Below the pieces are notes generated by a model, which worked only from the letters and a program-made list of their open reading frames with translations, was not told the origin of the DNA and made no database searches. From contig CANGHK010000021.1 in the NCBI GenBank assembly GCA_947453625.1, positions 1-64,000 of the forward strand: 64,000 bases of DNA, in the 5' to 3' direction. The stretch's first letter is position 1, and each line of letters starts with the position of its first letter. Source of the DNA: Burkholderiales bacterium (GTDB lineage: Bacteria > Pseudomonadota > Gammaproteobacteria > Burkholderiales > Burkholderiaceae_C). The position numbers and the translations under genes were made by a program. Below, piece after piece: positions 1 to 64,000 of the stretch.

Positions 1-892
1 GGGGCAGTTCATTGCGTTTTATGGGGCATTCGCCCAGGTCATGGGTGCGGTGATGGGGCTGTCTGAAACCTTGCTTCGGGTGCTCAACCTCATCCCCGTC
101 TATGAGCGCGTCAAGCCGGTACTGGAAGCTGCCCCGGAAGCCGAAGAAGGCCGCAGCCATCCTGGGGAGTTGCAGGGGCAGATCGAATTGGTGGGCCTGT
201 CGTTCCGGTACAGCGCCGAGGGTCCGGCGGTGCTCGACAACCTGTCGGTGATGATTCGCCCCGGCAGTTTCGTTGCCGTGGTGGGCGCCAGCGGTTCGGG
301 CAAATCGACATTGCTGCGCTGCCTTCTCGGTTTCGAGAAACCGTCGGCTGGCGGGATCTTGTTCGACAACCAGAACTTGGCCGACCTGGACGCCCGTGCA
401 GTTCGGCGCCAGATGGGCGTGGTGCTACAGCACAGCCAGGTGATGCCGGGGGACGTTTTCAGCAACATCGTGGGAACCACAAGGCTGACCATCGACGATG
501 CCTGGGCTGCGGCGCGCTCTTGCGGCCTGGAGGCCGACATCAAGGCGATGCCTATGGGCATGCACACGGTGATCTCGGAAGGCGGTAACACCTTGTCGGG
601 AGGCCAGCGCCAGCGCATCCTGATTGCGCGCGCCCTCGTGCAGCGCCCTCGAATCCTGCTGTTCGACGAAGCGACGAGTGCGCTCGACAACACCACGCAG
701 GCGGTGGTCACCCGCAGCCTGGCCGAGTTGCGTGCAACCCGCGTGGTCATTGCCCACCGGCTCACCACGATCGCGCAGGCTGACTTGATCCTGGTGATGG
801 ACAAGGGTCGGATCGTGCAGCGTGGCAACTACGCCGAACTGATGGGCCAGCCAGGTGTGTTTCGGAACTTGGCGGGGCGGCAACTTGTTTGA
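1..892 (+). CDS. NHLP-type peptide/bacteriocin ABC exporter, ATPase end (5' end outside window)
   Basis: The reading frame is open from the first bases of the window, so this is the 3' part of a larger gene. The visible part begins with the end of a membrane domain and continues into a complete ABC ATPase: Walker A GASGSGKST (about nt 281-307), signature LSGGQRQR (about nt 595-618), Walker B ILLFDEATSALD and an H-loop in VIAHRLTT. The linker style (a Gln-Phe-rich segment, then ETLLRVLNLIPVYERVKP) is typical of the permease/ATPase subunit of NHLP (nitrile hydratase leader peptide) bacteriocin exporters, which fuse permease and ATPase. The family assignment is inference, because the N-terminal half (peptidase, cyclic-nucleotide-binding or membrane domains) cannot be seen. 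The cyclotransferase gene follows on the same strand. Confidence 0.8.
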   Translation, partial: GQFIAFYGAFAQVMGAVMGLSETLLRVLNLIPVYERVKPVLEAAPEAEEGRSHPGELQGQIELVGLSFRYSAEGPAVLDNLSVMIRPGSFVAVVGASGSGKSTLLRCLLGFEKPSAGGILFDNQNLADLDARAVRRQMGVVLQHSQVMPGDVFSNIVGTTRLTIDDAWAAARSCGLEADIKAMPMGMHTVISEGGNTLSGGQRQRILIARALVQRPRILLFDEATSALDNTTQAVVTRSLAELRATRVVIAHRLTTIAQADLILVMDKGRIVQRGNYAELMGQPGVFRNLAGRQLV

Positions 893-983
893 GCCCAGGG
901 GATGTCTGCGCGCATCCGCCCAATTAGCCTCTGCCGAGTCACAAGAGTGTGGCCATCAGGACGCTTGCAAGCGCACTTGCACT

Positions 984-1814
984 GTGCCTGCCCGTCAAGC
1001 CATCCATCCGGTGGCGACCGCGCGCCGCCATTGCTTGCTCTCGCCCCTGGCCATGCTGCTCGACGTGCCCCTGGCTGCCCGTGGCGAACTGACGGGCGCG
1101 GCCGACCTGCCCGGTTACACCTACAAGGTCGTGCGAAGCTACCCGCACGACGCCCAAGCCTTCACCCAAGGCCTGTTCTATCTGGAAGGCTACCTCTACG
1201 AGAGCACGGGGCTGCTGGGGCGCTCATACGTGCGCAAGGTCAGTCTGGAAACGGGCCGGGTGGTGCAGCAGGTCAAGCTCCCGTCCGATGTGTTCGGAGA
1301 GGGTCTCAGCCACTGGGGCCAACGCCTGATCTGCATCACCTGGACCACCCAACTCGGCCTTGAGTTCAACCTGCAGACCTTCGCCTTCGAGAAGCGATTC
1401 ACCTACCCCGGCGAGGGCTGGGGCCTTGCGCGCAGCGACAGCGAACTCATCATGAGCAACGGCAGCGCCGAGCTGCGCTTTCTCGATCCCATTAGCCTCC
1501 AGGAGAAGCGCCGTTTACGCGTGACTGCCCTCGGAAAGCCGGTGACCCTGCTGAACGAACTGGAGTGGGTCAAGGGCGAGATCTTTGCCAATGTCTGGCA
1601 AACCGACAAGATCGCCCGGATCGATCCTGGAACAGGCCAGGTCAAGGGCTGGATCCAACTTGACGGCTTGCTCTCGGCGGACGACCGCGCGGGTGCTCAG
1701 CGCGACGTGCTCAACGGCATCGCCTACGACGCGGCGACAGACCGGCTCTTCGTCACCGGCAAGCTTTGGCCTCGGCTGTACGAGATCAGGTTGGTTCGTT
1801 TGCGAGGTCAATAG
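984..1814 (+). CDS. Glutaminyl-peptide cyclotransferase (glutamine cyclotransferase family)
   Basis: Beta-propeller glutamine cyclotransferase (plant/bacterial type, Glu_cyclase_2). It turns N-terminal Gln of peptides into pyroglutamate with release of ammonia. Family hallmarks are visible: SYPHDAQAFTQGL near the mature N-terminus, YLYESTGLLGRSYVRKV, FGEGLSHWGQRL, GEGWGLARSDSELIMSNG, LNELEWVKGEIFANVWQTD and LNGIAYDAATDRLFVTGKLW. The start is uncertain. A GTG at 984 gives a basic stretch followed by a hydrophobic segment ending PLAA, which would suit export; the frame is also open back to a GTG at 855 inside the upstream ABC gene, and an ATG lies at 1053. No strong Shine-Dalgarno site supports any of them. 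The gene follows the peptide exporter gene closely on the same strand, so it may modify the exported peptide (inference). Confidence 0.85.
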   Translation: MPARQAIHPVATARRHCLLSPLAMLLDVPLAARGELTGAADLPGYTYKVVRSYPHDAQAFTQGLFYLEGYLYESTGLLGRSYVRKVSLETGRVVQQVKLPSDVFGEGLSHWGQRLICITWTTQLGLEFNLQTFAFEKRFTYPGEGWGLARSDSELIMSNGSAELRFLDPISLQEKRRLRVTALGKPVTLLNELEWVKGEIFANVWQTDKIARIDPGTGQVKGWIQLDGLLSADDRAGAQRDVLNGIAYDAATDRLFVTGKLWPRLYEIRLVRLRGQ

Positions 1815-1831
1815 CAGGGTGCTGAGGCAGT

Positions 1832-1866
1832 CCGGAAATTACTCGTGGAAGGCAAGTGATTTCCGG
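1832..1866. terminator. Hairpin between convergent genes, probable terminator
   Basis: A 12-bp stem (CCGGAAATTACT pairing with AGTGATTTCCGG, one G-T wobble) with an 11-nt loop lies 17 bp after the cyclotransferase stop codon and just beyond the end of the oppositely oriented cyclase gene. There is no T-tract on either side, so termination is inferred from stem strength and convergent context. Confidence 0.5.
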
Positions 1867-1946
1867 CCATCGGGTGAGGACTGGCCTGCATGTGTTTGCC
1901 GGCGTCGACGAGGTCGGATCGTTGCCCGAGCCTCCAGGGACTGCGA

Positions 1947-2798
1947 TCAGCGCACGCCGGCTTTCCAACGCAGGTCGTCGAGAAACACGTCGGCGTTGTT
2001 CTTGGCGCTGTTCCACCTGTCTTTCGGCATCACCTTGATGATCGCGTTCAATTCGTCGGTCGCCGCACTGATGCGTTGGGCCCGGGCAAGCCAGAACCAA
2101 TTGACGGCTTTTCCAATGTCAAACAAAGGGCTGGTTTTATCGGCGTATATCCGGCCGAGTTTCAAGGCCGCGTCGCCATCGAGTTGCTGAGCGCTGGGCT
2201 CGAGCGCCTTGATGTCCTGCTCGATTTTTTTCCGGTCCGGGGCTTGGGTTTTTGGTGGCGCCGCGACGCGGACCGCGCCCTCTATTTTTATCGCCCAAAC
2301 CTGGATCGGATCGGAGATGTTTTTCAGCTCGACCTCGCCGCGGTCTTCGAACACCACCTCCTTCAGTTTGCGGTGCGACAGGCCGTGAACTTCGGCGCCG
2401 ATCGCGACGCCGCCCTGGTCAGCAATGCTCTCCAACCGAGCCGCGATGTTCACACCATCGCCGAGCAGATCGCCATTGTCCTGCGTGTAGACCTCGCCAA
2501 CGTTGATGCCGAAGCGCCAGCGCATCTGCAATTTGCCAGTCGTCCGGTTGCGCGCATGGAACTGGTTCTGGCACTTGATCGCAAAGCCGACGGCCAGCGC
2601 CGGGCTGCTGAACTCGGCAAGCACCGCATCGCCGGCCGTGTTGAAGATGCGGCCGCCATGCTCCTGGATCAGCGGATCCATGATTTTCCGGCATTCCTGA
2701 AGGGCCGCGATGGCTCGGACTTCGTCCTCGCCTATCATCCTGCTGTAGCCGCAGACATCGGAGGCGAGGATGGTTGTGAGCTTGGTGATGGGTGTCAT
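1947..2798 (-). CDS. Class III adenylate/guanylate cyclase
   Basis: 283 residues. An N-terminal class III nucleotide cyclase domain covers about residues 5-175. Catalytic features are present: metal-binding Asp14 (ASDVCGYS) and Asp57 (GDAVLAEF), and the GDGVNIAARLE motif with transition-state Asn117 and Arg121. The C-terminal 110 residues are helical and unassigned; they look Sel1-like at most. No transmembrane segment is visible, so the protein should be cytosolic. It is the last gene of a same-strand series with an HD-domain protein, a reductase and a membrane protein with a cyclic-nucleotide-binding domain, so its product may be read locally. ATP versus GTP specificity cannot be decided by eye. 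There is no Shine-Dalgarno site; an AT-only hairpin sits just upstream of the ATG. Confidence 0.9.
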   Translation of the reverse strand: MTPITKLTTILASDVCGYSRMIGEDEVRAIAALQECRKIMDPLIQEHGGRIFNTAGDAVLAEFSSPALAVGFAIKCQNQFHARNRTTGKLQMRWRFGINVGEVYTQDNGDLLGDGVNIAARLESIADQGGVAIGAEVHGLSHRKLKEVVFEDRGEVELKNISDPIQVWAIKIEGAVRVAAPPKTQAPDRKKIEQDIKALEPSAQQLDGDAALKLGRIYADKTSPLFDIGKAVNWFWLARAQRISAATDELNAIIKVMPKDRWNSAKNNADVFLDDLRWKAGVR

Positions 2799-2801
2799 TT
2801 T

Positions 2802-2821
2802 ATAATATATATCTATATTAT
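2802..2821. promoter_or_regulatory. AT-only inverted repeat directly upstream of the cyclase start
   Basis: ATAATATA-TATC-TATATTAT: a perfect 8-bp inverted repeat with a 4-nt loop in which 19 of 20 bases are A or T. It ends 4 bp before the cyclase ATG and replaces the expected Shine-Dalgarno region. It could be a weak RNA hairpin over the start, an operator or part of a promoter; the sequence alone does not decide. Confidence 0.4.
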
Positions 2822-2944
2822 TTACCAGGGTTCAGGGCTTGGGCAGGCGTCCTGAAAATCATGTGAAAGTGAATCTTGGCAGTGGCAGGCGAGTGCCGTT
2901 TAATAATCATTGATAATTCAATCGCCATTTCAAGGGAATCAACA

Positions 2945-3949
2945 TCAGCCCGATTCGCACTGCGCGATTGTGGCATGCAGTGAGGCCCCCCAGCGACGGC
3001 CCTCAGCGTGTGCATTCAGCGCCTCGAATCCGACCCCGACCAGCGGTTCGACCACCAGGCGGTAGAACCGTGGGAAGCGGGCGACCAGATCGCGATAACT
3101 GGTGAGACCGTCGGCCTGGGCTCGGCCGCAGTCGACGAACTCTTCATAGAGCGCAGGTAATTTTTGCAGATAGGCCGGGTCCGCGAGTTGACCGATCAGG
3201 TCGGCCGAGCGGACGAGATCTTGCCATTGGAACCTGCTGCGGGGTTGACTTCGCACCTCCTCCGGCACCGGGAAGCGCGTGCTCTCGATATAGGTAGCCA
3301 GTATCTCGGCGTCGATCCAGGGGTTGTGGGCGAACAGCAGGCGGACATGGGCCACACCACGGTCGACATGTATGGGGGTCAGGAATGCATCGGTGGCGCC
3401 GCTTGGAAGTTGTCGCCAGCCACCCAGTCCATCGGACACCAGCGACCCTTCGATGTCGCCGGGCAGCAAATCCTTGACGTAACCGATGTCGTGAAACAGC
3501 AATGCGACGATGTAGTGGAGCCATTCCTGAGCCGACACCGGATCACCCAGTGCTTGCTTGCCTCTGAGAATCTGCTGGCCCACCAGGCAGACCAGCAGCG
3601 TGTGCTCGCAGTTGTGGTAGGGCGCATCGGTTCGTGCAAGTACGGTGATGGCCTGTTCTGCGGCGTCGAGCATGGCTCTCAATCGCAGCGATTCACGGTC
3701 GCCAAAAGCGGCTTCGAAGTGCAGCCTCAACTTGGATTGGATTCGATCGATCGAAGTTGTCGCCGAACCCTGTCCAGTGATGGTACCCGTGGGCCGCAAC
3801 CGAGGTTCGTCAGGCGCTTGCATCATGTCCGTCTGGTCTGACCAGGGGTCGAATCCCTGCCGCGGGGTCACCTGTTCGCGACCTCTGTTGCGCGACGCGC
3901 AATCTGGCGATGGGTCGGCGTCCGACCTCGACTCGACTTCCGTGGTCAT
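2945..3949 (-). CDS. HD-domain metal-dependent phosphohydrolase-like protein
   Basis: 334 residues. The HD superfamily signature is clear: His116 in HNCEHT and the His153-Asp154 pair in LLFHDIGY, a spacing usual for HD metal sites, followed by further conserved His/Asp positions (TPIHVDRGVAHVRLLF). The first 60 residues are polar, low in structure and probably disordered; Met42 or Met43 are possible alternative starts. No GYP signature or transmembrane segment is visible. HD proteins include cyclic-nucleotide and nucleotide phosphohydrolases; a role in turning over the product of the adjacent cyclase is conceivable but unproven. It lies between the reductase gene (233-bp gap) and the cyclase gene (146-bp gap), all on the minus strand. 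Confidence 0.8.
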   Translation of the reverse strand: MTTEVESRSDADPSPDCASRNRGREQVTPRQGFDPWSDQTDMMQAPDEPRLRPTGTITGQGSATTSIDRIQSKLRLHFEAAFGDRESLRLRAMLDAAEQAITVLARTDAPYHNCEHTLLVCLVGQQILRGKQALGDPVSAQEWLHYIVALLFHDIGYVKDLLPGDIEGSLVSDGLGGWRQLPSGATDAFLTPIHVDRGVAHVRLLFAHNPWIDAEILATYIESTRFPVPEEVRSQPRSRFQWQDLVRSADLIGQLADPAYLQKLPALYEEFVDCGRAQADGLTSYRDLVARFPRFYRLVVEPLVGVGFEALNAHAEGRRWGASLHATIAQCESG

Positions 3950-4084
3950 GGCGTCAATTCCGGTTTCGCTGCCAGGTCAGACCCGACGGGGTTGTTTGAC
4001 GCAGCCCAAAGCGCTGCAAGACTCACGCTGACGATGGTGTACACGAAAAAACCTTAAAAACTGGTTATGTCATATTGAACTATA

Positions 4085-4101
4085 AACTCATTTTTTGAGT
4101 T
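4085..4101. terminator. Small hairpin downstream of the reductase gene
   Basis: AACTCA-TTTTT-TGAGTT, a perfect 6-bp inverted repeat 82 bp beyond the reductase stop codon, inside an AT-rich stretch (about 4030-4100). It is a weak terminator candidate for the reductase transcript. The AT-rich stretch is also the likely promoter area of the HD gene. Confidence 0.25.
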
Positions 4102-4182
4102 CGCGTGAAAGTTCATTTGCCCGGTGCATCAGGTCTGTGCCGTGCACAGCCACCGAGCGACCCCGCAGCGATTGGGCAACGC

Positions 4183-5889
4183 TCAAGCGTCAAGGACGAG
4201 TCGGGTGCCGAGGCCGCGCGCGACACAAGCCAGGACATAGCCGTCGAGCAAGTCACTTTCGCTGAGTGCCCGCTGATCGTCCATTTCGACGCCACCCTCG
4301 GTCTTCTTGATCTTGCAGGTGCCGCAGTTGCCCGCCCTGCAGGAACTTTCCATCTTGATGCCGTTCGCTTCGGCCAGATCCAGGATGCAGTCCTCGGTCC
4401 CTGCCTGCAAGGTCTTGCCACTGCGCGAAAAGACGATGCTCAGCTTGCCGGAGGCGACCACTGCCGGGGCGTCGCCTGGTGTCGCTGCGGGTTGGGCCGC
4501 GACGGGTGGCGCAACCACCGCGGTCTTGGCCCGTGCTGGCGGGACTGACGCGCCCTGGGGTGCCACCGGTGCGCTCCCGAAACTCTCCTCGTGGTAGGCG
4601 TGCATCGGGTGGCCCAGTTGCTCCAGCAGGCTGCGGATCGCAGCCATGTAGCCGGCCGGGCCGCAGACGAACACGGTACGCTCCGCATAGTCAGGCACAA
4701 GGGCGCGCAGGAGCTCTTCATTGAAGCGCGAGACGGGCCCGTTCCAGGTCTGTCCGGGGTTGACCGTGCTGGGGACGATGCCAAGCTTGAGCTTGGGCCC
4801 GAAACGGCTGGCGAGATAAGCCAGTTCGCGCTCGAAGACGATGTCGGCCGGCGAGCGGACGTTGTTGATGAATGCGATGTTCGCAGGCGACTGCGTGTCC
4901 ACCAGCCAGCGCAGCATGGACATGACGGGCGTGACGCCGCTTCCGCCGCCAATCAACAAGAGCTTTTCGGCCGGGGCGTCGAAGCAGCTGAAGTCGCCGT
5001 TCGGCCCCGAAAGATTGAACTCAAAGTCGACGACCATGTTGTCGTGCAGCCAGTTCGAGACCAGCCCGCCTGCCACCCGCTTGACCGTGATGGACAGGCC
5101 ATGCGGCCGCGACGGTGAGGACGAGATCGTATAGCTGCGGCGAACCGTCTTGCCCCCTATCGGTAGTTCGAGGGTGACGAACTGTCCGGGTTTGAAATTG
5201 AAAAGAACCGGCACCGCCGCCTGAAAGACGAAGGTCCTGACGTCGTGGGTTTCAGGAATGACGGCGATGCACCGGACCGGCGTGCGTCCCCTGCGCCAGG
5301 CGTGCTCAGGCGAAAACACCAGCCCCGCGGCCGGCCATATCGACAAGTCAGCACCAGCGAACTCGGTTGTTGGCGCGACCTCGGATTCCTTGTCTTGGCT
5401 GGCACGGGCCTGAAGGTTCTCGCGGGTGTCCTCGCTATTGAATGCCGACAGCAGCGCAGCCAGGGTTTGACGGGCTTGCTGCTTGGCAGGCGTCGTGGTC
5501 GACAGGCCCAGCCGCTGCAGGATGGGCGACGGGTTGTCGAGGATTCGATCGATGAAGAGCTCTATGGCGCCACTGATTTCAGGTCTGGCGAGGCCAGAGT
5601 CCCCGCGCATCACCCCATCGAGCTTTTCCGTCAAGTTCTGACTGTCGCGCTTGAGGGCCTTCTTCTGGTAGTCTTTCCACAGCCCGCTGAAATCGGTGCG
5701 AAGCCTGTGCAGGCCCTCCTGGAGGACCAAGACCTTGCACCAGGACGGGTCATCGACCAGGTCATGGAATTTTCGGAGTTCGCGCGCGTTCAGGCCATCA
5801 TTGGCGTCCGCGACGAACAGGAATGCGGCGAACAGCAATTGCGCCGCAAGGGCGGCGTTGCCATTCTGGGTCTCTTTGACATCAGACAT
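4183..5889 (-). CDS. Fused TerB-like / ferredoxin reductase / [2Fe-2S] ferredoxin protein
   Basis: 568 residues in three parts. Residues 1-130 form a helical domain with a TerB-like DANDGLNARE segment (28-37). Residues 200-430 form an FAD/NAD(P) reductase of the ferredoxin-NADP+ reductase superfamily: flavin motif RSYTISSSP (251-259), nucleotide-binding GGGSGVTP (314-321) and VFVCGPAGY near 410. After an Ala/Pro linker, residues 485-568 form a plant-type [2Fe-2S] ferredoxin with Cys517, Cys522, Cys525 and Cys555. The reductase plus C-terminal ferredoxin resembles NADH oxidoreductases such as Hcr; the N-terminal domain is the unusual part. It lies 36 bp downstream of the polyferredoxin gene, probably in one operon, and is the obvious candidate to pass NAD(P)H electrons to it. 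Confidence 0.9.
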   Translation of the reverse strand: MSDVKETQNGNAALAAQLLFAAFLFVADANDGLNARELRKFHDLVDDPSWCKVLVLQEGLHRLRTDFSGLWKDYQKKALKRDSQNLTEKLDGVMRGDSGLARPEISGAIELFIDRILDNPSPILQRLGLSTTTPAKQQARQTLAALLSAFNSEDTRENLQARASQDKESEVAPTTEFAGADLSIWPAAGLVFSPEHAWRRGRTPVRCIAVIPETHDVRTFVFQAAVPVLFNFKPGQFVTLELPIGGKTVRRSYTISSSPSRPHGLSITVKRVAGGLVSNWLHDNMVVDFEFNLSGPNGDFSCFDAPAEKLLLIGGGSGVTPVMSMLRWLVDTQSPANIAFINNVRSPADIVFERELAYLASRFGPKLKLGIVPSTVNPGQTWNGPVSRFNEELLRALVPDYAERTVFVCGPAGYMAAIRSLLEQLGHPMHAYHEESFGSAPVAPQGASVPPARAKTAVVAPPVAAQPAATPGDAPAVVASGKLSIVFSRSGKTLQAGTEDCILDLAEANGIKMESSCRAGNCGTCKIKKTEGGVEMDDQRALSESDLLDGYVLACVARGLGTRLVLDA

Positions 5890-5925
5890 CGGGGTCTCGG
5901 CGGTGAAAATGGATCCGGCGTGACG

Positions 5926-8853
5926 TCAACCGGTGACATACCCCGCCACCACGGCGAGGATGCCCATTGCGACCGTGGCGTCACCTTCCATCAGCCAGCG
6001 CAAGCGTTCGCCGTCTATGGTGACGACGCGCAGGACGGTGGAGGAAATCCGCACGGACGCAGCGCGTGGCTTGCTGGTGATCACACCCAGTTCGCCGACG
6101 ATGGCGCCGTCACGCAGCGAGCCGACCACGGTTTCGGCGCCGTCCCGCATGACGAGGATGTCGACGCTGCCGGTTCGCAGGACAAAGGCTTCGGATGCGG
6201 GGTCGCCGGCGCGGCAGAGCCAGCCACCCTGCGGGTAGCAGCGCACCTCGGCCGAAGCTGCGATTTCCGCCAACGAGTTCAGGTTGAGTCTGCCGAATAT
6301 GTTGACCTGCGAGAGCCACAGCAACTTGGTCATCGTGTCTTGCCATTCCACGGTGTACGCTGTGCTCTGGCCGGTTTGCGCGCCAGCCTCCGGATTGGCG
6401 CCGCTGAACGACTGCGTCTGCCGCGGTGCTGGCTTGCCCGCCGATTCGCGCGGCCCGGTCAGACTGTCGACCACCTCGGCCAGCAGCCAATGTGCCGGCG
6501 CGTCGCGAATGGAGACTGAGCTTGTCCAGCTGCGCGCCAGTCCGATGTCCAGGTAGGAGATCGCCGTGAGCGCGATCGCCGCCATCAAGGGATCGTCCGC
6601 GTCGACCATCTTCTGCAGGTGAGCGGTCAGGTCGCCGCTTTGCTCGATCGCTGCGCCCAAGCGTGATTTGTCGTCTGGGGATTCGAGCCCGGCCGAACCA
6701 TCGACGGTGTTGTCGCTGCTGCCCAGCAACCGTTTGACCAATTCGGCATCCAGCGATTCGAGCCAGGTCTTGCGTGCGCCGGCCGATACCGGTGTCGACA
6801 ATGCGGCTTCGATTTCCGAGCCGGCCAGGCGCGCCATTTGCGAAGCGATGGCACGGGCTTCAACCGTGTTGCCGAGCATCAGCAGGGTGGAAAAAAGTTT
6901 GACTTGCAGGGTGTTCGTGCGCCGAGTCGTGGTCGCAATCAGCAGCGATCCGATGGCTGTCCACTGTCGGTCGGCCGTGATCTTGAAGCGCAGTCCGAAG
7001 ACGAGCGCACAAGTTTCGGCCAGCAGGTCCAACTGTCGCCTTGCACGCTCGAACATCACGCCGGTCGACCCCGTGATGCTGGACAAGGTGTTGGCGTGTT
7101 CGGACTCGGATATCTGGTAGGTTTCGCGGTAGCGCTTGAGGCTTGCCACGACCTCCGCATCAACCATCGCCTGGTCCAGCCGCTGGCCCTGTTCGAGACG
7201 TGCAATCAGCATCGGTTCGATGACACTGCGGTAGTTCGTGACGCGCAGCCAGCTCTCGTAACTGGCTGAGCCCTGCGGGCCCAGGCTGTCGTCCGCGTTG
7301 TCCAAGCTCAGCTCATTGCGCAATTGCCGGTGTTCATCATCGCTGATGCCGAGTTCGACCCGGACCTCGCGCAGCAATTCCAGGCTGTCGCTATGGTCCG
7401 TCTTGCCGGTCCGAATGGATTCCTCCAGGATGTTGCGGTAGGCCTGCAAGCGCTGATCGCGAGAGAAACTCGGCAGCGTCTTGGCCAGCACATACACCTC
7501 ATCGGCTTTGAGTTCCTCCAGCTTGCGTCCATCCAGGAATTTCGAGATGTCGACCTTGAGCTTGCGCAACTGCTCGATCAAGCTCGTGGCCAGGCCTTCG
7601 CGCCGATAACGCATCGGGCTGCGCTGTATCGCCTGCCAGAACCACAGGGTCGACAGCGCGACGATCAGGGTGTCGACCAGCCTGAGCGCGGGGGTCGGCA
7701 GCAGCAGCAGATTGGGCCGGCCACCGAAAAGGTAAAAGGTGTTGATGGAGAGGTAGGCGCTGAAGGAGAGGCAGCGGCTGATGATCTCGGCTTCGCTCAC
7801 GGGCAACTGGGCGCGCTTGACGACTTGTCTGAACAGCTTTTCCAGCGTCTTGCCCAGGACGATGGCTGCGACGACGAAGCTGCCGAGTATCAGCGGGGCA
7901 CTGAAGATCTTAGGCACGCCGATGGCGTTGCCGTTGATGAACAGGCCAGTCTTCAGGAGGTTATCGAGTTGCTCGGCTTCGTGGGTCCAGGCGCCGGAAA
8001 AGTAGTAGTCCCAGCCGCCTGAATAAAAATAATAAAAGCAATAGAAACCAATTATTATTCCGAAAAATCCGTAATAGACATGGCGCAACGCCGGATCTTC
8101 GATGTTCTCCCAATACGATCGTTCCAGATCGATGTCCGGGCAGTTGGCGATACAACCTACGCAGATGCTTCGGTCGCCTTCCGGCGTGGAGGTGCGGCAC
8201 ATCGATTGGGTGATGGTGTTGCGCGCGACATGGGCACGGCTCTCGAGCAGGCCACGGGGTTCGGTGTAGATCTTCTGGACGATGGCGATGGGACAGACAT
8301 AGTTGCACCAGGTCTTGCCGCCCCACATATACCCGACCCAGAGCGCCAGCACGATCACGCCGATGAAGAACAGCGCCAGCGCGGTGCGGTCGGAGTTGAT
8401 GAATAGAATGCGTATATTCAGCGCAAGGAACAGGAAACCGAACTGGATGTACCAGACCTTGCGCCGCCACCAACTGTCCTTGCCGATCAGCGCGAGTTGT
8501 CTCTCGACCTGACCGGTGCGGCGTATCAGCACCGATCGCTTTCGGTTCAGGCCCAGATAGCGGGGAATCTGGGACACGAAGGACAAGGGGCAGATCCGGC
8601 GCCAGGCCTCATGTCCGCCCACCATCAGGAAGAGTGGCAGCAGCGGAATGATCATGGTCCAGAAGATCCGGTTGGTCATCTGGTAGGGCGCTTGGGCAAT
8701 CACCTTGCCCTGGAAGGCGACTTCCAGCGCCTTCAGGTGAAACGGGCTGGCGACGTTGTCCGGCCGGGTGAGCTCAGGCGTGATCGGATCCCAGAACAGC
8801 GAGATGATCAGCAGCAACCAACCTGCCGTGAGCGCGGCTCGAACCAGCCGCAT
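5926..8853 (-). CDS. Membrane polyferredoxin (NosR/NapH/YccM-like) fused to a cyclic-nucleotide-binding domain
   Basis: 975 residues from the ATG at 8853, which has an AGGA ribosome site and a membrane-protein N-terminus; the frame stays open further upstream but with arginine-rich non-coding-looking sequence. Residues 1-410 hold about eight transmembrane segments and iron-sulfur motifs of the NosR/NapH/YccM type: Cys88-Pro, Cys183-x3-Cys187-Pro, Cys219, and Cys231-x2-Cys234-x3-Cys238-Pro. Residues 420-840 are a long helical cytosolic region with two copies of an IS-x2-EH-x3-L signature (503-511 and 581-590). Residues 852-965 are a cyclic-nucleotide-binding domain with the phosphate-binding cassette intact (Gly-Glu921 and Pro-Arg930-Ala-Ala-Ser). 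It probably moves electrons between a cytosolic donor and the membrane or periplasm under cyclic-nucleotide control; the function is inferred. Confidence 0.85.
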   Translation of the reverse strand: MRLVRAALTAGWLLLIISLFWDPITPELTRPDNVASPFHLKALEVAFQGKVIAQAPYQMTNRIFWTMIIPLLPLFLMVGGHEAWRRICPLSFVSQIPRYLGLNRKRSVLIRRTGQVERQLALIGKDSWWRRKVWYIQFGFLFLALNIRILFINSDRTALALFFIGVIVLALWVGYMWGGKTWCNYVCPIAIVQKIYTEPRGLLESRAHVARNTITQSMCRTSTPEGDRSICVGCIANCPDIDLERSYWENIEDPALRHVYYGFFGIIIGFYCFYYFYSGGWDYYFSGAWTHEAEQLDNLLKTGLFINGNAIGVPKIFSAPLILGSFVVAAIVLGKTLEKLFRQVVKRAQLPVSEAEIISRCLSFSAYLSINTFYLFGGRPNLLLLPTPALRLVDTLIVALSTLWFWQAIQRSPMRYRREGLATSLIEQLRKLKVDISKFLDGRKLEELKADEVYVLAKTLPSFSRDQRLQAYRNILEESIRTGKTDHSDSLELLREVRVELGISDDEHRQLRNELSLDNADDSLGPQGSASYESWLRVTNYRSVIEPMLIARLEQGQRLDQAMVDAEVVASLKRYRETYQISESEHANTLSSITGSTGVMFERARRQLDLLAETCALVFGLRFKITADRQWTAIGSLLIATTTRRTNTLQVKLFSTLLMLGNTVEARAIASQMARLAGSEIEAALSTPVSAGARKTWLESLDAELVKRLLGSSDNTVDGSAGLESPDDKSRLGAAIEQSGDLTAHLQKMVDADDPLMAAIALTAISYLDIGLARSWTSSVSIRDAPAHWLLAEVVDSLTGPRESAGKPAPRQTQSFSGANPEAGAQTGQSTAYTVEWQDTMTKLLWLSQVNIFGRLNLNSLAEIAASAEVRCYPQGGWLCRAGDPASEAFVLRTGSVDILVMRDGAETVVGSLRDGAIVGELGVITSKPRAASVRISSTVLRVVTIDGERLRWLMEGDATVAMGILAVVAGYVTG

Positions 8854-9038
8854 CTTGTTTTCCTGAATTCCTGAAAGCAAACCTGACTCCTGAATGCGGG
8901 CAACGGCGACCAGAAGGCTTGGCTGTCGTGGCGCTGCCGGGCGCCAATCGTCAAGCCGGCCCCATGCCGGGGCGACTCCCGGCGGGCCGTTGGCTTGCCC
9001 GGGCAGACCTGGGCGCGACGCCGGGCTTGTGCCGCCGT

Positions 9039-10262
9039 TTATCGAGCAGCCACGTAGCCGTCGCTGAGGGCGCCCATGAAGGCCACCAGATCGTTGACCT
9101 CGAGGGCTGTCAGCAGGTCGGGATCGCCCAATTTGCCGGCAAAGACGCCGCCTGACGACCGGTTCGCGAGGTACTGGGCCGGCACGTCGTCCCACACTCC
9201 CGCCGGTCCGTACCAGCGTTGCGGGTTGGTGGACCGTGTCGTGTAGAACATCACGACCTCCTCCAGGCTGCGGAAGACACCGTTGTGCATGTAGGTGGGC
9301 CGCTTGGCGACGTTGCGCAGTGACACGGTACGGAACTTGCCACAGAAGGTCTCGATGCTGGTCTCGGCCGCAAATTCGGCGGGAATCACCGGCTTGGGCC
9401 GGTCGGGGCCGCAGATGCCCAGGTCAAAGAAGGCCGGGTCCGCGTTTGCCGCCAGCGCCTTGTTGCGCGGCACGCCAATCGCGCGGTACTCGTTGTCGCC
9501 GAACATCGAATCGGCCGGATTGCTCGAATCCTTGTTGAATGCATGGCAGCCCGAGCATTTAGCCTTGCCGGTGAACAGGGCCAGGCCGCGCGCTTCGGGC
9601 TCGGTGTAGCTGGCCTTGCCCTGGATGACGGCGTCGAACTTCGACGTGAAGGGTTGCCCCTGAGGTGAGACCTGGAACGCGGCCAGCGATTCGCCGACCC
9701 GTGCCAGGACATTGGCCTGTTCGCTGAGCGCGGCAGCGCCGTAGACCGATTGAAACAATCCGCTGTAAGACGATGCGGTGATGCGCGCCAGCAGGGCCGC
9801 TTCGTCGGACATGTTCTGCAAGGTGGCTTTTTTCAGCGCGGCGACGGATTGGTCAGCCAGCGTGGCCTTGCCGCCGCCGTCCCACCGGAAGCCGCCCCTG
9901 GCGACGATTCTTGTATTGGGGGCCGTGCCCGTACGCAAGAAACTGAACGGCGGAACGAGCCCTGCATAGCCGGTCGATATCGAGTTGCGCGATGTCTCGA
10001 CCCCGAGGTGGCCCAGCGAGACACCGTTGCTGCCGCCGTTGGTGCCCGAATGGCCCAGCTCAGGGACATGGCAGGAGCCGCAGGACATGCCCTTGGGGTC
10101 GGACAGGTTGCTGTCGAAGTACAGCGTCTTGCCCAGAAGTTGCTTGTCCGTCAAGTTGGCGTCGGGCCCGGGAGCATCCGATCCGCCACAGGCCGCCAGC
10201 AGCAACAGGCTGGCGTAAATCAGGTGGCGCACCCGTGGTGCGCTGGCAAATTTCTTGAACAC
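9039..10262 (-). CDS. Di-heme cytochrome c peroxidase / MauG-family lipoprotein
   Basis: 407 residues from a GTG start preceded by GAGGAG. A signal peptide with lipobox LLAAC (lipidated Cys25) predicts a periplasm-facing lipoprotein. There are two c-type heme sites, Cys61-x2-Cys64-His65 and Cys236-x2-Cys239-His240. The C-terminal block FRTVSLRNVAKRPTYMHNG followed by FRSLEEVVMFY is the standard signature of bacterial di-heme peroxidases and MauG-like enzymes. Peroxide reduction versus oxidation of a protein or organic substrate cannot be told apart here. It is encoded 185 bp upstream of the polyferredoxin gene on the same strand, so it may be that protein's periplasmic partner (inference). 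Confidence 0.9.
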   Translation of the reverse strand: MFKKFASAPRVRHLIYASLLLLAACGGSDAPGPDANLTDKQLLGKTLYFDSNLSDPKGMSCGSCHVPELGHSGTNGGSNGVSLGHLGVETSRNSISTGYAGLVPPFSFLRTGTAPNTRIVARGGFRWDGGGKATLADQSVAALKKATLQNMSDEAALLARITASSYSGLFQSVYGAAALSEQANVLARVGESLAAFQVSPQGQPFTSKFDAVIQGKASYTEPEARGLALFTGKAKCSGCHAFNKDSSNPADSMFGDNEYRAIGVPRNKALAANADPAFFDLGICGPDRPKPVIPAEFAAETSIETFCGKFRTVSLRNVAKRPTYMHNGVFRSLEEVVMFYTTRSTNPQRWYGPAGVWDDVPAQYLANRSSGGVFAGKLGDPDLLTALEVNDLVAFMGALSDGYVAAR

Positions 10263-10821
10263 GGTGTCTCCTCTGGTTGCTGCACGCCAGACCCAACGGC
10301 CTGTATCTGTCCTGAAAAATCAAAGGTCTCTCGCAGCGTCGCCTTCTGCCCGCCATGGCATCGCCATGCTGTTCAGCAATGCCCGGCCGCACCCGACCGC
10401 TGCCCAAGAAACCGGGATGGCCTTCCACCTCGGCCGCCGCGCCCATCGATCCCGCCATGGGCGCCGGCAGCGGTCTAAAATTTCTCCGCGTTTTGGGGCG
10501 GGCTGTCGATCCGGGCCTGCGTCCCAAGCGCTGGCAGTCAGCAGTTGACTGATGACAGCAGACCGTCTGCATTGATGCGCCTGATCAAGCAGGAACGTCA
10601 GTTTTAATGACTTGTATCAGTTAAAGTGAATTTACCATGGAAAACTGGCGAAGTGAACCCTCGCCTGTCCTGATGTGCGTATTGGCGCGAAACGCTGCCG
10701 GGCTTGTCGCCCGTCCAAGTGCCGGCCGAGAACCGGCGCTGCTGCGCGAGGCGGGTCCCGGTTCTTGGCGCTGCCTGCCGGCGCGATGCGGGCGCTGCTC
10801 AGCGGCCCTGCTTGGGTCGGG
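10263..10821. other. Intergenic region, 559 bp, no supported gene
   Basis: Lies upstream of the di-heme peroxidase gene and downstream of the hydrolase gene. Open frames here are short and show no recognisable protein. It should hold the peroxidase promoter. Small structures seen: CAGTCA-GCAGT-TGACTG at 10535-10551, an AT-rich patch at 10600-10635, and a GTGCCGG/CCGGCGC hairpin around 10720-10740 that may end the hydrolase transcript. Confidence 0.5.
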
Positions 10822-11727
10822 TCAGGCCGGCGTTGCTGCGCCCAGGAAGCGGTCGAAGTCGGCGCAGAACCGATCCGGCAGCTCGAAATGCGGCAGCGCG
10901 CCGGTCGGGTAGACGGTGGTCTGCCAGTTCGGCCTGGCGGCGACTGCTTTGCTGCCGCGGTAGTCCGTGAAATCACCGCGCACGCCGTGCGACATCCAGA
11001 CCGGCCCCTTGAGTTGGTCGTAGACACCGTGGATGTCGGCCGAGAACAACTGGGCGGCCAGGAAGTGCAGTGGCGCGAACTCGGCGCCGGGCTGGCGCGT
11101 GGTCAGCAGGTCGTAGCGCCACAGCGCCTCGTCGATAGACTTCGCGCCCCAGGTGCGCTCCAGGAAGTAGCGGATCACCGCCGGCCGCGTCAGGCCGCGG
11201 AACAGGCCGCTGCCCCAGCCCGGTCCGCGCAGCAGTTTGTACAGCCAGGGCAGGCCGCGTGTGCTGCCGGGCGCGCCTCGCCATTCGCGCATGCCCCGGA
11301 ACCCGGTCGGGCTGACCAGCGCGAGGCGGCCGAAGCTGGCCGGCGCCTCGGCGGCGGCACGCGCCAGGAACTCGCAGCTCAGCGACAGCGCCAGCGCGTC
11401 GATCGGCCCGCTGCCACAGCGGGACTGGATCTGCGCGACTACTGCGTGCAGCGCATCGGTCATCAGGCGCGGCGTGTAGGGGCGGTCGCTGCGCTCGGAA
11501 AATCCGAAGCCCGGCAGGTCTATCGAGAAGACGCTGCGGGTGGTCCGGCAATGCGCGTGCAGCGGTGCCACCTCGGCCGCCGATCCTGCGGCGTTGACGC
11601 TGTGCACCAGCAGCAGCGGTGGGCCCCGGCCAGCGACATAGACGCTCAAGCGGCCCGCGCTGCTGTCGAACTCGAAGCGCTCGCCGCTGACGGCCGCGGG
11701 CAGCTGGGTTGCCCGCGTGGCAGCCAT
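10822..11727 (-). CDS. Alpha/beta-hydrolase fold protein
   Basis: 301 residues. The fold is indicated by LLLVHSVNAAGS (oxyanion-hole region), SIDLPGFGFSERSDRPYT and a C-terminal His in ALPHFELPDRF. The nucleophile elbow reads A-L-Ser115-L-S instead of the usual G-x-S-x-G; small residues are kept but both glycines are lost. Its start codon overlaps the stop of the tryptophan synthase-like gene (TGATG), so the two are probably translated together. The frame is open further upstream inside that gene, but only the overlapping ATG gives a normal N-terminus. The substrate is unknown. Confidence 0.8.
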   Translation of the reverse strand: MAATRATQLPAAVSGERFEFDSSAGRLSVYVAGRGPPLLLVHSVNAAGSAAEVAPLHAHCRTTRSVFSIDLPGFGFSERSDRPYTPRLMTDALHAVVAQIQSRCGSGPIDALALSLSCEFLARAAAEAPASFGRLALVSPTGFRGMREWRGAPGSTRGLPWLYKLLRGPGWGSGLFRGLTRPAVIRYFLERTWGAKSIDEALWRYDLLTTRQPGAEFAPLHFLAAQLFSADIHGVYDQLKGPVWMSHGVRGDFTDYRGSKAVAARPNWQTTVYPTGALPHFELPDRFCADFDRFLGAATPA

Positions 11728-13094
11728 CAGGCCGGCACCGAGGGCAAGCCCGACAGCGCCATCGCCAGCTCGGCTTCGTCGTAGGTCTGGTCGGTCAGTT
11801 GGCCGGCGAAATAGCTGCTGTAGGCGGCCATGTCGAAGTGGCCATGGCCACAGAGGTTGAACAGGATGGTCTCGGCTTTGCCCTCGGCCTTGCAGCGCAG
11901 CGCCTCGACGATCGCGCCCTTGACGGCGTGGTTGGCCTCGGGCGCGGGGACGATGCCCTCGGTACGGGCGAACAGCACGCCCGCCTCGAAACACGCCACC
12001 TGGTGGTAGGCGGTGGCTTCGAGCAGGCCCAGCTCGTGCAGGTGGCTGACCATCGGCGCCATGCCGTGGTAACGCAATCCCCCGGCGTGGAATCCCGGCG
12101 GCGTGAAGGTGCTGCCCAGCGTGTGCATCTTGGTCAGCGGCGTCATGTGGCCGGTGTCGCCGAAGTCGTAGGCGTATTTGCCGCGCGTCAGGCTGGGGCA
12201 GGCGGCGGGCTCGACCGCGACGATGCGGCGCTTCTTGCCGCCGCGCAGCTGCTGGCCGATGAAGGGGAAGGCGATGCCGGCGAAGTTGCTGCCGCCGCCG
12301 GTGCAGCCGACGATCACGTCGGGGTCGTCGCCGGCCATCTCCATCTGCAGCATCGCCTCCTGGCCGATGATGGTCTGGTGCAGCAGCACATGGTTGAGCA
12401 CCGACCCGAGCGCGTACTTGGTGTCGTCGCGGGTGGCGGCGATCTCCACCGCCTCACTGATCGCGATGCCCAGCGATCCCGGGTGGTCGGGCCGCTCGGC
12501 CAGCACCGCGCGGCCGTACTGGGTCTCGTTCGACGGGCTGGCGATGCAGCGCGCGCCGTAGGTCTCCATCAGCGCCCGGCGGTAGGGCTTCTGGTCATAG
12601 CTGACCCGCACCTGGAACACCGTGACGTCGATGTCGAACAGGTTGCCGGCAAAGGCCAGCGACGAGCCCCATTGGCCGGCACCGGTCTCGGTGGTGAGCT
12701 TCTTGATGCCGGCCTGGGCGTTGTACCAGGCTTGCGGCACGGCGGTGTTGGGCTTGTGGCTGCCGGCAGGCGAGACGCCTTCGTACTTGTAGTAGATCTT
12801 GGCCGGCGTGCCCAGCGCCTTTTCCAACCGGTGGGCGCGGAACAGCGGCGCCGGCCGCCACAGCTTGAAGACCTCGCGCACTGGCTCGGGAATGGCGATC
12901 TCGCGCTCGGTCGAGACCTCCTGCATGATCAGTTCCATCGGGAACAGCGGGGCCAGGTCGTCCGGGCCTATCGGCTGCAGCGTGCCCGGGTGCAGCACCG
13001 GCGGTGGCGGCGACGGCAGATCGGCGGCGATGTTGTACCAGTGCTTGGGCATCTGGCTGGCATCGAGCAGGTATTGGGTGGGGCTTTGGCTCAT
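11727..13094 (-). CDS. trpB: Tryptophan synthase beta chain, TrpB2 type
   Basis: 455 residues, the longer TrpB2-type PLP enzyme. The Schiff-base lysine is Lys114 in [24 protein letters not shown] and [10 protein letters not shown] (phosphate-binding loop) are clear. TrpB enzymes condense indole with serine to tryptophan. TrpB2 proteins commonly occur without a TrpA partner and may salvage free indole. No trpA lies nearby; the downstream overlapping gene encodes an alpha/beta hydrolase. The start ATG has a GAGGAAA-like ribosome site. Confidence 0.92.
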
Positions 13095-13154
13095 GGTGTT
13101 TTCCTCGGATTCGGGTTGGCGTGATGGTAGATGCAGCGCGCCGTGACGGCCAAG

Positions 13155-13168
13155 TCGGGCTTGCCCGA
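13155..13168. terminator. Short GC hairpin after serB
   Basis: TCGGG-CTTG-CCCGA, 23 bp beyond the serB stop codon, between serB and trpB on the same strand. Stem 5 bp with a tetraloop and no T-tract; weak evidence. Confidence 0.25.
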
Positions 13169-13190
13169 AGGCTGCCCGCCGCCGCAGGCT

Positions 13191-13904
13191 TCAGGCGCTG
13201 AACAGTTCGAGCGCGCGGTCCATGCCGCCGTCCTCGATCGAGATCATTGCCTGCTCGCGCACCGCCGGCTTGCCGTGGTAGCAGATCGACAGGCCGGCCA
13301 CGCTCATCATCGGCAGGTCGTTGGCGCCGTCGCCCACCGCGATGGCGCGGGAGGGCTCGATGCCCATCAGCTCGCAGACTTCCAGCACGACGCGGCGCTT
13401 CTCGGCGCCGTCGCAGATGTCGCCCCAGGGCCGGTCGGTCAGCGTGCCGGTGAGCCGGCCGTTGTAGACGCCCAGCGCGTTGGCCCGTGCAAAGTCCAGT
13501 CCCAGCCGGTGCCGCACGCGTTCCGAGAAATAGGTGAAGCCGCCCGAGACCAGCAGCGTCTTCAGCCCAGAGCGCTGGCAGGCCTGGACGAAGGTCTCGA
13601 CCCCCGGGTTGAGTTGCAGCCGGGTCTCGTAGACCTGCTGCAGCGCGGATTCCGGCACGCCGGCGAGCAAGGCCACGCGGCGCCGCAGGCTGTCCTTGTA
13701 GTCGGTGATCTCGCCATGCATCGCGGCCTCGGTGATGGCCGCCACCTCGTCCCTGCGGCCGGCGGCCGCCGCGATCTCGTCGACGCACTCGATGTTGATC
13801 AGCGTGGAGTCCATGTCGAAGGCCACCAGCTTGTAGTGCGACAGCGGCAACGGCGGCGTGAAGCCGCGTATGAACAGGCCGGGGGCGAAAGCTTGGACGG
13901 TCAT
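13191..13904 (-). CDS. serB: Phosphoserine phosphatase
   Basis: 237 residues, cytosolic HAD-family enzyme for the last step of serine biosynthesis (phosphoserine to serine plus phosphate). The nucleophile motif FDMDST (Asp30 and Asp32), the substrate-binding ECVDEIAAAAGRRDEV segment, VSGGFTYFSERV (motif II) and GDGANDLPMM (motif III) match SerB. It lacks the long N-terminal ACT region of some homologues. It lies upstream of the TrpB2 gene with a 96-bp gap; serine is also a TrpB substrate. Confidence 0.95.
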   Translation of the reverse strand: MTVQAFAPGLFIRGFTPPLPLSHYKLVAFDMDSTLINIECVDEIAAAAGRRDEVAAITEAAMHGEITDYKDSLRRRVALLAGVPESALQQVYETRLQLNPGVETFVQACQRSGLKTLLVSGGFTYFSERVRHRLGLDFARANALGVYNGRLTGTLTDRPWGDICDGAEKRRVVLEVCELMGIEPSRAIAVGDGANDLPMMSVAGLSICYHGKPAVREQAMISIEDGGMDRALELFSA

Positions 13905-14040
13905 GGCCGGCGCATGTTACCCGGCAGCCCCGCGCAAGGGTCAACCCCGGACCGGCCGCGACCGGGCCTTGTCAGAATGCCGGGTTCGACCCTCGATCCC
14001 TGCTTTTCCCTCACCTTCCCCGAACCCATTGGAGCCCGCC

Positions 14041-14832
14041 ATGTCCGATCCCCTGGTGTTGATCACCACCCAAGTGGCCGTGCGCACGCTGACGCTGAAC
14101 CGGCCCGCAGCGCTGAACAGCTTTACCGCGGCGATGCACGCCGAGTTGCTCGCGGCGCTGGACGGCGCCGCGGCCGACGAGGCGGTGCGCTGCGTCGTGC
14201 TGACCGGCGCCGGCCGGGGTTTTTGCGCCGGCCAGGACCTGAGCGAACCCGGCATGGGTGCCGACGGCCAGGCCGCCGACGTCGAGGGCGTGGTCGAGCG
14301 CCTGTACAAGCCGCTGGCGCTGCGCATCCGCAGCATGCCAGTGCCGGTGATCGCGATGGTCAACGGCGTGGCCGCCGGTGCCGGCGCCAACATTGCGCTG
14401 GGCTGCGACATCGTGATGGCGGCGCGCTCGGCCAGTTTCATCCAGGCCTTCTCCAAGATCGGGCTGGTGCCCGATGGTGGCGGCACCTGGCTGCTGCCGC
14501 GCCTGGTGGGCCGGGCCCGCGCCATCGGCCTGGCGATGACCGGCGACAAGCTGCCGGCCGAGGAGGCCCAGGCGATAGGCCTGATCTGGCGCTGCGTCGA
14601 CGACGCCGCGCTGGTCGAGACGACGATGGCGCTGGCGGCCAGGCTGGCGACGATGTCGTCGCGGGCGCTGGCCGCCACCCGCCGCATCCTCGACGAGGCG
14701 ATGCCCATGGACTACGCCGCCGCGCTGGGCCAGGAGGCCCGCGTGCAGGGCGAGATGAGCCGCGGCGCCGATTTTGCCGAGGGCGTCAGCGCCTTCCTGC
14801 AAAAGCGCCCGGCGCTGTTCAAGGACCGTTAG
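14041..14832 (+). CDS. paaG: Enoyl-CoA hydratase/isomerase, PaaG type
   Basis: 263 residues, starting at an ATG with TTGGAG upstream; the frame is open earlier but without homology. Crotonase fold with GRGFCAGQDL (oxyanion loop) and the PaaG-type catalytic Asp145 in GLVPDGGGTW, where hydratases carry Glu. PaaG isomerises ring-1,2-epoxyphenylacetyl-CoA to the oxepin in aerobic phenylacetate degradation. No other paa ring-oxygenation genes are in the window, so a different 2-enoyl or epoxide CoA substrate is possible. Confidence 0.85.
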   Translation: MSDPLVLITTQVAVRTLTLNRPAALNSFTAAMHAELLAALDGAAADEAVRCVVLTGAGRGFCAGQDLSEPGMGADGQAADVEGVVERLYKPLALRIRSMPVPVIAMVNGVAAGAGANIALGCDIVMAARSASFIQAFSKIGLVPDGGGTWLLPRLVGRARAIGLAMTGDKLPAEEAQAIGLIWRCVDDAALVETTMALAARLATMSSRALAATRRILDEAMPMDYAAALGQEARVQGEMSRGADFAEGVSAFLQKRPALFKDR

Positions 14833-14892
14833 GCCTGCCCTGCGCCCTGCGCCCGCCCGTCAGCGAGGCCGCGCGGCGGCGCGCCCGCGCGT

Positions 14893-15813
14893 TCAGGCCG
14901 GCCCGGGCGCTTTGCCAGCCCCGGCGTCTTCCACCAGCAGGTCGACCAGGTCGCGCGCGAACAGCGGCAGCGCCTGCAGGTTGCGCACGCAGATCTGCAT
15001 CTGGCGCAGCGCCCAGTCGTCGGTCAGCGCGACGGTGTCTATCTCCATGGTCTGGGCGTGGCGCCGGGCTGCCGATCCGGGCAGGATGGCCACGCCGACC
15101 TGGGCCTCGACCATCCGGCAGGCGGCCTCGAAATTGCCCACCTCGATGCGGGTGGGCAGGCTGCGGTGCAACTGGTCGCAGACCTGGCGCAGGAAGGCGT
15201 GGATCGCGCTGGCCTGGTGCAGCCCGACATGGTCCAGCCCCAGCGTGTCGGCAAACGCCACCGGCCCGGCGCCGGCCAGCGGGTGGCCATGCGGCACCAC
15301 CAGCATCAAGGTGTCCTGGCGGTAGGGAATGGTCTCGAGGTTCTCGGTGCGCACCGCGCCGGCGACGATGCCGATGTCGGTCTGGCCCTCGGTGACGGCG
15401 CGCACGATGTCGTGCGACAGCCGCTCGCGCAAGTCGATGTTGACGTCCGGGTGGCTGCGCAGGTAGCTGCGCAGCACCGGCGGCAGGAACTCGCCCAGCG
15501 CGGTGGTGTTGGCAAACACCCGCAGATGCCCCTTGATGCCCTTGGCAAAGCTTTGCAGATCGCCGCGCAGGTGCTCGATCTGGCCCAGCACCAGCCGCGC
15601 ATGGTGGACGAAAGCCTGGCCGGGTGGCGTCAGCGTGACGCCCTGGCTGGTGCGGTAGAGCAGCTTGGCGCCTATGCTCTCCTCGAGGTTCTTGACCCGC
15701 GTGCTGGCCGCGGGCAGGCTGATGTGCGAGGCCTCGGCGCCACGGGTCAGGCCGTTGGCCTCGGCAATGCGCACCATCAGGCGCAGGTCGACCAGATCGA
15801 AGTGCATGGACAT
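14893..15813 (-). CDS. LysR-family transcriptional regulator
   Basis: 306 residues from the ATG at 15813 (MSMHFDLVDL); an upstream-open frame is Arg/Pro-rich and unlikely to be translated. The N-terminal winged helix-turn-helix (about residues 5-64, with GAEASHISLPAASTRVKNLE) is followed by a periplasmic-binding-protein-like effector domain. Sub-family features are those of regulators of aromatic or acyl-CoA catabolism, but no target is certain. It converges with paaG and lies next to a thioesterase gene on its own strand. Confidence 0.88.
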   Translation of the reverse strand: MSMHFDLVDLRLMVRIAEANGLTRGAEASHISLPAASTRVKNLEESIGAKLLYRTSQGVTLTPPGQAFVHHARLVLGQIEHLRGDLQSFAKGIKGHLRVFANTTALGEFLPPVLRSYLRSHPDVNIDLRERLSHDIVRAVTEGQTDIGIVAGAVRTENLETIPYRQDTLMLVVPHGHPLAGAGPVAFADTLGLDHVGLHQASAIHAFLRQVCDQLHRSLPTRIEVGNFEAACRMVEAQVGVAILPGSAARRHAQTMEIDTVALTDDWALRQMQICVRNLQALPLFARDLVDLLVEDAGAGKAPGPA

Positions 15814-15983
15814 GGCGCGATTGTGCGGCGGTTTGTCAGGCGGCCTGCGCTTCAGTCCTGGCGGCAGCTTGCCTGCGGCAGGCCCCGCAGGCCGGCCCTC
15901 CAGTGTCCTGGCCCGGGCCCTGGTGGGGCGGCGTGCCCGCTGAACAGCAAGCCGCTGCCGAGCCGCGTGCGCCTGGCCAGGCG

Positions 15984-16451
15984 TCAACCGCCCTCGACGC
16001 CAGGCAGATTGAAGGCCTTGCCGATCTTGAAGATGCCACTGATGCGCAGCGCCGGCACGCCGTCGGCGCTGACAAGGCCTTGCGCGAACACCAGGCTGCG
16101 GGTGACGCGCAACACCTCGGCCTCGCCCTGCACCCAGGCGCCCAGCGGCGCGGGCGCGAGGTAGTCGAGCTGCAGGCTGATGGTGGGCAGGAACTTGAAG
16201 CCGACCTCGGGCGACTTGCGGTGTATGGTCAGCGGCAACACCATGTCGGCGAAGCTGGCCAGCATGCCGCCGTGGCAGTTGCCCATCGGGTTGGTGTGGC
16301 GGCGTTCGACCCGGAATCCCATCTGCACCAGCGCGCCCTCATGCCTGAGGTAGAGCGGGCCGTTGACGGCGATGTAATCGCCGCCCATGGGCAGGGGTCC
16401 GAAACCCTCGGGCAGGTCGGTGCGGCCATCCTGAGCGGTGGCGGTGCTCAT
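15984..16451 (-). CDS. PaaI-family hotdog thioesterase
   Basis: 155 residues with a single hotdog domain. The HTNPMGNCHGGMLASFADMVLP segment carries the Asn/His-Gly-Gly-x2-Ser/Ala-x2-Asp pattern of the PaaI/YdiI acyl-CoA thioesterases (shown in parts: HTNPMGNCHGG, then SFAD). It probably hydrolyses an aryl- or medium-chain acyl-CoA in the cytosol. Its ATG overlaps the stop of the transglutaminase-like gene by 4 bp, so the two are co-translated. Confidence 0.82.
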   Translation of the reverse strand: MSTATAQDGRTDLPEGFGPLPMGGDYIAVNGPLYLRHEGALVQMGFRVERRHTNPMGNCHGGMLASFADMVLPLTIHRKSPEVGFKFLPTISLQLDYLAPAPLGAWVQGEAEVLRVTRSLVFAQGLVSADGVPALRISGIFKIGKAFNLPGVEGG

Positions 16452-17158
16452 GCCGGCCTGGCCACGGCGGGGGCCACTTCACGCTCGACCTCGGCCTGGA
16501 AGTCCGCCGCCTGGTGCTGGGCCATGCCAGCGATCCAGCCGGGGTAGTGCAGCTTGAAATCGGCCAGCAGTGGGTCCAGTGGCACCTCGTCGAAGCTGCC
16601 ACGATGGGCCACGTACTCCATGTGCCGGTTGCCGGCCAGGTCGAAGGGGTGGTAGATCGAGTCGTCCTGGCCGTTGAACTCCAGCGGCAGCAGGCCGAAT
16701 CGCTCGCACAGGCTGAGGTTGAAGGCCGGCGTTGCCTTGCGCCAGGCGCCGTCCAGCCAGATCTCGGTGTAGCCATGCCAGTAGAAGATGTCGGTCTGCA
16801 TGCTCTGGCGCATGCGCTCGGTGCTGAGGTGGTTGCGCACATCGGCAAAGCCCAGCCGCGCCGGGATGCCCGCCGCCCGGCAGGCCGCCGCCAGCAGCGT
16901 GGCCTTGGGCACGCACCAGCCCAGGCCTTGGGCGATCACCGTGCTGGCCTTCATGCCCTGGGGCGACAGGTCGCAGCGGTAGGGGTCGTAGCGGAAGCCG
17001 TCGCGCACCGCGTAGTACAGCGACACGGCGCGCTCGCGATAGCCGCCTCCCTGCGCATGCTGCAGGGCAAAGGCGATCACCGCCGGGTGGTCGCTGTCGA
17101 CCAGCGCCGTGGGCAGCAGGCTGGCCGGGCCTGGCGGGGGGGTGGTGCTGGGTTGCAT
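16448..17158 (-). CDS. Transglutaminase-like cysteine protease-fold protein
   Basis: 236 residues, from an ATG with AGGAGA five bases upstream. Transglutaminase core: nucleophile Cys82 in GLGWCVPKATLLAAACRAAGIPAR (key part GWCVPKA) and His128 in WHGYTEIWLDG. The third acidic residue normally found in an L-D-P-T stretch is replaced (KATPAFN), so activity may be altered. The family includes proteases, amidases and enzymes of unknown role. It is coupled by a 4-bp overlap to the thioesterase gene. Confidence 0.78.
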   Translation of the reverse strand: MQPSTTPPPGPASLLPTALVDSDHPAVIAFALQHAQGGGYRERAVSLYYAVRDGFRYDPYRCDLSPQGMKASTVIAQGLGWCVPKATLLAAACRAAGIPARLGFADVRNHLSTERMRQSMQTDIFYWHGYTEIWLDGAWRKATPAFNLSLCERFGLLPLEFNGQDDSIYHPFDLAGNRHMEYVAHRGSFDEVPLDPLLADFKLHYPGWIAGMAQHQAADFQAEVEREVAPAVARPA

Positions 17159-17285
17159 GGCATTCTCCTGGCGGGACAGTGTCACGCCAGTCTCGCGGGC
17201 CTGCTGTCACCGGCGCGCCAGCCATCCGACTGGCGACGTGGTCGACTGCGTTTCCGGCACGCTGCCCCCTCCCACCGCCACGCCC

Positions 17286-18053
17286 ATGACCGATCCGACG
17301 AACGACCCCATGATCGACCTCTACTACTGGCCCACGCCCAACGGCTGGAAGATCAGCATCGCGCTCGAGGAACTGGGCCTGGCCTACCGAATCAAGCCGG
17401 TCAACATCGGGCGGGGTGAGCAGTTCGCGACCGATTTCCTGGCCATCAGCCCGAACAACCGCATCCCAGCGCTGGTCGACCACGATCCGATTGGCGGCGG
17501 CGCGCCCTTCAGCAGCTTCGAGACCGGCGCGATGCTGGTCTACCTGGCCGAGAAGACCGGCCGACTGCTGGGGTCGAACTCGCCCGCCGACTGGCGTGGC
17601 CGCCACGCCGTGCTGCCCTGGTTGATGTGGCAGATGGGCGGGCTGGGCCCGATGCTGGGCCAGCATGGCCACTTCAAGCTCTACGCCAGCCAGAAGATCC
17701 CCTATGCGATAGAGCGCTACGCGCAGGAGACGCGCCGGCTCTACAGCGTGCTCGACACGCAACTGGCCCGCACCGGCGCCTTCGTCGCGGGCGATGACTA
17801 CAGCATCGCCGACATCGCCATCTTCCCGTGGATCATGACCCACAAGGCCCAGGGCCTGACGCTGGACGACTGGCCGGCGGTCAAGCGCTGGTTCGCCACC
17901 CTGCGCGCCCGCGACGCGGTGCAGCGCGGCCTGGCCGCCGGCCGCGACTTGCGCCCGCCGCAGGCCACGATGGACGACGAGACGCGCAAGAACCTGTTCG
18001 GCGCCGCCCTCGAAGCCCCTTCTCGCACTGCGCCCACCGGCGCCCAGGAGTGA
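17286..18053 (+). CDS. Glutathione S-transferase, Ure2p/YfcG-like
   Basis: 255 residues. The N-terminal thioredoxin-fold domain begins YYWPTPNGWKISIALEELG, the Ure2p/YfcG-like pattern with Thr/Asn instead of a catalytic Cys; NNRIPALVDH carries the cis-Pro and FETGAMLVYLAE the glutathione-binding region. The C-terminal helical domain has GDDYSIADIAIFPW. Such enzymes have disulfide reductase or peroxide-reducing activity. The HCCA isomerase gene follows after 4 bp, suggesting an operon. The start is an ATG at 17286; Met9 is a possible alternative. Confidence 0.9.
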   Translation: MTDPTNDPMIDLYYWPTPNGWKISIALEELGLAYRIKPVNIGRGEQFATDFLAISPNNRIPALVDHDPIGGGAPFSSFETGAMLVYLAEKTGRLLGSNSPADWRGRHAVLPWLMWQMGGLGPMLGQHGHFKLYASQKIPYAIERYAQETRRLYSVLDTQLARTGAFVAGDDYSIADIAIFPWIMTHKAQGLTLDDWPAVKRWFATLRARDAVQRGLAAGRDLRPPQATMDDETRKNLFGAALEAPSRTAPTGAQE

Positions 18054-18057
18054 CTCC

Positions 18058-18678
18058 ATGATCGAATGCTTCTTCGACTGCTCCAGCCCCTGGACCTGGC
18101 TGGCCTTCCGCAAGCTGCGCACGCTGGCCGCCGAGCTGAGCCAGCCGGTGGACTGGCGGCCGGTGCTGGTGGGCGGCATCTTCAACGCCGTCAACCCCAG
18201 CGTCTATGCCTTCCGCGAGAACGGCGTACCGGCCAAGCAGGCCTACCACCGCAAGGACTTGATGGACTGGGCGCGCCACGACGGCGTGGCCATCCGTTTC
18301 CCGCCCAGCGTGTTCCCGGTCAACAGCGTCAAGGCGATGCGGGCTTGTTGCTGGCTGCTGGGCCAGGGCCGTTCGCAGGACCTGATGGAGCCCTTTGCCG
18401 AGGCGGTGTTCAAGGCCTACTGGAGCGACGACCGCGACATCGCGCAGGATGCGGTGCTGGCCGAGATCTGTGCGGATCTGGCCCTGGACGCGGCGGCGGT
18501 GCTGGCCGCGATCGCCACGACCGAGGTCAAGGCCCGGCTCAAGGCCAACACCGACGAGGCGATCACCCGCAACGCCTTCGGCTCGCCGACGGTCTTCGTC
18601 GGCGGTGACGACATGTACTTCGGCCGCGACCGGCTGACGCTGGTGCGCGCGGCGGTGTTGCGGCGCTTGGCGGTCTGA
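18058..18678 (+). CDS. 2-Hydroxychromene-2-carboxylate isomerase / DsbA-like (kappa GST fold)
   Basis: 206 residues with the DsbA-like fold of HCCA isomerases. The N-terminus reads FFDCSSPWTWLAFRKL, where the Ser of the S-P pair matches the glutathione-activating residue of the family; the C-terminal AFGSPTVFVGGDDMYFGRDRL is diagnostic. These glutathione-dependent enzymes act in naphthalene and related aromatic degradation, but many homologues have unknown substrates. It lies 4 bp after the glutathione transferase gene. Confidence 0.85.
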   Translation: MIECFFDCSSPWTWLAFRKLRTLAAELSQPVDWRPVLVGGIFNAVNPSVYAFRENGVPAKQAYHRKDLMDWARHDGVAIRFPPSVFPVNSVKAMRACCWLLGQGRSQDLMEPFAEAVFKAYWSDDRDIAQDAVLAEICADLALDAAAVLAAIATTEVKARLKANTDEAITRNAFGSPTVFVGGDDMYFGRDRLTLVRAAVLRRLAV

Positions 18679-18691
18679 GCGCCGGCGCGGC

Positions 18692-19372
18692 CTAGAGGCC
18701 GTGAAAGCGCGCGAAGCTGTCGACCGGCGCCCGGTCGGCGCGCAGCGCGTTGATCGCGTGGTCGGGGTTGCGGTGGCCGATCGCCATGCCGGTGAACAGC
18801 ATGCGCTCGGCCGGGATGCCGATGAAGTCGCCTATGGTCTTCGGGTACACCGCCCAGCATTCCTGGGCGCAGCTGTCCAGGCCTTCTTCGCGCAGCAGCA
18901 GCATCACTGACTGCAGGAACATGCCCATGTCGCTCCACTGCGGCGGGCCCATGCGGCGGTCGACGCTGCAGAACAGTGCCATCGGTGCGCCGAAGAACTG
19001 GTAGTTGCGCGCAAACCAGCGCAGCCGCGCGGCTTTGTCCTCGCGCGGGATGCCCAGCCTTGCGTACATGTCCTCGCCGATCTTGAAGCGGTAGTCGCGG
19101 TGCGGTGCCACCAGTTCCTTCGGGTAGATGTCGTACTCGGGCGATTCGCTGCGGTCGCCTGCGGCCACCTCCGCCAATCGGCGCTGCATGATGGCTTTCA
19201 GCTCGTCGAGTTTGGCGCCGGCCACCACGTCGATGTTCCAGGGCTGCACGTTGCCGCCCGAGGGCGAGCGCGATGCGGTGGCCAGCACGCGGCGGATCAC
19301 CTCCGCCGGAACGGGGGTGGGCAGAAAGTCGCGGACGGACAGTCGGGTGTTCAGCGCTTCGGTAACGGTCAT
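18692..19372 (-). CDS. Nitroreductase family FMN oxidoreductase
   Basis: 226 residues. RLSVRDFLPTPVP (phosphate-contacting Arg-x-Ser-x-Arg), SRSPSGGNVQPWNIDVV and the C-terminal GMAIGHRNPDHAIN are typical of FMN-dependent nitroreductases, which reduce nitroaromatics, quinones or enones with NAD(P)H. It converges with the HCCA isomerase gene and is followed upstream by a binding-protein gene on the same strand. Confidence 0.9.
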   Translation of the reverse strand: MTVTEALNTRLSVRDFLPTPVPAEVIRRVLATASRSPSGGNVQPWNIDVVAGAKLDELKAIMQRRLAEVAAGDRSESPEYDIYPKELVAPHRDYRFKIGEDMYARLGIPREDKAARLRWFARNYQFFGAPMALFCSVDRRMGPPQWSDMGMFLQSVMLLLREEGLDSCAQECWAVYPKTIGDFIGIPAERMLFTGMAIGHRNPDHAINALRADRAPVDSFARFHGL

Positions 19373-19424
19373 GGGGTGTCAGTGAGGGTGTCGGTGACAG
19401 GGGTGAGGGTGGGGCAGGGGGCTC

Positions 19425-20621
19425 TTAGCGAAGATCCGAGACGACTTTCCAGCGGCCGTCCTGGATCTGGCTCAGTCGCGACAGCGACGAGCCCAGGCGC
19501 TTGGTGGCCGAGAAGCTCAGCGGCGGCGTGCCGAACATGTCGGCCGGCACCTCGCCCATGGTCTCCATCGCCTTGATGAAGCTGTCGGTCGTCAGGTTGG
19601 GGCCCGCCTTCAGCGCGGCCTTGATGAACAAGTCTATCGTCGCGTAGCCGCCGGTCGAGTAGGTGCTGGGGTCGTCGCCGAACTTGGTCTTGTACTTGTT
19701 GGCCCAGAAGCGCAGCGGCTGGTTGTCCAGGTCGAGGTAGGGGAAGAAGTTGGTCGACACCGCGTAATAGCCGTCCATGCCCTTGCCGCCCAGCTTGTGG
19801 ATCAGTTCGGTGTAGCTGGCTTGCGAGCCGACGAAGGTCGGGTTCCAGCCCGTCTTGCGCGCCTCGGCGATGGTGCCTATGGTTTCGCGCACGATGGTGC
19901 CCATCACCAGGAAGTCGCAGCCCGAGGCTTTCAGCTTGGCCACCTGCGACGAGAAGTCGGTCGCGCCGCGCTTGTAGGTGGTCTTCTCACCCAGGGTCAC
20001 GCCGATCTCCTTCAGCCCGGCCTCGCCGCCGCGCACCACCTCCAGGCCGTAGTCGTCGTCCTGGTAGAGCGCGCAGGCCTGCTTGGCGCCCTTCTCCTTG
20101 AACAGCTTGGGCACGTTCATCCGCATGGTCTCGTAATACGAGGCCACGCTGGCGAATTTCAGCTTGTGCGGCGGGTCGAACATCTCGCGCCCGGCCGACA
20201 GCGGCAGGAAGTTGATCACGTTCTTCTCGAACATCACCGGCATCGCGGCGTTGTTCATCGGCGTGCCGATGTGCGAGGCGATCAGGAAGACCTTGTCCTG
20301 CGAGACCAGTTTCTGCGCCGCCAGCACCGCCTTTTTCGGGTCGTAGCCGTTGTCCTCGACCAGCAGGCGGATCTTGCGGCCGTGGATGCCGCCTTGCTCG
20401 TTGATCTCGTCGACGCGCAGCTGCAGGCCATTGCGCGCGGCCTTGCCATAAGCCGCCACCGGGCCGGACAAGTCCTGGATCGTGGCGATCAGGATCTCGG
20501 TCTTGCTGACGCCCTGGGTCGGTGCCGTGCTCTGGGCCGCTGCCGGGCCGGACAGCGTGGTCAACGTGACCAGCACGCTGGCAATCATCAGCGAGGACGG
20601 GGTGGTGGGATGATGGGTCAT
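19425..20621 (-). CDS. ABC transporter substrate-binding protein, LivK-like
   Basis: 398 residues, from an ATG with GCAGGAGA upstream. A signal peptide ends near AAAQS (about residue 30), giving a periplasmic protein. The body is a type I periplasmic binding fold for branched-chain amino acids or related carboxylates (IQDLSGPVAAYGKAARNGLQL, then EDNGYDPKKAVLAAQKLV). No permease or ATPase gene is adjacent, so it is an orphan binding protein here. Nearby acyl-CoA genes suggest an aromatic or branched acid ligand (inference). Confidence 0.88.
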   Translation of the reverse strand: MTHHPTTPSSLMIASVLVTLTTLSGPAAAQSTAPTQGVSKTEILIATIQDLSGPVAAYGKAARNGLQLRVDEINEQGGIHGRKIRLLVEDNGYDPKKAVLAAQKLVSQDKVFLIASHIGTPMNNAAMPVMFEKNVINFLPLSAGREMFDPPHKLKFASVASYYETMRMNVPKLFKEKGAKQACALYQDDDYGLEVVRGGEAGLKEIGVTLGEKTTYKRGATDFSSQVAKLKASGCDFLVMGTIVRETIGTIAEARKTGWNPTFVGSQASYTELIHKLGGKGMDGYYAVSTNFFPYLDLDNQPLRFWANKYKTKFGDDPSTYSTGGYATIDLFIKAALKAGPNLTTDSFIKAMETMGEVPADMFGTPPLSFSATKRLGSSLSRLSQIQDGRWKVVSDLR

Positions 20622-20860
20622 GCGGTCTCCTGCGGGTTGAGGCTGCAGCGGGGGTAGAGGGGGTAGTCTGCCGGTCGGGCCGGCATCCCGCCATCGTCGA
20701 TTCGGACGAGCAGGGTAGTGCCGCTGCCGCTGCGGGTCTTGTGCGTACCGGCTGCGTTTGCGCCCCGTCGCGCCAGCCAATTGGCGCAAGACGCCCGCGG
20801 GCGCCGCCGCCAAAGTCATCGGCTGTCACTCTCCGGCGGTCACTCTCCGGCACCATCACC

Positions 20861-22036
20861 ATGAGCCTGCTCGACGCCCCCCCCGCACCGCATTACTTCA
20901 CCCCCGAGCATGTGCAGTTCCGCGACATGCTGCGCGACTGGGTCAGCCGCGAGATCACGCCCCACGCCACGGCCTGGGACGAGGCCGGCGGTTTCCCGCG
21001 CGAGCTCTACCGCAAGGCTTCGGCGATCGGTCTGCTAGGGCTGGACTACCCCGAGGAATACGGCGGCACGCCGGCCGACCTGTTCTACCACCTGATCCTG
21101 TCCGAGGAACTGGCCAGGCCTGGCGCCGGCGGGGTGTCGGCGTCGCTGATGTCGCACTCTATCGGCCTGCCGCCGATCAAGAACTTCGGCAGCGCGGCGA
21201 TGAAGGCGCGCGTGATCCCGCCAGTGCTGGCCGGCGACAAGATCGCCGCGCTGGCGGTGACCGAGCCCTCGGGCGGATCGGATGTGGCGGCGCTGAAGAC
21301 CACCGCCATCCGCGACGCAGACCACTATGTGGTCAATGGCGAGAAGGTCTTCATCACCTCGGGCATGCGCGCCGACTTCATCACGGTGGCGGTGCGCACC
21401 GACCCGGCCAACAAGGGCCCGGGCGGCATCTCGGCGTTGCTGATCGAGGGCGACACGCCGGGATTGAGCCGCACCCGGCTCGACAAGATGGGCTGGTGGG
21501 CCAGCGACACCGCGCACCTTCGCTTCGACAACTGCCGCGTGCCGGTGGCCAACCTGATCGGCGAGGAGAACAAGGGTTTCAAGACCTTCATGACCAACTT
21601 CAACGGCGAGCGCCTGGGCATGGCGGCGCAGGCCGTCGGCTATGCCCAGACCTGCTTCGAAGAGGCGCTGGACTGGGCGCGCCAGCGCCACACCTTTGGC
21701 GCTGCCTTGAGCGAGCGCCAGGTGATCCGGCACAAGCTGATGGACATGCTGCGCTTGATCGACGTGGCGCGCTGCCATGTCTATGACCTGGCCTGGGCCC
21801 AGCAGCACAACCTGGGCGACGCCAACCAGCGGGTGGCGCGGATCGCGATGGCCAAGGTGCAGTCGACCCAGTGCATGCAGTTCTGCGCCGATGCGGCGGT
21901 GCAGATCCTGGGCGGCATGGGCTTCATGCGCGGCACGCGCAGCGAGCGCATCTACCGCGAGGTCAAGGTGATGATGATTGGCGGCGGGTCCGAAGAGATC
22001 ATGAAGGATCTGGCGGCCCGCCAACTCGGCATCTGA
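20861..22036 (+). CDS. Acyl-CoA dehydrogenase
   Basis: 391 residues, FAD-dependent alpha,beta-dehydrogenation of an acyl-CoA. FAD-binding AVTEPSGGSDVAALKT and VNGEKVFITSG are clear, as is the C-terminal ILGGMGFMRGTRSERIYREV. The usual C-terminal catalytic Glu position is Gly (MIGGGSEEI); Glu250 in NGERLGMA instead matches the helix-G base of long-chain and isovaleryl-CoA dehydrogenases. The start follows from homology; the upstream-open frame is not protein-like. Confidence 0.92.
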   Translation: MSLLDAPPAPHYFTPEHVQFRDMLRDWVSREITPHATAWDEAGGFPRELYRKASAIGLLGLDYPEEYGGTPADLFYHLILSEELARPGAGGVSASLMSHSIGLPPIKNFGSAAMKARVIPPVLAGDKIAALAVTEPSGGSDVAALKTTAIRDADHYVVNGEKVFITSGMRADFITVAVRTDPANKGPGGISALLIEGDTPGLSRTRLDKMGWWASDTAHLRFDNCRVPVANLIGEENKGFKTFMTNFNGERLGMAAQAVGYAQTCFEEALDWARQRHTFGAALSERQVIRHKLMDMLRLIDVARCHVYDLAWAQQHNLGDANQRVARIAMAKVQSTQCMQFCADAAVQILGGMGFMRGTRSERIYREVKVMMIGGGSEEIMKDLAARQLGI

Positions 22037-22054
22037 CGCCCAGTGGGCCGCGCC

Positions 22055-22066
22055 GGCCCGCGGGCC
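22055..22066. terminator. GC palindrome between convergent genes
   Basis: GGCCCGCGGGCC, a perfect 12-bp palindrome within a longer GC-rich symmetric stretch, lies between the ends of the acyl-CoA dehydrogenase (+) and FKBP (-) genes. It may act as a two-way terminator. The same 12-mer recurs at 46036-46047. Confidence 0.35.
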
Positions 22067-22073
22067 CGGCCGT

Positions 22074-22559
22074 TCAGCGGCCGTTGATGCCCAGCAACTC
22101 GACCTCGAACTGCAGCGTCGCGTTGGGCGGAATCACGCCGCCGGCGCCGCGTTCGCCGTAGGCGATGGCCGGCGGGCAGGTGAGGTGGGCCTTGCCGCCG
22201 ACCTGCAGCCGCTGGACGCCCTCGGTCCAGCACTTGATCACGCCGTTGAGCGGGAAATCCAGCGGCTTGCCGCGTGCGTAAGAGCTGTCGAATTCCTTGC
22301 CGTCCATGAAGGTGCCGCGGTAGTGCACCTTGACGCTGTCGGTGGCCAGCGGGCTGGGGCCGCTGCCGGGCTTGATGAGCTTGAAGATCAGCCCGCTGCC
22401 CGTCGTCACGGTCGTGCCGGCCGTCGCCGCCGTGCCGGCAGCCGGCGCCTGGGCCTGGGCCTGTACCGGCGTGGCCGCCAGCAGGCAGGCCAGGGCTGCG
22501 CAGGCCAGGACAGGGGCCGCCAAGCGGCGGCGGGGGGTGGAAACGGGGCAAGCGGTCAT
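22074..22559 (-). CDS. FKBP-type peptidyl-prolyl cis-trans isomerase, exported
   Basis: 161 residues. A signal peptide (positive start, hydrophobic stretch ending PVQAQA near residue 36) sends it to the periplasm. The FKBP domain covers about residues 57-161 with VKVHYRGTFMDGKEFDSSYARG and AYGERGAGGVIPPNATLQFEVELL. It catalyses proline isomerisation during folding of exported proteins. Two Cys (CWTEG and LTCPP) inside the domain could form a disulfide. Confidence 0.93.
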   Translation of the reverse strand: MTACPVSTPRRRLAAPVLACAALACLLAATPVQAQAQAPAAGTAATAGTTVTTGSGLIFKLIKPGSGPSPLATDSVKVHYRGTFMDGKEFDSSYARGKPLDFPLNGVIKCWTEGVQRLQVGGKAHLTCPPAIAYGERGAGGVIPPNATLQFEVELLGINGR

Positions 22560-22619
22560 GGCGGGCAGGTGCTGGAGGAATGAAGGGGCGTCATCATCGC
22601 ACTGCTGGGTCGCTGGCCT

Positions 22620-24431
22620 TCAGACAGGCCAGTCTGCAGGCACCTCGACAGGCAGTTCCAGCAGCATCTGCGCCATGCCCTTGCCCAACGGGTCTAGCCG
22701 CAGCGAGGCCGGACCGCCCCCTTCCAGTGCTTGATGCATCACCAGGTTCATCGCGTGCAGGCCGGGCAGGTGGAAGCGGTCGACATGTCCCTTGACCATG
22801 TGCGCGAACCAGGTCTTCACCACCTCGGGTGTGACCTGGGCCCACAGCAAGGGCAGCCATTCGGGCCGCCGGGCGATCAGGCCGATGTTCGACAGATCGC
22901 CCTTGTCGCCACTGCGGCCCCAGGCGAGCGCCACCAGCGGCACCTTGCGGGTGGGGCCGGACGGCATCGTCCAGGGCGCGGGGTCGGGCAGCGTGGGCAC
23001 GTCAGCGAGCGCTGGCGGTTGGCCCAGCGGCACCGGGATGACAAAGTCGCCCAGTCGTGCCATGGGCTGCACCGCATCGCGCGGCACCAGGAATGCGCAG
23101 GGCACGATCAGCGGCGAAACGCCCGGCCGGCCGCCGCCGGGGCCGGTGGTGCCGGGCGACCAACTGGTGCCGGGTGCCGATTTTTCGCGGGCGAACAGCT
23201 CCAGCGCTTCCTTCCTGGGGTGACGCACGGCCACGCGCATCATCACCTCGCGCAAGGTGGGCGGCGCGGCACGGGGGCCGTACAGCGTCTCGGCGCCTAT
23301 CACCTCGACGCGGGTGGCTGAAAAGTCACCCCAGCCGCGCGCCATGATCATCTCGCGCGTGCGTTCGATCAACGATTCGCCGCTGCGCCTGGCCTTGGCC
23401 ACTGCGTCGATGCCGATGATGACCATCATCGCGTCGACCCGCCAGCCGGCCATCGCCGTGGCGCTGACCTTCAGCGTGGCCGGCGGCGGCCCGCCCTTGG
23501 CGCCGCTGACGCGCACCCGGTTTTCGCCGATCTGGGTCATGCGCACTTGGCGGAAGTCGCAGGCCACGTCGGGCAGCAGGTAGGCGCCGGGGTCGCCGAT
23601 CTCGTAGAGCAGCTGCTCGCCCACGGTGGCCGAGCTCACCAAGCCTCCGGTGCCGGGTGGCTTGCCGACGGTGAAACTGCCGTCGGCCTCGACTTCGACG
23701 ATGGGGTAGCCGATGTGCGCCCAGTCGGGCACGCTCTGCCAGTCGGTGAACAGCCCGCCGGTGGCCTGGCAGCCACATTCGATGATGTGGCCGGCCAGGC
23801 TGCCGCCCGCGAGTTGGTCGTAGTCCTGCATCGACCAGCCGAAATGGTGGATCAGCGGGCCCAGCGTGACCGCGCTGTCGACGCAGCGGCCGGTGATCAC
23901 CACGTCGGCCCCGGCGGCCAGGGCGCGGGCCACCGGCTCGGCACCCAGGTAGGCGTTGGCGCTGAGCAAGGCGGTCGGCACCGGCTTGCTGCCGACCAGG
24001 TCTGTCAGCACGCCGCCCGGCGCGGCCTCGCGCAGCGTCGGCAGGGCGGCGCGCACGTCGTCGCCGTCGACCACCGCGATGCGTACGGTCACGCCCAGTT
24101 CGCCCGCCAGTTTGGCCAGCGCCCGGGCGCAGCCCTGCGGGTTGATGCCGCCGGCGTTGCTGACCACCTTGATGCCGCGCTTGATCACGTCGGGCAGCAC
24201 CTGGCGCATCGCGGCCTCGACGAAATCGGTGGCGTAGCCAGCATCGGGGTTCTTGCGCTGGGCCGACGCCAGGATGGCCATGGTGGTTTCGGCCAGAAAG
24301 TCGAAGACCAGCACGTCGATCAGTCCGCTTTGTACCAGTTGCGGCGCGCCCAGGCTGCTGTCGCCCCAGAAGCCGCTGGCGCCGCCTATGCGGAGCGGGG
24401 CGGGGACGACGGGACGGATAGGGGGGTTCAT
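22620..24431 (-). CDS. AtuA-family (DUF1446) acyclic terpene/acyl-CoA catabolism protein
   Basis: 603 residues, ATG with GGAGAGC upstream. The long N-terminal AtuA/DUF1446 domain starts IGGASGFWGDSS and contains GIKVVSNAGGINPQG and TGRCVDSAVTLGPLIHHFGW. A C-terminal ferredoxin-fold AtuA-like segment (VALAWGRSGDKGDLSNIGLIAR) is fused; in some genomes this is a separate gene. Family members are needed for citronellol/geranyl-CoA breakdown in Pseudomonas, but their chemistry is unproven. Acyl-CoA dehydrogenase and binding-protein genes nearby fit a catabolic role. The geranyl-CoA carboxylase genes are absent. Confidence 0.85.
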   Translation of the reverse strand: MNPPIRPVVPAPLRIGGASGFWGDSSLGAPQLVQSGLIDVLVFDFLAETTMAILASAQRKNPDAGYATDFVEAAMRQVLPDVIKRGIKVVSNAGGINPQGCARALAKLAGELGVTVRIAVVDGDDVRAALPTLREAAPGGVLTDLVGSKPVPTALLSANAYLGAEPVARALAAGADVVITGRCVDSAVTLGPLIHHFGWSMQDYDQLAGGSLAGHIIECGCQATGGLFTDWQSVPDWAHIGYPIVEVEADGSFTVGKPPGTGGLVSSATVGEQLLYEIGDPGAYLLPDVACDFRQVRMTQIGENRVRVSGAKGGPPPATLKVSATAMAGWRVDAMMVIIGIDAVAKARRSGESLIERTREMIMARGWGDFSATRVEVIGAETLYGPRAAPPTLREVMMRVAVRHPRKEALELFAREKSAPGTSWSPGTTGPGGGRPGVSPLIVPCAFLVPRDAVQPMARLGDFVIPVPLGQPPALADVPTLPDPAPWTMPSGPTRKVPLVALAWGRSGDKGDLSNIGLIARRPEWLPLLWAQVTPEVVKTWFAHMVKGHVDRFHLPGLHAMNLVMHQALEGGGPASLRLDPLGKGMAQMLLELPVEVPADWPV

Positions 24432-24587
24432 TCGCTCTCCTTGAGTTCGGCCTCCAGCCTAGGCCTGGCGGCGGTGCGGGTCTTGCGGCGACTGGCTGGC
24501 GCGCCGGCCCGGCGGGGCCGGACAGATACACTGCGAGGCCTAGCCGTCTGGCCGCTCGGGCCGATGTCCACCGTTCCAGATTTGCAC

Positions 24588-25364
24588 ATGACCGCTGCGC
24601 TCACGTCTAAATCCACTTTCGACCTCAAGAGCACCGCCTGGACGCTGACCGCGCTGCGCTTGCAAACCGCCAGCCTGGCCGAACTGGTGGCGGCGCTGGA
24701 CCAGCGTTTTGGTGACAGCCCTGGCCTGTTCGACAACGACCCGCTGGTGATCGATCTCGGTCCGCTCAGCGAGGCCGACGAGCCGGTGGACATCGCCGGC
24801 CTGTTGCGCCACTTGCGTCGTCACAAATTGCTGCCTATCGCCGCCCAAGGCGGTAGCCCGGCCCAGATGGCGGCTGCGCGTGCCGCCGGACTGGCCGAGG
24901 CCTTGGACGCCGCGCCGCTGCCTGCTCTGGCGCGGGCGGCTGATGTTCGTCAAGTGGAAGTCTTCCGTGATGTTGTTCGCGACGTGGTTCACGAGGTCGA
25001 GGTGTTGCGCGACGTCCCCGCGCCAGCCTTGCCTACCATGGTGGTGGATAAGCCGTTGCGCTCGGGCCAGCGGGTCTACGCCCGCGGCGGTGATCTGGTG
25101 GTGCTGGCCGTGGTCAGCTTCGGCGCCGAGGTGATCGCAGACGGCAGCATCCATGTCTACGCCCCGTTGCGCGGCCGGGCCATAGCTGGCGCGCGCGGCA
25201 ACCCGGACGCCCGCATCTTCAGTACCTGCCTCGAGCCACAACTGGTATCCATCGCCGGCATCTACCGCACCACCGAAATCCCGCTGCCTGCCGACGTCTT
25301 GGGCAAGCCAGCCCAGGTTCGGCTGGACGGAGAAAAGATCATCATCGAGCCGATCAAGTCCTGA
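24588..25364 (+). CDS. minC: Septum site-determining protein MinC
   Basis: 258 residues. MinC inhibits FtsZ assembly away from midcell. The N-terminal domain (about 1-105) contains SLAELVAALDQRFGDSPGLF; the C-terminal beta-helix domain has RSGQRVYARGGDLVVLAVVS and HVYAPLRGRAIAGARGNPDARIF, which binds MinD. The ATG at 24564 eight codons upstream is an alternative start; an open frame running far upstream, antisense to the AtuA-family gene, is not part of it. First gene of minCDE; minD follows after 115 bp. Confidence 0.95.
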   Translation: MTAALTSKSTFDLKSTAWTLTALRLQTASLAELVAALDQRFGDSPGLFDNDPLVIDLGPLSEADEPVDIAGLLRHLRRHKLLPIAAQGGSPAQMAAARAAGLAEALDAAPLPALARAADVRQVEVFRDVVRDVVHEVEVLRDVPAPALPTMVVDKPLRSGQRVYARGGDLVVLAVVSFGAEVIADGSIHVYAPLRGRAIAGARGNPDARIFSTCLEPQLVSIAGIYRTTEIPLPADVLGKPAQVRLDGEKIIIEPIKS

Positions 25365-25479
25365 GGCTTGTGTGTCGTTTTCCCGGAAACAGCGGCTGAT
25401 CCATCGTCGCTTTCCCCGATCGCCTGACCGGACCGCCATACAGCCTGCCAACAAGTCTCTTTCAAGGAAAGCAAAACCG

Positions 25480-26295
25480 ATGGCCAGAATCATCGTCGTC
25501 ACCTCCGGCAAAGGCGGGGTGGGCAAGACCACCACCAGCGCCAGTTTTTCCACCGGTCTGGCACTGCGCGGCCACAAGACCGCCGTGATCGACTTCGACG
25601 TCGGCCTGCGCAATCTCGACCTGATCATGGGCTGCGAGCGCCGGGTGGTCTACGACCTGATCAACGTGATCCACAACGAGGCCAAGCTGACGCAAGCGCT
25701 GATCAAGGACAAGCAGTGCGACAACCTCTATGTGCTGGCCGCCAGCCAGACGCGTGACAAGGACGCGTTGACCCAGGACGGTGTGCAGCGCGTACTCGCT
25801 GAGTTGGGCGAGATGGGTTTCGAGTACGTCGTCTGCGACTCGCCCGCTGGCATCGAGACCGGCGCGATGATGGCGATGCACTTTGCCGATGAGGCGCTGG
25901 TGGTGACCAACCCCGAGGTCTCGTCGGTGCGCGACTCGGACCGCATCCTGGGCATGCTGTCGAGCAGGACCCAGCGCTCTATCGAGGGCAGGGAGCCTGT
26001 CAAGGAGCATTTGCTGATCACCCGCTACAACCCGAGCCGGGTGGTGGGCGGGCAGATGCTGTCGCTCGACGACATCCAGGAGATCCTGCGCATCCCGCTG
26101 ATCGGCGTGGTGCCCGAGAGCGAGGTCGTGCTCGACGCCAGCAACCAGGGCCTGCCGGTGATCCACCTCAAGGGCAGCGACGTCAGCGAGGCCTACAAGG
26201 ACGTGGTCAGCCGCTTCCTGGGCGAGACGCCGCCGATTCGCTTCGTCGAAGCGGAGAAGGTAGGGTTCTTAAAGCGCTTATTCGGCATAAAATGA
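25480..26295 (+). CDS. minD: Septum site-determining ATPase MinD
   Basis: 271 residues. Deviant Walker [13 protein letters not shown] with the signature lysine, switch [14 protein letters not shown] and switch [16 protein letters not shown]. The C-terminal amphipathic membrane-targeting helix is [11 protein letters not shown]. MinD binds membrane in its ATP form, recruits MinC, and is released by MinE. The ATG has AAGGAAAG upstream. Its stop codon overlaps the minE start. Confidence 0.98.
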
Positions 26296-26564
26296 TTAAT
26301 ATGTCAATTATATCGTTTTTAATGGGCGAAAAAAAGAAAACTGCCACGTTTGCCAAGGAGCGGCTGCAGATCATCCTGGCGCATGAGCGTTCGGGACGCG
26401 GCAATTCGCGCGCCGACTACCTGCCGCAGTTGCAGGCCGAACTGATGGCGGTGATCTCGAAGTACGTCAATATCTCGCCCGACGACATCAAGGTCAGTCT
26501 GGAGAAGCAGGACAACTTCGAGGTGCTGGAAGTCAAGATCGAGTTGCCGGACACGGTGCGTTGA
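26292..26564 (+). CDS. minE: Cell division topological specificity factor MinE
   Basis: 90 residues from the ATG that overlaps the minD stop (ATGA), or 87 from the ATG at 26301, which aligns better with the family N-terminus. [17 protein letters not shown] is the anti-MinCD helix and the C-terminal half the dimerisation/specificity domain. The first 45 bases are strikingly AT-rich for this genome, probably to keep the ribosome site open. Confidence 0.96.
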
Positions 26565-26612
26565 GCGCCGACCTGTCCTCCGGCCGTTCCACCCCGAGAT
26601 CGCCTGACGCCC

Positions 26613-27137
26613 ATGCAATCGCCTGAGGCCGATCCGGTCAGGCGATTCCTGGCCGGTTACCCCGAGCCGCTGCTGGCTCAGGTGCGGGTGCAACTGGCCG
26701 ACGGCCTGCTCGGCGCCTACTTGCTGCGCCGCTACCCCGAGCGGCATGGCGTGCGTACCGATGGCGCGCTCTACGATCATGCGATGGCGCTCAAGTCGCG
26801 CTACCTGCGCAACGCCCCGGCGCTGGCCAAGGTGGCCTACGACAGCCGGCTGCAAATCGACCATCGGGCGCTGGGCACGCTGACCTCGGTGTCCCGGCCG
26901 CAGGGCGGGCGGCTGACGGCCAAGCGCGAGCTGCGGGTGGCCGCGCTGTTCAAGGACGCGCCGGCGGCGATGCTGGAGATGATCGTGGTGCACGAAATCG
27001 CCCACCTGAAAGAGCGCGCGCACGACAAGCCGTTCTACGCGCTGTGCGGCCACATGCTGGCGGGCTACCACCAGATCGAGTTCGACACCCGGCTCTACCT
27101 GACCTGGCGCGCTTCTCTGCCCGCGCCCGGCCCCTGA
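26613..27137 (+). CDS. YgjP-type zinc metallopeptidase domain protein
   Basis: 174 residues. The zinc motif HEIAH (His127, Glu128, His131) is in VVHEIAHLKERAHDKPFYALCGHML, with the family pattern of a third His a few residues on (His137 or His147). This is the YgjP/DUF45 metallopeptidase group, whose substrates are unknown. It follows minE by 48 bp on the same strand but has no known link to division. Confidence 0.82.
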   Translation: MQSPEADPVRRFLAGYPEPLLAQVRVQLADGLLGAYLLRRYPERHGVRTDGALYDHAMALKSRYLRNAPALAKVAYDSRLQIDHRALGTLTSVSRPQGGRLTAKRELRVAALFKDAPAAMLEMIVVHEIAHLKERAHDKPFYALCGHMLAGYHQIEFDTRLYLTWRASLPAPGP

Positions 27138-27215
27138 AGTCCGCCGCCGCCGCGTGCCGGTATCGGCCGGACTCGGGTGAGGGCGATTTCTGCAGTCGCT
27201 CCGCCAGCGCGCCGG

Positions 27216-27818
27216 TCAATCCGGCTTGCCGGGCTCCGCAGCCTGCGCCGCAACCGCGTCCGCGCGGCACTGCCGCTGCAGCGCCGCCCAGCCCTCGGCG
27301 CCCAGCCGCTCCAGCGTCGCCTGGTTGGTCTCGTAGATCGTCTCGGCCTCGGGGAAAGCCGCCACGGCGCGGTCTATGCTTTCCTCGCGTATGAGGTGCA
27401 GCGTGGGGTAGGGCGAGCGGTTGGTGGCGTTGGTCACGTCGTCGGGTGTGGTGCCGTCGAACTGGTATTGCGGGTGGAAGCTGGCGACCTGCAGGATGCC
27501 GTCCAGGTCCAGCTCTTCCACCGTGGCGTCGGACACCTCGAGGAAATCGTTGTAGTCGGCAAAGTCCTGCAGCACGTCCGGGTGGATCAGCAGCGTGGTT
27601 TCGATGCGGGCGATCGGCGCTTCGGCCAGCCGCTCCAACTCGGCGATCAGGTCGGCCAGCAGGGCGGCCGGGTCGGCGGCATGGCTCAGCACATAACGCA
27701 CCTGGCCCTTGACCTGCGGCGCCTTGGCGAACGGGCATAAGTTCAGTCCTATCACGGCCCGGTCGACCCAGGCCCGGGTTTCGGCTATCAGGGTGCTGTC
27801 GTCGTCTTGCGTGGTCAT
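27216..27818 (-). CDS. DUF1415 family protein
   Basis: 200 residues. The segment IGLNLCPFAKAP with its Cys, together with ASFHPQYQF and NRSPYPTLHLIRE, is the hallmark of DUF1415, a conserved proteobacterial family of unknown function. It has no signal peptide or membrane segment. Its ATG overlaps the stop of the RIO kinase gene by 4 bp, so the two are co-translated. Confidence 0.88.
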   Translation of the reverse strand: MTTQDDDSTLIAETRAWVDRAVIGLNLCPFAKAPQVKGQVRYVLSHAADPAALLADLIAELERLAEAPIARIETTLLIHPDVLQDFADYNDFLEVSDATVEELDLDGILQVASFHPQYQFDGTTPDDVTNATNRSPYPTLHLIREESIDRAVAAFPEAETIYETNQATLERLGAEGWAALQRQCRADAVAAQAAEPGKPD

Positions 27819-28663
27819 CCTGCCTCCTGCATGCGCAACCGGCGCGCGGCTTCTTCGTCCTTGGCGTCGTCGATGCCGCGCATCACGGCGCCCATGTCGA
27901 CGGGCTTGAGTTTGCGGTCGAAGCGGCCGCTCAGCACCACATCGTTGCTCAGCATGCCGCGCTCGTACAGCGACCAGATCTCGCGGCCGTAGTCGCTGAC
28001 CAGCAGTTCGGGCGCGAAGCGGCCGAAGAAGTTGCGCAGGTTGGCCACGTCGCGCTCGAGCATCGCCGCGGCGTGGTTGTTGCCGGCGGCGTCCACCGCC
28101 TGCGGCAGGTCGATGATGACCGGCCCGTCGGCGCTGACCAGGATGTTGAATTCGGACAGGTCGCCGTGCACCACGCCGGCCGACAGCATGCGCACCACCT
28201 CGCGCAGCAGCGTCTGGTGGTGGGCGCGGGCGTCCTCGGACGTGAAGTTCATGTCGTTCAGGCGCGGCGCGGCGTCGCCGTTGGCGTCGCAGACCAGCTC
28301 CATCAGCAGCACGCCCTCATGGAAGTTGTAGGGCTTGGGCACCCGCACGCCGGCCGCCGCCAGCCGGTAGAGCGCATCGACCTCGGCGCTCTGCCAGGCT
28401 GCTTCCTGGGCCTGGCGGCCGAACTTGGTGCCCTTGGCCATGGCCCGGGCCTGGCGGCTGTTCTTGGTCTTGCGGTTCTCGGTGTAGTCCACCGCCTGGC
28501 GGAAACTGCGGTGGGTGGCCTCCTTGTAGACCTTGGCGCAGCGCGTCTCATCGCCGCACTGGACGACGAAGACCATCGCCTCCTTGCCGCTCATCAGTTG
28601 CCGCGACACCGAGTCGATCAGGCCTTCGTCCAACAGGGGCCGCAGCCGCTCGGGGGTTTTCAT
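27815..28663 (-). CDS. RIO1-type serine protein kinase
   Basis: 282 residues from the ATG at 28663; the frame is open another 190 codons upstream, antisense to dusC, but that part is not protein-like. RIO kinase features: GKEAMVFVVQCGD with the ATP-binding lysine in CAKVYKEA, catalytic loop VHGDLSEFNILV and metal-binding Asp in IIDLPQAVD. Bacterial RIO kinases are cytosolic, with few known substrates. It is translationally coupled to the DUF1415 gene and divergent from dusC. Confidence 0.92.
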   Translation of the reverse strand: MKTPERLRPLLDEGLIDSVSRQLMSGKEAMVFVVQCGDETRCAKVYKEATHRSFRQAVDYTENRKTKNSRQARAMAKGTKFGRQAQEAAWQSAEVDALYRLAAAGVRVPKPYNFHEGVLLMELVCDANGDAAPRLNDMNFTSEDARAHHQTLLREVVRMLSAGVVHGDLSEFNILVSADGPVIIDLPQAVDAAGNNHAAAMLERDVANLRNFFGRFAPELLVSDYGREIWSLYERGMLSNDVVLSGRFDRKLKPVDMGAVMRGIDDAKDEEAARRLRMQEAG

Positions 28664-28721
28664 GGGGGTATTTTGCCTACACTGCCGGCCTGATGTTCCC
28701 GCCCATGCCTTCCCCATCCCG

Positions 28722-29681
28722 ATGACGATCCTGCTGGCCCCGATGGAAGGCCTGCTCGACGCCAGCCTGCGCGACGTGCTGACGCGAATCGGCGGCATAG
28801 ACCGCTGCGTCTCGGAGTTCATCCGCATCACCGACCGGCTGCTGCCCGAGCGGGTGTTCCTGCGCCTGATGCCCGAACTGGCCCATGGCAGCCGCACCCC
28901 CGCCGGGGTGGCGGTGCGGGCGCAGTTGCTGGGGTCGGACCCGGCCTGCCTGGCCGACAACGCCGCGCGGCTGGCCACGCTGGGCCCCGAGGGCATAGAC
29001 CTGAATTTCGGCTGCCCGGCCAGGACGGTGAACCGCCACCGCGGCGGCGCGGTGCTGCTCGACGAACCGGCGCTGCTGCAGGCTATCGTCGGCGCGGTGC
29101 GGCGCGCGGTGCCGGCCCAGCTGCCGGTGTCGGCCAAGATGCGTCTGGGAAACCAGGACGAGGCTTGCATGCTGGACGCCGCGCGGGCGATTGCCGACGG
29201 TGGCGCCTGCGAGCTGGTGGTGCATGCCCGCACTCGCGCGCAGGGCTACCGGCCGCCGGCGTTCTGGGACCGCATCGCCCACATTCGCCAGGCGGTGGCG
29301 ATCCCGGTGATCGCCAACGGCGAGATCTGGACCCCGGAAGATGCGCTGCGCTGCCAAGCCGAATCAGGCTGCTCTGGCGTGATGCTGGGCCGCGGCGCGG
29401 TCGCCGACCCGGGACTGGCCTGGGCCATCCGCTCGCCGCTGGCCCCCGAACTGGCCTGGGAGACCCTGCTGCCGCTGCTGGCCACCTACTGGGGCTTGAT
29501 CGCCCGCCATATGGCGCCGCGCCACCGCGCCGGCCGAATCAAGCAGTGGCTCAACCTGCTGCGCCGCCGCTACCCCGAGGCGCAATCGGCCTACGCCGCC
29601 GTGCGCCTGCTGAATGACCCGGTATTGGTGGCGGCCATCCTGTTCAGCGGCCCGGGCCGCGCGCAGGGTCAGAACTTGTAG
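28722..29681 (+). CDS. dusC: tRNA-dihydrouridine(16) synthase DusC
   Basis: 319 residues, FMN-dependent reduction of uridine 16 in tRNA. MTILLAPMEGLLDASLRDVL is the TIM-barrel start, the catalytic Cys is in NFGCPARTVNRHRGGA, and VHARTRAQGYRPPAFWD plus GVMLGRGAVADPGL bind FMN. The absence of the DusA/B pattern and the length fit DusC. The 3' end overlaps the end of the ompW gene by 13 bp in convergent orientation. Confidence 0.93.
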   Translation: MTILLAPMEGLLDASLRDVLTRIGGIDRCVSEFIRITDRLLPERVFLRLMPELAHGSRTPAGVAVRAQLLGSDPACLADNAARLATLGPEGIDLNFGCPARTVNRHRGGAVLLDEPALLQAIVGAVRRAVPAQLPVSAKMRLGNQDEACMLDAARAIADGGACELVVHARTRAQGYRPPAFWDRIAHIRQAVAIPVIANGEIWTPEDALRCQAESGCSGVMLGRGAVADPGLAWAIRSPLAPELAWETLLPLLATYWGLIARHMAPRHRAGRIKQWLNLLRRRYPEAQSAYAAVRLLNDPVLVAAILFSGPGRAQGQNL

Positions 29682-30310
29682 GCCGCGCCGAACGAATACA
29701 CGATGGGCCGGAAGTCGATCGTCGTCTGCAGCACGGTCGCGCCCGATGAGGCCAGCTTGCTCTTGACCTTGAGCGCGGCGACGCTGGCGAACAGGCTCCA
29801 GGTCTTGTCGATGGCGTAGTCCATGCCGGCCTGTGCGGCCCAGCCCCAGGAGTCACTCATGTTCACCTCGGGCGCCAGCCTGGATTGGATGTCGACGAAG
29901 CGGGTGAAGTTGACGCCCGCCCCCAAGTAGGGCCGCCAGGTATCGCCGGGTGCGCCGAAATGGTAGTTGAACAGCAAGGTCGGCGCCACGTTCTTGGCCG
30001 ACAGGATGTCGTCGCCCAGGAAAGCGACCGTGCCGGTGGCCCTGGAACTGATCTTGGGCGGGATGCCCAGCACCAGTTCAGCCCCGATATTCGGCGTAAA
30101 CATGCGCTCGTAGATGAACAGCACGGTGCCGGCGTTGCCGGTTTTGGCGTCGGCGCCCGACGGTATGCCGACGCCGGTCACGCCGTTGGTCCTGGAATGG
30201 GTGGTGTATTCGGTCAGGCCGAACTTGAAGACGTTGTCCTGGGCGCAGGCGCTGCCCGTGACCAGCAAAGCGGCCAGCGCAGCGGCAATGGGAAGGGTTC
30301 TGGACTTCAT
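29669..30310 (-). CDS. ompW: OmpW-family outer membrane protein
   Basis: 213 residues. A signal peptide ends SACAQ near residue 23; the mature protein is an eight-stranded beta-barrel of the OmpW type (APTLLFNYHFGAPGDTWRPYLGAGVNF is diagnostic, key part YLGAGVNF) ending in AAYKF with the outer-membrane C-terminal Phe. OmpW channels favour small hydrophobic molecules. Confidence 0.92.
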   Translation of the reverse strand: MKSRTLPIAAALAALLVTGSACAQDNVFKFGLTEYTTHSRTNGVTGVGIPSGADAKTGNAGTVLFIYERMFTPNIGAELVLGIPPKISSRATGTVAFLGDDILSAKNVAPTLLFNYHFGAPGDTWRPYLGAGVNFTRFVDIQSRLAPEVNMSDSWGWAAQAGMDYAIDKTWSLFASVAALKVKSKLASSGATVLQTTIDFRPIVYSFGAAYKF

Positions 30311-30334
30311 GTGATGTCTCCCGGTTGCGCGGCG

Positions 30335-31534
30335 TCAGAGCCAGCCAAAGGACTTGAGTTGCTTGAGCCCCGCGTCGCTGAAGGCCTTGTAGCCGCCGGT
30401 GCTGGGGTGGTTCAGGTCGGCAAAGAACCAGGTGTTGACATCGGCACCCGCAGCCAGCGCGTTGTAGGGTGCGCCCGGCGTGGTGTTGCAGAACAGCGCG
30501 GAGCCCTTGGCGGCGGCAGGCATCTTGGCCGGGTCACAGGCCGGTGCGCTGATGTTGGCGAAGCCGTAGCCGGCCGGGTTGCGCATGATGTCGGCAAATA
30601 CGCTGTGAAAGTCCAGCACCTGCACAGCTTGGCCGTTCAGGCTCTCGCGCAACCAGAGTTCAAAGGTCTCTGGCAGCGTGGTCAGGATTGGCCGGATGCC
30701 TGCGGGCAGTAGCATTGCCTCGGGTGTCAAGGCCATGTCGATCAGCGTGGTCACCGCCACGTACTTGCCGCCCTTGGCCAGAATCTGGGTGCGGATCAGA
30801 TCGGCCAGGTCCAACGCAGCGGTTTTCATTGCCAACTGCGCGTCGGTCTGGGCGGAGAACACCCTGTTCTTGAACGCGTCTTCGGTGATATTTCCATTCT
30901 TCAGTTTGTCGGATGCATCCAGCACAGCCGGTACGTAATACTTTTCGACCTGTACGAACACTTCGTTGAAACCGGCCGATACCAGGATCAGATCGCTGTC
31001 CTTGAAGCTGCCGAAGGTCGCCAGGTGGTTGGCGATCTGGGTCTTGACTGGCACGGTCAATCCAGCGGGCTGGCCGTTGGCATCCAAGTGACCGTAGCCG
31101 TCGGCGTTGGTCACCAGCGCCCCGCCCTGGCCGTAGCCGGTGCAGGTCTTGGCCAGCGCCGGCACGGTCAGCGCGATCGGGCACTTGACCGACTGGCCTG
31201 CAAAACCGACCTCGGCCGGGGTGATCGTCAGTCCCAGCGAAGCGGCGATGTTCTCGACCCAGACCGTACCGGCCGTCGCGCCGCTGCCGAAGTTGGTCGT
31301 GAACTTGCCGCCCAGGTAGACCGTCGGGCTGGTGCCGGGGATCGCGGTGGCCGGGGTGTAGGCGCCGAGGTCGCTCAGGCTGTCGCCAAACGACACTACG
31401 GCGCTGAACTGGCCCTTGGTGGTGGGTGCGCCCGACGGTGAGCCGTTGCCGGGTACATAGGGGTCGCCGCCGCCGCAAGCCGCGAGCAGGGCTGCCGTGA
31501 TCAGCGACAGTGCCCAGACTTTGGTGTTCTTCAT
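30335..31534 (-). CDS. GDSL/SGNH-family lipase-like lipoprotein
   Basis: 399 residues. A signal peptide with lipobox LLAAC gives lipidated Cys20. The SGNH nucleophile is Ser52 in SFGDSLSD and the catalytic Asp373-x2-His376 is in FADLNHPSTGGY. The block III residue of the family (G-x-N-D) reads GFNEVF, so Asn is kept and the neighbour is Glu. Members are exported esterases, phospholipases or hemolysins. It lies 24 bp upstream of ompW on the same strand and may be co-transcribed with it. Confidence 0.88.
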   Translation of the reverse strand: MKNTKVWALSLITAALLAACGGGDPYVPGNGSPSGAPTTKGQFSAVVSFGDSLSDLGAYTPATAIPGTSPTVYLGGKFTTNFGSGATAGTVWVENIAASLGLTITPAEVGFAGQSVKCPIALTVPALAKTCTGYGQGGALVTNADGYGHLDANGQPAGLTVPVKTQIANHLATFGSFKDSDLILVSAGFNEVFVQVEKYYVPAVLDASDKLKNGNITEDAFKNRVFSAQTDAQLAMKTAALDLADLIRTQILAKGGKYVAVTTLIDMALTPEAMLLPAGIRPILTTLPETFELWLRESLNGQAVQVLDFHSVFADIMRNPAGYGFANISAPACDPAKMPAAAKGSALFCNTTPGAPYNALAAGADVNTWFFADLNHPSTGGYKAFSDAGLKQLKSFGWL

Positions 31535-31681
31535 GCCGTCTCCTCGGTTGAACCGCTACGCGCGAACGGGGTGCGCGCCGCTTCCGGGTGGACTCTAGGA
31601 GGACATCGACGCCGTTTATTGACAGTGATCAGCGTTCGCGGCGGTCTGCCTGCCGGCGATTGAGCCAAGTCAGGCGCCAAG

Positions 31682-32350
31682 TCACGCGCCGCGGCGCAAC
31701 TGCAGCACCGGCCAACCCTGGGCCTGCGCATGGGCCAGCAGCCGCGCATCCGGGTCGACGGCCACTGGGTGGCCCACCGCGCTCAGCAGCGGCAGGTCGT
31801 TGGTCGAGTCGCTGTAGAACCAGGCCTTGGCCAGCCGGTCGGCGCCAAGACCCTGCGCCGCCAGCCAGACTTGCAGCCGTTCGACCTTGCCCTCGCGCAT
31901 ATTGGGCGTGCCGTCCAGCCGGCCGGTGTAGAGGCCGTCCACCTGTTCGACCTCGGTCGCGATCAGGTGCGGGATGGCCAGCGCGGCAGCCGTCTTCTCG
32001 GCGATCAGCCGGTTGGTGGCGGTGGTCAGCACCAGGCGGTGGCCTTGCGCGCGATGATTGGCCAGCAGCGCGCGGGCGTCGGCGGGGATGCGCGGCAGAA
32101 CCTCGTCGTGCAGGAAGCGTTCGCGCCACGGTTCCCAGAACGCCGGGCTGCGGCCGGCCAGCAGCGCAGCGTGAAAGCTGCAGAACTCGAGCACCGACAC
32201 GCTGCCGGCGCGATAGCCGGCGTCCAGGCTGTCGCCGTGCGCCAGTGGGTCGGCCGGAAACAGCCCGTGGCGGACGCCGAATCGGCACCACAGCAGATCG
32301 CTGTCGCCCGACAGCAGTGTATGGTCGAGGTCGAACAAGGCCAGCGTCAT
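31682..32350 (-). CDS. HAD-IB family phosphatase (SerB-like)
   Basis: 222 residues. HAD motifs: FDLDHTLL (Asp7 and Asp9), TTATNRLIAEK (motif II Thr) and YSDSTNDLPLL (motif III). It belongs to the PSPase-like HAD-IB group whose substrates vary. The start overlaps the eutC stop by 4 bp, placing it at the end of the phnSTUW-eutBC strand, so it is probably co-expressed with ethanolamine/phosphonate metabolism, although it may be a passenger. Confidence 0.85.
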   Translation of the reverse strand: MTLALFDLDHTLLSGDSDLLWCRFGVRHGLFPADPLAHGDSLDAGYRAGSVSVLEFCSFHAALLAGRSPAFWEPWRERFLHDEVLPRIPADARALLANHRAQGHRLVLTTATNRLIAEKTAAALAIPHLIATEVEQVDGLYTGRLDGTPNMREGKVERLQVWLAAQGLGADRLAKAWFYSDSTNDLPLLSAVGHPVAVDPDARLLAHAQAQGWPVLQLRRGA

Positions 32351-33156
32351 AGCGCGCTTGACACTTCGTCCGGAACCGTGGGCAGCAGCGCGGTGGCGCT
32401 GTCGTCCTTCAGTGCCACGCCGGTCAGTCTGCGCCGCAGCGCCTCGTGCAGCAGCCAGGCCAGGCGCTGCGCGGCGGCGATCGGTGCCAGACCGTCGGGC
32501 CGGATGTTGCTGACGCAGTTGCGCTGGGCGTCGCTGCAGCCTATCTTGGGCTGATGCGTCAGGTAGGCGCCCAGGCTGTCGGGCGAGCTCAAGCCCGGCC
32601 GCTCGCCCAGCAGCATCAGCACCATGCGGGCCTGCAGCAATATGCCCACCTCGTCGGCCAGCGCCACCCTGGCCTGCAGCGCGATAACCAGCGGCGCCAG
32701 CCGCAGACCGGGCGCGAGCATGGGGCGCAATGCCGCCAGCAGCGCTGCGGCGTGGCGCTGCACGGCCACCGCCGACAGCCCGTCGCCCAGCACGATGGCC
32801 AGGTCGACCGGGTCGGCGGTGGCGGTCTGCAGATCGGCGGCGCTGGCGGCGTCGAGCCGGCGGCCCCAGTCGGGGCGGCGCAGGTAGGTCTCGCGGCTGG
32901 GCGCGCGGCTGTGCACCTGGCGAACGATCCAGCCCTGGGACTGCAGATCGGCCGCCAGCGCGGCGGCGTCCAGCGGCACCTGTACCGCGTCGCGCGCCTG
33001 GGCATGGGCAGCGGAGAAGCGCAGCAACTCGGCGGTGGGCAGGCTGGTGCCGGTGCGTCCGAGGGCGATGCGCGCCGGGGTGTGGCCGCGCAGGTCGGCC
33101 CAGGGGTCGGCGGGCGGCGCCTGGACGGTGCGGTTGACAGGGGCCGTCGGGTTCAT
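32347..33156 (-). CDS. eutC: Ethanolamine ammonia-lyase small subunit
   Basis: 269 residues. With EutB it forms the adenosylcobalamin-dependent lyase converting ethanolamine to acetaldehyde and ammonia. Family segments: ARIALGRTGTSLPTAELLRFSAAHAQARDAV (key part RIALGRTG), VLGDGLSAVAVQRHA and the C-terminal RNCVSNIRPDGL. The start overlaps the eutB stop and the stop overlaps the HAD gene, so translation is coupled on both sides. No eut microcompartment or eutR gene is in the window. Confidence 0.95.
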   Translation of the reverse strand: MNPTAPVNRTVQAPPADPWADLRGHTPARIALGRTGTSLPTAELLRFSAAHAQARDAVQVPLDAAALAADLQSQGWIVRQVHSRAPSRETYLRRPDWGRRLDAASAADLQTATADPVDLAIVLGDGLSAVAVQRHAAALLAALRPMLAPGLRLAPLVIALQARVALADEVGILLQARMVLMLLGERPGLSSPDSLGAYLTHQPKIGCSDAQRNCVSNIRPDGLAPIAAAQRLAWLLHEALRRRLTGVALKDDSATALLPTVPDEVSSAL

Positions 33157-34553
33157 CGCCCAGGCCCCGCCAGCAGGGCCGCCATCGACGCCGCCAGCGC
33201 GGGCCGCTGCGGGGCCGGCAGCAACTGGCCGGCGTCCCCGGTGATGCCCATGCGCTGCAGCCAGGCCTCGAACTCGGGCGCGCGCTTCAGGCCCAGCAAC
33301 TGGCGCACGAACAAGGCGTCGTGGAAGGAGGTGCTCTGGTAGTTCAGCATCACGTCGTCGGCGCCGGGCACGCCCATCATGAAGTTCAGCCCGGCCGCCG
33401 CCAGCAGCACCAGCAGGTTGTCCATGTCGTCGCTGTCGGCTTCGGCGTGGTTGGTGTAGCAGATGTCGCAGCCCATAGGCAGGCCCAGCAGCTTGCCGCA
33501 GAAATGGTCTTCCAGCCCGGCGCGGATGATCTGCTTGCCGTCATAGAGGTATTCCGGCCCGATGAAGCCGACCACGGTGTTGACCAGCAGCGGCCGGTAG
33601 CGCCGCGCCACCGCGTAGGCCCGGGCCTCCAGCGTCTGCTGGTCCACGCCATGGTGGGCGTTGGCCGACAACGCGCTGCCCTGGCCGGTCTCGAAGTACA
33701 TGCAGTGGTCGCCCAGCGTGCCGCGATTCAGCGCCAGCACGGCGGCATGGGCCTCGTCGAGCAGTGCCAGGCTGACGCCGAAGCTGCGCTGGGTGGCCTC
33801 GGTGCCGCCTATCGACTGGAACACCAGGTCGACCGGCGCGCCCAGTTCAATCGCCTGCAGCGTGTTGGTGACATGGGTCAGCACGCAGGATTGCGTGGGG
33901 ATCTGCTGGCCTTGGATCAACTCGTCGAGTTGGTGCAGCAACTGCACCAGCGCGGGCACGCTGTCGGCCGCCGGGTTGATGCCGATCACCGCGTCGCCGG
34001 CGCCGTACATCAGGCCGTCGAGGATGCTGGCGGCGATGCCGGCCGGGCTGTCGGCCGGGTGGTTGGGCTGCAGCCGCACCGCCAGATGGCCGGGCAGGCC
34101 CAGCGTCGACCGGAAGCGCGTGATCACCCGGCAGCGGCTGGCCACCAGGATCAGGTCCTGGTTGCGCGAGATCTTGCTGACGGCCGCCACCATCTCGGGC
34201 GTCAGCCCGGGGGCGAGCGCGGCCAGCACCGCCGGCGTGGCGGCGTCCGACAGCAGCCAGTCGCGAAACCCGCCCACCGTCAGGTGCGCGACCGGCGCGA
34301 AGGCCGCCGTGTCGTGGCCGTCGATGATCAACCGGGTGATGTCGTCGCTCTCATAGGGCACGACCGCCTGCTGCAGGAAGGTGGCCAGGGGCAGGTCGGC
34401 CAGCGCCTCGCGGGCGGCCATGCGCTGCTGGGCGCTGTCGGCGGCGATGCCGGCCAGTTGGTCGCCCGACCGCGCCGGCGTGGCCTTGGCCAGCAGGTCG
34501 GCCAGGCTGGCGAAGTGGTAGGCCTGGCCGCCCAGGCTGGCGCGGTAGGGCAT
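33153..34553 (-). CDS. eutB: Ethanolamine ammonia-lyase large subunit
   Basis: 466 residues, normal family length, from the ATG at 34553; the frame is open much further upstream, antisense-like inside phnW, and that part is not protein-like. Catalytic TIM-barrel with ISRNQDLILVASRCRVITRFRSTLG (key part KISRNQDL), QPNHPADSPAG, FQSIGGTEATQRSFGV, ETGQGSALSANAHHGVDQQT (key part GQGSALSA) and MGCDICYTNHAEAD. It binds adenosylcobalamin with EutC. It begins 5 bp after the phnW stop, so the phosphonate transaminase and the lyase are in one transcription unit. Confidence 0.96.
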   Translation of the reverse strand: MPYRASLGGQAYHFASLADLLAKATPARSGDQLAGIAADSAQQRMAAREALADLPLATFLQQAVVPYESDDITRLIIDGHDTAAFAPVAHLTVGGFRDWLLSDAATPAVLAALAPGLTPEMVAAVSKISRNQDLILVASRCRVITRFRSTLGLPGHLAVRLQPNHPADSPAGIAASILDGLMYGAGDAVIGINPAADSVPALVQLLHQLDELIQGQQIPTQSCVLTHVTNTLQAIELGAPVDLVFQSIGGTEATQRSFGVSLALLDEAHAAVLALNRGTLGDHCMYFETGQGSALSANAHHGVDQQTLEARAYAVARRYRPLLVNTVVGFIGPEYLYDGKQIIRAGLEDHFCGKLLGLPMGCDICYTNHAEADSDDMDNLLVLLAAAGLNFMMGVPGADDVMLNYQSTSFHDALFVRQLLGLKRAPEFEAWLQRMGITGDAGQLLPAPQRPALAASMAALLAGPGR

Positions 34554-34558
34554 CGCGA

Positions 34559-35680
34559 TCAGGCGGCCGCGGCTGGTGGCGTGGCGATGCCCATCTCGCG
34601 CAGTGCCGCGCCCACCGCGTCGACCGCCTGCTGCATCTCGGCGCGGCCGATCGCGCCTATGCAGCCGACACGGAAGGTCTCGACCTGGGTCAGCTTGCCG
34701 GGGTAGAGCATGAAGCCGCGGGCCTTGGCGGCGGCGTAGAAGCGCTTGAAGTCGTAGGCCGGGTGGTCCGGCGCGTGGAAGGTGACGATGATCGGCGCCT
34801 GGTGCGCTGGCGCCAGAAAGGGCTTCAAGCCGAGCGCCGTCATGCCACGGATCAGCGTCGCGCAGTTGTCGGCGTAGCGCGCCAGCCGGGCCGGCTGGCC
34901 GCCTTCCTCCTCGAACTGGGCGATCGCCTCGCTCAGCGCCACCACCACATGGGTGGGCGGCGTGAAGCGCCACTGGCCGGTCGCCTCCAGGTAGGCGTGC
35001 TGGTCGAACAAGTCCATCGCCAGGCTCTGGCTGTGGCCGGCGCAGCCCTCGAGCACCGCCTTGCGGACGAAGACGAAGCCCATGCCGGGCACGCCTTCCA
35101 GGCATTTGCCGCTGGCCGCTACCAGCGCGTCGAAGCGGATCGCGCGGGCGTCGATCGGCAGCGCGGCAAAGCTGCTCATCGCGTCGACGATCAGGCCGCG
35201 GCCATGGCGCCGGCAGATCTCGGCCACTGCGGCCAGCGGGTTTTCGACCCCGGCGCTGGTCTCGCAGTGGATCAGCACCACATGCGTGATGGCCGGCTCG
35301 TTGATCAGTTCGGCTTCGAGTGCCGCGGCCGAGACCGGCTCGTCCTCGGCGAAGGGCAGTACGCTGCAGCGCCGACCCATCATCTGCGTGAGCTTGCTGG
35401 CGCGCTTGCAGTAGGCGCCGTTGTCGAGCACCAGCACATGGCCGTCGCGGGGCACGACGGTGGCCACCGCCGCCTCGACGCTGAAGGTGCCGCTGCCTTG
35501 CAGGGGCACGACGACATGGCTGTCCTGGCCGTGCACGATGGCCAGCAGGCGGCGGCGCACGCTGGCGGTCACGGCGATGAAGTCGGCGTCCCACGAGCCC
35601 CAGTCGTGCAGCATCGCCAGCTTGGTGCGCAGCGTCGTGGTCAGCGGTCCGGGGGTCAGCAGGATGCGGTCGCGGTCCAT
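34559..35680 (-). CDS. phnW: 2-Aminoethylphosphonate:pyruvate aminotransferase
   Basis: 373 residues. It converts 2-aminoethylphosphonate plus pyruvate to phosphonoacetaldehyde plus alanine. PLP lysine is Lys192 in [11 protein letters not shown] and the pyridine-N Asp is Asp166 in [19 protein letters not shown] and [11 protein letters not shown] are typical. The ATG at 35680 is preferred; nine codons of open frame upstream lie in a GC-run repeat. First catabolic enzyme of the minus arm of the phosphonate locus; eutB follows after 5 bp. Confidence 0.95.
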
Positions 35681-35694
35681 CTCAGGCCTCCCGC

Positions 35695-35745
35695 CGGGCC
35701 GCCCCAAGGGGGGCCTGCGCCCCCATGGGGTGCAGCGAACGCATG
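35695..35745. repeat. Intergenic GC-run element, copy 1
   Basis: CCCCAAGGGGGGCCTGCGCC followed by CCCATGGGG, short C-run/G-run palindromes in the gap between the permease gene and phnW. Similar elements lie near 41905, 52865 and 63455. Copies are only loosely alike. Confidence 0.35.
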
Positions 35746-35761
35746 TGAGCGTGGGGGTTCA

Positions 35762-37480
35762 TCAGTGTCTCCAGGCTTGTGTTTTTCGGTCGACCTGCCA
35801 GGCCAGTGCCGTGAACAGCAACATAGCCAGGCTGGACGCGGCAGTGATCATCACGGCGCAGGCGGCGGCTGCGCCCATCTCGCCGGCTTCGTCGAGGTTG
35901 AGGATCGCGATCGCCGCCACCTTGGTCTCGGGCGAGTACAGGAACACCACGGCCGAGATCGTCGTCATCGCGTTGATGAAGAAGTAGCGCGCGATGTCGA
36001 CCAGCGCCGGGCTGCAGATCGGCAGCGTGACCCGCCGCAGCGTGACCCAGAACGGCACCTTGAGTGACGCCGAGACCGCCTCGAACTCGGCGTCCAGCGC
36101 CTTCAGCGCGGTGACCGCGGTCAGGTGGCCGGTGGTGTAAAAGTGGGCGATGGTGCAGCAGGTCAGCAGCGTCATCGTGTGGTACAGCCCGCCCAGCGGG
36201 TTGGCCGGCGCGTTGAAGAAGAAGATCGTGCCCAGGCCCAGCACCAGCCCGGGTACCGCCATAGGCAGCATCGCCAGCAGCCTGACCGCGGCGCGCAGCG
36301 GCGCCGCGCCTTGGGTCTTTTCCAGCAGGTAGGCGCCGGCAAAGACCAGCGCGGTGCCGAACAGCGCCGTGCCGCTGGCCAGCGTCAGGCTGTTGACGAA
36401 GGCCTCGCCGACCTCGGCGTCGACCAGGCCCATCGTGTAATGCTTGAGCGTGGGTTGCAGCTTGTAGGGCCAGAAGCTGGCAAACGACGCGAACACCGCC
36501 ATGCCTATCATCGCCAGCACCAGCGCGGCGATCAGCGCGCAGTAGCCGGTGGCCAGGCCGTCGCGCCAGGCCTTGGGCTTGGGCCGGTAGGGCAGGGCGC
36601 GCGCGGTCAGCATCGCGGTCTGTTTGGCCGCGATCGCGCGGTCGACGCCGAAGGTCAGCACGGCAGGGGCCAGCAGCAGCAGCGCCACCACCGCGCCGCG
36701 CTGGAAGTCCTGCTGGCCTATCACCAGTTTGAAGACATCGGTGGCGAGCATGTTGAAGTTGCCGCCTATCACCTTGGGGATGCCGAAATCGGTCATCACC
36801 AGCGTGAACGTCACCAGAGCGGCCGAGATCAGGCCGTATCTGGCGCCCGGCAGCGTGATGGTGTGAAAGCGCCGCCAGGGCCGTGTGCCCATCGCTTCGG
36901 CGGCCTCGTAGAGCCGGCCGTCGGCCGCGCCGAGTGCCGTGACCAGGATCATCAGCGCGTGCGGCAGCACCGCGAAGCATTCGGCCAGCACGATGCCCGG
37001 CGCGCCGTAGATCTGCGCTATCCCCAGGGCCTGCATCGCACCCTTGAGCAGGCCCTGGTTGCCGAACCAGTAAATCAGCGAGATGGCCGACAGCAGCGAG
37101 GGCGCGAGCAGCGGCAGCAGCGTGATGCCGCGCAGCAGCGGCTTGAAGCGCATCCGGCTGCGGCGCAGCGCGTAGGCGAAGGCGAAGGCCAGCGGCAGCG
37201 TGATCGCGGTGACCAGCGCCGACACCCACAGGCTGTTGGCCAGTGAGTCCAGCAGCGCGGGCGTGCGGGCGTAGGCGATGAAGTTGGCCGCGCCGGCGAA
37301 GCGGCCGCTGGCGTCTTCGACCGCTTGCTTGAGGATGGCCGCCAGCGGCGCGGCCAGGAATACCGCGAGCAGCAGCAGCACCCCGGCCAGCCCGGCATGC
37401 GCCACGCGCTCGGCCGGGGCTGTGCGCAGGTGTGGCGCCGGCTTGGCCGATGGCTTGCGCGCCGGCAGCACCGCGCTCAC
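35762..37480 (-). CDS. phnU2: 2-Aminoethylphosphonate ABC transporter permease (two fused permease domains)
   Basis: 572 residues from a GTG at 37480 with GAGGGA six bases upstream; an in-frame TTG six codons earlier is less likely. About twelve transmembrane segments form two complete permease halves, each with an EAA-type loop (EAAEAMGTRPWRRFHTITLPGA and EAVSASLKVPFWVTLRRVTLP; key residues E-A-x3-G/S-x9-T-L-P). This fused arrangement is characteristic of the second type of 2-aminoethylphosphonate importer. The start region overlaps the ATPase gene end by a few bases or abuts it, suggesting coupling. Confidence 0.9.
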   Translation of the reverse strand: MSAVLPARKPSAKPAPHLRTAPAERVAHAGLAGVLLLLAVFLAAPLAAILKQAVEDASGRFAGAANFIAYARTPALLDSLANSLWVSALVTAITLPLAFAFAYALRRSRMRFKPLLRGITLLPLLAPSLLSAISLIYWFGNQGLLKGAMQALGIAQIYGAPGIVLAECFAVLPHALMILVTALGAADGRLYEAAEAMGTRPWRRFHTITLPGARYGLISAALVTFTLVMTDFGIPKVIGGNFNMLATDVFKLVIGQQDFQRGAVVALLLLAPAVLTFGVDRAIAAKQTAMLTARALPYRPKPKAWRDGLATGYCALIAALVLAMIGMAVFASFASFWPYKLQPTLKHYTMGLVDAEVGEAFVNSLTLASGTALFGTALVFAGAYLLEKTQGAAPLRAAVRLLAMLPMAVPGLVLGLGTIFFFNAPANPLGGLYHTMTLLTCCTIAHFYTTGHLTAVTALKALDAEFEAVSASLKVPFWVTLRRVTLPICSPALVDIARYFFINAMTTISAVVFLYSPETKVAAIAILNLDEAGEMGAAAACAVMITAASSLAMLLFTALAWQVDRKTQAWRH

Positions 37481-37490
37481 GAAAAATCCC

Positions 37491-38567
37491 TCACGCAAAT
37501 GTCCTCAGGCGCTCGGGCAGCAGCCGCAACGGCAGGCGCGAGCCGAGCGCCAGGTCATGCTCGGACAGGAAGTTCAGCGACAGTGTGACCGACAGCCGTT
37601 GCTCGCCCAGCGCCGGACTGGCCACCTGCACCAGGCAATACGAACCCAGGAACTCGATCTTCTCGATGCAGGCCTCGAACACATTGCTGTCGCCCGGGGC
37701 CAGGGGCCGGGCCAGCACGTCCTCGGGCCGCAGGTAGACGGTGACCTCGCGGTCGGTCTGGCCGCCGTGCGGGCAATCGAACAGCGTGTTGCCCAGCCGC
37801 ATGCCGCTGCCCGCCAGCAAGGTGGCCGGCAAGGCATTGACCCGGCCGACGAAATCCGCGACGAAGGCCGAGGCCGGCTCGCGGTAGACCTGCATCGGCG
37901 TGCCCACCTGCTCGATCACGCCGTGGTTCATCACGACGATGCGGTCGGCCACCGACAGCGCCTCTTCCTGGTCATGTGTGACCATGATGGTGGTCACGCC
38001 CAGTCGCCGCTGCAGGCTCTTGATCTCCTGGCGCAGTTTGACGCGGACGATCGCGTCCAGCGCCGACAGCGGCTCGTCCAGCAGCAGCAGGCCGGGCGAG
38101 GTGGCGAGCGCGCGGGCCAGCGCGATGCGCTGCTGCTGGCCGCCCGAGAGCTGCGCCGGGAACTTGCCCTGGCTGCCGGGCAGGCCGACCAGGCCGAGCA
38201 GTTCGGCCACGCGGTCGCGGATCTGGGCCTTGGGCCGGCGCAGGTTGACCAGGCCGTAGGCCACGTTGTCGGTCACGCTGAGGTTGGGGAACAGCGCGTA
38301 GGACTGGAACACGATGCCGTAGTCGCGCTGCGCCGGCTGCAGCGTGGAGATGTCGCGCCCGGCCTGGAGGATGCGGCCGGCGCTCTGGGCCTCTAGCCCG
38401 GCGATGATGCGCAGCAGCGTGGTCTTGCCGCAGCCCGACGGCCCGAGGAAGCAGACGAACTCGCCCTTGGGGATGTCGAGGTCGACCCCGCGCAGCGCGG
38501 TGAAGCTGCCGAACTGCTTGGCGATGCCGGCCAGTTGCAGGTAAGGCGCGGCGCTCACCGGCGTCAT
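37491..38567 (-). CDS. phnT2: 2-Aminoethylphosphonate ABC transporter ATPase
   Basis: 358 residues. Walker A GPSGCGKTTLLRI, signature LSGGQQQRIALARAL, Walker B LLLLDEPLSALD and H-loop MVTHDQEEAL. The C-terminal 110 residues form a TOBE-like regulatory domain (VYLRPEDVLARP), as in PotA/FbpC-type importers. It powers the fused permease encoded directly downstream and lies 4 bp after the binding-protein gene. Confidence 0.92.
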   Translation of the reverse strand: MTPVSAAPYLQLAGIAKQFGSFTALRGVDLDIPKGEFVCFLGPSGCGKTTLLRIIAGLEAQSAGRILQAGRDISTLQPAQRDYGIVFQSYALFPNLSVTDNVAYGLVNLRRPKAQIRDRVAELLGLVGLPGSQGKFPAQLSGGQQQRIALARALATSPGLLLLDEPLSALDAIVRVKLRQEIKSLQRRLGVTTIMVTHDQEEALSVADRIVVMNHGVIEQVGTPMQVYREPASAFVADFVGRVNALPATLLAGSGMRLGNTLFDCPHGGQTDREVTVYLRPEDVLARPLAPGDSNVFEACIEKIEFLGSYCLVQVASPALGEQRLSVTLSLNFLSEHDLALGSRLPLRLLPERLRTFA

Positions 38568-38571
38568 CCCC

Positions 38572-39639
38572 TTATTTCTTGGGCTCGGACTTCGCGCTGT
38601 AGCGCTTGTTCCACTCGGCCAGCACGCGCTCGCGGCCCTCGGCGGCGACGTTGAAGTCCATCTTCACCAGCCGCGCCTCGTAGTCCTTGGGCACGTTGGC
38701 CAAGGGGGCCGCCACGCCGGGCTGGGCGGTGATTGCGAAGTTCTTGCCGTACAGCATCATCGCGTCCTTGCTCGATGCCCAGTCGGCCAGCTTCTGCGCC
38801 GCGGCCAGCTTCTTCGTGCCCTTGTGGATCGCGAAGGCCTCCAGGTCCCAGCCCAGGCCCTCCTTGGGGAACACCAGGTCTATCGGCGCGCCCTTGGCCT
38901 TGTTGGCATTGCCGCGGTACTCGAAGCTGATGCCCACCACATATTCACCAGCGGCCGCCATGTTGCAGGGCTTGCTGCCGGAGTGCGTGTACTGGCCGAT
39001 GTTCTCGTGCAGCGCGTCCATGAACTTCCAGCCGCCGCCCCGGCCGTTGTCGTCGCCCCAGAGGGTCAACCAGGCGGTGACGTCGAAGAACCCGGTGCCC
39101 GAACTGGCCGGGTTGGGCATCACCACCTGGCCTTTGTAGGCCGGCTTGGTCAGGTCTTTCCAGGTCTCGGGCTTGGGGATGCCCTTCTTGGCCGCCTCCA
39201 CCGTGTTGAAGCACACTGTCGCGCCCCAGACGTCCATGCCGAACCAGGCCGGTGGGTTCTTCTTGTCGCGGTAGCTCGACATGATGGCGTCGAGGTTGAG
39301 CGGCTTGTAGGGCTCGAGCATGCCGTTCTTGTCGAGCAGCGCCAGGCTGGACGCGGCCACGCCCATCACCGCGTCGGCCTGCGGGTTGGCTTTCTCGGCC
39401 AGCAGTTTGGCGGTGACCACGCCCGTGCTGTCGCGCACCCATTTCAGCTCGATCTCGGGATAGGCCTTGTTGAAGCCTTCCTGGTAGGCCTTGAGCTGGT
39501 CGGTCTCGAGCGCGGTGTAGACCAGCAACTGGGTCTTGCCTTGGGCCAGCGCGGTGTTGGCCGCGAGTGCCAGCGCCAGCAGGCCGAACAGGCGCGGGGC
39601 TTGTTGCCGGAGGCGGGTCGGGGTGCCGTGGTGTCGCAT
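38572..39639 (-). CDS. phnS2: 2-Aminoethylphosphonate ABC transporter substrate-binding protein
   Basis: 355 residues, starting at an ATG with CAGGAGA upstream; the frame is open 26 codons earlier. A signal peptide ends NTALAQG near residue 33, giving a periplasmic protein of the iron/spermidine-like type II binding fold (LLVYTALETDQLKAYQEGFNK, GFFDVTAWL). Position and neighbours identify the ligand as 2-aminoethylphosphonate. First gene of the minus arm, reading away from phnR and from the inverted repeat at 39754-39786. Confidence 0.92.
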   Translation of the reverse strand: MRHHGTPTRLRQQAPRLFGLLALALAANTALAQGKTQLLVYTALETDQLKAYQEGFNKAYPEIELKWVRDSTGVVTAKLLAEKANPQADAVMGVAASSLALLDKNGMLEPYKPLNLDAIMSSYRDKKNPPAWFGMDVWGATVCFNTVEAAKKGIPKPETWKDLTKPAYKGQVVMPNPASSGTGFFDVTAWLTLWGDDNGRGGGWKFMDALHENIGQYTHSGSKPCNMAAAGEYVVGISFEYRGNANKAKGAPIDLVFPKEGLGWDLEAFAIHKGTKKLAAAQKLADWASSKDAMMLYGKNFAITAQPGVAAPLANVPKDYEARLVKMDFNVAAEGRERVLAEWNKRYSAKSEPKK

Positions 39640-39753
39640 CGAAATCTCCTGTTGGATGGGCTGAATGCACAAACCGTCGAGCATGAACCGGCAGCCGTGA
39701 CAGCCTGATGACGGCAACGCCCGCTACGGGCGATGTTGTAGTGGCTGTCGCTG

Positions 39754-39786
39754 ATTGTCAACGGTTGTCGGTATATTGTTGACAAT
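39754..39786. promoter_or_regulatory. Inverted repeat, probable PhnR operator with divergent -35 boxes
   Basis: ATTGTCAAC-N15-GTTGACAAT, a perfect 9-bp inverted repeat in the interval between the start codons of phnS2 (-) and phnR (+). Each arm contains TTGACA facing outward: 39779-39784 on + and 39756-39761 on -. GntR-family regulators bind such symmetric sites, and PhnR is encoded next to it, so it is the prime candidate to bind here. Binding is inferred. Confidence 0.7.
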
Positions 39787-39807
39787 CTTCAATCTCGGGC
39801 GTCCAAT
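39779..39807 (+). promoter_or_regulatory. Candidate promoter of phnR
   Basis: TTGACA at 39779-39784, a 17-bp spacer, then TCCAAT at 39802-39807. Transcription would begin close to the ATG at 39815, implying a leaderless message there or use of the later ATG at 39941. The -35 box lies within the inverted repeat. On the other strand TTGACA (39761-39756) is followed after 15 bp by TACAAC as a weaker match for phnS2. Confidence 0.5.
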
Positions 39808-39814
39808 CGGTGTC

Positions 39815-41900
<2,086 letters not shown>

Positions 41901-41904
41901 GTTG

Positions 41905-41950
41905 CCCCCCCCCCGCAGCGCCTTCGGCGCTTCCCCCCCAGGGGGGCCGA
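41905..41950. repeat. Intergenic GC-run element, copy 2
   Basis: A run of nine C followed by GCAGCGCCTTCGGCGCTTCC and CCCCAGGGGGG, giving nested hairpins (GCGCCTTCGGCGC and CCCCCC/GGGGGG) in the 225-bp gap between phnA and phnY. It could end or attenuate the phnRA transcript. Confidence 0.45.
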
Positions 41951-42125
41951 GCCCGGACACGCAAGGTCCGATGGACTTTGCGTGCCTGGCGAGGAGTCGG
42001 GCTGCAAAGTCCGGCGCGGCCGGCAAGGCACGCCAGCGGCCCGGCAGAGCCGGTTCCGCGGCGTCCGCTGGGTTGCGCCCGACGCATGGGCCTGCGATGG
42101 TGCTTCAGTGGCAAGGAGAGCTGCG

Positions 42126-43553
42126 ATGAGGCACGAAGGCCTTCGGCTGGCTGGCGAGGTGGTGGGCGCCGGCCGCGCCGCGCACGTCGAGGTGCACAAC
42201 CCCTATACCGGCGCGCTGGTCGGCACGGTGCCGAAAGCCACGCTGGACGAGGTGCGCCGGGCTTTCGACATCGCGCGCGGCTACCGCGCCACGCTCACCC
42301 GCTTCGAGCGCGCCAACATCCTGAACCAGGCGGCTGCGGCGGTGCGCCAGCGCACGCCCGAGATCGCCGCGCTGATTACCGCCGAGAGCGGGCTGTGCCT
42401 GAAGGACAGCCGCTACGAAGCCGGGCGGGTGGCCGACGTGCTGATGTTCGGCGCCCACGAGGTGCTCAAGGACGACGGTCAGACCTTCAGCTGCGACATC
42501 ACGCCACATGGGCGCGCGCGCAAGGTCTTCACCCAGCGCGAGCCGCTGCAGGGCGTGATCAGCGCGATCACGCCTTTCAACCACCCGATGAACCAGGTCG
42601 CGCACAAAGTGGTGCCGTCCATCGCCAGCAACAACCGGATGGTGCTGAAACCTTCGGAGAAAGTACCGCTGTCGGCCTTGCTGTTTGCCGACATCCTCTA
42701 CGCCTCCGGGCTGCCGCCCGAGATGCTGAGCGTGATCACCGGTGATCCGCGCGAAATCGCCGATGAGTTGATCACCCACCCTGCCGTCGACCTGGTGACC
42801 TTCACCGGCGGCGTGGCGATCGGCAAATACATTGCCGCCAAGGCCGGTTACCGCCGCATCGTGCTGGAGCTCGGCGGCAACGACCCGATCATCGTGATGG
42901 ACGATGCCGATCTGGATGAGGCCAGCACGCTGGCGGTGTCGGGCTCGTACAAGAACTCGGGCCAGCGCTGCACGGCGGTCAAGCGCATGCTGGTGCACCA
43001 GCAGGTGGCGGCGGAATTCACCGAATTGGTGGTGGCCAAGACGCTGGCCTGGCGCCACGGCGACCCGTCCGACCCGGTCAACGACATGGGCACGGTGATC
43101 GACGAGGCCGCGGCGCGGCTGTTCGAATCCCGGGTCGATACGGCGATCGCGCAGGGTGCCCGGCTGCTGGCCGGCCACCGCCGCGACGGCGCGCAATACG
43201 CGCCGACCGTGCTCGACCGGGTGCGGCCCGAGATGGCGCTGGTGCGCGAGGAGACCTTCGGCCCGGTGTCGCCGATCATCACCTTCTCCAGCGTCGACGA
43301 AGCGATTGCGATCGCCAACAGCACCGCCTACGGCTTGTCGTCGTCGGTCTGCACCAACCGGATGGACGACATCAGCCGCTTCGTCAATGGCTTGCAGATG
43401 GGCACCGTCAACGTGCGCGAGGTGCCCGGTTACCGGCTGGAGCTGACCCCCTTCGGGGGCATCAAGGACTCGGGCCTGGGCTACAAGGAAGGCGTTCAGG
43501 AGGCGATCAAGAGCTTCACCAACACCAAGACCTGGTCCATGCCCTGGAACTGA
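42126..43553 (+). CDS. phnY: Phosphonoacetaldehyde dehydrogenase
   Basis: 475 residues, NAD-dependent aldehyde dehydrogenase oxidising phosphonoacetaldehyde to phosphonoacetate. Catalytic Cys282 in NSGQRCTAVKR, general base Glu248 in VLELGGNDP, and the cofactor loop ITPFNHPMNQVAHKVVPSI (key part TPFNHP). The ATG has CAAGGAGAG upstream. It links PhnW and PhnA, and its presence next to both makes the assignment firm. The HD-domain gene follows after 5 bp. Confidence 0.94.
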   Translation: MRHEGLRLAGEVVGAGRAAHVEVHNPYTGALVGTVPKATLDEVRRAFDIARGYRATLTRFERANILNQAAAAVRQRTPEIAALITAESGLCLKDSRYEAGRVADVLMFGAHEVLKDDGQTFSCDITPHGRARKVFTQREPLQGVISAITPFNHPMNQVAHKVVPSIASNNRMVLKPSEKVPLSALLFADILYASGLPPEMLSVITGDPREIADELITHPAVDLVTFTGGVAIGKYIAAKAGYRRIVLELGGNDPIIVMDDADLDEASTLAVSGSYKNSGQRCTAVKRMLVHQQVAAEFTELVVAKTLAWRHGDPSDPVNDMGTVIDEAAARLFESRVDTAIAQGARLLAGHRRDGAQYAPTVLDRVRPEMALVREETFGPVSPIITFSSVDEAIAIANSTAYGLSSSVCTNRMDDISRFVNGLQMGTVNVREVPGYRLELTPFGGIKDSGLGYKEGVQEAIKSFTNTKTWSMPWN

Positions 43554-43558
43554 GCACC

Positions 43559-44119
43559 ATGCCCGCCACCTCGCTGTTTTCCGTCGACGACATCCACACC
43601 CTGCTGCACCGGCGCGGCCATGAGCAGTACAGCGGTGAGCCCGTCACCCAGTTGCAGCATGCGCTGCAGACGGCGGCCCAGGCCGAGGCCGAAGGGGCCG
43701 ACGACGAACTGACCACCGCCGCGCTGCTGCACGACCTGGGCCATCTGGTGCAGGACCTGGGTGAGACGCCGACGCTGCGCGGGGTGGACGACCTGCACCA
43801 GTTCATTGCGCTGCCGTTTCTGCGCGGGCTGTTTCCTGACCGGGTGCTGCATGCCGTGCAGCACCATGTCGACGCCAAGCGCTACCTGTGCGCCATGCGG
43901 CCTGGCTATCTGCAGGCGCTGTCGGCCGACTCGCAGCGCAGCCTGGTGCTGCAGGGTGGCGTGTTCGATGCCGCGCAGGCCGCCGCCTTCATCGACCGGG
44001 CCGGCGCGGCGGACGCCGTGCGGCTGCGGCTGTGGGACGACCTGGCCAAATCGGCTGACGCGGTGACGCCGCCGCTGGCGCATTTCATCGAGCGTGCGCG
44101 CCGGATCGCGCTGCGATGA
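43559..44119 (+). CDS. Phosphonate-operon HD-domain protein (PhnZ-like)
   Basis: 186 residues. HD-superfamily metal ligands: His in LQHALQTA, the HD pair in LLHDLGHLVQDL and later His pairs in VQHHVDAKRYL. This matches the HDIG proteins regularly found with phosphonate degradation genes, distantly related to PhnZ, the mixed-valent di-iron oxygenase that cleaves hydroxylated aminoethylphosphonate. Whether it is an oxygenase or a phosphohydrolase cannot be read from the sequence. It directly follows phnY. Confidence 0.85.
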   Translation: MPATSLFSVDDIHTLLHRRGHEQYSGEPVTQLQHALQTAAQAEAEGADDELTTAALLHDLGHLVQDLGETPTLRGVDDLHQFIALPFLRGLFPDRVLHAVQHHVDAKRYLCAMRPGYLQALSADSQRSLVLQGGVFDAAQAAAFIDRAGAADAVRLRLWDDLAKSADAVTPPLAHFIERARRIALR

Positions 44120-44195
44120 GCGTTGCCGTTTCGGCCGGTGTCGCTCCACCCGCTGCAGTCTGTGCCCGTCGCGATGTGGGCCAGGACGTCGCCGC

Positions 44196-45068
44196 ATGGC
44201 GTTGACCTGGCCCATCGTCGCCGCCGTGCTGCTCGGTGCCCTGCTGCACGCGGTCTGGAACGCCCTGGTCAAGTCCAGCGCCGACAAGCCGCTCGACACC
44301 GCGCTGGTGCACTTCATGGGCGCCTGCGTGGCGTTGCCGGCGCTGTGTTGGACGGGGTTGCCGCGGCCGGAGTCGGCGCCCTTCATCGCCGCGTCGTTGC
44401 TGGTCCACATCGGCTACTACACCGCGCTGGCCGGCGCCTACCAGCATGGCGACCTGGGGCTGACCTACCCGATCATGCGCGGCTTCGCGCCGCTGCTGGT
44501 GGCGCTGGGCAGCCTGCCGCTGATCGGCGAGGCGCCGAGCGCGGTGGCCTGGCTGGGCATCGTCGGCATCACGTTGGGTGTGGCGCTGGTCGGTCTGGCG
44601 CACCCGGGCGATGCGCTGCACCACGGCAAGGCAGTGCGCTACGCATTCACCAACGCCGGGATCATCGCGGTCTACACCGTGATCGACGGCCTGGGCGTGC
44701 GCAGCGAGGTGGCCCATGGCGGCGACGCGCTGCGCTATGTGATGCTGCTGTTCGTTCTGGACGGGGTGTCGTACCCGCTGCTGGTCTGGCTGCGCCGCGG
44801 CCCGGCCGGGCGCCGGCAGATCCTGGTCTATGCGCGCGGGCGCTGGCCGCTGGCCACGCTGGGCGGCTGCGCCTCGATCGGCTCGTACGCGGTGGCGCTG
44901 TGGGCGATGACGCATGCGCCGGTGGCCAGCGTGGCCGCGCTGCGCGAGACCTCGGTGCTGTTCGCCGCGGTTCTGGGCAGCCGGCTGCTGCAGGAGAAAT
45001 TTGGTCTGCAGCGGGCGCTGGGCACCGGCGTGATCGTCGCCGGCGTGATGGCCTTGAGAATGGCCTGA
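44196..45068 (+). CDS. EamA/DMT-family transporter
   Basis: 290 residues with about ten hydrophobic segments in two repeated halves, the EamA pattern of drug/metabolite exporters (ALLHAVWNALVKSSADK at the start, ALRETSVLFAAVLGSRLLQEKFG in the second repeat). It starts 76 bp after the HD-protein gene, on the same strand, so it may belong to the phosphonate plus arm and export a by-product; a separate gene is equally possible. Confidence 0.88.
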   Translation: MALTWPIVAAVLLGALLHAVWNALVKSSADKPLDTALVHFMGACVALPALCWTGLPRPESAPFIAASLLVHIGYYTALAGAYQHGDLGLTYPIMRGFAPLLVALGSLPLIGEAPSAVAWLGIVGITLGVALVGLAHPGDALHHGKAVRYAFTNAGIIAVYTVIDGLGVRSEVAHGGDALRYVMLLFVLDGVSYPLLVWLRRGPAGRRQILVYARGRWPLATLGGCASIGSYAVALWAMTHAPVASVAALRETSVLFAAVLGSRLLQEKFGLQRALGTGVIVAGVMALRMA

Positions 45069-45127
45069 GCGCTCGGCGTGCAGCCTGCTGCCGCCCGGCT
45101 CACCCCGTCGCGCGTCCCCATCCCACG

Positions 45128-46012
45128 TCAGCCGCGCCGAGTCAGGCGCCCGGCGATCACCAGCGCCACACCGCCCAGCACCGCCGCCGATGCGCCCAGC
45201 AGATGCGGCGTCAGCCGCTCGTCCATCAGCAGCACGCCGCCGGCGGTGGCCAGCGCCGGCACCGTCAGTTGCAGGATCGCCGCCCGCGTGGCAGTCAGCC
45301 CCTTCAGCGCGGTGTACCAGACGGCGTAGCCCAGGCCCGAGGCCAGCGCGCCCGACGCCAGGGCCAGCAGCAGGCCGGGCGTGTCCCAGTGGGCCTGGGA
45401 CCATGTCAGCGCGCTCATCCCCAGTGCCAGCGGCGTGGCGCGCAGGAAGTTGCCGGCCGTGACCGAGGTGGCGTCGCCCGCGCCGCGGCCGCGCAAGGTG
45501 TAGACCGCCCAGGCCAGGCCGGCACAGGCCATCAGCCCGCCCGCGGTCATCGAAGGCATCGCCAGCCCTGGCAGCAGCAGCCAGACCAGGCCGGCGCTGG
45601 CGCCCGCCAGCCCCAGCCACTGCACGCGCCCCAGCCGCTCACCGTGCCACAGTCCCCAGCCGATCATGCTGGTCTGCACCACGCCGAACAGCAGCAGCGC
45701 GCCGGTGGCCGCGCTCAGGCTGATGTAGGCGAACGAGAAGCCCTCGGCATAGACGAACAGCGCCAGCGCCGAACGCCAGTCGCCGGCTTGCCATGGCCTG
45801 CTGGCCGCCGCCGGCTGCAGCCGACCGCGCCAGGCCAGCAGCAGCGCCAGCATCAGCGCGCCCGAGGCCAGACGCAGGCTGGTGAAGCTGGCCGCGTCGA
45901 GGGCGGCCTGGCGCAGCGCGACGCGGCACAGCAGTGAGTTGCCGGCAAAGGCCAGCAGTGCCAAGGTCGTCAGGATGGCGATGCGCCAGGGCGAGGGGGC
46001 GGGTGGGTTCAT
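45128..46012 (-). CDS. EamA/DMT-family transporter
   Basis: 294 residues with ten predicted membrane segments in two EamA repeats (LLAFAGNSLLCRVALRQ, GVVQTSMIGWGLWHGERLGRVQWLGLAGASAGL, YTALKGLTATRAAILQLTVP). It converges with the other EamA gene but is only distantly similar to it, so this is not a recent duplication. The start ATG lies at 46012; upstream open frame is not protein-like. The substrate is unknown. Confidence 0.88.
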   Translation of the reverse strand: MNPPAPSPWRIAILTTLALLAFAGNSLLCRVALRQAALDAASFTSLRLASGALMLALLLAWRGRLQPAAASRPWQAGDWRSALALFVYAEGFSFAYISLSAATGALLLFGVVQTSMIGWGLWHGERLGRVQWLGLAGASAGLVWLLLPGLAMPSMTAGGLMACAGLAWAVYTLRGRGAGDATSVTAGNFLRATPLALGMSALTWSQAHWDTPGLLLALASGALASGLGYAVWYTALKGLTATRAAILQLTVPALATAGGVLLMDERLTPHLLGASAAVLGGVALVIAGRLTRRG

Positions 46013-46035
46013 GCGTCGATGGTAGGGGCTGGGTC

Positions 46036-46047
46036 GGCCCGCGGGCC
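46036..46047. repeat. 12-bp palindrome, second copy
   Basis: GGCCCGCGGGCC upstream of the EamA gene start, identical to the palindrome at 22055-22066, here extended by a further CCGCGGG. Confidence 0.35.
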
Positions 46048-46098
46048 CGCGGGTTGGCCCCGATGGCGCTGGGCCTGACTCCGCGCCGCCGGACCGCT

Positions 46099-47160
46099 TC
46101 AGGACCTGCGCGCCAGCGGCAGGTTGAGCAGCAGGTTCTGCGGCTTGAGCCGCAGCAAGCGGTCTGCCGTCATCGCCAGCCCCAGGTAGACCGGCGCGCC
46201 GGCCAAGTCGGCCCGCATGTCGGCGGGGTCGTCGAAATCGAGCCGGAACAGCCCGATCAGCCGCGCCAGGCGCTCGTCGTCGACCGGCCGGCCCTGGTAC
46301 AAGTCGTTGAGGATCGCGCTCGACTCGGTGTCCAGCCCCAGGTGCCAGCGCCAACCGGCATCGTCGATGCGGGCCAGCGGCGTGATCGTCACCGCCACGT
46401 CCAGCAACTGCGCCACCCAGCGCTCCAGCACCCGGGCCAGCGCCGACAGTCCCGATCGCGCCAGCGTCAGCGGCACGCTCACGCCCGGGGCGATCTGCTT
46501 GGCCACCTGGTGGGTCAGGTCGAGCACGAAGCGGTGGCGCTCGCCGTCAGGCCAGTAGTCGGCCGCGTTATCGGTCCCCAGCACCGCCAGTTGCGCGCTG
46601 CGCAGCGGCACCCGGGCCTCGGCCAGCAGCCGGCCCAGCGCGCCGAAGCCGCCGCTGTCGCTCAGCCGGTCCAGCGTGGCGCGGTCGCCGGCCAGCACCC
46701 TGCCACCTTCCGGTGTGATGCGCTGTGGCCGGAACAGCAGTTCAGCGGCCCGGGCCTCGAAGGCGTCGGCGTCCTGGTCGAGCATCTGGCGCAACAGGGC
46801 CTGCGCGATCAAGTCGATGAACAGCGGCGGCAGCGTGATCGCGCCCTGGCCGAACAGCCCGACGTAGAACGACTCCAGCGTGCCGGCGGCCGTCACCGCG
46901 TCACGCAGCGCCAGGAACAGGCGGTAGTTGGCGCGGGCGTCGACGTCGTCCAGCGCGGCCAGTTCGGCCTCGGCCACCGGCCGGGCGGGCGCCGCGCGCA
47001 AGCTCTGGTGCAGCCGGGTCTCTGCGGCGCAGGACTCGGCCACCAGCGCGAGTTCGGGCCGGTCCAGCCAGTGTCGCCACCAGGCGTCGGTGGGCTGCAG
47101 CCGGCCGCGCGCGTCGAGCTGCAGGTGGCGCCAGCCGCAGGCCGGCCAGAAGTCGAGCAT
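46099..47160 (-). CDS. Conserved hypothetical protein, DUF6352-like
   Basis: 353 residues with no signal peptide or membrane segment. The N-terminus MLDFWPACGW and the segments PELALVAESCAAE, ANYRLFLALRDAV and LFGQGAITLPPLFIDLIAQA resemble a family of conserved betaproteobacterial proteins that I know as DUF6352; function unknown. It lies 38 bp after glnS on the same strand and may be co-transcribed with it. The family name is from memory and less sure than the gene itself. Confidence 0.75.
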   Translation of the reverse strand: MLDFWPACGWRHLQLDARGRLQPTDAWWRHWLDRPELALVAESCAAETRLHQSLRAAPARPVAEAELAALDDVDARANYRLFLALRDAVTAAGTLESFYVGLFGQGAITLPPLFIDLIAQALLRQMLDQDADAFEARAAELLFRPQRITPEGGRVLAGDRATLDRLSDSGGFGALGRLLAEARVPLRSAQLAVLGTDNAADYWPDGERHRFVLDLTHQVAKQIAPGVSVPLTLARSGLSALARVLERWVAQLLDVAVTITPLARIDDAGWRWHLGLDTESSAILNDLYQGRPVDDERLARLIGLFRLDFDDPADMRADLAGAPVYLGLAMTADRLLRLKPQNLLLNLPLARRS

Positions 47161-47198
47161 CGCGTTGCCGGTTCAGGCCGCTGGCGGGCGTCGGGCCG

Positions 47199-48995
47199 TC
47201 ATGCCGCCCAACTGTCGCGCAGGCCGGTGATGCGGTTGAACACCGGGGCGCCGGCGCGGTGGTCGAGCCGGTCGGTGACGAAGTAGCCGTGGCGCTCGAA
47301 CTGGAAGCGCTGGTCGGCCGGCGCCCTGGCCAGCGACTGTTCGACGAAGCCCGTCACCACCCGCTTGCTGGCGGGGTTGAGCACGCTGCGGAAGTCGCGC
47401 CCGCCGGCCTCGGGCTGGGCCTCGGTGAAAAGCCGGTTATACAGGTTGAAGGTGGCGGCCAGGCCGTCGTGCAGGCCGACCCAGGTGATCGTGCCCTTGA
47501 CCTTGACCGCGTCCGCGCCCGGCGTGCCGCTCTTGGTGTCGGGGATCACCCTTGCCAGCACGGCGCTGACGCGGCCGTCGGCGTCTTTCTCGCAGCCCGT
47601 GCACTCGACCACCATGCCGTACTTCAGCCGCACCTTGTTGCCAGGGAAGAGACGGAAGAAGCCCTTGACCGGCACTTCGGCAAAGTCGTCGCGCTCGACC
47701 CAGACTTCGGGGCCGAGGCTGAATGCGCGCTGGCCCAGTTCGGGCAGTTGCGGATGGGCCGGCGTGCTGCAGGGCTCCAGATGGCCGGCGCCGAACAGCT
47801 CGTCCCAGTTCGTCAGCTTGAGCGGCAGCGGGTCCATCACCGCCATCGCCCGACCGGCCTTGCCTTCGAGGTCGGCCCGCAGCGCGCCGTCGAGCACGCC
47901 GTAATCGACCCAGATGTTGGTCCGCGAGGCGCCGGTGTCCTCGGCGAACTTGCGCACGGCCTCGGGCGTGTAGCCGCGCCGGCGCATGCCGGCCAGCGTG
48001 GGCATGCGCGGGTCGTCCCAGCCGTCGACGATCTGCTCGTCGACCAGCGCCTTCAACTTGCGCTTGCTGGTGATCACGTAGCTCAGGTTCAATCGCCCGA
48101 ACTCATGCTGCTTGGGTGCCGGGCCTTGCAGCAGGCCGCCCTCGATCAGGCGCGCCAGCAGCCAGTCGTACCAGGGCCGCTGGTCCTCGAACTCGAGCGT
48201 GCAGATGCTGTGGGTGATGTTCTCCAGCGCGTCCTCGATAGGGTGCGCAAAGGCATACATCGGGTAAATGCACCAGGTGTCGCCGGTGTTGTGGTGGTGG
48301 GCGCGCTTGATGCGGTAGAGCGCCGGGTCGCGCAGGTTGATGTTGGGCGAGGCCATGTCTATCCGGGCGCGCAACACCATGCTGCCGTCGGCATGGTTGC
48401 CGGCGCGCATCTCGCGCAGCCGGGCCAGGTTCTCGGCCACGCTGCGGCCGCGCCAGGGGCTGTCGGTGCCGGGGGTGGTGAAGTCGCCGCGGGATGCGCG
48501 CATCGCTTCGGCGCTCTGCTCGTCGACATAGGCCAGACCGCGCTCGACCAGGTGCTCGGCGGCGCGGTACATGAAGTCGAAGTAGTTGCTGGCGTAGTAC
48601 AGGTGGGTAGCTTTGGCGCCGCCAAAGTCGCTGTGCCAGTCCCAGCCCAGCCATTGCACCATCTCGATGATGGCGTCGACATACTCCTGCTCTTCCTTCT
48701 CAGGGTTGGTGTCGTCGAAGCGCAGGTGGCAGACGCCGCCGAAGTCGCGCGCCAGGCCGAAGTTCAGGCAGATGCTCTTGGCGTGGCCGATGTGCAGGTA
48801 ACCGTTGGGCTCGGGCGGAAAACGCAGCCGCACCCGGGCCGGGTCGGCCGCGCCGGCGGCGTGGTGGCCGGCGTCACCGGGTGAGCCCCCCCATTGCCGC
48901 TGCGCATAGACCCCCTCTTGCAACTCGCGCTCGATCAGCGTGCGCAGGAAGTTGGCGGGTTTGACGGCGGGGTCGTTCTTGGCGGGCGCGGACAT
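47199..48995 (-). CDS. glnS: Glutaminyl-tRNA synthetase
   Basis: 598 residues, class I synthetase charging tRNA-Gln. The HIGH motif is in PPEPNGYLHIGHAKS and the KMSKS-equivalent in VITSKRKLKALV; RFDDTNPEKEEQEYVDAI and WDDPRMPTLAGMRRRGYTPEA are typical of GlnRS. The C-terminal anticodon-binding beta-barrels cover about residues 370-590. The family is slightly longer here than in E. coli because of an N-terminal insert (GGSPGDAGHHAAGAADPAR). Confidence 0.97.
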   Translation of the reverse strand: MSAPAKNDPAVKPANFLRTLIERELQEGVYAQRQWGGSPGDAGHHAAGAADPARVRLRFPPEPNGYLHIGHAKSICLNFGLARDFGGVCHLRFDDTNPEKEEQEYVDAIIEMVQWLGWDWHSDFGGAKATHLYYASNYFDFMYRAAEHLVERGLAYVDEQSAEAMRASRGDFTTPGTDSPWRGRSVAENLARLREMRAGNHADGSMVLRARIDMASPNINLRDPALYRIKRAHHHNTGDTWCIYPMYAFAHPIEDALENITHSICTLEFEDQRPWYDWLLARLIEGGLLQGPAPKQHEFGRLNLSYVITSKRKLKALVDEQIVDGWDDPRMPTLAGMRRRGYTPEAVRKFAEDTGASRTNIWVDYGVLDGALRADLEGKAGRAMAVMDPLPLKLTNWDELFGAGHLEPCSTPAHPQLPELGQRAFSLGPEVWVERDDFAEVPVKGFFRLFPGNKVRLKYGMVVECTGCEKDADGRVSAVLARVIPDTKSGTPGADAVKVKGTITWVGLHDGLAATFNLYNRLFTEAQPEAGGRDFRSVLNPASKRVVTGFVEQSLARAPADQRFQFERHGYFVTDRLDHRAGAPVFNRITGLRDSWAA

Positions 48996-49108
48996 GGCGG
49001 TGGGCGGCCTGTCCCGGGGCGGGGCAGGCGGCAGTTCGGGGAGGGGCGGATTCTACCGAGGGGTCCTGGGGCGGCGCCTCCCCCCGACCGACGGCCTGGC
49101 GCCGCCGT

Positions 49109-49450
49109 TCAGGGGCGGTCGCTGCCCTCGCGCCGCCTCAGCGCCGCGATCTCCTGGTCCAGCATGCGCTGCGACAAGCCTTCGCCCTTCAGCTTGAGCA
49201 AGACCACGATGCCGTGGGTCGTCAGGCCCAGGCCCCAGCCCCAGAGCGGGAAGGCCAGGCCATGGCGGTGGCCCTGGCCCTGGCCCCAACCCGAAACATC
49301 GCTCCAGCCACCGATCGAGAACATCAGCAACAAGCCGCCGTTGACCAGCAAGAACACGATCGCATGGACGTAGAAGCCGGTCTTGAGTGCGACGCGGCGG
49401 CGGGCACGCTGTTCGAGGGTCGGCGGGGTGGGGTCGTGGTCGCGGGACAT
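49109..49450 (-). CDS. 2TM-domain protein
   Basis: 113 residues with two hydrophobic segments (about 25-47 and 66-86) joined by a Gly/His-rich loop, a basic N-terminal stretch (RARRRVALKTGFYVHA) and a charged C-terminal helix. This matches the small 2TM domain family, which occurs alone or fused to LytTR/LytS-type proteins. A LytTR/LytS pair is encoded just upstream on the same strand, which makes a membrane role in that system conceivable. The ATG has AGGAG upstream. Confidence 0.78.
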   Translation of the reverse strand: MSRDHDPTPPTLEQRARRRVALKTGFYVHAIVFLLVNGGLLLMFSIGGWSDVSGWGQGQGHRHGLAFPLWGWGLGLTTHGIVVLLKLKGEGLSQRMLDQEIAALRRREGSDRP

Positions 49451-49723
49451 GGTGCTCTCCTTGGGGGGGCGGGGTGTGGTGCGGGCTCGGCCTGGGGATC
49501 AAGCGGAGGGTTCAGGCCAGGGATTCAAGACGCCACACCGAGCAGGTTTTTCCACAGCAGCGTGCCGAGACCAGCGGGTGGTCGGACAGCAGGCGGGTGA
49601 AAGCATTCAGCATGAACAGCATGCTAGGCAGATCGGTCTGGTCCGCCATCCCCTGTCCGACGAAACGGTCCGCCTGGCGATGAAACCGCTGCCGGCTGGC
49701 GCCGGATGCCGGAGGTGAATCGC

Positions 49724-50539
49724 CTACAGGCTCTTGAACAGGTGGGCGTAGAGCCGGCTGGCAGTGAGCCGCTCGGGGCGGCCGCGCAGCGTCAGCAAGA
49801 CCTTGCCTGATTCATCGCGCAGCGCGGTGCTGATGGCGCTGGCGCGCACTACCAGGCCGCGGTGCACCTGCCAGAACTGCTGGGCGTCGAGCTGCGGCAC
49901 CAGTTCGCGCAGCGACAGCCGGATCAGGTGCTCGCGGTCGGCGGTGACCACCCGCAGGTACTTGTCGGCGGCCTCGAAGTAAAGCACCTCGGACATCGGC
50001 ACCAGGTGCACGGTATGGCCCACCCCGGCCGGTATCACCTCCAGCCTTGGCCGGGGCGCGGACGCTGCTTGGCCGGCAGCACCCAGCAGCGCACGCAGCT
50101 GGTCCATGGTCTGCTGCAGTGCCGGTTCGGTGGCCGCGCCAGCGCGGTCGGCCAGCCTGGACTTGAGCCGCGCCACGCAGGCCGCCAGTCGCGGTGAGTC
50201 GACCGGCTTGACGAGATAGTCCACCGCCTGGACCTCGAAGGCCTGCAGCGCATAGCGGTCGTAGGCGGTGACGAAGACCAGCAGCGGAAAAGGCGGTTTG
50301 CCGGGTGCCGCGGCAGGCCAATCCTCGGCCAGCGCCTGCGCCGCCTCCAGCCCGCTGGCGCCGGGCATACGGATGTCGAGAAAGCAGATGTCGGGCTGAA
50401 GCGCCAGTGCCTGGCGCGCCGCGCTCAGGCCGTCGGCCACCTGGACGACGATGCGCAGTTCGGGCCAGAGCCTGGCCAGTTCAGCCGCCAGCGCGGCGGC
50501 CAGCAGCGGTTCGTCTTCGGCGATCAGCGCGCTGGGCAT
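49724..50539 (-). CDS. LytTR-family response regulator
   Basis: 271 residues. Receiver domain (1-125) with acidic pair Glu8-Asp9, phosphoacceptor Asp55 (FLDIRMPG) and Lys in VDYLVKPVDS; a 40-residue linker; and a LytTR DNA-binding domain (about 165-271) with the ending QFWQVHRGLVVRASAI. The histidine kinase gene lies 46 bp upstream on the same strand, so they form a pair. LytTR regulators often control extracellular polysaccharide, cell-wall or competence genes; the target is unknown here. Confidence 0.93.
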   Translation of the reverse strand: MPSALIAEDEPLLAAALAAELARLWPELRIVVQVADGLSAARQALALQPDICFLDIRMPGASGLEAAQALAEDWPAAAPGKPPFPLLVFVTAYDRYALQAFEVQAVDYLVKPVDSPRLAACVARLKSRLADRAGAATEPALQQTMDQLRALLGAAGQAASAPRPRLEVIPAGVGHTVHLVPMSEVLYFEAADKYLRVVTADREHLIRLSLRELVPQLDAQQFWQVHRGLVVRASAISTALRDESGKVLLTLRGRPERLTASRLYAHLFKSL

Positions 50540-50585
50540 GGTCTGCGGCTCGGTTGGTAGTGCATATTGAAAATCAATTTGAGAA

Positions 50586-51770
50586 TCATTTTGTAGATCC
50601 GGACGGCGCCGGCTGCGCCGCTGGCATGCTGCCCGGTGGGTGGGTCGGCGCCGGCGAGGGCAGGCTGACCTCGGCCAGCGTGCCGCCCTCGGCGTCATCG
50701 GCCGGCAGCAGGCGGAACTGCGCCCGCTCGCCGTACAGCGTGGCCAGGCGGTCGGCCACATGACGGGTGCCGTAGCGGCTGTGCGCTGGTGCGCCGGGGT
50801 CGCGGACTTGCTGCGGGCGGGCGCCGGCCGGGTCCAGACCGATGCCGGTGTCGCGCACAGTCAGCAGCAACTGGTCGCCGCGCCGCGCTGCACGCACCTC
50901 GAGCCGGCCGCCCTCGATCTTGGGTTCCAGGCCGTGGCGTATGCTGTTTTCCACCAGCGGCTGCAGCAGCAGCGGCGGTACCGGCAGGCCGCGCAAGTCC
51001 GCCGGCAGGTCCAGCAGCACCTGCAGCCGCGGTCCCATGCGCAAGGCCATCAGCGCCAGGTAGTCGGCCAGGCGGTCGAACTCGTCGGCCAGCGGGTGCG
51101 CTCCGCTGCGCGAGCCGCCCAGCGTGGCGCGCAGGTAGCCGATCAGCCGGTCCAGCATGGCCTGGGCGCGCGGCGGGTCCAGCGTGATCAGCACCCGCAG
51201 CGTGGCCAGGGTGTTGAACAGCATGTGCGGCTCGAGCTGAGACTGCAGCAGCATCAGCTGGCTCTCGGCGGCCTCGCGGCGGGCTGTCTCGGCGGCGGCC
51301 TGGACCAGCCTGAGTTTCTCGGTGGCCGTGAAGTACCAGGTGGCGGCCACGGCAACGATGATGCTGATCACGATCATGGTGCGGTTCTCCAGCAGGCCGG
51401 GGCTGGAAAAGCCGGTGATCGCATCGCCGATCGCCATGCCCAGGGTGTAGCCCAGCGTGCTGCCGACCAGGATGCAGGCAGCCATCCACCGCGGGCCTGG
51501 CCAGCGGGCGCGGCGCTCGCCAGCCACCGTCTGCCGGCCCGGCAGCCAGCGCGCCAGCAGCAGCCGGCCGCCGTCGATGAAGAACCAGCAAGCCGTGCCT
51601 ATGGCGACCGAGTAGACCCAGGTGCCGAGCAGGCCGGCGCGCGGGCTCGGGCTCATCAGCCAGATCGCCAGCGCAACCCCCGCACAGACGATCTGGTTGC
51701 GCAGACCGCGGCCGACGAAGCCGGCCCAGTGCCCGGGTTCGGCCGGGGGCTGGGGGGTGTTGAGGGTCAC
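50586..51770 (-). CDS. LytS-type sensor histidine kinase
   Basis: 394 residues from a GTG at 51770, chosen because protein-like sequence begins there; the frame is open for another 126 codons. Four hydrophobic segments (about 25-42, 48-66, 95-117, 130-150) form the membrane sensor; the His_kinase domain has the phosphoacceptor His182 in QSQLEPHMLFNTLATL and the ATP-binding N-box LQPLVENSIRHGLEP and G-box DTGIGL. It phosphorylates the LytTR regulator encoded downstream. Confidence 0.9.
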   Translation of the reverse strand: MTLNTPQPPAEPGHWAGFVGRGLRNQIVCAGVALAIWLMSPSPRAGLLGTWVYSVAIGTACWFFIDGGRLLLARWLPGRQTVAGERRARWPGPRWMAACILVGSTLGYTLGMAIGDAITGFSSPGLLENRTMIVISIIVAVAATWYFTATEKLRLVQAAAETARREAAESQLMLLQSQLEPHMLFNTLATLRVLITLDPPRAQAMLDRLIGYLRATLGGSRSGAHPLADEFDRLADYLALMALRMGPRLQVLLDLPADLRGLPVPPLLLQPLVENSIRHGLEPKIEGGRLEVRAARRGDQLLLTVRDTGIGLDPAGARPQQVRDPGAPAHSRYGTRHVADRLATLYGERAQFRLLPADDAEGGTLAEVSLPSPAPTHPPGSMPAAQPAPSGSTK

Positions 51771-52136
51771 GGTCGCTGGCCTGGTTGCAGCGCCTGCCAG
51801 GCCGGTACCAGCCCAGTCGCAGTCGCGTAGCCCGGGCGGAAACTCGTCGCCAGCTGCGTCCCGATGGCCCAGATCCCGGCCGGGGTGTGGCTGAGCAACT
51901 TGAGCGCGGATAGGGTCATGGTGGAGTCCGGTGCGGTGATCGGTCAGGGCCATCGAAAGGCAACGGCGTCCATGTTGCCCGGGCAGTGCCCGATCGGCCA
52001 GGGTGGTGCGACGAAACGCCGCAGGCCGTCGCCAAGCGCCGGCGCCTCGGTCGCAAACCCGCGCCAGTACGCCACCGGCCCCGAAGGGGTCGCCAACACT
52101 TAAACTCTCGCTCTTCTCAGAAGGAGCATCACCCGC
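51771..52136. other. Divergent intergenic region, 366 bp
   Basis: Between the histidine kinase (-) and yebC (+) genes. The kinase reading frame continues here without recognisable protein. The yebC ribosome site AGAAGGAG (about 52119-52126) precedes its ATG at 52137. No convincing -35/-10 pair was seen. Confidence 0.5.
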
Positions 52137-52862
52137 ATGGCTGGACATTCAAAGTGGGCCAACATCCAGCACCGCAAGGGCCGGCAGGACGAAAAGCGCG
52201 GCAAGGTCTGGACCCGCATCATCCGTGAAATCACCGTGGCGGCGCGCCAAGGCGGAGCCGATGTCAGCGCCAACCCGCGCCTGCGCCTGGCCATCGAACG
52301 CGCCAAGGCCGCCAACATGCCGGCCGATCGGATCAAGTACAACATCGACAAGGCGTCGGGCGCGCTCGAAGGCATCACCTATGAGGAAATCCGCTACGAG
52401 GGCTACGGCATAGGCGGCGCGGCGATCATCGTCGACACCATGACCGACAACCGCGTGCGCACCGTGGCCGAGGTGCGCCACGCCTTCAGCAAGTACGGCG
52501 GCAACCTGGGCACCGAGGGTTCGGTGGCCTTCCAGTTCAAACATTGCGGCCAGCTCATCTTCGCCCCCGGCACGTCGGAGGACAAGTTGATGGAAGTGGC
52601 GCTGGAAGCCGGCGCCGAGGACGTGATCACCGGCGACGACGGCGCGATCGAGGTCTTGTGCGCCGCGCCCGACTACGAGTCGGTGAGGGCTGCGCTAGAG
52701 GCCGCCGGCTTCAAGCCCGAAATCGCCGAGGTGACGATGCGCGCCGAGAACAGCGTGGCGCTGGAAGGCGAGGACGCCGAACGGATGCAGAAACTGCTGG
52801 ACGTGATCGAGGATCTGGACGACGTGCAAGCGGTTTTCCACAACGCCGAGATGGCGGAATGA
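52137..52862 (+). CDS. yebC: YebC/PmpR-family regulator (translation/transcription factor)
   Basis: 241 residues, normal length. [23 protein letters not shown] is the family N-terminus (key part GHSKWANI), with [16 protein letters not shown] and [19 protein letters not shown]. Members were described as transcriptional regulators and more recently as ribosome-associated factors relieving polyproline stalling. The gene opens the + housekeeping run with purD and hemF. Confidence 0.97.
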
Positions 52863-52864
52863 GC

Positions 52865-52915
52865 CCCCAAGCTCGCAGGGGCTTGCTGCCTCCCGTGGGG
52901 GCGCCCGACCTCCTT
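52865..52915. repeat. Intergenic GC-run element, copy 3
   Basis: CCCCCAAGCTCGCAGGGGCT and CCCGTGGGGGCG in the 76-bp gap between yebC and purD: C-run/G-run hairpins similar in style to copies near 35700, 41905 and 63455. Confidence 0.3.
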
Positions 52916-52938
52916 GAGACGGCCAGGCGGAGGCCGGC

Positions 52939-55803
<2,865 letters not shown>

Positions 55804-56670
55804 ATGGACATTCGCAAACTGCAACGGGCAATCGTCGATGGACTCGAAGATGTCAAGGCCCAGGACATCCTGGTGCTCAACACCGAGCATCTTTCGGCCT
55901 TGTTCGAGCGCGTGATCATCGCCTCGGGCACCAGCAGCCGGCAGACCAAGGCCCTGGCCGCCGGTGTGCGCGCGGCGGTGCGCGAGGCCGGCTTCCCGGT
56001 GCTGGCCACCGAGGGCACCGAGAACGGTGAATGGATCATCGTCGACTGTGGCGCCGCCGTGGTCCACGTCATGCAGTCCGCGATCCGCGAGTACTACCGG
56101 CTCGAGGAGATCTGGGGCGGCAAGACGGTCAAGATGAAACTGGGCGGCAATCTGTCCAAGGGCCTGGTCAAGGCCTCGGAAGAAGAGGACGAGGTCGACG
56201 ACGACGAGCCGGTGGCCAAGACGCCCGCGGCCAAGAAGGTGGCGGTCAAGCGCGCCCCGGCCAAGCGGGCGCCGGCCAAGAAGGTGGCGGCCAAGACCGC
56301 GCCCGTCAAACTCGTCAGCGCCCGCAAGGTGCCGGCCAAGAAGGCAGTCGCCCGTCAGGATATGGTCAAGACCACGCCGGCCAGCCGGGCCGGCGGCAAC
56401 GCCGCCCGCGCCGCCGCTGCAGCGCTGAAGCTGCCGCCGGTCAAGAAGGTGGCGCCGACGCGCAAGACCGCGGTGCCGGCCGGTCCGGTCAGCCGCACCA
56501 TCGTCGTGCCGCCGCCGGCGCGCAAGACCGCCGCTGGCAAGACCGCGCCGGGCAAGGCGCCGCCGCGGGGCAAGGCCGCCGCGGCGCCGCGCTCGGCGGC
56601 CACACCGGGCCGCAAGCCCGCACCGGTCGGTCGCAAGACGGCGGCCAAAGTTGCGCCAAAACGTGGCTGA
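55804..56670 (+). CDS. rsfS: Ribosomal silencing factor RsfS with long Lys/Ala/Pro tail
   Basis: 288 residues. The first 110 are a complete RsfS domain (DILVLNTEHLSALFERVIIASGTSSRQTKALA; key part ASGTSSRQ, then GEWIIVDCG and HVM), which binds ribosomal protein uL14 and blocks subunit joining. Usual family length is 105-140. Here an acidic patch (SEEEDEVDDDEP, about 125-136) is followed by about 150 residues of low-complexity Lys/Ala/Pro with many PAKK, PAKR and RKTA units, like a histone H1 tail. The start is the ATG directly after the nadD stop. The rlmH gene follows. Confidence 0.93.
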   Translation: MDIRKLQRAIVDGLEDVKAQDILVLNTEHLSALFERVIIASGTSSRQTKALAAGVRAAVREAGFPVLATEGTENGEWIIVDCGAAVVHVMQSAIREYYRLEEIWGGKTVKMKLGGNLSKGLVKASEEEDEVDDDEPVAKTPAAKKVAVKRAPAKRAPAKKVAAKTAPVKLVSARKVPAKKAVARQDMVKTTPASRAGGNAARAAAAALKLPPVKKVAPTRKTAVPAGPVSRTIVVPPPARKTAAGKTAPGKAPPRGKAAAAPRSAATPGRKPAPVGRKTAAKVAPKRG

Positions 56671-56701
56671 AGTTCGGTTGAAGCGCGGCTGAAGCGCGGC
56701 G

Positions 56702-57172
56702 ATGCGTCTGGTGTTGGCGGCCGTCGGGCAGCGGCCGCCGGCCTGGGCCGAGTCGGCCTACGAGGATTTTGCCAAGCGCTTCCCGCCCGAGATGCGGCTG
56801 GAGCTCAAGGCCGTCAAGGCCGAGCCGCGCACCAGCGCCAAGACCCCGGCCCAGATGATGGCCGCCGAGGCCCAGCGCATCGAAGCGGCCTGCCCGAAAG
56901 GCGCGCGCCGGGTGGTGCTGGACGAGCGTGGCAGCCGGCTGACGACGCCGCAACTGGCCGACCGGCTGCGTTTCTGGCTGGGCGACGGGCGCGACGTGGT
57001 GCTGCTGGTGGGCGGCCCCGACGGGCTGGACCCGGCCCTCAAGGCCAGCGCCGACGAAACCCTGCGCCTGTCCGATCTGACGCTGCCGCATGCCTTCGTG
57101 CGGGTGCTGCTGGCCGAGGCGCTGTACCGGGCCTGGAGCGTCACCGCCGGCCACCCCTATCACCGGGAATGA
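56702..57172 (+). CDS. rlmH: 23S rRNA (pseudouridine1915-N3)-methyltransferase
   Basis: 156 residues, SPOUT-fold methyltransferase. [31 protein letters not shown] at the N-terminus, SAM-binding [12 protein letters not shown] and the C-terminal [31 protein letters not shown] (key part HPYHRE) are diagnostic of RlmH. rsfS-rlmH adjacency is common in bacteria. Its stop overlaps the start of the maf gene. Confidence 0.97.
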
Positions 57173-57777
57173 GCGTGTCCGACTTCATCTACCTGGCCTC
57201 GCAAAGCCCGCGCCGGCGCCAGTTGCTCGACCAGCTCGGCGTGCGCCATGAGTTGCTGCTGCCCGACGCCGACGAGGACGCCGAGGCGCTGGAAGCGGTG
57301 CGGCCCGCCGAACTGCCGGCCGACTACGTGCAGCGCGTCACCGCGTTGAAGCTGCAGGCCGCGCGCGCCCGGTTGCGCCGGCGCGGCCTGCCCGCCGCGC
57401 CCATCCTGTGCTCGGACACCACCGTGGCGCTGGGCCGGCGTATTTTGGGCAAGCCAGCCGACGCCGACCAGGCCGCCGAGATGCTGGCCGCGCTCTCCGG
57501 CCGCAGCCACCGCGTGCTGACCGCGATCGCGCTGGCCAGCGGCCGGCGCACGCTGGCGGCGATGAGCGTCTCGCATGTGCGCTTCGCGCCGCTGAGCCCG
57601 GCCACCATCGCCGCTTACGTCGCCAGCGGCGAGCCTTTCGGCAAGGCCGGCGCCTATGCCATCCAGAGCCAGCTGGCGGGCTGGATCGCCCATATCGACG
57701 GCAGCTACTCCGCTATCATGGGCTTGCCCCTCTTCGAGACGGCCCAGTTGCTGAGACAAGCGCGCGTGGCCTTCTAG
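57169..57777 (+). CDS. maf: Maf-family nucleoside triphosphate pyrophosphatase
   Basis: 202 residues. [17 protein letters not shown] at the N-terminus, [17 protein letters not shown], and [31 protein letters not shown] are Maf signatures. It resembles the YhdE branch (dTTP/UTP pyrophosphatase) that clears non-canonical or excess nucleotides. The ATG overlaps the rlmH stop by 4 bp; rng follows after 45 bp. Confidence 0.94.
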
Positions 57778-57822
57778 CCCTGCTAGACCCGGCCCCGGCG
57801 CGCCCCGAGAACATTGCCGCGC

Positions 57823-59298
57823 ATGCACGACATCCTGATCAACTGGACTCCGCAGGAGACCCGCGTCGCGCTGATCGAGAACGGCGCCGTGCAGGACCTG
57901 CACATCGAGCGCGCGCTCGAACGTGGCCTGGTCGGCAACGTCTACCTCGGCAAGGTGGCCCGGGTGCTTCCGGGCATGCAGAGCGCTTTCATCGACGTCG
58001 GGCTGGAGCGCGCGGCCTTTCTGCACGTGGCCGACCTGCATGGCGGCAGCCATCACAACCCCAAGCACGACGTCGCGGTGCAGGTGCCTATCGAGCGCCA
58101 GGTGTTCGAGGGCCAGACCCTGATGGTGCAGGTGATCAAGGACCCGATAGGCAGCAAAGGCGCGCGGCTGTCGACCCAGGTCAGCATCGCCGGGCGCATG
58201 CTGGTCTTCCTGCCGCAGGACACGCATATCGGCATCTCGCAGAAGATAGGTTCGGCCGAGGCGCGCGAGCAGTTGCGCAGCCGGATGCAGACGCTCACCG
58301 CGACCACCGACGGCAGTTCGCCCGGCGGCTTCATCCTGCGCACCAACGCCGAAGACGCGACAGACGCCGAGTTGTCCGACGACATCGCCTACCTGCGCAA
58401 GGCCTGGGCCGCGATCCGCTCCCAGGGCCTGGCCAAGCCGCCCGGCGCGCTGCTGCACGAAGACCTGAACCTGGCCGAGCGCGTGCTGCGCGACATGGTC
58501 AACGACAAGACCCAGACCATACGCATAGACAGCAAGCTGCAATACGACGACCTGAAGGCTTTCGGCGAGGCCTTCGCGCCGAGCTCGGCTGCCAAGCTGG
58601 AGCTCTACAAGGGCGAGCGGCCGATCTTCGACCTGTTCGGCATCGAGGAGGAGATCGCCCGCGCGCTGGCGCGCCGGGTCGACCTCAAGAGCGGCGGCTA
58701 CCTGATCATCGACCAGACCGAGGCGCTGACCACGGTCGACGTCAACACCGGCGGCTTCGTCGGCGCGCGCAACTTCGACGACACGATCTTCAAGACCAAC
58801 CTGGAAGCGGCCGGCGCGATCGCCCGCCAGCTGCGGCTGCGCAACCTGGGCGGCATCATCATCGTCGACTTCATCGACATGGTGCGCGACGAGCACCGGT
58901 CCTCGGTGCTGCACGAGTTCCGCAAGCAACTGGCGCGCGACCGCACCAAGGTCTCGGTCAGCGGCTTCAGTCAGCTCGGCCTGGTCGAGATGACGCGCAA
59001 GCGCACCCGCGAGAGCCTGGCCCATATGCTGTGCCAGCCTTGCCCCACCTGCGAGGGCCGCGGCCAGGTCAAGACCGCGCGCAGCGTCTGCTACGACGTG
59101 CTGCGCGAGATCCTGCGCGAGGCGCGCCAGTTCAACCCCAAGGAATTCCGCGTCATCGCCAGCGCCGCGGTAGTCGAGATGCTGCTCGACGAGGAGAGCC
59201 AGCATCTGGCGGGCTTGAGCGACTTCATCGGCAAGCCGATCTCGCTGAGCACCGAGCCGTCTTTCAGCCCGGAGCATTACGACATCGTGTTGATGTAG
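57823..59298 (+). CDS. rng: Ribonuclease G
   Basis: 491 residues from the ATG at 57823; a TTG three codons upstream is also in frame. S1-like domain near the N-terminus (GLVGNVYLGKVARVLPGMQSAFIDVG; key part GKVARVLPGMQSAF), catalytic Asp residues in TVDVNTGGFVG and IIIVDFIDM, and the zinc-link CPTCEGRG. RNase G matures 16S rRNA 5' ends and decays mRNA. The ending (SLSTEPSFSPEHYDIVLM) and length show RNase G and not RNase E. Confidence 0.97.
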   Translation: MHDILINWTPQETRVALIENGAVQDLHIERALERGLVGNVYLGKVARVLPGMQSAFIDVGLERAAFLHVADLHGGSHHNPKHDVAVQVPIERQVFEGQTLMVQVIKDPIGSKGARLSTQVSIAGRMLVFLPQDTHIGISQKIGSAEAREQLRSRMQTLTATTDGSSPGGFILRTNAEDATDAELSDDIAYLRKAWAAIRSQGLAKPPGALLHEDLNLAERVLRDMVNDKTQTIRIDSKLQYDDLKAFGEAFAPSSAAKLELYKGERPIFDLFGIEEEIARALARRVDLKSGGYLIIDQTEALTTVDVNTGGFVGARNFDDTIFKTNLEAAGAIARQLRLRNLGGIIIVDFIDMVRDEHRSSVLHEFRKQLARDRTKVSVSGFSQLGLVEMTRKRTRESLAHMLCQPCPTCEGRGQVKTARSVCYDVLREILREARQFNPKEFRVIASAAVVEMLLDEESQHLAGLSDFIGKPISLSTEPSFSPEHYDIVLM

Positions 59299-59394
59299 GC
59301 GTCAGCCGGCCTGGTCGGGGCCTTGCGGACACAAGCCCCATACTCGGGGTTTCCACCCACTTCGACGCTGCCCTACCGGGCCTCGCCGCACGCG

Positions 59395-60204
59395 ATGCCC
59401 GGCTACCAGACCAAGCAAGAATCCATCGCCGTGGCAGGTGTGGCCGACCTCTTCATCCGCTCGCTGCTCGATCGTCAGCAGTTCGCCGATCCGCTGGGTG
59501 AGGCCGACCGGCTGGGCATCTCGTCGGCCACCTGGCCCTTGTTTGGCTTGCTCTGGCCGTCGGGCGCGCAACTGGCGGCGGCGCTGGCGCTGCGGCCGGT
59601 GCAGGCGGGCGAGCGCATCCTGGAGCTCGGCTGCGGTCTGGCGCTGGCCAGCCTGGTCGGGCACCGGCGCGGCGCGGACATCACTGCCAGCGATTGCCAT
59701 CCGCTGGCTGGCGCCTTTCTGCTGGAAAACCTGCGCCTGAATGGCCTGCTGCCGATGAAGTACCGGCATGGGCATTGGGGCGCGCCCGCCGCGCTGGTGC
59801 CGTCAGTGCCGCCGCTGGTCTTGCCGCTGATCTCGGCGCTGCCGCTTGATGCGCCGGTCAGCGGCTTGTTCGACCTGATCATCGGCAGCGATCTGCTCTA
59901 CGAGCGCGACGCCGACGGCGGGTTGGCCGGCTACATCGATGGTCACGCGGCGCCGGTGGTCGAGGTCTGGATCGTCGACCCGGACCGCGGCAACCGGTCG
60001 GCCTTCAACCGGCAGATGGCCGACCGGGGCTTCGACAGGCATGAGCAGCGGCTGAACACGGCGCCCACTCTCGGCGGGTCGGGCGAAGCCCGCTACAAAG
60101 GCCGGCTGCTGGTCTACCGGCGCGGCGGACCGGCGACAAGGCCGATGCTGGCGGCCGCCAGCAGCGAATCGCCCTCGATGAGAGCGGCTGGCCCGCTGAC
60201 GTAA
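59395..60204 (+). CDS. METTL21-like (Methyltransf_16) methyltransferase
   Basis: 269 residues. SAM-binding motif I ILELGCGLALASLVG, acidic SDCHP, and post-motif DLIIGSDLLYERD are those of the lysine-methyltransferase-like group. N-terminal TWPLFGLLWPSGAQLAAAL is typical. The substrate, protein or small molecule, is unknown. Upstream open frame to 59323 starts with a TTG and is Pro/Ser-rich; the ATG at 59395 is preferred. Confidence 0.85.
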   Translation: MPGYQTKQESIAVAGVADLFIRSLLDRQQFADPLGEADRLGISSATWPLFGLLWPSGAQLAAALALRPVQAGERILELGCGLALASLVGHRRGADITASDCHPLAGAFLLENLRLNGLLPMKYRHGHWGAPAALVPSVPPLVLPLISALPLDAPVSGLFDLIIGSDLLYERDADGGLAGYIDGHAAPVVEVWIVDPDRGNRSAFNRQMADRGFDRHEQRLNTAPTLGGSGEARYKGRLLVYRRGGPATRPMLAAASSESPSMRAAGPLT

Positions 60205-60269
60205 GCTGGCGTCAGTCGAAGTTGAGAGCGGCAATATCGTTGCCCATCACATTCATCAGGAGTCACCCC

Positions 60270-61064
60270 ATGGATCTCGGATTGCAAGGCAAGCGCGCGC
60301 TGATCACCGGCAGCACCGGCGGCATCGGTTATGCCATTGCCGAAGGCCTGGCGCGCGAGGGCGCGGCGGTCTGGCTCACCGGCCGCACGCAGGCCACGGT
60401 GGACGTGGCGCTGGCGCGGCTGCGGCTTGCCGTACCCGCTTGCACCGCGGCGGGCAGCGCGGCCGATTGCGCCACAGCCGAGGGCGCGGCGCGGGTGTTC
60501 GAAGCGCTGCCGGCGGTCGACATCCTGGTCAACAACCTGGGCATCTATTCACGCTGCCCCGCGTTCGAGATCGGCGATGCCCAGTGGGCGGCCATGTTCG
60601 ACACCAACGTGATGAGCGGGGTGCGTTTCACCCGCCATTACGCGCCGGCCATGGCCCAGCGTGGCTGGGGCCGGGTGGTCTTCGTCTCCAGCGAGTCGGC
60701 CTTGAACATCCCGCGCGAGATGATCCACTACGGCATGAGCAAGGCCGCGCAGCTGGCGATTTCGCGGGGCTTCGCGATCGAGATGGCCGGCACCGGCGTG
60801 ACGGTCAACGCCTTGTTGCCCGGCCCGACCCGCACCGAGAACACCGAGCGCCTGCGCGCCGAGCGGGCGCAGGCGCTGGGCATCAGCGTGGCCGAGCTCG
60901 AACGGGACTTCTTCCGCGACTACCGCCCCACCTCGCTGCTCGCGCGCTTCGCCATGGCGCAAGAGGTGGCCGACGCGGCGGTCTACCTGTGCAGCACCAG
61001 GGCCAGTGCCACCACCGGCGCGGCGATGCGGGTCGACGGTGGGACGGTGAACCAGATCATGTAG
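60270..61064 (+). CDS. Short-chain dehydrogenase/reductase (SDR)
   Basis: 264 residues. NAD(P) motif TGSTGGIG, NNLG structural motif, catalytic Ser140/Ser141 and Tyr154-x3-Lys158 (YGMSK). The C-terminal ending VDGGTVNQIM is usual for classical SDRs. Its substrate is unknown. The ATG has CAGGAG upstream. A hairpin directly follows the stop codon. Confidence 0.9.
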   Translation: MDLGLQGKRALITGSTGGIGYAIAEGLAREGAAVWLTGRTQATVDVALARLRLAVPACTAAGSAADCATAEGAARVFEALPAVDILVNNLGIYSRCPAFEIGDAQWAAMFDTNVMSGVRFTRHYAPAMAQRGWGRVVFVSSESALNIPREMIHYGMSKAAQLAISRGFAIEMAGTGVTVNALLPGPTRTENTERLRAERAQALGISVAELERDFFRDYRPTSLLARFAMAQEVADAAVYLCSTRASATTGAAMRVDGGTVNQIM

Positions 61065-61084
61065 CCGGGCTACGTCAGCCCGGC
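61064..61084. terminator. Hairpin after the SDR gene, probable terminator
   Basis: GCCGGGCT-ACGTC-AGCCCGGC, a perfect 8-bp stem with a 5-nt loop that begins in the stop codon of the SDR gene and lies between two convergent genes. No T-tract follows directly. Confidence 0.55.
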
Positions 61085-61126
61085 GCAGATGTCCGGTTTT
61101 AGAGGTCCGGATTCAGAGGCCAGTCT

Positions 61127-62227
61127 TCAGAGCCGGCCCCGGCCCAGGTCGAGGTGGCCGCGCGCCACGTTCACCCGCAGCGTGTCGCTTTCACCCTCGG
61201 TCAGGCGCAGCGCCCGCAGCCGGCGCAGGGCCTGTTCCAGCGGGTGGCCGGTCACCAGCGCCTCGCCGCCGACCAGTTGCACGGCCATGTCCACCAGCTG
61301 GTTGGCCACCTCGGTGGCAAACACCTTGGCGGCGATGCTTTCGTTGACCACCTCCTGCCCGGCGTCGGCCAGCCTGGCGGTGCGGTAGACGGTGGCGCGC
61401 GCCGCATAGGCCTGGATGCGCATCTCGCCGTAGCGCAGGCGGATGCGTTCGCTGGCCGCGCGCGAGCCGCCGCGCCGCTCGCGCTGCAACTCGGTGGCCA
61501 CCCGGTCGATGATCCAGGCCGCCGTGCCCACCGCATCGGCGGCGATCGCGCGCCGCACCGCGCTGATCTTGCCCAGCGCCCGGCTGCGGCCGTCGCCCGG
61601 CGCGCCGATGGCATGCTGGCGCGGCACCCGCACCTGATCGAAGCTGAACGCGGCGTGGTGGCTGCCATCCAGCGACGTGAAGCGCCGCGTCAGCGTGACG
61701 CCCGGCAGGTCGGTGTCTATCACCACCATGGCGGGGCCCTGGCCGACGACCTCGACCAGCGCGGTGAGGAAATCGGCGTCCGCGCCGCCGGTGACATAGG
61801 ACTTCTGGCCGCTGATCACCAGCCGATCGCCTTCGACCTCGGCCCAGGTCGGGCGCGCCGCATCGGCCGGCTCGGTGAAGGCGAAGCCGCCGCGCTTGTC
61901 GCCGGCCAGCAGCGGCAGCAGATGGCTGCTGCGCAGCGGCTCGCCCACCCCCTCGAGCAGCCCGGCTTCGGGGCCGAACAGCCCCGGCAGGTGGCCCACG
62001 CCATGCAGGGCCAAGGTCTCGCGCGCCACCAGCAGCGTCAGTTCGGAGGGCTCGGCGGCCTGCGTCAGGCCGAACAGGCCCGCCGCCTTGGACAGCGCGC
62101 GCACCTGCGCGGCGCGGGCGCTGGGCGGCAGGTCGGTCGCGTCGCGCAGGCGGGCCAGGGGCTCGCGGGCGAGGTCGGCCACTTGGTCGCGCAAGCGGGT
62201 CAGGTCGGGGGGCAGGCAATCGGGCAT
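61127..62227 (-). CDS. Acyl-CoA dehydrogenase-like protein
   Basis: 366 residues. FAFTEPADAARPTWAEVEGDRLVISGQKSYVTGG gives the FAD/substrate region (key part GQKSYVTGG); the C-terminal Glu of RLTEGESDTLR matches the catalytic base of medium-chain enzymes. The N-terminal helical domain is shorter and more divergent than in the other acyl-CoA dehydrogenase of this window. The true substrate is unknown. The ATG at 62227 is preferred over one 15 codons upstream in a Pro-rich stretch. Confidence 0.85.
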   Translation of the reverse strand: MPDCLPPDLTRLRDQVADLAREPLARLRDATDLPPSARAAQVRALSKAAGLFGLTQAAEPSELTLLVARETLALHGVGHLPGLFGPEAGLLEGVGEPLRSSHLLPLLAGDKRGGFAFTEPADAARPTWAEVEGDRLVISGQKSYVTGGADADFLTALVEVVGQGPAMVVIDTDLPGVTLTRRFTSLDGSHHAAFSFDQVRVPRQHAIGAPGDGRSRALGKISAVRRAIAADAVGTAAWIIDRVATELQRERRGGSRAASERIRLRYGEMRIQAYAARATVYRTARLADAGQEVVNESIAAKVFATEVANQLVDMAVQLVGGEALVTGHPLEQALRRLRALRLTEGESDTLRVNVARGHLDLGRGRL

Positions 62228-62631
62228 GGGGGGATGTTGGCTGGGTGGGCGCGGCTTGGCGCGGGTTGGCAATGGCTGGACCTTAGCAGCGACGGCGAGG
62301 GCGGTGCCGGGCCGCGCCTGGCAGGTTCAGCGGCGCTGTCGGCAGCGCAGTCCCGCCGTGCCGACAGCGCGGCTGCCACCACCCGTCGCAGACTGCCCTG
62401 CGACGCAAGTCGGGTGACCCAGGTCAATCGCAGGTCTCGGCGTAAAGTGTTCTAATCATTTTTTTTTGATAAAATTATCAGGCATCGGGTGGATCTGAAG
62501 CTCGGTGCAGCGGGCTCGCCAAGTGCAGGCGCATGGCGGTTCCGCCCCCTGGCCGCAACCGTCAGTCGTTCGCTGAAAGGTGACGCGACCGCAGGTACGG
62601 CGCCTACTTACGTCAACCTCAGGAATACCTC
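62228..62631. other. Divergent intergenic region, 404 bp
   Basis: Between the acyl-CoA dehydrogenase (-) and outer-membrane barrel (+) genes; no gene supported. It contains nine T (62459-62467) and an AT-rich patch with an inverted repeat (62467-62480), then about 150 bp of probable 5' leader before the barrel gene. Confidence 0.5.
62467..62480. promoter_or_regulatory. Inverted repeat in the barrel-gene promoter region
   Basis: TGATAA-AA-TTATCA, a 14-bp symmetric AT-rich site following a nine-T run. TAAAAT inside it (62470-62475) could be a -10 box. It may be a regulator site; no regulator is indicated. Confidence 0.4.
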
Positions 62632-63288
62632 ATGAAATACAACAAGCAACTGCTGGCTGCGGCCCTGTGCGCGCTGTCTTCACTGGCCATGGCCGGTGGC
62701 TTCGACGGCCCCTCGGTGCAAGCCGGCATCGCCCTGACCGCCGCCCAGACCGAACTGAGGAACTTCAGCCCCGACGGCAAGGTCAGCGACAGCAGCGTCA
62801 TCGGCAGCCTGGCCTTGGGCTATTCGAAGGCCTACGGCCAGCTCAATCTGGCGGGCGGCCTGTTCGCCCTGCTGGGCAGCCCGAAGTCGGGTTCGCTGAA
62901 CAGCTTCGACGCCTCGCCTACCGGCACTGGCGGCCTGTGGAGCGACGAATTCAAGCTCAAGCAGGTCTGGGGGCTGTCGATCGAGCCGGGTTACAACCTG
63001 AGTGAATCGACGCTGGTGTATGCCAAGCTCAGCTATGTGCAGGCCACGGGCCAGAACCGCTATGACTACAGCCGGGCGCCGGTTCCCGAGGGCGCCGGTT
63101 CGGCCGAAGCCAAGCACTCGGGCTTCGGCATCGGCGCCGGCGTCAAGTTCAAGCTGTCGTCCAAGCTGTACGGCGTCGTCGAGTTCCAGCAGGTCAGCTT
63201 CGACAGCAAGCGCTACTACGGCGACGTTCCCGAGACTTACAAGCCCAGCCTGCTGAGCGGCAGCGTCGGCCTGGGCTACCAGTTCTGA
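62632..63288 (+). CDS. Outer membrane beta-barrel protein
   Basis: 218 residues. A signal peptide (KYNKQLLAAALCALSSLAMA) ends near residue 21; the mature protein alternates polar and hydrophobic residues as in an eight-stranded barrel and ends in LGYQF with the outer-membrane C-terminal Phe. It resembles small OmpA/OmpW-like porin-family barrels but no ligand is evident. The ATG has CAGGAAT upstream and follows a leader of about 150 bp. Confidence 0.85.
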   Translation: MKYNKQLLAAALCALSSLAMAGGFDGPSVQAGIALTAAQTELRNFSPDGKVSDSSVIGSLALGYSKAYGQLNLAGGLFALLGSPKSGSLNSFDASPTGTGGLWSDEFKLKQVWGLSIEPGYNLSESTLVYAKLSYVQATGQNRYDYSRAPVPEGAGSAEAKHSGFGIGAGVKFKLSSKLYGVVEFQQVSFDSKRYYGDVPETYKPSLLSGSVGLGYQF

Positions 63289-63454
63289 TCTGAGAGTCTG
63301 AGAGTTTTTCGATCATGCCCGCTCACCACGCCAAAACGCACCCGCTCGTCGTTGCAAATGCTCGCCATGGCCCGGGCTATGTCTGCGCTTTGCGCCTAGA
63401 TCGAGCACGTTTTCGCACCTTGCTCGGTCACGCTCGAATTCCTCTCAGCCTCTG

Positions 63455-63500
63455 AGTGCCCCAAGGCCTGCCAAGGCCGGCCGCCCCCCATGGGGGTCAA
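63455..63500. repeat. Intergenic GC-run element, copy 4
   Basis: AAGGCCTGCCAAGGCCGGCC followed by GCCCCCCATGGGGGTC, in the gap between the outer-membrane barrel and LysE genes. Similar in composition to copies near 35700, 41905 and 52865. Confidence 0.35.
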
Positions 63501-63505
63501 GCAAA

Positions 63506-63518
63506 GTGGCAAAGCCAC
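63506..63518. terminator. Small hairpin after the LysE gene
   Basis: On the minus strand GTGGC-TTT-GCCAC followed by TTTGCTT, 16 bp beyond the LysE stop codon. Short stem, weak T-rich tail. Confidence 0.35.
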
Positions 63519-63533
63519 ATTGGCTGGATACGC

Positions 63534-64000
63534 TCAGCGCCCGCCGTCGCCCCAGGCCAGGCGCAGGCCGAGCAGCACGAACAGTCCGCCCACGCCGCGG
63601 TTCAGCCAATGGCCGGCCAGTCGCAGCGCCGGCCGACCGGCCAACCGCTGGCGCAGCGCCGCCACCACCCAGGCCAGCGTCAGGTTGACGGCGGTGCCGT
63701 TGACCACGAACACCGTGCCCAGCACGATGAAGGCGACGGCCTTGTTCGGCGCCTCGGCGGCGATGAACTGCGGCATGAAGGCGAGGAAGAACAGCGCCAC
63801 CTTGGGGTTCAGCGCGTTGGTCAGAAAGCCCTGCGCGAACAGCCGGCCAAAACCGGCGGGCGCCAGGCCTGCGGCCGCAGCCGGCCTGGCGCCGGGCAAC
63901 GGCAATGCCGGCGCCGGCGCCGGCGGGGTGCGCAGCAGGCTCCAGCCCAGCCACACCAGGTAGGCCGCGCCGGCCCAGCGCAGCAGGCCGAAGGCGGTGG
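63534..64000 (-). CDS. LysE/RhtB-family amino-acid exporter (5' end outside window)
   Basis: About 155 residues are visible; the frame runs to the window edge, so the N-terminus is missing. LLRWAGAAYLVWLGWSLLR, FAQGFLTNALNPKVALFFLAFMPQF and WLNRGVGGLFVLLGLRLAW are typical of LysE/RhtB exporters (six membrane helices). An Ala/Pro-rich loop separates the first visible helices from the NALNPK motif. These proteins export amino acids such as lysine, threonine or homoserine. Confidence 0.9.
   Translation of the reverse strand, partial: TAFGLLRWAGAAYLVWLGWSLLRTPPAPAPALPLPGARPAAAAGLAPAGFGRLFAQGFLTNALNPKVALFFLAFMPQFIAAEAPNKAVAFIVLGTVFVVNGTAVNLTLAWVVAALRQRLAGRPALRLAGHWLNRGVGGLFVLLGLRLAWGDGGR

Follow-up and report, generated by a model that had tools for sequence, protein, structure and literature searches.

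A candidate signal-linked electron-transfer module formed by a reductase and a membrane Fe-S protein with a cyclic-nucleotide-binding tail

NapH-like, NosR and RdhC proteins (PF12801) are multi-helix membrane proteins with CX3CP-type cysteines and are presumed to carry out membrane electron transfer with varied partner enzymes (PMC8238504, PMC5928378). NAD(P)H reductases of the GbcB, PaaE and BenC type combine FAD, NAD and [2Fe-2S] in a single chain. Di-heme enzymes of the MbnH and MauG type have a CCP_MauG domain and two CxxCH motifs, and one report places MbnH in some methanobactin gene sets, where its role is unknown (PMC3621798). In MloK1, SLC9C1 and PKA RI-alpha, a membrane or enzyme module is joined to a cytosolic cyclic-nucleotide-binding (CNB) domain. 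Cyclic nucleotides gate channels, kinases and transcription factors.

Here we describe a gene block in the window (the whole 64,000-nucleotide stretch of DNA analysed) in which a membrane Fe-S protein with a CNB tail, PFX, adjoins a reductase, RED. Unlike MloK1, SLC9C1 and PKA, PFX would have an Fe-S electron carrier as its regulated part. The data support a signal-linked electron-transfer module; the complete reading, that of RED-PFX electron transfer with a cAMP-responsive CNB port, is one that we hold tentatively, at slightly less than an even chance. If it is true, a cAMP-switched membrane electron carrier would be a new point of second-messenger control over redox metabolism, and the FHA domains of relatives would be a further input to the same redox control.

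Gene layout and genomic setting

The sequence-only reading had proposed five genes on one strand, and the ORF listing of the window contains all five, on the minus strand and with the boundaries it had proposed. Its identities for the cyclase, HD, reductase-ferredoxin, CNB and di-heme proteins likewise agree with domain matches (Pfam; NCBIfam for HD) and with the motifs present. The features are as follows:

1..892, plus strand, NHLP bacteriocin export ABC2 gene, C-terminal part, truncated by the contig start, with the remainder at the end of contig C17
855..1814, plus strand, glutamine cyclotransferase-type flanking gene (PF05096, 311 bits), outside the module and inside the same low-GC island
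1947..2798, minus strand, class III nucleotidyl cyclase, 283 aa (PF00211, Guanylate_cyc, 44.8 bits, cut-off 21.9)
2945..3949, minus strand, HD-domain metallohydrolase of the Npun_R2479 type (NF045583, 224 bits, cut-off 400)
4183..5889, minus strand, RED, 568 aa, with N-terminal helical (putative "TerB-like"), FAD, NAD(P) and C-terminal [2Fe-2S] ferredoxin domains
5926..8880, minus strand, PFX, membrane Fe-S protein with a helical middle region and a C-terminal CNB, 975 aa if begun at ATG 8853
7558..8853, minus strand, PFX membrane core, residues 1-432, about eight TM helices by hydropathy
5926..6321, minus strand, PFX CNB domain, residues about 845-975 (PF00027, cNMP_binding, 53.7 bits, cut-off 27.5)
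9039..10262, minus strand, di-heme cytochrome c peroxidase/MauG superfamily lipoprotein, MbnH-like, 407 aa, GTG start

PFX probably starts at TTG 8880 instead of ATG 8853, since the nine extra residues match homologue starts and AGGAG lies just upstream. RED and PFX are separated by 36 bp, PFX and the di-heme gene by 158-185 bp, RED and the HD gene by 233 bp, and the HD gene and the cyclase by 146 bp. A pattern scan of these gaps found no minus-strand terminator-like site and a single minus-strand promoter-like site (9/12), located between HD and cyclase and of a frequency not above chance; that the five genes form a single operon is plausible.

The block is part of a low-GC island missing from relatives and is horizontally acquired. 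The island continues into an NHLP peptide-export cluster that has a cyclase as well: the ends of the window contig and C17 overlap by exactly 41 bases, and the TIGR03797 model is split between them (positions 392-686 in the window, 2-403 on C17). The C17 part holds two NHLP export systems, a GAF-PAS cyclase, a 2OG-Fe(II) oxygenase and a TIGR03896-like CNB protein. This direct continuation argues for an alternative in which the block provides the redox functions of the NHLP cluster, RED-PFX and a MauG-type enzyme acting in oxidative change of a putative exported peptide and the cyclases controlling the cluster. The alternative also draws on the PFX-RED genes of Leptolyngbya boryana, which lie near an ABC exporter annotated as a cyclic nucleotide-regulated bacteriocin/lantibiotic exporter, and on the occurrence of MbnH in some methanobactin gene sets (PMC3621798). 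However, among 88 loci only the two from L. boryana contain an ABC exporter that matches CNB, and a two-component system takes its place at alphaproteobacterial loci, so that we consider this origin improbable.

The reductase and the membrane Fe-S protein

RED matches Fer2, NAD_binding_1 and FAD_binding_6 in Pfam, and its ferredoxin domain carries the motif CRAGNCGTC. A Pfam scan found no TerB domain in RED, and the model of the N-terminal domain, being built from the same RED proteins, serves only to group them. In contrast to the GbcB, PaaE and BenC-type enzymes, RED proteins have an additional N-terminal helical or FHA domain and a membrane protein as gene partner, and the match of RED to NF058606 (378 bits) lies below the cut-off of 500.

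Seven cysteines of the PFX core (C88, C183, C187, C219, C231, C234 and C238) are common to all 89 PFX sequences, the window's included. The term "polyferredoxin" appears too generous given these seven cysteines, the absence of CX2CX2CX3C from every one of the 89 sequences and a Fer4_5 (PF12801) score of 19.2 bits, short of the cut-off of 22; the window PFX has one atypical C-x11-C-x2-C-x3-C. Among the relatives scanned, PF12801 exceeded the cut-off in L039 (24.7), L043 (28.6) and L060 (23.2) and fell below it in the others. From its sequence, PFX likely carries one Fe-S cluster, perhaps two.

Assignment of PFX to the NosR/NapH type, also part of the sequence-only reading, was rejected on motif tests. 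Beyond the missing CX2CX2CX3C, the [4Fe-4S] ferredoxin motif that this type would carry twice behind its membrane part, two CX3CP motifs occur in only 5/89 sequences, the window's among them by virtue of C234-C238P; C183-C187P (CX3CP) is kept, and the other site reads W84x3C88P (WX3CP) in 89/89. The covalent FMN motif of NosR and RdhC, [ST]G[AS]Tx[ST], is absent from the window PFX, the sole sequence scanned for it. PFX has multiple membrane helices and CX3CP-type cysteines in common with NapH-like, NosR and RdhC proteins, and further differs from them in its cytosolic helical region and CNB/FHA tail. A model of the core (pLDDT 86.7, pTM 0.86) gave no match at E <= 0.001 in the PDB, in a library not known to include NosR/NapH. 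The full-length AlphaFold2 model (pLDDT 81.6, pTM 0.62) retrieved mainly CNB matches and loose full-length ones (TM about 0.1).

The tail bears out the earlier claim of an intact CNB domain. Its phosphate-binding cassette, GELGVITSKPRAASV, is complete, contains E921 and R930, and aligns with GELALIYGTPRAATV of PKA RI-alpha, whose CNB matches the PFX tail in both fold and pocket. The structural matches of the tail include the CNBs of PKA, PKG and CRP. The window's tail looks able to bind cAMP.

Recurrence of the pair and its signal domains

PFX has 360 relatives in the genome collection, of which the best 80 by likeness to the window were studied as genome loci; 66 of these 80 are cyanobacterial. 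Recurrence was counted over 88 relative loci and 89 PFX sequences, with tests that ignore shared ancestry. The family, common in cyanobacteria and patchy in proteobacteria, is widespread and apparently undescribed in print, as no paper among the matches listed in literature searches describes it. In the window's own bacterial family, PFX was detected at E <= 1e-15 in 1/399 genomes, namely its own; in a search of 60 relatives the remaining matches fall on the CNB part, bar G004, G045 and G019, which have weak membrane-core matches (60-220 residues at 31-33% and 30% identity). Viral contigs searched for relatives yielded none.

The partners that the sequence-only reading expected to recur beside PFX separate into two groups: RED and a di-heme gene recur, the cyclase and the HD gene do not. 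In 26/88 loci RED follows PFX immediately on the 3' side, in the same orientation; L106, where RED is in pieces, was entered into this count by hand, and the figure was 28 before same strand and closeness were required. The pair occurs in proteobacterial, SAR324 and cyanobacterial loci. Judged by the refuting condition of the sequence-only reading, that homologues usually lie alone or beside unrelated genes, 62/88 PFX genes weigh against it, as they have no adjoining RED; at 48 of these the available downstream sequence is 2.5 kb or longer. RED is beside PFX in 16/17 non-cyanobacterial loci.

A di-heme gene is found within 6 kb in 13/16 non-cyanobacterial RED-PFX loci, a count that includes that of L083 and the DHOR-type gene of L057, against an expected frequency of about 0.005 per 15 kb (34 CCP_MauG genes, 17 genomes). 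The expectation of a di-heme partner thus holds for most non-cyanobacterial loci but not for the subfamily present in the window. In the tree, the window's gene groups with genes of its own bacterial family, outside the PFX-linked clade, which rules it out as an orthologue of the PFX-linked di-heme genes; its subfamily is present in 28/120 sampled genomes of that family, its own included. The protein matches CCP_MauG (PF03150, 85.8 bits), has two CxxCH motifs (residues 61 and 236) and a lipobox-like LAAC, and is 34-45% identical to relatives among the matches listed. It resembles MbnH and MauG in domain and heme motifs and is unlike MbnH in its TIGR04039 score (90.9 bits, curated cut-off 362.85). 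The genes adjoining it, PFX and an alpha/beta hydrolase, include no MbnP partner.

CNB is present in 73/89 PFX proteins, FHA in 21/89 and both together in 11/89. The GE...R pocket motif is intact in 10/89, the window and nine relatives, and lost in 63 of the 73 recognisable CNB domains, which likewise weighs against the sequence-only reading by its own refuting condition. RED is adjacent in 5/7 loci with an intact pocket vs 8/51 others (p=0.0045; 30/88 loci excluded for want of a CNB or of sufficient downstream sequence). FHA is found on all ten cyanobacterial reductases recovered, the L106 piece included, and Ser/Thr kinase genes lie 0-6.1 kb away in 6/10 FHA-reductase loci vs 2/78 other loci. 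In our reading, FHA domains of the alphaproteobacterial clade are without the SR-xH residues found in cyanobacterial FHA, and may therefore not read phosphothreonine.

PFX might found a family of signal-gated electron carriers with a constant electron path, often with its own NAD(P)H reductase, and a lineage-specific input (cAMP through CNB, phosphothreonine through FHA), the window being the cAMP-wired version with a cyclase and a possible phosphodiesterase; this generalisation we regard as conceivable though rather unlikely. An opposite direction has also been considered, in which PFX is a redox sensor: its CNB/FHA tail would take its state from the Fe-S core and signal onward. The 62/88 PFX without an adjoining reductase, the degenerate pocket in most CNB tails, and the histidine kinase (10 loci) and response regulator (9 loci) beside the di-heme gene are all consistent with such a sensor. 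However, an NAD(P)H reductase directly 3' in 16/17 non-cyanobacterial loci is a better fit to an electron-consuming module, and we think the sensor very unlikely.

The histidine kinase scanned from one locus of this kind has a DAHL domain.

Cyclase, HD protein and the proposed gating

Under the preferred reading of regulated RED-PFX electron transfer, we infer the cyclase-HD-gating circuit, together with cluster type, topology, flow direction, acceptor, ligand, gating and HD role, as follows. RED would accept NAD(P)H electrons by way of FAD and then [2Fe-2S], and hand them to cysteines of PFX that form a [4Fe-4S]-type site on the cytoplasmic side. From there PFX would move them into the membrane, either to quinone or to an acceptor in the periplasm, for which a di-heme enzyme is the likeliest candidate at loci that encode one. 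The cytosolic tail would serve as a regulatory port, in the window genome a CNB whose PKA-like pocket is intact; given that pocket, we propose that cAMP from the adjacent cyclase and the second island cyclase would bind the CNB and alter electron flow. The HD protein would perhaps remove cAMP.

The cyclase keeps the class III motifs, namely the two Asp that we take to be metal ligands and the Asn/Arg of GDxVNxAAR; its closest solved structure is 3mr7, with an alignment spanning SDVCG, TAGDAV and GDGVNIAARL. As a recurring partner of PFX it is not borne out: a cyclase lies within 10 kb in only 2/88 loci, and having one nearby is not associated with an intact pocket (1/9 vs 1/79, p=0.20). In L072, which has an intact pocket and RED, a Tll0287-like/HNOBA cyclase is 3.7 kb from PFX, a proximity that may be chance because PF00211 genes occur in 22/24 genomes or records searched, up to 44 each. 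The nearest relative, L043 from Undibacterium, has PFX-CNB and RED, yet no cyclase within 10 kb.

Similarly, the HD gene is near PFX in 0/88 loci, and at E <= 1e-10 it occurs in 1/299 genomes of the window's family, its own. The protein has no Pfam match and carries the motifs HNCEH and HDIG, and an alignment of 21 sequences that includes it shows H112, H116, H153, D154 and D250 conserved at 95% or more. Its start may be further inside the ORF, as the NF045583 match begins at residue 65; matches to this model in the PFX-set genomes reach 533 bits. The best match to a solved structure has E 0.28, and no paper came up in a literature search on Npun_R2479.

These observations lend weight to a further alternative, that the RED-PFX pair is genuine but its CNB tail survives as a remnant with a structural or protein-docking role, and that the island carries the cyclase and HD genes as cargo unconnected with the pair. 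It is favoured by the loss of the pocket motif from 63/73 CNB domains, by the failure of either cyclase or HD to recur, by an HD gene that adjoins cNMP genes no more than other genes do, and by the 146-233 bp gaps around HD and cyclase with a chance-level promoter-like match between these two genes. Against it, the window's pocket retains Glu921 and Arg930, as do nine relatives, an intact pocket is associated with an adjacent RED, and the island holds two of the three PF00211 genes of this genome. We regard this remnant-and-cargo explanation as a serious possibility, though a doubtful one.

The neighbourhood of HD genes was compared over 62 loci, comprising 20 same-phylum loci, two plasmids and 40 of 43 NF045583 matches. 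There was no enrichment of HD beside cyclase or CNB genes (3/121 adjacent vs 5/415 other genes, p=0.26), and we therefore do not claim a cNMP phosphodiesterase role from gene neighbourhood. Suggestive cases were seen: among the same-phylum loci, L198 has a cyclase 39 bp away and L214 a CNB protein, the CNB gene of L205 is in our reading channel-like, and on a Microvirga plasmid a cyclase lies 1.5 kb from the HD gene.

Five genes on one strand and the predicted build of PFX

The five genes that the sequence-only reading had placed on one strand are all present as complete ORFs on the minus strand, each assigned by family search:

1947..2798, minus, class III cyclase
2945..3949, minus, HD protein of the Npun_R2479 type (matched by NCBIfam NF045583 alone, with a score under its cut-off)
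4183..5889, minus, RED, an FAD/NAD/[2Fe-2S] reductase
5926..8880, minus, PFX, a membrane Fe-S protein that ends in a CNB domain
9039..10262, minus, CCP_MauG-type di-heme lipoprotein

RED and PFX are separated by 36 bp, and the remaining intergenic gaps measure 146-233 bp. PFX probably starts at TTG 8880, since the extra nine residues are common to its homologues and a ribosome-binding-like AGGAG lies upstream. Based on seven hydropathy peaks and one extra helix in the AlphaFold2 models (~354-382), the protein is predicted to have about eight membrane helices. The C-terminal tail would be cytoplasmic, with the seven cysteines in two loops on that side, a topology that we only infer because the six-cysteine loop is not positive (8 K/R, 10 D/E), unlike the strongly positive C88 loop (13 K/R, 3 D/E). 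The model of the core is confident (pLDDT 86.7, pTM 0.86) except in the cysteine loop 212-237, and it matched no PDB chain at E <= 0.001.

The sequence-only reading had likened PFX to NosR/NapH-type proteins, an assignment that fails on motifs: such membrane modules are described in PMC5928378 and PMC8238504, and PFX has neither the two-CX3CP nor the two-[4Fe-4S] feature. The MbnP/MbnH pair is described in the consulted part of PMC3621798, and CNB fusions of transporters are mentioned in that of PMC10710835. The three matched passages of a review of cyanobacterial second messengers (PMC10117731) contain no PFX-like protein, and no CNB- or FHA-tailed membrane Fe-S protein was found in the titles and abstract starts of the literature matches listed.

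Recurrence of the reductase and the di-heme gene beside PFX

From comparison of sequences across loci, we read RED-PFX as a real, recurring, signal-linked electron-transfer pair. The comparison covered 88 loci: 80 from GTDB genomes (the best 80 of 360 PFX relatives in a pattern scan) and eight taken from 46 plasmid records with a PFX relative by tblastn. All 89 proteins, including that of the window, keep the seven cysteines. RED lies directly 3' of PFX on the same strand in 26/88 loci (16/17 non-cyanobacterial, 10/71 cyanobacterial), and the non-cyanobacterial RED proteins have one N-terminal domain in common; of the 62 loci without an adjoining RED, 48 extend 2.5 kb or more downstream. At L106 (5873-8240), from a metagenome-assembled genome, the reductase frame is broken into three ORFs.

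Among the 16 RED-bearing non-cyanobacterial loci, 13 have a two-CxxCH gene within 6 kb, always on the opposite strand, against a chance expectation of ~0.005 CCP_MauG gene per 15 kb (34 genes in 17 genomes); the exceptions are L043 (Undibacterium), L044, whose upstream sequence is 1.9 kb, and L046. The di-heme gene of L057 is DHOR-type, those of L035 and L036 are CCP_MauG by Pfam, and the remaining PFX-linked ones resemble that of L036 (46-89% identity by BLAST). A relative of the same clade lies at 4.9 kb in the cyanobacterial locus L055. A reductase and, in most non-cyanobacterial loci, a di-heme gene recur beside PFX, and the other two genes of the proposed set do not: a cyclase was found within 10 kb in 2/88 loci (L072, L073) and an HD gene in 0/88. 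In the simplest reading, electrons would pass from NAD(P)H through RED to PFX and from there either to quinone or to a di-heme enzyme in the periplasm, and the cytosolic tail would serve as regulatory input.

In a tree of 23 di-heme proteins, the window's copy falls among genes from the window's own bacterial family (99/95, with L157), outside the PFX-linked clade; if it is a partner of PFX, then it was separately recruited. The window's PFX is sister to that of Undibacterium flavidum (99/93; tree of 60 of the 89 core sequences), which has an FHA domain as well as a CNB domain whose motif is intact, and whose locus has RED and no cyclase within 10 kb. The FHA of the Undibacterium protein sits between the segments that align to residues 805 and 829 of the window protein, from which it is absent, perhaps through loss.

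Ten alphaproteobacterial PFX loci (L035, L036, L045, L047, L048, L050-L054), some plasmid-borne, have a common divergent set of di-heme gene and histidine kinase, with a response regulator in nine. L083, labelled Mycobacterium sp. KBS0706, grouped with alphaproteobacterial L048 in both the PFX and di-heme trees, and its label may be wrong.

Signal domains and the cyclase

PFX tails carry CNB in 73/89 proteins and FHA in 21/89 (both in 11, neither in six), according to profiles built from set members, with which Pfam was concordant on those scanned. The GE...R motif of the pocket is preserved in 10/89 (the window, L041, L043, L046, L057, L072, L076, L091, L106 and L118) and, when intact, is associated with an adjoining reductase (5/7 vs. 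8/51, p=0.0045, after 30 loci with no CNB or short downstream sequence were dropped). Cyanobacterial CNB domains mostly have DELEVL or similar at the pocket position. In the main cyanobacterial loci (e.g. L058, L074, L100), the lack of an adjoining reductase and the shared but altered pocket suggest a different role for PFX.

Cyanobacterial reductases carry FHA themselves (4/4 by Pfam, L040 by NCBIfam FHA models, the rest by profile). Ser/Thr kinase genes were found at 6/10 FHA-reductase loci, 0-6.1 kb from PFX, vs. 2/78 other loci (p=1e-5), a value uncorrected for shared ancestry; three of the loci are sisters, two lie on plasmids of a single strain whose own kinases served to build the profile, and L087 gave a weaker match. 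In the Leptolyngbya boryana loci L040 and L042, which are two plasmids of the same strain, a tailless PFX core, FHA-reductase and Ser/Thr kinase stand in a row; the kinase annotation includes WD-40 repeats, and a nearby exporter is annotated as cyclic nucleotide-regulated.

The window's CNB domain aligns with PKA RI-alpha, PRAAS facing PRAAT. Ala at this position is the rule for cAMP over cGMP, and its presence therefore suggests cAMP, not cGMP, as ligand. The sequence-only reading had the cyclase product gating electron flow from NAD(P)H to the heme enzyme; the full five-gene circuit was observed in the window's island only, and a cAMP-wired version of RED-PFX in this genome is plausible but unproven. 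Across PFX loci, cyclase proximity and intact pocket were not associated (p=0.20), and cyclase or CNB genes were not enriched next to HD genes in a set of 62 such loci on plasmids and in other genomes (3/121 vs. 5/415, p=0.26). L072 has a cyclase with Tll0287-like sensor and HNOBA domain (8429-9901), 3.7 kb from its intact-pocket PFX. Npun_R2479-type HD genes directly adjoin a class III cyclase (L198), a CNB gene read as channel-like (L205) and a CNB membrane protein (L214).

The low-GC island and its export genes

GC content is 0.62 across 1-10,262 vs. 0.69 in the remainder of the window. Genus-shared sequence stops right past TrpB, at 11,712-11,727, in 9/9 relatives compared (from 20 genomes searched, 13 others of which had a TrpB match). 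None of the five module genes was found downstream of TrpB in these nine, where five stretches end within ~3.6 kb and only four extend as far as 10 kb. Among these four, one has a 67% relative of the alpha/beta hydrolase that neighbours the di-heme gene. Among family genomes, relatives of PFX (E <= 1e-15; 1/399) and of the HD protein (E <= 1e-10; 1/299) were found in the window's own genome alone.

On its left side the window begins at a contig end, within an NHLP export ABC2 gene whose other part ends C17, another contig of the same genome; the two ends overlap by exactly 41 bases. Leftwards from the ABC2 end, C17 carries:

first, ABC1, then HlyD, then TolC
further leftwards, a TIGR03896-like CNB protein (141.8 bits, cut-off 161), in which we read Pro in place of what would be the pocket Arg
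beyond it, a 2OG-Fe(II) oxygenase, followed by a GAF-GAF-PAS cyclase and then another NHLP export set

The island thus extended (window 1-892 plus C17 64,948-86,911; L275, L276) includes two NHLP bacteriocin-type export systems. With the GAF-GAF-PAS cyclase on C17 joined to the window, 2/3 of the genome's PF00211 genes therefore lie within the island.
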